From the IMG/VR virus record IMGVR_UViG_3300010883_000321, positions 1-27,687 of that record: a DNA stretch of 27,687 nt; one strand, written 5' to 3'. A program made the position numbers and the translations under genes. Each line of letters begins with the position of its first letter. Positions within the stretch are counted from its first letter, which is position 1. The notes below the pieces were generated by a model. That model was given only the letters and a program-made list of their open reading frames with translations, was not told the origin of the DNA and searched no databases. Positions 1-27,687 of this stretch are shown piece by piece. The DNA comes from a virus.

Positions 1-420
1 ATCGAATGCCGTCGCAGTCGCCGCATCCATCGCGTCGATCTCTGCCCGGCGGCGCTCCCAGAACAGGAAGAGGTGGCGAGCCAGAAGCTGCTTTGCGTTC
101 GGCTCGCCGAGCATGTTCCATGCATCGACGATGAACCGTAAATTGTTCTCGTCGCCCCAGCTTGGAACCTGCGCGCCGATCCGGCCAAGGGCCTCCTTGC
201 GAAAGATCTGTCGGGCAGCATCCCGCGCGCTGTCCAGCCCGTTGGCGCGCTCTTCGCCCTCCAGCGCATCTTGTTCGGCCTGCGGCATTTCGAGGACAGC
301 GTCTGTCGCGATGCTCCGATAACGCTTTCCCTCCTCGCGTCCGCCCGGCTTCTCTATCAAATGCCCGTATGACGAAGAAATAGTTCCTGTCTGGTCTACG
401 GCGTAGACGATTTCGGTCAT
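1..420 (-). CDS. Hypothetical protein downstream of tail fiber (partial, runs off left edge)
   Basis: An open frame of 140 codons starts with ATG at 420 and is still open at base 1, so the 3' end lies outside the window. The ATG sits in a 4-base ATGA overlap with the stop of the tail fiber gene, which argues for translational coupling and a real gene. The protein begins MTEIVYAVDQTGTISS, is rich in charged residues (EEGKRYR, EEERAN-type runs) and appears soluble and mainly helical from residue 40 on, with no signal peptide or membrane segment. I do not recognise a family. By position it could be a tail fiber partner such as a fiber chaperone or accessory tail protein, but that is inference only. 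The opposite-strand frames here lack ribosome binding sites and are shadows. Confidence 0.72.
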   Translation of the reverse strand, partial: MTEIVYAVDQTGTISSSYGHLIEKPGGREEGKRYRSIATDAVLEMPQAEQDALEGEERANGLDSARDAARQIFRKEALGRIGAQVPSWGDENNLRFIVDAWNMLGEPNAKQLLARHLFLFWERRRAEIDAMDAATATAFD

Positions 421-2537
421 GTTTGGTTCACCCCCCAGGACGTAACGAGCATCTTATTGACATTGCCGGTTTCCATATAAAACCGCAGGCCGTCCACAAC
501 CCCGGTCGCGCCGTCCCATCGCCCAGCCCCGGCACATACTGCTGCGTCGGCCCCGCCCTCAGTATAGGAGCCTTGCCATGTGGCGTTTTTACTCCCATCC
601 CCGTTTGGGTTCGCAAGGCGAAATGCGAAGGTATTTCGACTCGTGGTTGTGGTGGCAATTTTAGGATCGTCGCCAGCGGGCGCAGTGAGGCAGAAGGAAC
701 TGGCGTTATATACATTGCCGGTTGAGAGGGGCGTGCCCGTCGCCCCGCCGTAGCCCATAATTGCTGCATCATAGGTGGCTCCCGTCTGGAACGTGCTGGA
801 AATCCTAATTCTGCAACGAAGATGCGAAGCGGTTGCGGGGACAAGGTCTGCAATCTGGACATCGATGAAGTCATAGTTGCTCCATGTCCCAGTCGTCAAA
901 TCTACTGTCGCCACCCCAGACGAGATGACCTGCCGCTCCAGAAAAGTCCTCGAGGCGCCGCCTCCAGCCAAGCCGGTGCCGTCCGCCCGCGTATAGCCCA
1001 CCACGATGACCGTATTGGCGGCCGTGGCGAATGCGGTTAGCCGGTCGCCTGCGGCAGTGGTGATGTTGGCGGCGGTCGGCAGGAGCAGGCTCGCGCCATG
1101 GGTCAACGTTAGGATGCCGTCGAATTGCAGCATGAAGTAGCTGCCCGCCGCGACCGTCATGCTTGCAACGGTGGTCGTGCCGGTAACATCGAAGTAATTG
1201 CCGTCCGTTCCGAGGACCAGGGCGGTCGCCGAAGAGCGATCCGCACCCTTCGCTGTCACAAAGCCTGCCCCGAAGGTCTGAACCCCGGTGAAGGTATTGG
1301 CACCCAGCACCGCGATGCCAGCGCCAGATAGCGAGGTAGCCCCCGTGCCGCCGTTGGTGAGAGGAAGGGTGCCTGTGACTTTACTGGCTAGGTCGATGCT
1401 ACCCGCCAGCATAGCATTCGTGACGGTGGACCACGCTGGGTCAGTACCGTCTGTCGTCAGAACCGTGTTGGCGCTGCCAACGGCAAATCTGACAGCCTCG
1501 CTCGCGCTCCTCGTAACGATATCGCCGCGCGTTGTGAGGAGGCCGCCGATCGCTGGCCCAGCGGGCCCGGTGGACCCGGTGGAACCGGTGTCGCCCGTCG
1601 AGCCCTTGTCGCCTGTCCGTGAGAACATAGCGCGGATGCTGTCGCCATTTCCAAACGTGCCGTTGGAGTCGATATGCGTCACCGCAAGCTGAACAAATCC
1701 GCTGCTGTCCGTTAGGCCGGTAATGTGAAACACAGCGTAATTTGCCGGTGTCCCCGGCTCGACTAAGCGTAGCCACCCCTTAATGGTCGAGGTGCTGTCG
1801 TCCCAGCTTTTTAGCCAATCCTCTATGTTTGGATTTCCGGCGTCGGCGGTTTGGTCATCTATGGCAATCGCGGAAACACTGGCGACGGTGGCGTGATTGT
1901 AACGTAGAATGCCGGCGCCGGGGTCAGCCATACTCGTGCTAGTTGAGAATGCGTATTTTGGATTGGCGGCGGAGGCTTCGCCCGCCGCGGAGACTGCCGA
2001 CGCTGCGGCGGCAGCGGCTTCCGCTTCTGCCGCGCTGATCTGCGCCGCAGTGGGACCAGTCGTGTACCCAGTCCCCCCAGCGTTTACTATGAGGGCGGTG
2101 TCCGCGACCAGAGTGAGCGGCAGCTCTATCTCCGTCAGAGCGGACGAAACAGGAAACCGGGGCATACGGTTGAGGAGCTCGACTTTGTCCTGAGACAGTT
2201 GCGTCAGCTTATCATACGCGCCCTCAAGCACCTCGGGCTGCACGCCACCCCGGTTGGCAAGATCCACCTCTTGCGTCTGCGGGACGGCCCTGCTGAAGGT
2301 AACCTGCTCGCCGGTTGCTGGCGCGACCACCATCGTGATGTTGCCGCCGGTGGCCGCTCCGACGCCAGACACCGTGTAGTCCGTCGTCAACGTCTCGACA
2401 GTCTCGACGTTGCTGGCGTTCTTCAGGGTGACCACGACGTGGCTCTGAGCCAGTATGCGGAAGTCGTAGGCGAACACAGTCGTGGACCCGTTGCCGTTGT
2501 AAGGGCCAGTCCGCGCCGTCTGGTTAGGTACTGTCAT
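417..2537 (-). CDS. Tail fiber protein, T7 gp17-like N-terminus, 706 aa
   Basis: Receptor-binding fiber attached to the tail. Residues 1-125 match the phage T7 tail fiber N-terminal (virion-anchoring) domain: YNGNGSTTVFAYDFRI near 13-28, LTTDYTVSGVG and TGEQVTFSRAVPQTQEVDL, ending in a helical EVLEGAYDKLTQLSQDKVE segment. An Ala-rich, probably coiled-coil stretch follows at 163-192. Seven collagen-like Gly-X-Y triplets lie at 309-329 (G-S-T and G-P-A types). A TNGGTGATSLSGAG fiber repeat lies near 395-410. The C-terminal 170 residues are beta-rich and probably form the receptor-binding tip, which cannot be assigned further. The start is set by GGAGG 7 bases upstream of ATG 2537. It follows the giant ejection gene after 47 bases and overlaps the next gene by ATGA. 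Being the T7-type fiber, it supports a podovirus tail. Confidence 0.93.
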   Translation of the reverse strand: MTVPNQTARTGPYNGNGSTTVFAYDFRILAQSHVVVTLKNASNVETVETLTTDYTVSGVGAATGGNITMVVAPATGEQVTFSRAVPQTQEVDLANRGGVQPEVLEGAYDKLTQLSQDKVELLNRMPRFPVSSALTEIELPLTLVADTALIVNAGGTGYTTGPTAAQISAAEAEAAAAAASAVSAAGEASAANPKYAFSTSTSMADPGAGILRYNHATVASVSAIAIDDQTADAGNPNIEDWLKSWDDSTSTIKGWLRLVEPGTPANYAVFHITGLTDSSGFVQLAVTHIDSNGTFGNGDSIRAMFSRTGDKGSTGDTGSTGSTGPAGPAIGGLLTTRGDIVTRSASEAVRFAVGSANTVLTTDGTDPAWSTVTNAMLAGSIDLASKVTGTLPLTNGGTGATSLSGAGIAVLGANTFTGVQTFGAGFVTAKGADRSSATALVLGTDGNYFDVTGTTTVASMTVAAGSYFMLQFDGILTLTHGASLLLPTAANITTAAGDRLTAFATAANTVIVVGYTRADGTGLAGGGASRTFLERQVISSGVATVDLTTGTWSNYDFIDVQIADLVPATASHLRCRIRISSTFQTGATYDAAIMGYGGATGTPLSTGNVYNASSFCLTAPAGDDPKIATTTTSRNTFAFRLANPNGDGSKNATWQGSYTEGGADAAVCAGAGRWDGATGVVDGLRFYMETGNVNKMLVTSWGVNQT

Positions 2538-2584
2538 GTCTCAGCCTCCGGTACACATTTTGTACATCAAATCAATGCCTCTAT

Positions 2585-5500
2585 CTAGTCTTCTCGACGC
2601 GCGGATCGGTCCTTCTTGTAGCCGCGAACCAGGTCATGCCAACGCCAGTTGTCCGCTTCGTCGTACATGGCGGCCAGCCCCGAGAAGGTTCTGTTGAGCT
2701 GTACCGCCGGCACTCTCCCGGTAATGGCGCCAGCCAGTAGAACGTACTTGGCGTACCGGCGGGCTATATCAGCGTACTGCGCATCCGGCTCTTCGTTTCC
2801 GAACTCATCGATAACTTTCTCAAGGCCCGCCAGAGACTTGCTTGCAGCATCAAAGCCGATCGTGCCGGCCCCACCACTGTAGCCGTAGCCGCTAGCCAAC
2901 CCGGACGCAATGTCCCGAACGACGGGGATGGTACCGAGAGCCGTCGCCACGGCATCTTTAGCGATCCAGTCCAGCATATCCTGCTTCTTTTCGTCCTTCT
3001 CATCCCAGTCTGGCAGGTCTCCCCTGATCAGGCCGGATGCTAGAGACTGCAGGGCCAGCAACACAAACAAGCGTGTGGCTGCTCTACTTGTCGAGGCCAC
3101 GGGAGTGCTCATCACGTTCTGAGAGAACTCCACCCCGACACTGCGCAGGACTGCGTATAGAGCGGAGAAGAAGGTGTAGAACATGGTCAGCCCCTTCACT
3201 ACACCCTTCTGCCGCTGGATAGCCGACAGATCCTTCAATCCGCCGGAAGACTGGCTGAGACGCACAACGCGGTCGGCGTATTTAATAGCCGCATCGGTGT
3301 CGCCTTTAGCCACACCCTCAACAATTCCGCGCAAAGCGCGGTTGTACCCGGCTGTCCATACAGGGATATCCACCGTGTAAAACTGCACCTCTGCGATTGC
3401 CTGCATGGAGAACCGCTGCACGCTTGTTACCGGGCCCTCTTTTGAGGACAGGCGCTTGAGCACATTGGAGACTTCCCGGTCCATACTCTTCCGCCGGCCC
3501 CGCATTTCGCCAGATATACTGATCACAAACTGTACATGGCTGGGGCTAAAAGCAGCGGCGACACCAGCAGCGATGTCTTTCTGCGCTACTACAATGCCGG
3601 CTGGGCCGTACCCGCTGTCCGCGAGGAGGCGGTCCTGCCCGTTGAAAAGACCCAGCGTCTGCATGGCCAGTGTGCTGTATGAGAAGCCGAGGACTGCGAC
3701 AGTCGTGTTGGTGTATATATGCTGGATAGCTTTCTGCCACCAACCAACCGGCGGGCTGTCGTTTCCGTTTGAAGCGAGGGCGGCCACCCACTTCGTAAGC
3801 TCGTCCGTGTACGCTATACCGACCTTGTTCTCCAACTCGGCTCGAATATCCCGGTCACCAAGTATCTTGTTTGCATTCCTCACGGCCTCGTAGTGCGTGA
3901 TGAAGTGGATGGTGTTGTCAAAACCAGTAGCCATCCGGCTGATGTCTAGGTCCACAGGTGCGGCGTATCCCGTTCTGGCCTTAGTCATGGAGCTGTTGAT
4001 ACTGGCCCGCCCCGTGTCGCCCTGCATAAGCTCCAGCGCCGTCTTTTGCTGCAGGTCAACGGCAACGCCGGCGATAGTGCGATCGTACATCATCGGGAAG
4101 TAGCCGCCCGTGATGTCTCCGAACTTAGTTGTGACAGTGCGCGGCTCTACCCTGTCCGGGGAGATCCCGTGCTCTCTGCGGTAGATGCCCTCTACCGTGG
4201 GGTACAATTTCTCGGCGTGCTTCCAGACGGCCCTAACAAGGTTCCACTCCTGCTCAGTCAGGTTATCGAGAGCGGCGTCAATCAACTCTTCGTTAACGTT
4301 CCACCCGGCTCCCTTGACTTTGGTCTTAACGTCGCCCGCCATACCCCGAATGAACTTGTCTAGGTTGCTCTCGTTGCCGACGTTGATGGCCATCATAATC
4401 AGATTGCCGCGATTGAACCGCATCCCCGGCTTACCGAGATCGCCGACGTCGACTGGCTTACCGAAGCTGCGCCGAACCTCCGTCGGAAGATCAGCTATCA
4501 GAGCTCCGATGAGCTTCGAGACCTCCTCCTGAAGGATATACTTGTCTGCGGCGGCCTTATTGAACGGCTCGTAGATAGTCTGGTGCCACGGCCCAAGGGC
4601 GCGCCCGTCGAGCGACTCGAGGAGGAACTCGACTTTAAGAAGTTGGGCGTCGAACAGCGCCGCTCCAGCGGCAGCAGAATATCTAATACGGTCATCTATC
4701 CGAAGACTGTCTGGTGAAGCTGCCTTGCCGCGCAGGCGAGACACCCTGGACTGCTTCATGCCGTCGAGCACGGCCAGAAGCTCCGCCTTGGACTCGGCAC
4801 GACTAAGCTCGTCGTCGCCTCGACGCACTTTGTTTGCCGCCCTACCCTGCTGCTCATAGCGCTTTATGGTGTCGTGAAGGTTTATGAACTGGCGGTAGCT
4901 AATTTCACTGACCGTGTTAGCTGTGTCGCCCGTGGGATTAACCAGCCAGTCAGGGACGTCGAGTATGGAGCCGTCAGCTTTCTCCCGCTCAACGATAAAC
5001 TCCTGCAGCGCGATGATCTCGTTGGCTCGGCTCTGTTTGCCGGCAGCGCCGCGGCCAAAATTTACGGCGGCAAGGATGCGGAGAATGTTGTCTACATACT
5101 CGGCCTCGATGCTGGGGAACTTCTTGCCCTTCTTCGTAAACTTCCGCATATAGCGGGATTTCTTCTCAATAGCTGCCTGGGCCTTCAAGGCCTCGGCGGC
5201 CATGTAGTGATTGACGAGGCGCTGGAACTGGTGACGGTAAGCTGAGACCCTATCCCCACGCTTCAGTGCGTCGCCGGCCAAGTCGGCGTGGCGTTTCTCG
5301 GCGGCAAGAAAGCGGTAGGGCCGGACCTGACCGCTGGGCATCTCCAGCAGACGGTCCCGGGCGTAAGCTCGGACAAAGGCCTGCTTGAAGGCTGGCTCAG
5401 ATGTACGGAGCGCCGTGAGTTCAGCGGCTAGAACCCGCGCCGTCCTCTCACTGTGCGCGCTGGCAAGCGCCGCGGCCTCTCCTCCGCCTTCTATTGATCC

Positions 5501-8500
5501 GTGCTCCTCCTCCATCTTGGCGTCGATAGCTTGTTCTACGGCCTGACCGTAAGGCTGCCTGCCGACAAGGTCGAGGATCATGGCGTCGACGTCGTCGTAC
5601 CCAAACGCCTGTGCGACAACGCCCGGAGACAGGCCGCCTTCCTCGTATACTGCCTTACTGTCAACGCGGGGGATGTCCGCCAGCGAGAAGCCCTCTGACT
5701 CAAGAATCTCCTTGAGAGTGGCTCGGTCCATGCGGTTTACCGCCTCTCCCTCGGGTAGCGTAGACCCGTCGGCGAGGCCTTGGTTGGTGAGGGCGTACAG
5801 CAGGCGGTACGCCGGCTCTGCTGCGACCTCTTGCGAAGCCTCTCCGCGCAGCGTCTCGCGCTCCTCCTTCCACCAGGCAGTGCGCTCCCGCCGCAGCTCC
5901 TTGATATGCTTGGCTAGCTGGCTCGCACGTCGGTCGTCTTTAGCCTCAGCAATCTGCTTCTGGTAGGCAGCAAACTGCGTCGGCGTCATACCGGCCTGCT
6001 CTGCAGTGCTGTACAGGGCGGCGAGCTTGTACTGCCCCTCGATCATAGCGATCTCCTCGTCGGAGGCGAGCATACGATCGACAACTGCGGTCACTTCTGC
6101 GGAGAATTGGACGTCTAGCTTGGAGCCGGCGAGCTTCGTGTAGACAGACATGACCCAGACTTTGAACGCCGAGAAGGCGGCAGCCAAGGACAGGCTCGGA
6201 GCGCGTCCTGTGGCAAAGTAATTTTCGACGCCCCGAGCAAACTGCTCGTGCATGGCGACGCTCAGGTAGCGGCTAGGCCCTGAGCCGCGCAGCTCGCCGG
6301 ATCTCGCGTAAGCAGAAACCTGAGCCTCGGTCATCTGCTGCAGGGCGGCGACGCTGTCCTTGTCCTTATCCTTCTTGGCGCGCCTGACAGCCTCCTCGCG
6401 CAGCTCTAGAGGGCGACTGGCCCACCAATCAGTAACGACCTTGAAGTCTCGCTGGAAGCGACCGCCCACGGCGAGAGCGTCTCCCTTTAGCTGCTCAAGC
6501 CAGAAGTGGCCGCTCTCGTGCAGGAAGGTAGTCGCATCGGCCTTCTCAAATATCTGGAGCAGGTTGACCGGGTCACCGTCCTGATCGTTGATTAAGTCTG
6601 AGGGGGTAAATCCGCCTCTGGGGCCGGCTGCTCCACGCTGCTGCTCGAAGGCTGTGGTTCCGCCTCGCTCGTACTGGTCGATGGCTGCGGCGAGCTCGCG
6701 GGACGCTTGAACCCTGACATCACGATACCGCTGCCGAGCCACTCCCGCACTTCCTGCGGGGTCATTTCTGTCACTGGCATAGTCGTAGTCCTTCTTCTCG
6801 GGGAAGGCCGCCTGTAGCCGAGCGGCCTTAACAGCATATTCTGACGCAAGCGCAACATCAACAGCGTCTGCGAAACTACGCGGATCAACACCCTCCGCCA
6901 AGATCAGGGTCATCTGACCTTCTATCGTGGACTGACCGCCGATCGGTGGGAAACCCTCGATGCCACGCAGGGTCTGGTAGATCGCGTCGATCTCCTGCAG
7001 ACTCTTGTCGCCGATCTGGATACGAACCGCCCCCGCCTCGAACGACCCCTCAAAAGCGTCGGCTGACAGGGCGACCATACTATCTTGAGACAGCACAAAG
7101 CCTACGGCATTAGCGACAGCAGCGGGGTCGCCGGAGGTCAGGCGTAGAGAGAACGACGGGTTGGTGTCGTCTTGGTAGCTACCGATTTGAGGAGATACTG
7201 AACCTTCAGCTCCCGCTGCTTCTAAGACAGAGGGTAGGACACTCTTCGATACGGTGTCGCTGATTGCGAGCTGCGCTGCGGGGGGAAGGGCGTTCCACCG
7301 GGCGGATAACTCTACATTATTAGGGTCCGGGGCGACCTCAAATATAACGTCGCCGACGAAGTCTACTTCTTGGAAGAGCTCTCGTCCTTCGCCCGCAGGT
7401 TCCGAGCCAACCTGCCCAGCCCCGCGTATGTCTCCGGGTTCGACCAGTCGAGCATCTTGTCCAGCGACGGCTCGCTGTCCAGATCCTCCTGCTCCATCTC
7501 CCGCAATTCCTTCGACTTCATATCCTTGGCTCCTAAATATTCGCGCAAACGCGGTGTCATAACTTTCGTTCAGGGCGCTGGCGGTGACGATGGGTACACC
7601 ATTGTCGTCCACCTCCAGTCTGTCGCGCAGGGCACCCCACAGCTCCTTCTCAGGATACCACAACAGAGCCTGCATGTCAGCCGTGGTGACATCGGTGCCC
7701 CGCTCGGAGAGGATCTCGATAGCTCTGGCCCCGGCGGCCTCCACCTGCTTGCGCTGGGTGCCGTTGGTGATCTGGTCCAGCGGGGTGGCTAGGTTGGCCC
7801 TGATTGCCTTCGCTGCGCGAGCCCATGTCGGCTGAAGCTCATCCGGGATGCTGCCCTTATCGTACTTCTTCTGCAGAGACTTGTATTCGACAGCCCACGC
7901 CTTGAGGAGCCGCTTGGAGTAGGCGAGGAGAGCGGCGTCGGTTCTTCCGTACTCTGCCTTCCACACCTCGGGTGCCTTGAGGCCCGCCAGATCCGATAGG
8001 AGGGCCTCGCCATCCCGCACTACCTTGTTGAGGCGGCGGGTCTCTGCGTCGAAGTCCTTCTTGGTCTGGTTCGTGGTCTCGGCTTGGCCCGTATGATCGG
8101 CCTGCGCAGCCAGAGCGGTGTCGAGTTCAGCGCGGGCGATATCGATGAGATCTGCTGAGCCCTGCTTTTTCGATCGGGACTTAGCGACCGCAGCCTTGAG
8201 GCGGCGACGCTGAGCGGGGATAGCCGAGGGTAGGCCGATACTCTTACCAGTGAGACGACCCCAGGTGCGGCGCATCCACAGATCAATTGTCAGGGGATCG
8301 AAGTTGCCGTTGAGGTTCTGCCAGAAGCCGTTGCCTATCTTCGGGCCGAGGGTCGAAGAGCCGTAAACCACGACATCCATCGCCGTGTTGCCGGGGGGGC
8401 TGTAGGGGATACCCGCAGCCTTCATATCTACGACCCACTCCTTGACGGTCTTCTTCTGGCGGAATAGGGCGTCTAGGTTGGCCAGTTTTTCTTGCGGGGT

Positions 8501-11500
8501 CGCTCCGTCCATAGCGGCCAGCATCGGCTTGAACTTTTTGAAGTTCTTGGCCATCGCGGCTTGCTTGTCGCCTGTGCCCCACGCCCCCTTCATGGAGTAG
8601 TCACCCGCCTTTACCATCTCCACCATTTCGGAGAAGGCTGCATCGGCAGCGGCACTGTTTTTAGATACGTCGAGGTTCTGGGACGTTACCGCCATAATGT
8701 AGGTGAACGCGAACCGTGCGTTGCTCGACGTACCGAAACCTGCTGCCTCGGCGGCGGCGTCGTCGGTGAGCATCGGGTACTTGATAGACGCGGTGGTTAT
8801 CGCCTTGAGGACGGCACCTGAGTACCAGTCGGCGGCGTTGCCTGTGCTTTCGAGGGCGAGCTGCACCTCCGCAGCCATCATCCGCCCGAGCTGGTCCAGT
8901 TGCTCCGTGGAGAGGGTCGCCGTGAAGTCGGTGATGGCATCACCCTCGAACTGCGCCTCCAGCCACTTCGCTGCGTTCTCGTTGCTCGCCAGCCGCCTGG
9001 TCGGCAGAGCGCCGGCGCGGTAGATCGGGTTGACGCGGGCGGCCTCTTCCTCGGTAAGGCCGAGGGACGCTGGGTCTTGGACGGTGGCACGGGCCTGCTC
9101 TAACGCACCGTCAGGAGCGTCTTGGTACAGGATGTTGTCGTCGGAACTCGGCCGGCGGCGGCCCATCTCGGATCGAGCCGCAGTTAGGTCGCGTTTGGCC
9201 TGCTCGTAACCGCCTTGCCCTGTTGCGCCCTCCGCCTCAAAAGCGGCTATTCTTTCAAGCCTGTTTGCCTCAAGGGAGGCCAGCTCGGGGTCCGAGAGGT
9301 CGCTTATGCGAGGCGCGTTGGGCAGGCCCTCCACCACAAAGTCGGAGCTAAGTGGATCAGATACCTCGAGCTCACTTCCAAGCAGCAACTCTTCGCCGTT
9401 TGGCAACCGAACAATGACGCCCCCCGCCTCGCTTCGCGCGACGACCTCAAGGTTCTGCTGGTTACCCTCGGAGTCAAATACGGCAATCTGCCCCTCTGGC
9501 GCAGCCTCTCGTGTAGGGGTGGTGGCCGCGGGTTGTCCACCTAAAATCTGCAGGTTATCGGCCTCAAACAGCGCAGCAGCGTCTACTGGCCTGCCGGTCT
9601 CCTCGGTCATCCTGATGGCGCGAGTAGCGTAACGCTGCGCGGTGAGCAAGCCGAACAGGCGGCTTTTGTTGGCGTCATACTTACCAGTAGCTTCAAGCTG
9701 CCCTGCTACCTGATCTTGGATCTGAGCCATATCGGTGTTGAGCTTAGTCAGCGAGGCGTCGTCCAGGTTTGGAGCGAGCTTATTCCGTGTGCGCTCCTCT
9801 AGCTGCTGCTGGATCTGGTCACCAATACCGGCGTCGACATACTCACGAGCCTCGGACGGTGTCATGCCGTTGGCCTCAAACGCCGTGTGCTCGATGAGGG
9901 CGTCGAAGCCGTCCTTCCCCAGAATGTGGCGGACAAACGTGGCGGCGGATACCTCGACAGCGCCGCCCTCTGCGGCTAGGCGCTTTACGTCTTCGGGGTC
10001 CAGGCCGAGCGTCTGAGCGGTTTCTGCGCCCTGCTCGAATAGCGGACCGGCAGCGATGTAGACAGTATCGACACCCTCGCTGGCGAGCTTCTCTCCTAGA
10101 ACGCTGGCGACCGTGTCCAGTTTTACCAGCGGGATACCCGCGATCAAGCCTTTCAGATTGGTGGCTCCTTTGAGCCACTGCTCGGCCTTGCGTGCGTCCG
10201 CGGCGCGCTTGGCGTCATGGGCACCCGCTGTGTAGCCCTCAATAAGGGTGGTGGGGACACCCATACCCGCGCTGAGGGTCGACTCCAGCACGGCTTGCCG
10301 TATATCGAGTTCCCCTGTAGCTTGAAAGCCGGCAAAGCCCTCGCCAACACCCTCAAAAACGGTATTAAAAGTGGTTCGCTCAGCAAGTTGGAGGGTCAGG
10401 GATCTGGCTTTGAAGAAGGTGCCTCCGCGTAAATACCCGAGGGTAGCGAGCTGCACCCCGGCGATAGCCGCCCCCCGCTCCCGTCCGTAGGTTACCCAAA
10501 GCCTCTGCGCGTCTGGATCTCGCATGAAAAGCTGCACACCGACGGGGGTGTTTAGATCTATGCCAGTCTTCTTCTTCAAGAACGCGAAACGCTCTTCGTC
10601 TGCACGAAGATTCTCCGCTTGAAATTGACCGAACGTGCCGACCGTCATACCCGCGCGCGCGCCGAAAAGGCGCGTTGCTGCGGCGCTGGCCCCCAGAATC
10701 GGAGCATTACGCGCAAACATCTCAGCCGCCGCCGCAAAGAACCCGGCAGGGTCTTCATACACCAGACGAAGAACAGCAAAGTCGCTGTCGGCCTCCATGG
10801 CTTTCCGCATAAAATCAGAGGCTACCTCCCCTGACGGTAGCTCAGCCGCGGTTTTTCTCATCACTTTAAGGATGGCCGCAGCTTCCATTAAAGAATCTGC
10901 CCCCAAAGTATCCGCGGTCTCGGTGTTAAAGCCGCCGGCGTAGTAGACCCGTGCAACCTTAGTAACGGCGGCGCTAACACCGTTCGCAAGGTCCAACGGA
11001 GTCCAGATATACGGAATGAAGGTATTGGCTGAAATTCCCCCCGGGGGGAAGGCGACCGCAGTGAACGTGCCTACGGCTGTGTCCCACGGAGTAGTGCGCG
11101 CTGCCCGTGCAACCGCGGCATCAACGCCGGTGCTAGATAAGCCGAACCCCTGTAATAGCTCTGCGACGCCCAGGGATAGCATGTTACTCACGCCCCGAAT
11201 GAAGCCTCTGTCCCGTTGCGCAATAATTGCTTCTGGAGTGAGCTTGGGTAGCAGCATCCGCATCATAGTGTCTACCTGACCCTCAGCGGCCAGCACGGGG
11301 TCGATCTCGCCGCGCAGAATGGCGGCCTCCTCGACGTTTTCTGCCATGCGCTTGCGGGTGACACTGTCGAGCTCCAGAGCTCTCACTAGCCCAGGATGCT
11401 CTAGGGCCCGTGCGAGCTGGTCGTCGGTTAGATCGTCCACGGGGATTCGAGCTGCCCTGGGGAATACATCTGCGCCGTCCGCGCCATTGAAGACGGGCAC

Positions 11501-11968
11501 ACCACCCGACTTTTCGTAGACGTCCCTGACCATTTTAATGAGGGCGGCTCGGTTTGCGGGGATGTCCTCTGTCAACGTTAAATTCTGGAGGACAGCGAGC
11601 GAGCGCCGGTCTATCCTCGCTCCCCATTCCTCGGCCTTCGAGCCGACCAGAGGCCCGCCGAAGACGTTCCACTGCCGTGGTGGGACCGCGGGGGGCTGCT
11701 CCTTGAGCGGGCGGCCTAGAGGATCTGTAATTTCCTGACGCGGGCCTACTTCTTCGGGGGGGCTTTCCGCAGTGACGCCAAAATAAAACAGGCCGTCCGA
11801 TGTAGTCGGCTCAGGCGGCTTAGTGCGGCGACCGGCAGCGGCCTCAAAATCAAACGAAGTGGCAGCGGGCTTTGGGGCGGGAGCAGAAGTGTCCGGCGTA
11901 AACACGGGGACGTCTTGCTGCTCATCCTTTTTTCCAGCGGCAGCGCCGTAATCAAATGTGTCAGTCAT
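2585..11968 (-). CDS. Giant virion/ejection protein with embedded metallopeptidase-like domain, 3127 aa
   Basis: Occupies the position of the last internal virion protein (T7 gp16) and is about twice that length. The N-terminus (1-60) is low-complexity and contains FDYGAAAGKK (5-14) and FDFEAAAGRR (39-48). Residues about 400-600 are Ala/Gly-rich and partly hydrophobic. Around 1060-1240 is a conserved large-phage-protein domain ending GFWQNLNG then TIDLWMRRTWGR. At 1817-1821 is HESGH with glutamates at 1908 and 1915 in HEQFARGVENYF, a zincin-like metallopeptidase signature common in phage polyvalent proteins. Residues about 2240-2750 and the C-terminus resemble DarB-type or other very large ejected phage proteins. 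I see no T7-type lysozyme/transglycosylase signature and no methylase or helicase motif. ATG 11968 overlaps the upstream stop by ATGA. Likely packaged in the head and ejected with DNA. The peptidase activity is inferred from motif only. Confidence 0.85.
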   Translation of the reverse strand: MTDTFDYGAAAGKKDEQQDVPVFTPDTSAPAPKPAATSFDFEAAAGRRTKPPEPTTSDGLFYFGVTAESPPEEVGPRQEITDPLGRPLKEQPPAVPPRQWNVFGGPLVGSKAEEWGARIDRRSLAVLQNLTLTEDIPANRAALIKMVRDVYEKSGGVPVFNGADGADVFPRAARIPVDDLTDDQLARALEHPGLVRALELDSVTRKRMAENVEEAAILRGEIDPVLAAEGQVDTMMRMLLPKLTPEAIIAQRDRGFIRGVSNMLSLGVAELLQGFGLSSTGVDAAVARAARTTPWDTAVGTFTAVAFPPGGISANTFIPYIWTPLDLANGVSAAVTKVARVYYAGGFNTETADTLGADSLMEAAAILKVMRKTAAELPSGEVASDFMRKAMEADSDFAVLRLVYEDPAGFFAAAAEMFARNAPILGASAAATRLFGARAGMTVGTFGQFQAENLRADEERFAFLKKKTGIDLNTPVGVQLFMRDPDAQRLWVTYGRERGAAIAGVQLATLGYLRGGTFFKARSLTLQLAERTTFNTVFEGVGEGFAGFQATGELDIRQAVLESTLSAGMGVPTTLIEGYTAGAHDAKRAADARKAEQWLKGATNLKGLIAGIPLVKLDTVASVLGEKLASEGVDTVYIAAGPLFEQGAETAQTLGLDPEDVKRLAAEGGAVEVSAATFVRHILGKDGFDALIEHTAFEANGMTPSEAREYVDAGIGDQIQQQLEERTRNKLAPNLDDASLTKLNTDMAQIQDQVAGQLEATGKYDANKSRLFGLLTAQRYATRAIRMTEETGRPVDAAALFEADNLQILGGQPAATTPTREAAPEGQIAVFDSEGNQQNLEVVARSEAGGVIVRLPNGEELLLGSELEVSDPLSSDFVVEGLPNAPRISDLSDPELASLEANRLERIAAFEAEGATGQGGYEQAKRDLTAARSEMGRRRPSSDDNILYQDAPDGALEQARATVQDPASLGLTEEEAARVNPIYRAGALPTRRLASNENAAKWLEAQFEGDAITDFTATLSTEQLDQLGRMMAAEVQLALESTGNAADWYSGAVLKAITTASIKYPMLTDDAAAEAAGFGTSSNARFAFTYIMAVTSQNLDVSKNSAAADAAFSEMVEMVKAGDYSMKGAWGTGDKQAAMAKNFKKFKPMLAAMDGATPQEKLANLDALFRQKKTVKEWVVDMKAAGIPYSPPGNTAMDVVVYGSSTLGPKIGNGFWQNLNGNFDPLTIDLWMRRTWGRLTGKSIGLPSAIPAQRRRLKAAVAKSRSKKQGSADLIDIARAELDTALAAQADHTGQAETTNQTKKDFDAETRRLNKVVRDGEALLSDLAGLKAPEVWKAEYGRTDAALLAYSKRLLKAWAVEYKSLQKKYDKGSIPDELQPTWARAAKAIRANLATPLDQITNGTQRKQVEAAGARAIEILSERGTDVTTADMQALLWYPEKELWGALRDRLEVDDNGVPIVTASALNESYDTAFARIFRSQGYEVEGIAGDGAGGSGQRAVAGQDARLVEPGDIRGAGQVGSEPAGEGRELFQEVDFVGDVIFEVAPDPNNVELSARWNALPPAAQLAISDTVSKSVLPSVLEAAGAEGSVSPQIGSYQDDTNPSFSLRLTSGDPAAVANAVGFVLSQDSMVALSADAFEGSFEAGAVRIQIGDKSLQEIDAIYQTLRGIEGFPPIGGQSTIEGQMTLILAEGVDPRSFADAVDVALASEYAVKAARLQAAFPEKKDYDYASDRNDPAGSAGVARQRYRDVRVQASRELAAAIDQYERGGTTAFEQQRGAAGPRGGFTPSDLINDQDGDPVNLLQIFEKADATTFLHESGHFWLEQLKGDALAVGGRFQRDFKVVTDWWASRPLELREEAVRRAKKDKDKDSVAALQQMTEAQVSAYARSGELRGSGPSRYLSVAMHEQFARGVENYFATGRAPSLSLAAAFSAFKVWVMSVYTKLAGSKLDVQFSAEVTAVVDRMLASDEEIAMIEGQYKLAALYSTAEQAGMTPTQFAAYQKQIAEAKDDRRASQLAKHIKELRRERTAWWKEERETLRGEASQEVAAEPAYRLLYALTNQGLADGSTLPEGEAVNRMDRATLKEILESEGFSLADIPRVDSKAVYEEGGLSPGVVAQAFGYDDVDAMILDLVGRQPYGQAVEQAIDAKMEEEHGSIEGGGEAAALASAHSERTARVLAAELTALRTSEPAFKQAFVRAYARDRLLEMPSGQVRPYRFLAAEKRHADLAGDALKRGDRVSAYRHQFQRLVNHYMAAEALKAQAAIEKKSRYMRKFTKKGKKFPSIEAEYVDNILRILAAVNFGRGAAGKQSRANEIIALQEFIVEREKADGSILDVPDWLVNPTGDTANTVSEISYRQFINLHDTIKRYEQQGRAANKVRRGDDELSRAESKAELLAVLDGMKQSRVSRLRGKAASPDSLRIDDRIRYSAAAGAALFDAQLLKVEFLLESLDGRALGPWHQTIYEPFNKAAADKYILQEEVSKLIGALIADLPTEVRRSFGKPVDVGDLGKPGMRFNRGNLIMMAINVGNESNLDKFIRGMAGDVKTKVKGAGWNVNEELIDAALDNLTEQEWNLVRAVWKHAEKLYPTVEGIYRREHGISPDRVEPRTVTTKFGDITGGYFPMMYDRTIAGVAVDLQQKTALELMQGDTGRASINSSMTKARTGYAAPVDLDISRMATGFDNTIHFITHYEAVRNANKILGDRDIRAELENKVGIAYTDELTKWVAALASNGNDSPPVGWWQKAIQHIYTNTTVAVLGFSYSTLAMQTLGLFNGQDRLLADSGYGPAGIVVAQKDIAAGVAAAFSPSHVQFVISISGEMRGRRKSMDREVSNVLKRLSSKEGPVTSVQRFSMQAIAEVQFYTVDIPVWTAGYNRALRGIVEGVAKGDTDAAIKYADRVVRLSQSSGGLKDLSAIQRQKGVVKGLTMFYTFFSALYAVLRSVGVEFSQNVMSTPVASTSRAATRLFVLLALQSLASGLIRGDLPDWDEKDEKKQDMLDWIAKDAVATALGTIPVVRDIASGLASGYGYSGGAGTIGFDAASKSLAGLEKVIDEFGNEEPDAQYADIARRYAKYVLLAGAITGRVPAVQLNRTFSGLAAMYDEADNWRWHDLVRGYKKDRSARRED

Positions 11969-14043
11969 TCGTTAGCCCATCTCTGCAGCAGATCTTTTGT
12001 AGAAGCCCCAACTACACTGCCGCTCTGTAGCTCCTGGATAGCTGCAGCAAAGTTATCTTTTTCTGTATCTGCGCGATTAGTGCCTCTAAGGACGTACCTT
12101 ATAAAAGCAGAGGGGTAGCCTGCATCGACAGCCATATTGTCCATCGCTACTTCTTTCGCTGCAGCTTCTCTAAGATCGGGGGGTGTTTTTACACCAAACT
12201 GCGCGGCAATGTTATTCAAGGTGTATTCTTTGTCGGCGTCGTCTAAGGCTTCCCGCGCTGCCTCAACCTCGTCAGTTGCCTTGCCAAACAGCAAGGCGAC
12301 GGCGCGGTCATTGCGCGAACCCTCGCGAAGGGGGGCCTTATACGGATCAAACCCGTCGTCCAGCTCTGCTTGATCAATAGCAACTTGGTAATCGTATGTG
12401 TCACGCGCTCCTGTACCCAAATCAAATTTGTCTTCAGTCCTAACTTTTACAATCTGCTCGGCAACGGCCTTGCGAAGGTCGTCTGGGTTAACAGGGCGGC
12501 CTGCGTCAATAGCGGCTTGCCTTACAGCAGTTATTGCTTGGTTCAGTCTAGTGGCATGAGCGGTCGTAAAATTTGTAGCGTCGGCGCTGCTGTAACCCAG
12601 ATATTTACGCATAACGGAAGAGGCCGTATCTTGGTCTTTTGTAAGAGCTGCAGCTTCAGCAGTTTTGGCAATCTCGGCTTTTTCCTTAAACGCGGCCCAA
12701 TCCTCGCGGCCTAGATACTTCTTCAGTCCCCCACCCTCAATTAACTTCCGTGCCTCAATTGGATCTCTTTCAAACAAAACAGAAATTTGCGTAGATAGAC
12801 CGGGTAAAGTAACTGCCGCGCCCCCATTATTTGTATGCGCGCTATCTTCAGCAGTCTCAGCGCGTGCTTCAGTAACAGCGCGTTGCCTCGCACCTGTAGC
12901 TATTGCAAGAGCTACTTGCGGGTTGCGCATAAAGTATTCTGGGTATTTTGCTAATACTTCAGGCGTCACTGTCCCAGCAGCAAGTTCAGCCATAAAAGCA
13001 GCCCCTTGCTCTCGGACAGTCTCATTAAGCGCCGCAGTTTTAGCCGAGGAAAACACGCTATACTCCGCAAGCAGGCGCGTCCGTTTGTTTACATCGGGCT
13101 CCGCGGCGATCGTACCATACAGCGCCGCCAGCGACGGCGGTTTGCCCGAGCTGGTGGCGCTGCGAAGAGTGGCGGAGAACTCCTGCTGAGCCTGTACCTT
13201 CTGCCTGAACGTAGCTACCTGCGCTTCAGCAGCAATACGGCCCGCAGTGTTGGCGCCTAGTTGGGGGTTGTCGTCAACGAAAGCTACGGCCCCCGCGAAG
13301 TCGTTCTTCGCCACTAGGCTATCGACAACCTGGCTGAGTCCGGCGGCCTGCTGCGCGGCAATCATGGTTTTAAGGACGCTGCTCTGCGCCACCTTATCCG
13401 GGTCGTCTCCTGAGTAGTTTATGAGGGATGGGTCGAGGCCCATGGATTGAGCCAAACCAATATCTGGGTCCAGCACAGTGCTTCTGACAACGCCCTCAAA
13501 AGCCACGACTTGGGACGGGTCTGCAGAAAGGGCTCCCGCAGCCGTGGCTAGCCGAGAAGCGGATACCTGCTTGTCTACAACGGCCTGGCCCGCCGCCGAG
13601 GCTGTGACAGCCCCGGCCGAGAACTGGCTCTGAGACAGGGCTGAGAAGGTTTCCGCAGCAGTATTACTAGCGGGAAGACGGAAGTCGTACTTGGCCTGCG
13701 CTTCGGCCACGAACTGGTTGAAGGCGGCCGGGGCCGCGTCCGCCGCGTCTAGCTGCTCTTGCCCGACAAGCGCGCCAATACGCGCGTTTTCTGAGAGTTG
13801 CTGCTGCTTGACCTCGGTCTCGAACTTAGTCAGTGACAGCTTATCTTCGCCCTCGGCAAATTCGGTCAGGCCCGTGGTGATGGCGCCGAGTCCAGCAGAC
13901 GCCTCCTGCAGCGCGCGGCCCTGACCAGCGCCAAACACGTCGACGCCCGGATTCAGGTTCTGGAACGGCGTCGGAGTAAATTGTGACTGAACAGATCCTA
14001 CTTCCTGTCCTCGCAGTGCCGGTGTGGGTATCCTGCTGGCCAT
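11965..14043 (-). CDS. Internal virion protein (gp15-like position), 692 aa
   Basis: Large, mostly helical, Ala/Gln/Glu-rich protein between the gp14-like core protein and the giant ejection protein, the position of T7 gp15, an inner-core/ejection tunnel protein. The N-terminus (MASRIPTPALRG, then FTPTPFQNLNPGVDVFGAGQGRALQ) with a long helical EGEDKLSLTKFETEVKQQQ segment is typical of internal virion proteins of T7-like podoviruses. I chose ATG 14043 rather than the in-frame ATG at 14055 because it forms a TAATG overlap with the upstream stop and has GGGGGGA just upstream. It ends in a 4-base ATGA overlap with the giant gene. The C-terminal half (about 11,970-13,080) is visibly poorer in GC than the N-terminal half and the flanking genes, suggesting a mosaic join inside the gene. 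No enzymatic motif was seen. Confidence 0.82.
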   Translation of the reverse strand: MASRIPTPALRGQEVGSVQSQFTPTPFQNLNPGVDVFGAGQGRALQEASAGLGAITTGLTEFAEGEDKLSLTKFETEVKQQQLSENARIGALVGQEQLDAADAAPAAFNQFVAEAQAKYDFRLPASNTAAETFSALSQSQFSAGAVTASAAGQAVVDKQVSASRLATAAGALSADPSQVVAFEGVVRSTVLDPDIGLAQSMGLDPSLINYSGDDPDKVAQSSVLKTMIAAQQAAGLSQVVDSLVAKNDFAGAVAFVDDNPQLGANTAGRIAAEAQVATFRQKVQAQQEFSATLRSATSSGKPPSLAALYGTIAAEPDVNKRTRLLAEYSVFSSAKTAALNETVREQGAAFMAELAAGTVTPEVLAKYPEYFMRNPQVALAIATGARQRAVTEARAETAEDSAHTNNGGAAVTLPGLSTQISVLFERDPIEARKLIEGGGLKKYLGREDWAAFKEKAEIAKTAEAAALTKDQDTASSVMRKYLGYSSADATNFTTAHATRLNQAITAVRQAAIDAGRPVNPDDLRKAVAEQIVKVRTEDKFDLGTGARDTYDYQVAIDQAELDDGFDPYKAPLREGSRNDRAVALLFGKATDEVEAAREALDDADKEYTLNNIAAQFGVKTPPDLREAAAKEVAMDNMAVDAGYPSAFIRYVLRGTNRADTEKDNFAAAIQELQSGSVVGASTKDLLQRWANE

Positions 14044-14564
14044 TAGTCCCCCCATGCGTTTTTACCGGCGGTATAAACCGCACCCGCGCTGCTTAGTAGG
14101 CTGCCGGCCGCGGCCATACCGGGGCTCTGCTGCGACGCCTTGAGAGACGCCAGACCGGCTTCTGCCTGGAAGTTTACGCCCTGCACCTGAGCCGCCCGGA
14201 CCTGCTGCGCGTACCGGTCCTTCAGTTTTAAGATATCGTACTCTCCCTCAGCGGCAATATCCGCCTGCAGCAGAGATCCAGTTGCATCGAGCGTATCGTC
14301 GACCAGCAAGCCGTTGGCAGCCAAGCGCGCTCGGGCGGCGGCTTTCGTCTGCGCGAGGCGCACGCGCTGCTCATCCGAGGCAATGTCGCCGTACTGCTGA
14401 AGACGCTCAGCGTTCTGATGAGCAATAATGGCATTATTGCGCGCCACCTGGGACTGGTAGTTCGCCTGCGCCTGGGCAGCCTGAGACTGCTGGTAAGTGC
14501 CAGCGGCCCCCGCAACAGCCGAGGCTATAGAGGCTACCGCTGCAATCGATGTCGCCGAGGACAT
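14043..14564 (-). CDS. Internal virion protein (gp14-like), 173 aa
   Basis: Small internal core protein of the T7 gp14 type. Residues 1-25 form a hydrophobic Ala/Ser-rich helix (SIAAVASIASAVAGAAG), as expected for a protein that inserts in the outer membrane after ejection. A long Gln/Ala-rich helix follows (YQSQVARNNAIIAHQNAERL), then the family-typical AAARARLAANGLLVDDTLDATGSLL and EGEYDILKLKDRYAQQ. The C-terminus is again Ala/Gly-rich. ATG 14564 lies one base after the stop of the cupin-like gene (TGA-C-ATG). An alternative GTG at 14573 would overlap that gene by 8 bases and has no better ribosome binding site. It is followed by a TAATG overlap with the gp15-like gene. Confidence 0.82.
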   Translation of the reverse strand: MSSATSIAAVASIASAVAGAAGTYQQSQAAQAQANYQSQVARNNAIIAHQNAERLQQYGDIASDEQRVRLAQTKAAARARLAANGLLVDDTLDATGSLLQADIAAEGEYDILKLKDRYAQQVRAAQVQGVNFQAEAGLASLKASQQSPGMAAAGSLLSSAGAVYTAGKNAWGD

Positions 14565-14565
14565 G

Positions 14566-15024
14566 TCAATCACCCGTAACTAGAACAGTGTTCGTATTAG
14601 AGCGGGACATAAGGTTGTCCGCCTCCTCTGTCATGGCCTCTTCCGCGGCGTCGACTGATTGAGCGCTTGTCGCGAACGTCATACTGATATGGGTGTCGGT
14701 GTGGGATACAAACGCCTGTTTGCGCCCCGGACGTGCGGGAAGGACGGCGTGCCCCTCGATCTCAACAGAACCGGAGTCCCCTAGATAGACAGTCACGCAG
14801 CCGCTGATGGCGAGAAGCGTCGGAACTTTAACCAGAGCCCCCGTTAGAACATGGCCCGCGGGGAGCATTATAGTTCTACAGTACATGCCGCCGTGGATGA
14901 CGTGGTGCGTTTCAACCGCGTATTGAGGGGCGGCCTTCACAAACTGCTCAAGGGCGCGCACCTTATTCAGGGCGGCGCTACTCATAGTGGGAATATTATC
15001 TAGGACAGGCTGCAGGCTACTCAT
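14566..15024 (-). CDS. Small cupin-like phage structural-region protein, 152 aa
   Basis: The protein starts MSSLQPVLDNIPTMSS and has a helical N-terminal region, then a beta-strand-rich core: THHVIHGGMYCRTIMLPAG, GALVKVPTLLAISG, VTVYLGDSGSVEIEGHAVLPARPGRKQAF and THISMTFATSA. This pattern resembles a single-domain cupin/jelly-roll fold that podoviruses often carry between the tail tube and internal virion protein genes. A short acidic helix (DAAEEAMTEEADNL) closes it. The start at 15024 is fixed by a perfect AGGAGG 7 bases upstream. The longer in-frame extension upstream is a shadow of the GNAT-like gene. It overlaps that gene by 8 bases. The function is unknown and the fold assignment is by pattern only. 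Confidence 0.75.
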   Translation of the reverse strand: MSSLQPVLDNIPTMSSAALNKVRALEQFVKAAPQYAVETHHVIHGGMYCRTIMLPAGHVLTGALVKVPTLLAISGCVTVYLGDSGSVEIEGHAVLPARPGRKQAFVSHTDTHISMTFATSAQSVDAAEEAMTEEADNLMSRSNTNTVLVTGD

Positions 15025-15469
15025 CTGAAAACCTCCTGAAGAACACACGGTTGCTCTCTTCGTAGCCAGACCGCGGCGCAACTTCGGCAAGCCTACTCCC
15101 AGACGGGGCGCTAACCAACATACCAACTGCGCCCTTCTCAACCGCAAGTTTCTCAGCGGCGCGCAATAGGCGTAAGCCCGCGCCCGTGTGCCGGTGCTTA
15201 GATGCGACGAAGAAGCTCTCGGTGGCTGCCATAGGCAGGCTATATTTGGGGAGAACCGTGACGAGAACGCTAACAAAGCCCAGCAACTGATCGTCGTCAA
15301 AGGCAGCGAGTAGGGTGATGAGACCGCTCTCCTCCATCTTGTAATAAATATCCGCAGACAGCGTGACAGGCAGCCCCCCCAGCGCGCACTCCTCGGCGTA
15401 CTCCTGCAGCAGAGCCGAAAAGTTTGGAGCTGAAGATAGCGCCTCGCAGGTTACAGCCCGGACTTCCAT
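15017..15469 (-). CDS. GNAT-type acetyltransferase-like protein, 150 aa
   Basis: The protein has GNAT (Gcn5-related N-acetyltransferase) architecture: strand LITLLAAFDDDQLLGFVSVLV (about 50-70), then TESFFVASKHRHTGAGLRLL (83-102) containing the acetyl-CoA pyrophosphate-binding loop R-H-T-G-A-G (93-98), a long helix (LRAAEKLAVEKG), then GMLVSAPS and the SGYEES terminal region typical of the fold. Such proteins recur in podoviruses between the tail nozzle and internal virion protein genes. The substrate is unknown. It could be a virion-associated or host-modifying enzyme. ATG 15469 overlaps the stop of the nozzle protein gene by one base (TGATG). The assignment to the superfamily is firm on the loop motif; the biological role is not. 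Confidence 0.8.
   Translation of the reverse strand: MEVRAVTCEALSSAPNFSALLQEYAEECALGGLPVTLSADIYYKMEESGLITLLAAFDDDQLLGFVSVLVTVLPKYSLPMAATESFFVASKHRHTGAGLRLLRAAEKLAVEKGAVGMLVSAPSGSRLAEVAPRSGYEESNRVFFRRFSDE
15032..15037 (-). promoter_or_regulatory. Ribosome binding site AGGAGG deciding the cupin-like gene start
   Basis: A perfect anti-Shine-Dalgarno complement on the minus strand, separated by 7 bases from ATG 15024. It lies within the 3' end of the GNAT-like gene and shows that the 92 codons open upstream of that ATG are not part of the downstream protein. Confidence 0.85.
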
Positions 15470-18258
15470 CAGTTACCGCCGACCACTACGTCCGGGATCA
15501 AAGCGAGCAGGTTCATCGGCAGCGGATCTCGCTGCTGCACGATGACATAGCCGTCCTTGTTCCAGCTCGGTGACATCGTCACGCCCTTGTCCCCCGTGAC
15601 CCACGCGGGTGGCTGGCCGTACTGCGCCGACAGGCCGTACTTTATCTCGCGCATATGGTCCCGATCGGGTCCGTACCATCCGCCCAGTGTGGTCTCGAAC
15701 CGCATAGTAAGGCGACCGATCTTCTTATCCCGGCCCTGGATGGTCTCCACAGCCTTGCCGTTGTCTACGCGGAGGGACTGCATCTCGGACGTATACGGCA
15801 GGCCCACATGCACCCTGCTGGCGGGGCTAGGGAGCGTCACGGAGCCGCTCGACACGGTCAGGGAGCGTACAACGTACCCGTTGGCCAGTGCGACCACCGA
15901 CTGCCCCTCTAAGTGCCACATGCCGCCCACTGTGGTGACGGCCTTACGGACCACCCCAGCGGAGCTGTATACTTTGAAGGCGCTGCCATTAACATTGGCC
16001 CCGTTGTTCTGGAGCTGGAATGTGTGGGTGGTGGCACCGGCTACAGTATAGCCAGTACCCTCGATCTCGGTGTCGTATGACCAACCACGAGTAGCGGTGC
16101 TGTCTGCAACCTTAACGCCCGTTATGTCGACGACATCGCCGTTGCTAAACCCATGCGAGGCGGCGGTGACAACGACGGGGTTGGCGTTAGTAAAGCCCGT
16201 GATGGCTACGGGGGTGTCCAGCGTCAACCCGCTGTCTACGAAGTAGCTGTCCTGCACGTCGGATATATCGCGGGTCCGCATACGTTCAATGTACTTGACT
16301 GTCGCCCCTCCGACGACGCGGTCAATGACGCAGTAAGTGAAGTCGTCGTCGCCTTCACGAATAGCAGCGGCTGATTTGAAGTCGCCTTTGGTAGTATGCC
16401 TGTGCCAGCCAAACACGTTCTGCTCTCTGGAATACGTCATTCCAAGAAGGACGCCGTCGTCCCGAACACACCAGAGAAGGCTGTGCGGCGCTTGGGCGTA
16501 GGTCCAGTCAACGATGGTGTTGTTGTCAAAGAGGTGGCGGGCCAAGACAGACAGGTCGTTGCCCGTGTAGCTATCACTCTCGAACTTGTAGCCTAAATCG
16601 CGCACGGCCTGGCCGGGCTGCATATAGATGACGATATCGCCGGCGACAATGGGTGGAAGCTCAGTGGAGCCGTAGTATGACTGAGGCTTGATCTGGATGC
16701 CCGAAGGAGTGATGACGCCATCCACGCCTTGCACCAGCCACTCGCCACCGGACGTCAGAACCACAAGATCGGACAGGGAAACATAGTGGCGTATCTCGTT
16801 GACCTGCCTACTGGCCAGGGTCACCGTTATTGCGTCGTCGTCCCTCGTCGGGCTGGACACCGCGAGGTTTGTGAAGTGGGCAGTCTGCGTCATCCATACG
16901 CGCTGGGTATGGGTGTCGCTGTTTCCAAACAGCTTTCGCTGCTCATGGTAACCCACAGTAGACGGGTAGTTACCCGTCCCCACGAATGGGTTACGAGTGC
17001 GCGGAGGTGTGTCGTCAACTTCCGGGCCGATATTCTTATCGTCGAAGTCGGTGTTCTCAGTGCGGCCGACAAATCCAAACAGGCCGTTCTTCTCACGGTA
17101 GACGGTGTAGCTCTCTGCCCCGGATACGGCTGTCCACGCAACAGTGTTATCCGGCGTTGCATGGCCGTTTGTAATTTTAATAAACATAGGAAACACGGAG
17201 CCGCCTGACGAGTACGTCGTGTAGCTCGTCGTGTTAACCGCAGCGCCTGTGCTGTCTGTAAGCTCAAACGTGGTGCTTGCCTTGTTGGCTACCTTAAACA
17301 CCTGACCGTTAGCTTCGGTCATACCCACTACGCCGCTGATATAAACGTCATCCCCATTCACAAGGCCGTGCGAACCTGAAGTTGTGACGACGCCGGGGTC
17401 TGCTTTTGTTATGGCGGTAATGCCGCTGCCTACCGCGGGGGCAGTTCCCCGCAGGCTTTCTTCCCCGCTATCGACGTTCGTTGCGGTGACGACGTAGCGC
17501 TCTGTCTCGGAGCCGGTGCTGTTTACCGTAACCCCTAAACCCGTAGGGAAAGCCTGCTCAGGCTTAAAATCTATTTCGGTAAGGGACCATGCATCGTGGT
17601 CCGTGCGGGCGATGTCTCGGGGGGCGTAGTTTGGATGCGTTACAGTTAGAACATCCGCGGACTGAACATACTGCAGACCAAAGATGTCCGCGGTCGCGTA
17701 TGGCGTAGTTAGCTCGAACACCTCCTGCGCGGTTCCTGCAGATCCGTAGACCGTAAAAGCCCCGCTGTTTATGTTCGCCCCGGCGTAATCGGTTAACGCA
17801 AACGTGTGAGTAGTCGCGCTGGCAACTCTAAAGAACCTGCTGTTGAGCTCGGTCATACCCACTACGCCGGTGATGAATACGTCGTCGTCATTGCTAAAGC
17901 CGTGGCTGCTTGACGTGACCACAGCCGGGTTCGCTCTGGTGACAGCGGATATAACCTTCGCGCTACCTGTAAGCACCTGGCCGCCGTCCTTGTAGACGCG
18001 CATATACAGGTTGCCAAACTCAAGAATGTAGGTCTGGGTGGTGTTGAACTCAAATGGAATGAGCCGGACAGACGTAGACGGCGTTTTAGATGGGGCGACG
18101 TACTCCAGTCCGGGTCGGTTGGTCAGCCCGCCGTGTATCTGCACGAAGAAATTCTCAGCCTTGTAGACGGAGGTCTTGTACTTGTCGATGTCAACGCGGG
18201 CAGCAATAGCCTCGCTGACTTCTCCACCCGACAGATTAGACTGGCCGACCTTAGTCAT
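15469..18258 (-). CDS. Tail tubular protein B (T7 gp12-like nozzle) with three FCCH-like repeats, 929 aa
   Basis: Tail nozzle protein. The N-terminus (QSNLSGGEVSEAIAARVDID, YKAENFFVQIHGGLTNRPG, IPFEFNTTQTYILEFGNLYMRVYKDG) is the hallmark of T7 gp12-type tail tube proteins, and central/C-terminal segments (YHEQRKLFGNS, VLTSGGEWLVQG, QPGQAVRDLGYKFESDSYTGNDLSVLARHLF, GLPYTSEMQSL) also fit. It is longer than T7 gp12 (about 794 aa) because of three insertions of about 75-88 residues at roughly 102-178, 279-354 and 684-771, each with an ANPxVVT...SHGFxNGDxVxITGV...TF.L pattern like the FCCH domain seen in phage tail proteins. A fibronectin-III-like segment (AWTAVSGAESYTVYREK) follows the second. 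ATG 18258 forms a TAATG overlap with the gp11-like gene. Confidence 0.92.
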   Translation of the reverse strand: MTKVGQSNLSGGEVSEAIAARVDIDKYKTSVYKAENFFVQIHGGLTNRPGLEYVAPSKTPSTSVRLIPFEFNTTQTYILEFGNLYMRVYKDGGQVLTGSAKVISAVTRANPAVVTSSSHGFSNDDDVFITGVVGMTELNSRFFRVASATTHTFALTDYAGANINSGAFTVYGSAGTAQEVFELTTPYATADIFGLQYVQSADVLTVTHPNYAPRDIARTDHDAWSLTEIDFKPEQAFPTGLGVTVNSTGSETERYVVTATNVDSGEESLRGTAPAVGSGITAITKADPGVVTTSGSHGLVNGDDVYISGVVGMTEANGQVFKVANKASTTFELTDSTGAAVNTTSYTTYSSGGSVFPMFIKITNGHATPDNTVAWTAVSGAESYTVYREKNGLFGFVGRTENTDFDDKNIGPEVDDTPPRTRNPFVGTGNYPSTVGYHEQRKLFGNSDTHTQRVWMTQTAHFTNLAVSSPTRDDDAITVTLASRQVNEIRHYVSLSDLVVLTSGGEWLVQGVDGVITPSGIQIKPQSYYGSTELPPIVAGDIVIYMQPGQAVRDLGYKFESDSYTGNDLSVLARHLFDNNTIVDWTYAQAPHSLLWCVRDDGVLLGMTYSREQNVFGWHRHTTKGDFKSAAAIREGDDDFTYCVIDRVVGGATVKYIERMRTRDISDVQDSYFVDSGLTLDTPVAITGFTNANPVVVTAASHGFSNGDVVDITGVKVADSTATRGWSYDTEIEGTGYTVAGATTHTFQLQNNGANVNGSAFKVYSSAGVVRKAVTTVGGMWHLEGQSVVALANGYVVRSLTVSSGSVTLPSPASRVHVGLPYTSEMQSLRVDNGKAVETIQGRDKKIGRLTMRFETTLGGWYGPDRDHMREIKYGLSAQYGQPPAWVTGDKGVTMSPSWNKDGYVIVQQRDPLPMNLLALIPDVVVGGN
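17315..17335. repeat. 21-bp exact direct repeat, copy in FCCH repeat 2
   Basis: This 21-base stretch is identical to 17849-17869. It encodes the shared VGMTE-type loop of the second FCCH-like module of the nozzle protein. Exact DNA identity inside protein repeats that otherwise differ suggests a recent duplication or gene conversion between modules. Confidence 0.8.
17849..17869. repeat. 21-bp exact direct repeat, copy in FCCH repeat 1
   Basis: Partner of 17315-17335, lying in the first FCCH-like module of the nozzle protein gene 534 bases away in the same orientation. Confidence 0.8.
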
Positions 18259-18851
18259 TAAGCCCTCGCCCTGATCCAGTCCGCGTCAGGAATAGACGGC
18301 TCTATACCCTCGTTCGAGTCGCTCGCCCACGCGCTGTTGAGTACAGATCGAGCCTGCTGAAACAGGGAGTTGGCAAGGTCGGGATCCCCCGTCAGCGGCA
18401 CAGCCATACGCGCGCCGAGAACGTAAGAGAACGCCATCACGAACTCAGGGTCGTAGTCGGCGGTGTCTTCAGCGAGAAATGTGTAGAATATCTGCGGCTG
18501 CTCTTCGTCCGTTAGAATAACGCGAGTGCTGCTAGCGTTCCGGGCTACCTCGAAGCGGATCTTCGGCTGGTCGTCCCCGAGGGAATTAACGATGCCGAGC
18601 ATTTTGATACAGTCCGTGGGGTAGGTGTACATATACGACCAATTGCCCGGAGCCGTGCCGCTCAGAGCCGCGGGAGACGTGTACTTTGTGGCGAACACCC
18701 ACGGGTGCTGGCGCAGCAGGGCGTCCCGCGTATCGTCGTAGAGCAAATTCACTTGCTCTGCCTCTGGCGTCGCCTCCGTGATATCGCTGATGTCGTAGCG
18801 ATCGCCAACGTGCTGCAGCGCCATCTTGGCTATTTGGACCTTGCTCGCCAT
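18258..18851 (-). CDS. Tail tubular protein A (T7 gp11-like adaptor), 197 aa
   Basis: Head-to-tail adaptor that joins the portal to the nozzle. Family features visible: an N-terminal helix ASKVQIAKMALQHVGDRYDISDI, then EQVNLLYDDTRDALLRQHPWVFATK (the LRxHPWxFA motif is diagnostic of gp11-type adaptors), WSYMYTYPTDCIKML, IFYTFLAEDTADYDPEFVMAFSYVLGARMAVPLTGD and a C-terminal helix. Length matches T7 gp11 (about 196 aa). GGGAG lies about 10 bases upstream of ATG 18851. It is coupled to the nozzle gene by TAATG. Confidence 0.93.
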   Translation of the reverse strand: MASKVQIAKMALQHVGDRYDISDITEATPEAEQVNLLYDDTRDALLRQHPWVFATKYTSPAALSGTAPGNWSYMYTYPTDCIKMLGIVNSLGDDQPKIRFEVARNASSTRVILTDEEQPQIFYTFLAEDTADYDPEFVMAFSYVLGARMAVPLTGDPDLANSLFQQARSVLNSAWASDSNEGIEPSIPDADWIRARA

Positions 18852-18874
18852 CGGATATTACTCCCAGGTGCCGG

Positions 18875-19036
18875 TTATGGTACAGCCTTGCGGCGCTTCG
18901 GCGCCACTTCTTCTTCCTCAAGAATAATAATGTCACGAGTGGGGAGGACGACGTCGTCCGGGATGTCGTACTCGACACCAGTGCGGTACCGGCGGTTGTT
19001 GTCGAAGAACTCTGCGCGGAAGATAACTCTAGGCAT
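18875..19036 (-). CDS. Small hypothetical phage protein, 53 aa
   Basis: A short frame, ATG 19036 to TAA 18875, with a strong TAAGGAG site 7-8 bases upstream. The protein MPRVIFRAEFFDNNRRYRTG... has a beta-rich N-terminal part (VEYDIPDDVVLPTRDIII), an acidic patch (LEEEE) and a basic tail (KRRKAVP). Small proteins with the pattern RYRxGxxYxIPDDxxLP are common after capsid genes in phages, possibly head completion or minor structural proteins; this is inference. It is the first gene after the intrinsic terminator at 19051-19080 and leads the tail gene series. Confidence 0.78.
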   Translation of the reverse strand: MPRVIFRAEFFDNNRRYRTGVEYDIPDDVVLPTRDIIILEEEEVAPKRRKAVP

Positions 19037-19050
19037 ATGTGTCTCCTTAG

Positions 19051-19080
19051 AAAAATGGTGGGGGCCTACAAGCCCCCACC
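19051..19080 (-). terminator. Strong intrinsic terminator after the capsid module
   Basis: On the minus strand a perfect 9-bp GC-rich stem (GGTGGGGGC / GCCCCCACC, bases 19057-19065 with 19072-19080) with a 6-base loop is followed by A and five Ts (19051-19055). It lies 12 bases after the cement protein stop and just before the ribosome binding site of the 53-aa gene. It would lower expression of tail genes relative to the capsid and cement genes, a common arrangement in phages. On the plus strand there is no T-run, so it is directional. Confidence 0.85.
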
Positions 19081-19092
19081 AAATCAGCTTGC

Positions 19093-19542
19093 TTAGTTAG
19101 TTGCGTCTGGATACGCGACCCAGCCCTTGGGATCGTATGTCAGATACGCATCGATCGTTCCGCCGGTGAGCGCAGCAGTGGCCGTCGTAGTGACGATACC
19201 GAGGTAACGCTCGTAGGTAGCGATTGGAAGCGCGATCATAATCTGCTGAGAATTAGCAGTCAGACCAGACAGGGCGATAGCCGCCGTCGAGAAGTGCGTA
19301 GTTTGCGTGCCGTCGACCGCGATGGCAGCCTGGGCGTCTGACGCAAGGGTGAACACAACAGTGGCAGATCCGCCCGACGTCACAGCAGCGTTGACCCGAA
19401 GCACGAGGTAGATGGGTTGTCCGTTGCCTACATCAGAGGTCACAGAACCAAGGTCAATAACGTCGCCGATGAGGTCGCTGTTAGTGCCCGAGGTGTCGAG
19501 AGCGGTGGCGTCCGCAAATTCAAGCCGTTCGTCCATAATCAT
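19093..19542 (-). CDS. Capsid cement/decoration protein, Bbp16-like, 149 aa
   Basis: The protein begins MIMDERLEFADATALDTSGTNSD and continues with a beta-strand-rich fold: IDLGSVTSDVGNGQPIYLVLRVNAAVTSGGSATVVFTLASD, a mid-strand region and a C-terminal IDAYLTYDPKGWVAYPDATN. This is the pattern of the Bbp16 family of Bordetella phage BPP-1, a jelly-roll cement protein that trimerises on the capsid surface and stabilises it. It follows the major capsid gene by 27 bases, as bbp16 does in BPP-1. The ribosome binding site AAAGGA lies about 9 bases upstream of ATG 19542. The terminator at 19051-19080 ends this transcript. Confidence 0.87.
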   Translation of the reverse strand: MIMDERLEFADATALDTSGTNSDLIGDVIDLGSVTSDVGNGQPIYLVLRVNAAVTSGGSATVVFTLASDAQAAIAVDGTQTTHFSTAAIALSGLTANSQQIMIALPIATYERYLGIVTTTATAALTGGTIDAYLTYDPKGWVAYPDATN

Positions 19543-19569
19543 GGCGTAAGTCCTTTCTTTATGGAGCGG

Positions 19570-20568
19570 TTAAGAAACAGTCGCTTCGTTGCCACGAAGG
19601 GCATCGCAGCGACGGATCGGGATACCACCCCACGAGGTCTGCATCGTACCACCAACCAAGTCGACACTAAGGGTCGATGAGCTGACAGCGGATGAGGTCT
19701 GCCGGCGAAGCATGGACAGGATGGATTTGTCCATGTACCAAGCGCATCGACCAGCCGAAGTGTTAGGCAGCTCGGTCCACGCCTGGTGCATCAGGTCGTT
19801 GATGATGGCCCCGCTCGCCGCGTTGTACGTCAGAGCAGAGCGGTCAATGTTGGCAATACGAACAGCGTAACGCCAATCGCGAACCGACAGGCCCACATCC
19901 CAGCGATAGTGGGTGCGATACGCCTGCATCCGGCCATTAGCGCCGTCAGCGTTCTCAAGGGTGACTTCACCCAGATCGCGCTGCTGAACACCCGCCATAG
20001 AGCCTTTGGGGATAATACCGTGGCAGGTATTGGGGCCCCAACAGATCAACCAGATCGAGGCGTTGTCCGAACCCGACCCACCGCCGGCAATGATGTTGTC
20101 ACCATTTTCAGCAGAGAGCGAGTTGTACCGGGCCGAGAGGCCGGTGAACTCTTCCGGGGCAGTGCTTTCATCGCCATAGAACAGCGTCGACGCAAACTCC
20201 TGGTTCATGCCTTCGATGTGCGGACGATCTTCCTGCAGACGGAACGAGGCAGGGTTTCCGGCCATGTCAACAAGGGCCTTATCGACTTCGGAATAATCCT
20301 CCATCATACCAGTGTTATCGGTGACCTGGACCGCACGGCTCTTCGTCGGCTGGACGCCGCCGTAGAGTTTCCGCCACGTCGGCGTAGGCAGACCAGAGCG
20401 GATCGAAGTCCGGTGGCCCGTAGTGAGGTTGCCCTCAAGGAACGTCATGTCCAGGAGGATTTCGTTGGTGGCGTTGAGAATTTCAACAACATCAGCAATC
20501 GACCCGTCGGGATCGGTGACCTTCGCGAGGTCAGCGAGCGTCGGGTTAGTCACGCTGAGAGTAGCCAT
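19570..20568 (-). CDS. Major capsid protein, HK97-fold (Bbp17/epsilon15-like), 332 aa
   Basis: Main shell protein. Length and sequence fit the epsilon15/BPP-1 capsid family: N-terminal LTNPTLADLAK-type segment (VTNPTLADLAKVTDPDGSI), VVEILNATNEILLDMTFLEGN, TGHRTSIRSGLPTPTWRKL, QVTDNTGMMEDYSEVDKALVDMAG, SFRLQEDRPHIEGMNQEFASTLFYGD (the E-loop/spine region), and a C-terminal MDKSILSMLRRQ and IRRCDAL segment. AAGGAG sits 9 bases upstream of ATG 20568 and overlaps the scaffold stop, which favours strong, linked expression. Flanked by scaffold before and cement protein after, as in BPP-1. Confidence 0.93.
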   Translation of the reverse strand: MATLSVTNPTLADLAKVTDPDGSIADVVEILNATNEILLDMTFLEGNLTTGHRTSIRSGLPTPTWRKLYGGVQPTKSRAVQVTDNTGMMEDYSEVDKALVDMAGNPASFRLQEDRPHIEGMNQEFASTLFYGDESTAPEEFTGLSARYNSLSAENGDNIIAGGGSGSDNASIWLICWGPNTCHGIIPKGSMAGVQQRDLGEVTLENADGANGRMQAYRTHYRWDVGLSVRDWRYAVRIANIDRSALTYNAASGAIINDLMHQAWTELPNTSAGRCAWYMDKSILSMLRRQTSSAVSSSTLSVDLVGGTMQTSWGGIPIRRCDALRGNEATVS

Positions 20569-20580
20569 GGTTATAACTCC

Positions 20581-21234
20581 TTAATTGGCTGCGAACATAG
20601 TTGGGTACATCCTCTCCAAGCTATCTCGGCCTTCGATTTTGGTGTCTCCGGTGACGAGGTCGCTCTCAGAAATTGCGCGCCCAACACGATAGAAGAGGCG
20701 GATAACCTCCGGGTGGCTCCCCAGACCAAGCCCTTCCGGGTTAGTGTCTGAGGGGGCGTCGATCAGTTTGGCCAGTTGTGGACTACCGAAAGTATCGATC
20801 GCCCGCTTCGCCAGCCCAAGGTTCTCGTCGAGGGACTCCCCGCCAAGCTCCTTGTCAGCTTTTGTTTCGTCAGCCCAGTGACTGATCCGCTCACTAAACT
20901 GCGCTGACATCTCCTGCATTGCCGAGGCACTGCGCTTGATGTCGTACTCTACAAGCTGCTGAAATTGATTCTGAGTAAGGCCCAGCTCCTTGGCAGTCTC
21001 GCCAAAGACCTCGATCTTACTGGGATCGATCTCAGCACCTTCCGGTGACTTGAACTCGTACTTTTCAGGTACGGCGTCACCGTCGGCTCCTTCGCCCTCG
21101 TCACCCGACAGCAGGGTCTTGGATTTCTCTTCGCTGGCGCCTTCTTCAGGCTGCTCGGCGATTGTCTCGTCTGTTGTCTCGTCGGCAGTGACCTCCTCGG
21201 CCACTACCTCCTCAGCTACTTCTTCGTCTGCCAT
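20581..21234 (-). CDS. Scaffolding protein, 217 aa
   Basis: Assembly scaffold that guides capsid polymerisation and is then removed. The first 60 residues are extremely acidic (runs of E/D with few other residues), followed by KYEFKSPEGAEIDPSKIEVFGETAKELGLTQNQFQQLVEYDI, a helical segment conserved in podovirus scaffolds, and a C-terminal helical region (SHPEVIRLFYRVGRAISESD). The last residues are ERMYPTMFAAN. Scaffold C-termini usually bind the coat protein, so this tail is the likely capsid contact. ATG 21234 is preferred over ATG 21246 because GGAGGAG overlaps the codons in between. It lies directly upstream of the capsid gene. The RMYPTM peptide is shared with the small protein at 23332-23601. 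Confidence 0.9.
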   Translation of the reverse strand: MADEEVAEEVVAEEVTADETTDETIAEQPEEGASEEKSKTLLSGDEGEGADGDAVPEKYEFKSPEGAEIDPSKIEVFGETAKELGLTQNQFQQLVEYDIKRSASAMQEMSAQFSERISHWADETKADKELGGESLDENLGLAKRAIDTFGSPQLAKLIDAPSDTNPEGLGLGSHPEVIRLFYRVGRAISESDLVTGDTKIEGRDSLERMYPTMFAAN

Positions 21235-21237
21235 GTT

Positions 21238-21244
21238 CTCCTCC
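21238..21244 (-). promoter_or_regulatory. Ribosome binding site GGAGGAG deciding the scaffold start
   Basis: GGAGGAG on the minus strand lies 3 bases from ATG 21234 at its 3' end (5 bases from the GGAGG core). It falls inside the 4 codons between the two possible ATGs, so initiation at 21234 (MADEEV) is more likely than at 21246. Confidence 0.75.
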
Positions 21245-21290
21245 ATTGGCTAGTCTAAACCCCGGCTGGGGCGGGTATGTGTGCGTTGGG

Positions 21291-21584
21291 TCAACCATCG
21301 AAATGGTTCTCCTCAAGCATCTTCATATACGCCGTCGAGTTGAGGTCTCTGAGCTGCTCGTGCAGCCGCAATCCCACAGACCGGGCGCCCTCGTTAAACG
21401 CAGTGGAGTCGAAGCTCCCCGGCACAAAGCTGGGAGAGTTGGCGTGGCTGTGCCCATATATCAATGCGTAGAGCCACCGCCGCCCGCGGGGTGCAGAAAC
21501 AATGAACTCGATATCCTTCTGCAGGTCATCGTCCACGCGCTGAGCCTTGGCCACTTGTTCCGGGTCGCTGGCGTCATACGTCAT
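21291..21584 (-). CDS. Bbp19-like phage protein, 97 aa
   Basis: A small, mostly helical protein with the sequence RRWLYALIYGHSHANSPSFVPGSFDSTAFNEGARSVGLRLHEQLRD, matching the family motif RRwLydLiy...D...sF..g..D.TaFnEG.RnvGL.L...L seen in Bbp19 of Bordetella phage BPP-1 and many podoviruses. The position between portal and scaffold genes is also the same. The role is not established; it may be a minor head protein. ATG 21584 overlaps the portal stop by ATGA. Confidence 0.82.
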   Translation of the reverse strand: MTYDASDPEQVAKAQRVDDDLQKDIEFIVSAPRGRRWLYALIYGHSHANSPSFVPGSFDSTAFNEGARSVGLRLHEQLRDLNSTAYMKMLEENHFDG

Positions 21585-23329
21585 ACGGAAGCCCCCGGCC
21601 CCTGCCCGCCAAGGCCGCCTAGCAGGTTGGTCAGCGCGTTGGGGTTCTGGGTATCCGTCTCGCTCAGTACCTTGGCGCTCTGTGCCAGCTTGCCGGCCTC
21701 TTCGCGCTGGTGGACCGCCTGCTCAGCCTCAGCCTTAGCCTTACGCTTGGTAGCGACAGCAGCGCTTGAGATGATGACGTCCGGGCTGGTCCCGAGGATG
21801 TCGGAATACTGCCGGAGGGCCTCGTCGGCGTCGACGCCGTCCACGATCTCCGGGAACATGGCGGACATATTGCCCGCGAACCCGAGCACGCGCTCAAGGC
21901 TGGACGCGGCGACAGCCTGCTGGGCCTGTGCAAGCAGGGAAACGTACTCCACTTCCAGGTCTTCGCCTTCGAGAGCGTCCGGTATAGGGGGGAGGAGACC
22001 ACCCTCCAGGGCGTACTCAAACACGTCGTCCAACAGGGGGTCCAACAGTTCGACATTGATCCGTTGGAGCACAGGCCCGAGCAGCACTAGTTTCTCTGAG
22101 TGGCGTTCAACCACCTCGGTAGCCGTCATCTGACGGCGATCCGAGTTGATCATCATAGCGAATAGGTCGGCGTAGAAGCCGCGCTGCACGCGGTTCTGAA
22201 CCTCCTGGATGTCCATCATAAGCTCATTGATGCGCGGCTGGACTTGGTACGCCGGGGCAAAGCCCTGCGCGCCCTGCAGAGGGTCGACGTATGTCGTCTG
22301 CCCAGGCAGCACCGTCGACGGCTTACCCTTCAGGCTGGTCGGTGCGACCATCGGGGGGTTGACCATTTTGTCGATGGCCTGGGCCTTGCGCTTCTGCTGG
22401 TGCTGGAGCTGCTTGATGTCGCCGAGGTTGTCCATTCCGGGGGATCTGCCGTAGACCTCACCGCTGAGGACGTCCCAGCGGGGCACATAGGCGGGGAACT
22501 TGTTGTATCCGCTCTCCATGAGGAAGGCGTCGCTCTCGGACGACAGCTCGAAGTAGCAACTCTTGAACGGCATGTTCTTGCCGTCCTTCTTGTCATACTC
22601 GCGATCGGCCATGAGGCGAGGCTCGATGACGTGGACGATCTCGACCCGAGCGTCGTAGTTGCCGTTGTCCCACAGCTTCTTCGTCGCCTTGCTGGCCCCG
22701 CTCCAGTCCATAGACCCGGAGACTTTGTGGACGAACTTCTGCACGATCTGTCCGACAGTCATCGTGAAGTGGCGCCCAAGAGTGTCCACAACACCAAGAT
22801 CGTTCTCGGCGATGACGTACTCTCCGGCAGTGAACGGGCGGAACCGGATCACACTCTCGAACGACGGCTGCCGGTACAGAGGAGCAGTGCCGAACGAACC
22901 GAGTTCTGTGTAGACCGTATGGATCGAGTTGTAGAAGTTAGACTTGTGCAGGATTGCGCGCTCAATCTTCTCCACCTGAGCCAGCCACGCCCTGACCTCG
23001 CCGTCGTCCATCAGATCATCGCGCACCTTGCGCCGGTGCCACGGCCGTGCCGGCGACGTCATACCCGACATCAGACCAGCAGCCATCGTCCGCAGCGCCT
23101 GCGTACCAGTGCTGTCGATAATCTTGGTCGTGCGCTTTCGGCCCTTGCTATTCTGGCTCTCGGTAAGATAGCGGCCGCGCCGCGGGGCGATGTAGTCCGT
23201 GATCTCCATCCAATGAGAGCGCCACGAGGAGCGGTCGCCCTCAAGCTGAGTATAGCGGCGGTACAGCGCGGACTTCTTACCGCGCAGCGGGACGGTCGTG
23301 TAGGTGTTGTCGATGCTGGGTAATGGCAT
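21581..23329 (-). CDS. Portal protein (podovirus head-tail connector), 582 aa
   Basis: Dodecameric portal at one capsid vertex through which DNA enters and leaves and to which the terminase and gp11-like adaptor dock. Family signatures: LEGDRSSWRSHWMEITDYIAPRRGRY near the N-terminus, the diagnostic TQALRTMAAGLMSGMTSPARPW (about 75-96), FYNSIHTVYTELGSFGTAPL, DRQMTATEVVERHSEKLVLLGPVL-type segment (NSDRRQMTATEV), and INVELLDPLLDDVFEYAL. This is the bacteriophage head-to-tail connector family of T7-like phages; T7 gp8 has 536 residues. The C-terminus is Gly-rich (GGLGGQGPGASV). Preceded by the small acidic protein and followed by the Bbp19-like gene with an ATGA overlap. Confidence 0.95.
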   Translation of the reverse strand: MPLPSIDNTYTTVPLRGKKSALYRRYTQLEGDRSSWRSHWMEITDYIAPRRGRYLTESQNSKGRKRTTKIIDSTGTQALRTMAAGLMSGMTSPARPWHRRKVRDDLMDDGEVRAWLAQVEKIERAILHKSNFYNSIHTVYTELGSFGTAPLYRQPSFESVIRFRPFTAGEYVIAENDLGVVDTLGRHFTMTVGQIVQKFVHKVSGSMDWSGASKATKKLWDNGNYDARVEIVHVIEPRLMADREYDKKDGKNMPFKSCYFELSSESDAFLMESGYNKFPAYVPRWDVLSGEVYGRSPGMDNLGDIKQLQHQQKRKAQAIDKMVNPPMVAPTSLKGKPSTVLPGQTTYVDPLQGAQGFAPAYQVQPRINELMMDIQEVQNRVQRGFYADLFAMMINSDRRQMTATEVVERHSEKLVLLGPVLQRINVELLDPLLDDVFEYALEGGLLPPIPDALEGEDLEVEYVSLLAQAQQAVAASSLERVLGFAGNMSAMFPEIVDGVDADEALRQYSDILGTSPDVIISSAAVATKRKAKAEAEQAVHQREEAGKLAQSAKVLSETDTQNPNALTNLLGGLGGQGPGASV

Positions 23330-23331
23330 CG

Positions 23332-23601
23332 CTAGGCCTGCATGGTTGGGTACATACGCGCAGCAGCGCCGGAGGATTGATCTCCGTCTTCCATGAACTC
23401 CATATCCGTGATCTCCAGCGTGGCAGACGTCCCGTCCTGGCTCTCCACAACGGAGGCCACGCGAACCTTGCAGTGGATCTCGCGCTCGCCGCCCACCTCG
23501 CCCACGTCGCCCAGCTTCTTGAGCTGGTCCTGGTCAAGGTACAGCGTGGGGAGGCGCTCCTCCTCCTCGCCCATCAGAGTTCCGCCCATATCCTGCCTCA
23601 T
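23332..23601 (-). CDS. Small acidic conserved phage protein with scaffold-like C-terminus, 89 aa
   Basis: A compact protein with an acidic start (MGEEEERLPTLYLDQDQLKKLGDVGEV), a central beta-rich segment (EIHCKVRVASVVESQDG, SATLEITDMEFMEDGD) and a flexible Ser/Gly/Ala linker ending ARMYPTMQA. Small proteins with an SATLEITxMEF-type core are often found next to the portal gene in podoviruses; their function is not clear to me. The last residues RMYPTM repeat those of the scaffold protein, which suggests that both contact the same partner, probably the coat protein or portal. Starts at 23589 and 23574 are also possible. The ATG at 23601 is two bases after the upstream stop. Confidence 0.75.
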   Translation of the reverse strand: MRQDMGGTLMGEEEERLPTLYLDQDQLKKLGDVGEVGGEREIHCKVRVASVVESQDGTSATLEITDMEFMEDGDQSSGAAARMYPTMQA

Positions 23602-23603
23602 GA

Positions 23604-23840
23604 TCAGTTGCCCAACAGGGTTTTGTTAGCCGTCTGAGCAGCGTCCAGCGGGGAGCTGCCTGTCTTAACGGTGCCGGCCATACCGCGCTGCAGCTTCAGG
23701 CGGCGCTTCTCATCATCACGCGCCTTGACGACGGCGGGGTCGGCCTTTGTAGGCGGCGGCGGCAGCGGAGCGGGCGGCGGCGGCGGGGACGGCTGGCTGC
23801 CTCCAAAACCGGGCAGTGTGAAGAGGCGCTTGAGCTTCAT
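23604..23840 (-). CDS. Possible internal-start product, 78 aa (C-terminal part of the 199-aa gene)
   Basis: An in-frame ATG at 23840 is preceded by GGAAGGG about 8-9 bases upstream, a better ribosome binding site than that of the full gene. The product (MKLKRLFTLPGFGG, a 15-residue Pro-rich stretch, a basic KARDDEKRRLK helix, and a KTLLGN end) looks like a stand-alone small protein type known to me as a separate gene near portal genes in other phages. Nested synthesis or a recent in-frame fusion are both possible. Confidence 0.45.
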   Translation of the reverse strand: MKLKRLFTLPGFGGSQPSPPPPPAPLPPPPTKADPAVVKARDDEKRRLKLQRGMAGTVKTGSSPLDAAQTANKTLLGN

Positions 23841-24203
23841 GGTCAGACCCTTCCCGGTCAGGGAGTTGTGCAGTTGGTTTGGGGTTATGGCCCACGATCG
23901 AATGGCGGCTACAACTTTAACGTGACCCACACAGTTGTTCAGGATAACTGGAGACAGGACCGGAGCTTTGCCGCGAGAGATTGGGACCACGGTGTAGCCC
24001 TGCCGTTGGTAGTGCTCCGACAGGTCGTAGTCCGCCAAAGCCTCGGTGCGGATTAGCGGGGTGCCCTGGTGCCAGTTGTAGCTGAACCACGCATTGCGCT
24101 CGGTGTCCTTCACGGCGCACCAGACGTGCCGCCGCTCGCGGTTGAGCAGCCACGCTAGGGGGTGCTCATTTTCTACACCAAATATAACAAGGCAATCCAC
24201 CAT
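23604..24203 (-). CDS. Two-part conserved phage protein (Cys/His domain plus Pro-rich tail), 199 aa
   Basis: The first ~120 residues match a small domain found beside terminase/portal genes in many podoviruses: ENEHPLAWLLNRERRHVWC, FSYNWHQGTPLIR, YQRQGYTVVPISR, and NNCVGHVKVVAAIRSWAITPNQLHNSL, where the NCVxxVK ... TPxQL pattern resembles an Nlp/Cys-peptidase-like active site without proof of catalysis. The last 78 residues (from M at 23840) form a second small protein type: MKLKRLFTLPGFGG, a proline run, KARDDEKRRLKLQRGMAGTVKTGSS and TANKTLLGN. A strong GGAAGGG lies just upstream of that internal ATG, so the second part may also be made separately. ATG 24203 is chosen over a TTG at 24248; neither has a good ribosome binding site. 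Confidence 0.7.
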   Translation of the reverse strand: MVDCLVIFGVENEHPLAWLLNRERRHVWCAVKDTERNAWFSYNWHQGTPLIRTEALADYDLSEHYQRQGYTVVPISRGKAPVLSPVILNNCVGHVKVVAAIRSWAITPNQLHNSLTGKGLTMKLKRLFTLPGFGGSQPSPPPPPAPLPPPPTKADPAVVKARDDEKRRLKLQRGMAGTVKTGSSPLDAAQTANKTLLGN

Positions 24204-24257
24204 GGCTTGACATACTAGATGATGTGTGGGGCGCGTGTAAACACGCAAGATGTTGCG

Positions 24258-24287
24258 TCAGAGGGGCTCATATTCAGACGCCGTGTG
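24258..24287 (-). repeat. 30-bp imperfect direct repeat at terL 3' end (encodes HTASEYEPL-stop)
   Basis: It matches 25721-25750 at 24 of 30 bases. Four of the six differences are silent third-position changes in SEYEPL codons. The two copies bracket the terL coding region exactly. Confidence 0.7.
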
Positions 24288-25724
24288 GTGCTGCGTCCCG
24301 GCGAATCCGATCCTCGATGGGTAGACCGGCAGGACGTAGGTCAGTGCCAGAGCGTCGGCCAGATCAGGCGACGACACGCCGCGGCTCTTCGCGGCCTCCT
24401 TGCTCTCCAGCTTGATCTCGTTTTTCAGAGTGTAGCCGTACTCAATGCCCGTCAGATCCGTGATCAGGTCGGGGTTGTCGGGTAGCCTGATGCCGTCGAT
24501 GATCGCCTGCTTCAGGTTGCCCCACATCTGCGCTCGCAGGTTCGCGTACCCTCTCTGCGTCGCCTTGCTGCCAAAGTTTATCTCGACGACGTCCAGGCCG
24601 AGCTGTCTACATCGATCGACAACACCGCCGCCCACCCCGCCGCCGTCGATGAACACGGTGTCGGGGTTCTTAGCCCTCGCGATCTCGACGACGCGGGCAG
24701 ACAACTCCATCGTGTCCATGCCGCGGAACGTATGCCACCCTTGGCTCTCCGCGTCCCGGCCTTGCCGCAGGCAGATCACAGACTGGTCGTCGCCGAACCG
24801 CGCGACGTCGACACCCATGACCAGCGGGTCGTGCGGCTGCACGGCAGCCGTCAGTCCGACGCAGGCGCGGGCAGCCTCGCTCGGGATGAACTGCAGCTCG
24901 CCGGCGGACGGGAACTGCCCCAGAACCCGGACCTTCACGAAGTCACTGTCAATTCCGTAGTCGGCGATCCACGTCTTGAACAGGCGCTTGTTTGTGATCT
25001 TGACATCTCTGCTGTCAATGTGGCGACGGATGTAGCGATGCCTGAACCGCCCAGCCATATTCTCGTAGAAGCGCCCGGTGTTTCGCGTCGGGTTGCCGAA
25101 ATCGAAGGTCATTGGACTTCCGTCGGTTAGCCCACCCTCTCGAACCTCGAAGACCTTGTCGGGCACCGCTGACGCCTCGTCGAAAATATAAAACGGCGTA
25201 GCAGACGCAGCGTGCAGTCCCGCGAACGCCTCGCTGTTTTCCTCCCTACAGGTCTGAGCATCAACTCGCCACGTCTCTCGGTGGTCGTTGTGGTACATGT
25301 TCATCGAGCCAGCGCCCCCCGCGTTGACCGTCCACCAGTGCTTCGTGATACCGAGCTCGTGCCACTTGGACAGTTCCGAGACCGTCTTGGTGCGGAGCTG
25401 CGTGTTAGTGTTAGCCGTCACGATCCCCTTAGAGAACGGCCGGGTGTCCATGATCCAGCGGATCAGCCACGCAGTCAGGGCGGACTTACCGATGCCGTGG
25501 CCGCTCGCCGTGCTGAACTGAATGGGGTCGACCGCGGTGTGGCCGTCGAAGCGTCTCTTTTTGACCTCGTCGCCAACCTCGTTTAGGAAGTCGCGCGCCC
25601 AGTCGTCGGGGCCCGCAAAACCCTCGAGCTGCCCACTTCCCCATGGGTAGCTGAATAGGACGTGGCCCAGGGGGTCGGCGTAGTACTCGGAGACCTGCTC
25701 CGCAAGATCGACGTCGATCGTCAC
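24258..25724 (-). CDS. terL: Terminase large subunit, 488 aa
   Basis: Packaging motor ATPase and nuclease. ATPase: Walker A GHGIGKS at 75-81 (K80), Walker B FYIFDEAS with D182-E183, coupling region TFDFGNPTRNTGRFYE. RNase-H-like nuclease: MGVDVARFGDD (D306), VFIDGGGVGGGVVD (D360) and SPDLADALALTY (D454/D457). All expected acidic residues are present. I prefer GTG 25724, which overlaps the upstream TGA (GTGA), to the GTG at 25778, which would overlap the zinc-ribbon gene by 58 bases; neither has a strong ribosome binding site. The C-terminus HHTASEYEPL repeats the end of the adjacent zinc-ribbon protein. TerL C-termini often contact the portal. Confidence 0.95.
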   Translation of the reverse strand: MTIDVDLAEQVSEYYADPLGHVLFSYPWGSGQLEGFAGPDDWARDFLNEVGDEVKKRRFDGHTAVDPIQFSTASGHGIGKSALTAWLIRWIMDTRPFSKGIVTANTNTQLRTKTVSELSKWHELGITKHWWTVNAGGAGSMNMYHNDHRETWRVDAQTCREENSEAFAGLHAASATPFYIFDEASAVPDKVFEVREGGLTDGSPMTFDFGNPTRNTGRFYENMAGRFRHRYIRRHIDSRDVKITNKRLFKTWIADYGIDSDFVKVRVLGQFPSAGELQFIPSEAARACVGLTAAVQPHDPLVMGVDVARFGDDQSVICLRQGRDAESQGWHTFRGMDTMELSARVVEIARAKNPDTVFIDGGGVGGGVVDRCRQLGLDVVEINFGSKATQRGYANLRAQMWGNLKQAIIDGIRLPDNPDLITDLTGIEYGYTLKNEIKLESKEAAKSRGVSSPDLADALALTYVLPVYPSRIGFAGTQHHTASEYEPL

Positions 25725-25750
25725 AGTGGCTCGTATTCCGACATCGTGTG
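25721..25750 (-). repeat. 30-bp imperfect direct repeat at zinc-ribbon gene 3' end (encodes HTMSEYEPL-stop)
   Basis: Partner of 24258-24287. It ends the zinc-ribbon gene and overlaps the preferred terL start codon. Confidence 0.7.
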
Positions 25751-25936
25751 AGCGACGGGGGCGTCCGGCGGTCGGCACTGTCCCGCTGGATGGTGCGGGT
25801 CAGCCGACGTCGACACCTCTTTCGCGCCGCACGTCCGGCAGATGCGCATCGACCCACTCCCCGGCATCGGCGGCCCCCAATCATGCGCCCGCGGAGCCGA
25901 GTTAGGGTGAGCCGCTCGCGCTAGAGCGGCGGTCAT
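25721..25936 (-). CDS. Zinc-ribbon-like small protein between terS and terL, 71 aa
   Basis: The protein (MTAALARAAHPNSAPRAHDWGPP...) carries ICRTCGAKE, a C-x2-C knuckle, then HH and a further Cys (DPHHPAGQC), so a small metal-binding fold is likely. Position between small and large terminase suggests a packaging accessory; the DNA- or protein-binding role is inferred. The last nine residues HTMSEYEPL nearly equal the TerL C-terminus. ATG 25936 forms an ATGA overlap with the stop of the microprotein frame, and the TGA overlaps the terL GTG. A longer form from ATG 26002 (93 aa) is possible but has no ribosome binding site and would be entirely overlapped by the terS end and the microprotein frame. 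Confidence 0.65.
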   Translation of the reverse strand: MTAALARAAHPNSAPRAHDWGPPMPGSGSMRICRTCGAKEVSTSADPHHPAGQCRPPDAPVAHTMSEYEPL

Positions 25937-25992
25937 TTCTTGGAAGGCTTCGGCTTCGGCATAGGCTTCGTCTTTTTTCCGTAGGCCATCAT
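25933..25992 (-). CDS. Candidate Lys/Pro-rich microprotein, 19 aa
   Basis: Frame MMAYGKKTKPMPKPKPSKK-stop. The first ATG shares one base with the terS stop (TGATG) and the stop shares bases with the next ATG (ATGA), giving an unbroken coupled chain. GGAG lies 5 bases upstream of the first ATG and 8 of the second. Over half the residues are Lys or Pro, unlike random frames here. Short MAYGKK-type basic proteins occur in phage packaging/structural regions as far as I recall. It overlaps the longer, weaker-start alternative of the zinc-ribbon gene in another frame, so only one of these gene models is likely to be translated fully. Confidence 0.5.
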   Translation of the reverse strand: MMAYGKKTKPMPKPKPSKK

Positions 25993-26282
25993 CAGTCTCC
26001 ATTCACTACGCGGAGACGAGCGACGCGATCACGTCCCTCGTGCAGCCGCTCGGTCATCGCAGTTACGTCAATATTGCGGTTCTCGTTGACGTTCTCGTTG
26101 GGCAGCACCTTCGCAAGCAGCGTGACAAACGTGCGCGGCTCGTCCGCCGCCAGCATCGTCAGATAATCAGCTCCGCCAGCGCGCTCGAACGCCTCAAGGA
26201 TCGCAGACTTCATGTCATGCGTGGTGCGGTTCGGCGTGCCTTTCTTCCGGCCGCCGAACTTTTTGCCAGTTGTGTTAGCCAT
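25992..26282 (-). CDS. terS: Probable terminase small subunit, 96 aa
   Basis: DNA-recognition subunit candidate. The basic N-terminus ANTTGKKFGGRKKGTPNRTT has the GGRKKGTPNR motif typical of phage small terminase/DUF5681-type proteins, followed by a helical core HDMKSAILEAFERAGGADYLTMLAADEPRTFVTLLAKVLPNE, again typical of such proteins, and a C-terminal helix TAMTERLHEGRDRVARLRVV that could mediate oligomerisation. Immediate upstream position to terL supports the call. It lies 7 bases after the resolvase gene. ATG 26282 has only a weak AGGGTGA upstream. The stop overlaps the microprotein ATG (TGATG). Confidence 0.72.
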   Translation of the reverse strand: MANTTGKKFGGRKKGTPNRTTHDMKSAILEAFERAGGADYLTMLAADEPRTFVTLLAKVLPNENVNENRNIDVTAMTERLHEGRDRVARLRVVNGD

Positions 26283-26289
26283 AACTAAA

Positions 26290-26634
26290 TCACCCTAATT
26301 CAGTTTCCGAGACTAGCCCTGCCAAACGCAGAAGGTCAAGCACCGTATCCTCTTCCATGACGTAGAGCCGCCGGTTGCGGTCTTCCCTCACCACTATCAT
26401 ATCGCTGCCTCCGCCCTGATCCAGAGCGTCGTACAGAAATTTGAAGCCGCTCTTCTTGCGCTTGGCTTCGATGATGTATCTGCCGGCCAGCTTGACGTCG
26501 CCCTCGAACGCCTCGCCAAGCCTCGCATATGCTCCGCTCGCGAATACGCGCCGAGCTTCGACGCCGTTCTCCGTCCAGAAGTCCGCCGTCTCTTTCTCTA
26601 GCTCATAACCCCGAGCCTTGTTTCTATTCGCCAT
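26290..26634 (-). CDS. PD-(D/E)XK nuclease, Hjc-like Holliday junction resolvase type, 114 aa
   Basis: The protein MANRNKARGYELEKETADFWTENG... has the Hjc-type resolvase layout: a basic N-terminus with R-G-x-x-x-E (E11/E13), RRVFASGAYARLGEAFEGDV with D46, and IIEAKRKKSG with E56-x-K58, the D...ExK catalytic core. A helical C-terminus follows. It would cut branched DNA; just upstream of the terminase genes it may debranch replicated concatemers before packaging, as T7 gp3 and T4 gp49 do (inference). ATG 26634 is chosen because TGGAG lies 8-9 bases upstream; the longer frame to 26715 lies inside the HNH gene. It overlaps that gene by 11 bases. Confidence 0.8.
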   Translation of the reverse strand: MANRNKARGYELEKETADFWTENGVEARRVFASGAYARLGEAFEGDVKLAGRYIIEAKRKKSGFKFLYDALDQGGGSDMIVVREDRNRRLYVMEEDTVLDLLRLAGLVSETELG

Positions 26635-27124
26635 CAACGTGACTCCATGTAGCACCGGATAAAATCGAGCTGAGGTTTGATTTGGTGGTGGAATACCTGT
26701 CCATAATATCGACATAACGGCAGCCGCTGCTGCGCATCTCTCTGATGCCTCGAATGTCGTCTTCCGTAAACTTTTTATTACCCTTGTGGTGGTTGCCGTG
26801 GCGTATTTTATCTGCCGTATTCTCCGCCGCAGTTGCCCACCTCAAATTACTAACGTGGTTATTTCTTGGGTTGCCGTCCCAATGTGCCACTTGATTTTTG
26901 TCTGGCGGGCACGGCCCCAAGAATGCAATCGCGACCATTCGGTGAGCAGATGTGTGTATAATCTCTCCATCACAACGGATTTTGAGCGCTCTGTAGCCGG
27001 CCTTGGTGTGGTAGCCCTTTAACAACCGGCCCACCACCAAATTATTTTTGTTCCGCAACAGCCGCACCTGCCCCTCATTTGAAACTTCGTAGTCCGCAAT
27101 GAAAGAGCGTCGCCATTCAACCAT
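26624..27124 (-). CDS. NUMOD4/HNH homing-type endonuclease, 166 aa
   Basis: Free-standing HNH endonuclease. Residues 1-50: NUMOD4-like EWRRSFIADYEVSNEGQVRLL (W-x-x-x-x-Y-x-V-S-N-x-G-x-V-R). Then HTSAHRMVAIAFLGPCPPDKNQVAHWDGNPRNNHVSNLRWATAAEN, an HNH_3-type zinc-free nuclease core (H-W-D-G-N ... N-x-x-x-N-L-R-W-x-T), and a C-terminal helix-turn-helix (FTEDDIRGIREMRSSGCRYVDIMDRYSTTKSNLSSIL ... W), which would give DNA specificity. Strong GGGGAGGA lies about 10 bases upstream of ATG 27124. Its GC content is clearly lower than that of neighbours, consistent with recent insertion. It overlaps the resolvase start and supplies its ribosome binding site. Confidence 0.9.
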   Translation of the reverse strand: MVEWRRSFIADYEVSNEGQVRLLRNKNNLVVGRLLKGYHTKAGYRALKIRCDGEIIHTSAHRMVAIAFLGPCPPDKNQVAHWDGNPRNNHVSNLRWATAAENTADKIRHGNHHKGNKKFTEDDIRGIREMRSSGCRYVDIMDRYSTTKSNLSSILSGATWSHVDGE

Positions 27125-27261
27125 TTTTGGTAGTCCTCCCCTAACCCGTACGGGTCGGCCAGCACCATGCTGGGCCGCCCCCGTAGGGGGTGGATGTTGT
27201 TGGATACGAATAGCTCTTTAGTTTCAACGGCTTAACCCCTATCCAACACTATCCAACACGC

Positions 27262-27279
27262 TATCCAACATGTTGGATA
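27262..27279. repeat. Perfect 18-bp palindrome (TATCCAACA | TGTTGGATA)
   Basis: Two half-sites abut head to head with no spacer, forming a perfect palindrome suited to a dimeric DNA-binding protein. It lies at the end of the direct half-site series 27240-27270. Confidence 0.9.
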
Positions 27280-27307
27280 TAAGTCGTTGATATATATAGA
27301 TAACCCA

Positions 27308-27331
27308 TGTTGGATGCATATGCATCCAACA
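27308..27331. repeat. Perfect 24-bp palindrome, half TGTTGGATGCAT
   Basis: Each 12-base arm is TGTTGGATGCAT, so the two half-sites are separated by an 8-bp self-complementary GCATATGC centre. It can be a dimer operator or a cruciform. It lies 28 bases from the 18-bp palindrome, across an AT-rich run. Confidence 0.9.
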
Positions 27332-27371
27332 CGATTTTTGTCAGTTCTTGTTGGATAGCCCCAAAATGGGC

Positions 27372-27399
27372 AAAAACGGCAGAAACGCTCGGAGCGAGC
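27372..27399 (-). terminator. Possible weak intrinsic terminator after the right-edge gene
   Basis: On the minus strand GCTCG-CTC-CGAGC (27387-27399) forms a 5-bp stem with a 3-base loop, followed by GTTTCTGCCGTTTTT. The T-run is interrupted, so termination is uncertain. It lies 15 bases after the stop of the edge-truncated gene. Confidence 0.35.
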
Positions 27400-27414
27400 A
27401 CCTCATCTCTGACA

Positions 27415-27687
27415 CTAAACACGAGCCACCGCCAACGCCCAAGACTTACCCTTCTTAGTAGTGCGGACAACGCCCAGCTCGCTCGATACGGGTACGTCGA
27501 ACAGCTCCCTGATCCTGTCATATCTGGCAGCAGTGACGTCGCCATCTGTCAGCGGCCACCCCAATATCCCCTTGCCGTGGACGTCCTTGATCGTGTGCGT
27601 GCCCCCGCCCATCGTCTGGCATATCTGATAGGCCAGCTCCCCGGCCAGATATGCGTCGTCGCCGGAATGCTGCAAGACATTCTCAGC
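27415..27687 (-). CDS. Hypothetical protein, C-terminal part only (5' end outside window)
   Basis: The frame is open to the right edge (AENVLQHSGDDAYLAGEL...) and ends at TAG 27415. At least 90 residues are present. An internal TTG at 27675 is in frame but is unlikely to be the true start because reading continues upstream. Visible segments: GELAYQICQTMGGGTHTIKDVHGKGILGWPLTDGD and AARYDRIRELFDVPVSSELGVVRTTKKGKSWALAVARV, a compact mixed alpha/beta end with a winged-helix-like feel (inference). I do not recognise the family. Its place upstream of the operator/origin-like region suggests an early or DNA-metabolism gene. Confidence 0.7.
   Translation of the reverse strand, partial: AENVLQHSGDDAYLAGELAYQICQTMGGGTHTIKDVHGKGILGWPLTDGDVTAARYDRIRELFDVPVSSELGVVRTTKKGKSWALAVARV

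Follow-up and report, generated by a model that had tools for sequence, protein, structure and literature searches.

A small acidic head-module protein of BPP-1/epsilon15-type podoviruses carries the C-terminal peptide of the putative scaffold

Why should two unrelated proteins of one phage head module end in the same short peptide? We met this question in the window, by which we mean the whole stretch of DNA analysed (27,687 nt; IMG/VR record IMGVR_UViG_3300010883_000321, positions 1 to 27,687). The protein in the scaffold slot, encoded directly upstream of the major capsid protein gene, ends in LERMYPTMFAAN, and an 89-aa protein of the same module ends in AARMYPTMQA. The common RMYPTM had been pointed out in a preliminary description of this DNA; our analysis confirmed it and placed both open reading frames as in Table 1. 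The head module is encoded entirely on the minus strand in the order terminase, 214-aa protein, 89-aa protein, portal, 97-aa protein, scaffold-slot protein, capsid, cement, and DNA coding for the motif occurs at the two gene ends and nowhere else in the window. Both proteins are acidic (pI ~4.2), with net charges of -33 for the scaffold-slot protein and -11 for the 89-aa protein. Elsewhere in the window, a single 3127-aa ORF (2585-11968) takes up a third of the sequence and occupies the place of the large internal virion or ejection proteins of relatives.

Table 1. Positions of head-module features and tail-coding segments in the window.
Feature	Position	Strand	Family or remark
Cement protein	19093..19542	-	PHROG 427; BPP-1 Bbp16/epsilon15 gp8 family; gene distinct from the 89-aa gene
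Major capsid protein	19570..20568	-	PHROG 212; BPP-1 Bbp17 family; proposed common partner of both tails
Scaffold-slot protein, 221 aa	20581..21246	-	PHROG 458; epsilon15 gp6/BPP-1 Bbp18 family
RMYPTM codons of scaffold tail	20596..20613	-	DNA search
97-aa protein	21291..21584	-	PHROG 528; epsilon15 gp5/Bbp19 family; control family, without motif
Portal	21581..23329	-	PHROG 332; between scaffold-slot and 89-aa genes
89-aa Gp10-like protein	23332..23601	-	PHROG 825; homologue of epsilon15 gp10 and BPP-1 Bbp20
RMYPTM codons of 89-aa protein tail	23341..23358	-	DNA search
214-aa protein	23604-24248	-	Gene before the 89-aa gene; tail NKTLLGN
Terminase	24258-25778	-	Tail SEYEPL
93-aa protein	25721-26002		Overlaps terminase gene; tail SEYEPL

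When the 20-aa tails of 20 window genes were replaced by random tails of the same composition, a shared 6-mer arose in 8 of 2000 simulations, and two such pairs, as the window has with RMYPTM and SEYEPL, in 0 of 2000. These simulations, together with the clade permutation described below, rule out a chance match; the comparative evidence across relatives is far stronger than the within-window figure. We searched the ORFs of all fetched loci with profiles of the two families and found both genes in 164 loci, which yielded 109 non-redundant pairs; a scan of genome contigs gave one locus. All 109 Gp10-like tails carry [LMFI]Y near the end and all 109 scaffold tails carry [LMFW][YF] (Tyr in 106, Phe in 3), so that the paired motif is conserved in every non-redundant genome with both genes. 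A lack of such pairs in relatives, by which the preliminary description would have been refuted on its own terms, was thus not seen. The usual form in both families is A-x-x-[LM]-Y-[PG], at a median distance of ~4-5 residues from the C-terminus. The residues around the tyrosine differ from phage to phage and agree within each: the two proteins end in RMYPTM/RMYPTM in the window, DAFYPDGEDD/SAFYPKK in epsilon15 (common AFYP), AQRLYGASSM/ARRLYAASNM in BPP-1 (common RLYxAS), SAAETLYG/SAAEVLYG in phiV10 and RAAKFYAN/RAAKLYDK in BcepC6B. In loci L184, L185 and L187 the scaffold has MFP in place of MYP and the small protein retains its Tyr. Among the loci fetched is also Limnohabitans phage DC33 (PQ492659.1, L106), which is recorded as Inoviridae, yet carries BPP-1-like podovirus head genes.

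The motif is largely confined to these two families. Within the last 18 residues, [LMFIW]Y was found in no capsid protein and no gp3-type protein, in 1% of terminases, 1% of tail-tubular proteins, 2% of portals, 5% of Bbp19-type proteins and 6% of all ORFs. Cement tails reached 34%, but with the pattern [KTN]FY[AP]SGF, and were rejected as motif carriers since register and context differ. When the annotated head genes of complete genomes were scored, epsilon15 and phiV10 each gave convincing values for scaffold and gp10 and for no other gene. In BPP-1 a high score was reached by bbp20 alone; the scaffold tail of this phage is a profile outlier and was not among the best six listed. No further convincing carrier was found in four complete genomes. 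Gp10-like proteins of loci L104, L123, L137, L138, L179 and L182 have two tandem [LM]YG copies, 17-21 residues apart (in L104, ...ATALYGAGSEGSRINNLSNALYGGG), an arrangement that fits a modular binding peptide.

Do the two tails merely share a tyrosine, or do they change together? We compared them with one representative per clade and the Tyr column excluded. Across 11 clades with <55% core identity, tails from the same genome were more similar than tails from different genomes (mean BLOSUM 11.6 vs 1.75), and none of 20000 permutations gave a value as high (p<5e-5). The same-genome match was also significant with 32 clades, and with only 4 clades p was 0.04. Aligned with hhalign, the Gp10-like and scaffold profiles match in their last 14 columns only. 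Wherever relatives offered enough context, the small gene was found within the phage head module. Its place there depends on the lineage: it may follow the terminase, the portal or the cement gene, or precede the portal. Because its position varies in this way, a shared gene neighbourhood does not explain the match and was rejected as its cause. The same four places speak against the earlier suggestion that the 89-aa protein is portal-proximal.

We apply the name scaffold to the epsilon15 gp6/Bbp18 family on the grounds of its gene position, charge and helicity. AlphaFold2 predicts a long helical body for the window protein, followed by a tail made of a helix (R207-M213), Y214 and a helical turn (P215-F218), with pLDDT ~79 falling to 50 at the end. 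A fold search returned no solved structure resembling it, hhalign gave no homology to T7 gp9 (probability 0.3%), and the shared tail was not found in T7. Database entries for epsilon15 gp6, BPP-1 Bbp18 and their relatives carry the name 'protease' or 'endoprotease'. The model consists of helices throughout, and the search gave no protease match. For the 89-aa protein, AlphaFold2 predicts a core of one helix and a beta hairpin and a tail with a short helix (G78-M83), Y84 and a turn (P85-M87), at pLDDT ~50. The two predicted tails thus have a helix-Tyr-turn pattern in common, although for the small protein its confidence is low. The best PDB match to the small fold was no better than E=0.85, VIA gave none with Z>=2, and in BFVD only its own family was matched.

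We then asked which partner might read both tails, using the cross-similarity between the small-protein tail of one genome and the scaffold tail of another among 31 representatives. This measure was associated with the identity of the capsid proteins (partial coefficient 0.52, a value not reached in any of 400-500 permutations), and showed no positive association with that of the portal, the cement protein, the Bbp19-type protein or the core of either tail-bearing protein. The capsid association held in 7 of 8 variants; with ten representatives it lapsed and scaffold-core identity was higher instead. Core identities are all intercorrelated, so that the link suggests, but does not prove, that the capsid protein is the partner. 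A scan of capsid-protein columns for contact residues gave weak candidates only (Bbp17 Y187, M31, E76 and F118), on which we do not build. An alternative that we regard as unlikely is that the tail marks head precursors for sorting or turnover and is read not by the capsid protein but by, for example, a chaperone, a protease or the portal. Short C-terminal motifs often act as tags, and the C-terminal hooks of the P22 scaffold, which bind the coat N-arm, also touch the portal (PMC12005531). However, the tail cross-match follows capsid identity and not portal identity, the BPP-1 capsid proteins are reported to be uncleaved (PMC3863775), and a tag for degradation only fits poorly with gp10, which was putatively identified by epsilon15 virion proteomics (PMC9207676).

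The small protein belongs to a known family. It matches PHROG 825 over residues 20-86 (E=8.3e-7, profile search), as do 25 of 25 aligned family members, epsilon15 gp10 and BPP-1 Bbp20 among them. The Pfam family PF21628 ('Gp10-like, Major coat protein-like') is matched by 21 of these 25 (best 6e-51), with no match for the window protein at E<=0.1. The core of the alignment reads KLG ... VG ... LxITDM; the window protein shares KLG, LxITDM and the tail tyrosine, Tyr84, which, together with only two other residues, is invariant across 25 Gp10-like sequences with 24% mean column identity. In the literature searched we found no description of a scaffold-like tail in this family. The family's 'major coat protein-like' annotation derives from an assignment now considered wrong: gp10 was formerly modelled as an outer capsid 'staple' of epsilon15 (PDB 3J40), and a re-analysis in 2022 found that the staple density fits a 130-aa protein and not gp10 (PMC9207676). 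On the historic assignment one could regard the small protein as decorating the capsid from outside, with a tail that resembles that of the scaffold only because both touch conserved capsid surfaces. PDB 3J40, Pfam PF21628 and NC_004775 (epsilon15p10) still label gp10 a staple or 'major coat protein', and the assignment was repeated in a 2025 paper (PMC12391199). Besides the reassigned density, the 3.5 A map of BPP-1 contains only Bbp17 and Bbp16, with Bbp16 as the second capsid protein (PMC3863775), and the window carries its own Bbp16-type gene, that of the outer cement protein in Table 1, so we consider decoration very improbable. Because this homologue of the 130-aa protein is a separate gene, the staple role that had been suggested for the 89-aa protein is not supported, and with the density reassigned the Gp10-like family is left without an established place in the virion.

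Matching tails could also make a common helical bundle, and it has to be considered that homotypic tail contacts serve mutual binding or co-assembly of the two proteins. Such contacts do not predict a link to capsid-protein identity. Moreover, the scaffold of Ab31 has the motif and no Gp10-like gene is detectable in this phage, and the same is true of Kp4865-1 in the region read. The small protein is therefore neither the primary partner of the motif nor universally needed, and homotypic pairing as the reason for the match seems to us quite improbable. Finally, the gene ends might owe their likeness to gene conversion or to common descent, with no functional meaning. The 14 of 15 identical MYPTM bases in the window could be cited for this, yet we find it scarcely credible, as the match persists over clades of <55% identity and four gene orders, and identical tail residues of 39 representatives use the same codon in 60 of 165 cases (68.8 expected). 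Since the residues are shared without an excess of shared codons, it is the peptide that is maintained, and DNA copying does not account for the match.

The second pair of shared tails, proposed earlier for SEYEPL, turned out to be real. The terminase and the 93-aa protein overlapping it both end in this peptide, and both ends are kept in relatives. Large-terminase tails there have the form [DE]Y[DEN]P[FYLW] (69 of 76 by the pattern [YH]-x-P, and several more with EFNP), and the tail [DE]Y[DE]P[LIF] is found on 93-aa protein homologues from 14 other loci. The 93-aa protein is perhaps a mimic of the terminase tail, acting perhaps at the portal. A conserved C-terminal peptide is also seen in the slot of the 214-aa protein: NKTLLGN in the window, GKTLLGQ in epsilon15 gp3, GKSTLLGQ in Bbp22 and TKTLLGG in Ab31.

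Peptide sharing between assembly proteins has precedents. In 80alpha/SaPI1 procapsids, cryo-EM revealed that the scaffold and CpmB bind one cleft of the coat protein through the helix-and-hook that both have at the C-terminus; mutating this motif in the scaffold is lethal, and the two proteins compete (PMC5644958). Here, too, a small protein and a scaffold share a C-terminal motif, and coat binding would be the counterpart. CpmB, however, is encoded by a satellite and redirects capsid size, whereas both genes considered here are phage genes and form a widespread pair. The motifs also differ (RIIK in CpmB, AxxLY[PG] here), as do the N-terminal domains, a helical dimer in CpmB and a predicted helix with beta hairpin in the 89-aa protein. 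In herpesviruses, the UL26/UL26.5 scaffold and protease have the same C-terminal capsid-binding residues; binding is cited for the last 25 residues (PMC12005531). They resemble our pair in being two assembly proteins with the same presumed or known capsid-binding end; their tails, however, come from overlapping reading of one gene, whereas here two unrelated genes have tails that covary. In T4, the capsid targeting sequence is a short peptide that sends internal proteins into the prohead; it is N-terminal and is removed by the prohead protease, unlike the tail peptide described here, which is C-terminal and gives no sign of cleavage.

By analogy with SaPI1 CpmB and the 80alpha scaffold, both tails most likely bind one site on the capsid protein. 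The preliminary description had proposed the small protein as a second ligand for the coat site of the scaffold, and the pattern fits this proposal, the paired motif being conserved and tail similarity tracking capsid-protein identity. From these sequence comparisons we consider it probable that the 89-aa protein is a second, phage-encoded capsid-assembly ligand, which docks a scaffold-like hook in the same site of the capsid protein. The protein would consist of a small acidic domain and a C-terminal copy of the coat-binding hook of the scaffold, that is, a short helix followed by [LM]-Y-[PG]. During procapsid assembly, the major capsid protein would receive both hooks in one and the same site on its inner face. 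The small protein may occupy a subset of these sites as a minor scaffold, or it may stay, or take over, when the scaffold exits; it might in this way assist, compete with or replace the scaffold. The binding of the tails to the capsid protein, a common and internal site for both, and the timing are what we infer. A more daring version, which we put forward tentatively and hold to be possible rather than probable, is that the Gp10-like family is a built-in competitor of the CpmB kind. It would fill part of the inner coat sites, set curvature or trigger scaffold release and remain in the virion, and tandem hooks would bridge neighbouring subunits.

What is new here is a CpmB-like sharing of tails that is encoded by the phage itself and is widespread. 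Through this proposal a widespread family, displaced by the reassignment of the epsilon15 staple density, acquires a role that can be tested. Furthermore, sequence alone marks the probable coat-binding peptide of the scaffold for HK97-like capsids of the BPP-1/epsilon15 type, for which we found no scaffold-coat structure. Two unrelated proteins in which one short peptide is kept in step over many lineages represent a clear example, found in nature, of a coevolving linear motif of capsid assembly.

Follow-up and report, generated by a model that had tools for sequence, protein, structure and literature searches.

A probable iteron-type replication origin behind the Prim-Pol-helicase gene of a podovirus-like phage lineage

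The origins of pSC101 and R6K and the oriR of P1 contain iterons and an AT-rich element, together with an IHF site in some of them. In the SaPI/PICI satellites, as the consulted excerpts describe them, the initiator is a helicase with a C-terminal DNA-binding domain, the iteron origin lies directly 3' of its gene, and this origin has one set of iterons on each side of an AT-rich region (PMC7581432, PMC6092414). The pRN1 ORF904 replicon and phage BIP-1 combine Prim-Pol, helicase and winged helix in one protein, and the excerpted account places an origin element, poorly conserved in sequence, directly downstream of the gene (PMC4234260). In the PLE of V. cholerae, the DNA-binding domain of RepA and the iterons covary and are swapped as a module, and two main replicon types are described in the excerpts (PMC8263062, PMC7145576). 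Swapping of PLE origins has been tested experimentally and is linked, in the part of the report consulted, to an origin-directed nuclease (PMC8263062). Additionally, excerpts on mobile elements describe AEP-RepA fusions, in which an archaeo-eukaryotic primase is joined to a RepA-family helicase (PMC5862659). No paper describing the origin of the lineage considered below was found among the open-access papers searched.

The window, which is the whole stretch of DNA analysed here, spans one IMG/VR virus record (27,687 b) in full. It carries the tailed-phage genes for TerL, a connector and a major capsid protein, and is probably a phage fragment. Close to its right end lies a dense array of short repeats. 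The sequence-only reading had proposed, among other functions, an iteron-type origin with a phage-coded initiator, and this proposal gains support from the place and layout of the array and from its linkage to the adjacent Prim-Pol-helicase. It is likely that the array is the replication origin of an uncultivated, podovirus-like phage lineage, situated behind the gene for its own initiator.

Layout of the repeat array

Eight exact copies of TGTTGGAT, four per strand, lie within 27198-27357 (Table 1). Only 0.42 are expected in the window and none of 100 shuffles reached eight, so the array of eight half-sites is real. The rest of the window has no copy, which argues against a random spread of the half-site. 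In its longer form, the half-site is TGTTGGATA in six of the eight copies and TGTTGGATG in the other two, and the three direct copies on the minus strand are spaced by 10 and 12 b. When 8-mer repeats were counted per 290-b stretch (step 50), the array scored 8 and all other stretches of the window 3 or fewer.

Table 1. Features of the array and the adjoining gene end, in window coordinates
Feature	Positions	Strand	Exact TGTTGGAT at	Basis
GC hairpin CCCCCGTAGGGGG, far end of array	27178..27190	.		
Half-site TGTTGGATA	27198..27206	+	27198+	
IHF-like site 2, with one mismatch (no mismatch in L023)	27222..27234	+		
Half-site TGTTGGATA, direct copy 1 of three	27240..27248	-	27241-	
Half-site TGTTGGATA, direct copy 2	27250..27258	-	27251-	
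Half-site TGTTGGATA, direct copy 3 and left arm of 18-bp palindrome	27262..27270	-	27263-	
Half-site TGTTGGATA, right arm of 18-bp palindrome	27271..27279	+	27271+	
AT-rich run separating the iteron blocks; candidate melting site	27280..27307	.		function inferred
Perfect match to IHF consensus WATCAANNNNTTR (minus strand: TATCAACGACTTA), inside AT-richest stretch	27280..27292	-		
Half-site TGTTGGATG, left arm of 24-bp palindrome	27308..27316	+	27308+	
Half-site TGTTGGATG, right arm of 24-bp palindrome	27323..27331	-	27324-	
Half-site TGTTGGATA, closest to initiator gene	27349..27357	+	27349+	
Terminator-like hairpin, directly 3' of initiator gene	27382..27404	-		consensus scan only
Final 90 codons of the initiator gene for the Prim-Pol-helicase, truncated at the window end; encode a predicted winged-helix domain, the putative array reader	27415..27687	-		

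The two perfect palindromes noted from the sequence are exact in the window, although they are not conserved as such. The 18-bp palindrome (27262-27279) is a head-to-head pair of half-sites with zero gap, the 24-bp palindrome (27308-27331) is a pair around 8 b, and both flank the AT-rich run. The remaining group-A relatives have a mismatched left arm in the 18-mer (TTCCAACATGTTGGATA) and a different centre, 7 b long, in the 24-mer (mostly TGTTGGAT-AGATTCT-ATCCAACA). Both palindromes are common to the window and L018 only, and the array of L018 is identical to that of the window. The palindromes were rejected as a conserved unit, for relatives keep the half-sites and not the palindromes. A single strand of the array folds better than shuffles (z -5.2), for which the inverted iterons alone would suffice.

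The AT-richest stretch of the array is that between the two half-site blocks, and an AT-rich region with an iteron set on either side is found in the window and in most of the 24 representatives listed. The motif at 27280-27292 is presumably an IHF site, judged by the consensus. This consensus was picked after the window had been seen; in exact form it occurs 23 times in 25 array regions (from 25 of the 45 loci having the initiator gene) vs 3 times in the other 303,478 b, counts that are not independent events because the array regions are related by descent. Shuffled array regions contain a mean of 0.32 and a maximum of 3. By consensus only, at least one exact site is present in 19 of the 25 array regions and absent from 6, and a second IHF-like site often lies 56-82 b from the first in 24 chosen regions. 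The half-site had been judged not to be a DnaA box, and the exact box TTWTNCACA indeed has no occurrence in the 25 array regions (7,500 b), which contain three one-mismatch matches to TTATNCACA.

A survey of hairpins and layout in 24 chosen loci found a GC hairpin near the array end in 16, possibly a priming or termination signal; the pattern C4+N3-5G4+ has 35 overlapping starts near array ends vs 12 in 280 kb elsewhere. Strand skew, which had been suggested as a check, gave no separate origin signal and follows the coding strand in the five long records. The array DNA had no match in annotated phages, Rfam returned no match, and no tRNA was found.

The initiator gene and the place of the array

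The gene at the right end of the window had been described as early-type; it is the last 90 codons of a Prim-Pol-helicase. A complete homologue in the relative L012 has 717 aa and contains Prim-Pol and a RepA-like helicase. Pfam recognises PF09250 Prim-Pol (3.7e-15) and AAA_25 (3.1e-27) in the initiator, and no other family. The AlphaFold2 model of the L012 protein (mean pLDDT 72) matched the prim-pol of pRN1 ORF904 (3m1m, 2.4e-7) and the RSF1010 RepA helicase (3.2e-4) in a Foldseek search of the PDB. A PDB search by sequence gave no match. At a coverage of at least 80%, no match to the initiator was present in 50,697 phage or 72,556 plasmid records. The C-terminal 90 aa, predicted from an alignment of the window's sequence with those of 20 relatives, have the element order H-E-H-H-E-E (pLDDT 81, pTM 0.71), which fits a winged helix as predicted. 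Foldseek of this domain against the PDB gave no significant match (best E 0.53), and VIA-align returned many winged helices among its rows, all tied at Z about 4-6.

The position of the array behind this gene is shared by most relatives. An exact search with a 19-base array pattern, which selects for the presence of the array and not for its place, returned 11 stretches; 10 have the array in the same place, and L011 is a chance hit. Both L011 and L020 were discarded as chance loci with few scattered sites and low GC. A TerL search returned 80 loci, and in 9/9 of those with TerL at least 85% identical and the initiator end in view the array is again in the same place. The array is thus present in the close relatives found by either route, the exception being L027:1-3610 (TerL 87%), with no initiator, Rus, TerS or array in the 3.6 kb upstream. 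Of the 45 loci having the initiator gene, which include near-identical records and the window, 42 have the array no more than about 100 b from the stop codon of this gene. In L058 it is found ~0.45 kb downstream of the initiator, and L065 and L094 have no clear array. Further loci came from two initiator searches and from the genome collection, in which a first scan found nothing and a second yielded the single locus L133; this lies on a MAG contig labelled Rhodospirillaceae and is truncated by the end of the contig. Thirteen of these further loci were tried, and the array is present in all 10 that have enough sequence.

The next recognised gene downstream varies, being HNH, Rus or others at 0.13-3.3 kb. 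In the window, the HNH endonuclease gene (26624-27124) starts 74 b beyond the last half-site. This gene is present in the window, L018 and L023-L025 and absent in L009, L017, L029 and L092; since some close relatives have it and others do not, it is probably a mobile nuclease beside the proposed origin. A LEM-3-like GIY-YIG domain forms the N-terminus of the protein at the TerS position in L124 (18124-18894, -) and L121 (10357-11160, +), and the remainder of the L124 protein matches terminase small subunit families. L125 encodes an ArdC-type anti-restriction protein with a zincin-like metallopeptidase domain (10125-11024, +). Elsewhere in the window are one 3,127-aa reading frame with no Pfam match (2585-11968, -) and a 929-aa nozzle-like protein with E1_FCCH-domain matches (15469-18258, -).

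The half-site is linked to the helicase and C-terminal half of the initiator

The half-site differs between relatives. At least 13 motif groups, assigned by eye from the commonest 8-mer, have the half-sites TGTTGGATA, CGTGCAAG, AGCAAGCT, TGAACAAAC, TGAACAAGTT, GCAGATCA, GTACCGAA, GTACTGAT, AACTTGAGC, AGGTGCAA, TGGTGCA, CGTGGCAG and GGGGAAACG, with others in distant relatives; group 'I' (L058) later proved to be a degenerate J-type array. The layout remains constant though the half-site changes, with a block, an AT-rich/IHF segment and a second block. Between groups A, B and C, primase and helicase are 60-80% identical, and the C-terminal domain is 28% (A/B, A/C) or 52% (B/C) identical, compared with 83-94% within groups. 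The respective identities of helicase and C-terminal domain are 96 and 86 for A/A, 68 and 28 for A/B, 75 and 28 for A/C, and 76 and 52 for B/C, in a comparison that left out the near-duplicates L021, L024 and L025 and the distant or truncated L053, L065, L084 and L094. In pairwise comparisons of 26 of the 45 loci, the C-terminal domains of like-array pairs are 77-95% identical in 16/16, and those of pairs with unlike arrays but TerS at least 82% or TerL at least 90% identical are 21-29% identical in 20/23.

The clearest exchanges are seen where the surrounding DNA is nearly the same. L070 and L071 (CGTGGCAG) are 99.83-99.86% identical to L072 (GGGGAAACG) over 3.6-4.3 kb starting just past the array (99.83% over 3,582 b for L070), and despite this near-identical downstream DNA their initiator halves and arrays are unlike. 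L085 (GGGGAAACG) and L070 share 88% DNA identity up to about initiator codon 254, have nothing alignable across helicase, C-terminus and array, and are 91% identical again just beyond. The half-site therefore tracks the helicase and C-terminal half of the initiator rather than the primase, the terminase or the flanks. This linkage bears on the other half of the sequence-only reading, an operator array. In that case, a phage regulator encoded elsewhere would bind the half-sites and control the switch from early to packaging genes. The array does sit between an early-type gene and late genes, a dimeric repressor could well use its palindromes and direct repeats, and a small HTH_3 protein is encoded in the relative L012 (11486-11680). 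However, the array type follows the helicase and C-terminal half through the cassette swap, and a primase-helicase is an unlikely regulator of transcription. Moreover, a consensus scan found no promoter on the late-gene strand within the array, and L012 and the window have no half-site outside it, hence none at the initiator promoter. An operator is thus unlikely, and this part of the earlier interpretation is not supported.

The same comparisons make a packaging start highly improbable. Such a cosB- or pac-like site would have its repeats bound by the terminase small subunit, with IHF, as the cosB of lambda uses IHF. TerL lies about 1.1-2.1 kb downstream of the array in many loci, and IHF sites and repeats of mixed orientation are also cosB features. 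However, TerS proteins of groups M and N (the CGTGGCAG and GGGGAAACG groups) are 98-100% identical in 4/4 pairs and their arrays share nothing. Across groups A, B and C, TerS is 61-82% identical while the half-site is wholly changed, and the array stays by the initiator, not by TerS. The packaging site was rejected on the near-identical M and N terminases with unlike arrays.

A finer comparison is offered by L055 and L056, which are 95% identical over 8.9 kb. The ACCGA core occurs 12 and 13 times in L055 and L096 and is absent from L056; ACTGA is absent from L055 and L096 and occurs 10 times in L056, which also has three AGTGA. All 10-13 half-sites have thus changed together. The C-terminal domain (95 residues) takes 8 of the 18 L056-specific substitutions vs 5 of the 53 between the same-motif L055 and L096 (Fisher p 0.0024). 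Among the L056-specific changes are D683N and A690R, which fall in the predicted third helix or close to it, and others affect the wing 712-715. In contrast, the partial rank correlation with array similarity, for which the common set is 13 loci, is 0.52 for the helicase and 0.02 for the C-terminal domain. Since the helicase outdoes the C-terminal domain here, sequence by itself assigns the reader to the helicase and C-terminal half, and not surely to the winged helix. The best reading is that the C-terminal domain of the adjacent initiator reads the origin, with its predicted winged helix in contact with the half-sites, as the predicted fold, the comparisons of L055/L096 with L056 and of A, B and C, and analogy suggest. 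The separate small regulator protein proposed earlier as the reader thus gives way to a likely reader within the Prim-Pol-helicase. Most likely, relatives changed the repeats and the matching part of the enzyme many times.

Origin model and comparison with known systems

The initiator would be one polypeptide with a Prim-Pol primase, a RepA-like hexameric helicase and a C-terminal winged helix. The winged helices would bind the iterons of both blocks, IHF would bend the DNA between the blocks, and the AT-rich run may then open with the help of IHF. Because no DnaA box is present, the helicase ring is proposed to load or form at the array by itself, without DnaA. The fused primase would make the first primers for the phage family-A polymerase, an enzyme encoded in the relatives G003 and G006.

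The simplest account of an array that is tied to a primase-helicase and contains IHF sites and an AT-rich run is a replication origin. It might alternatively be another site of the same initiator, serving copy control or handcuffing, primosome assembly or partition, with the true origin elsewhere. Phage P4, for example, has a second site, crr. The evidence establishes the link to the initiator and not the start of synthesis, and the GC-rich hairpin that many arrays have close to one end would suit such a role. However, no other 8-mer cluster in the records of the window (a fragment), G003 and G006 is as dense as the array, none of these records has a second site of its kind, and the IHF sites and AT-rich run between the blocks suit strand opening. 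Another site of this sort therefore seems quite improbable, and an iteron-type origin remains the preferred interpretation.

More tentatively, these free-living phages may evolve private origins, in which the code and its reader (helicase and winged helix) are swapped as a cassette between phages that are otherwise nearly identical, or drift in concert over all 10-13 iterons. Continued selection for new origin types would drive such exchange or concerted drift; this reading is less likely than not. If true, the pressures could include origin-directed nucleases, satellites that borrow the initiator, and titration of the initiator by co-infecting kin. HNH or GIY-YIG genes occur near these origins. 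The lineage also provides a natural collection in which DNA-reading domains of one protein family are paired with their target sites, with at least 13 half-site groups, including a pair that differs by few residues (L055/L056) and a clean cassette swap (L070/L072/L085). It opens two questions, namely how origin specificity changes without death of the replicon and what drives origin turnover in phages.

Compared with the iteron plasmids that use DnaA, the arrays have no DnaA box, and the initiator is itself helicase and primase. A close likeness is to the SaPI/PICI module as excerpted: there too the iterons lie directly 3' of the initiator gene, in two sets on either side of an AT-rich region, and the initiator helicase has a C-terminal DNA-binding domain, as is proposed for the winged helix here. 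In contrast to the SaPI Rep described there (DUF927 or D5/Primase_Cterm), the helicase is of the AAA_25/RepA-like type and fused to Prim-Pol. In addition, IHF-consensus sites lie between the iteron blocks, and the carrier is not a satellite but a full phage with TerL, connector and capsid. The Prim-Pol domain and the downstream origin are common to pRN1, whose excerpted description has instead an SF3 helicase and a stem-loop origin of ~100 nt (PMC4234260). The covariation and modular exchange of initiator domain and iterons resemble those of the PLE, a satellite with a RepA of the RepA_N type for which the excerpts give no predicted primase or helicase activity (PMC8263062, PMC7145576). The AEP-RepA fusions also join a primase to a RepA-family helicase, and the part of the account consulted describes for them neither an origin-reading domain at the C-terminus nor iterons alongside the gene (PMC5862659). 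The module of this lineage belongs to none of SaPI/PICI, PLE and pRN1, its helicase being neither SF3 nor DUF927 and its carrier a phage. Overall, it would show that an origin layout like that of the PICIs also occurs in full phages, with an initiator helicase of another kind.
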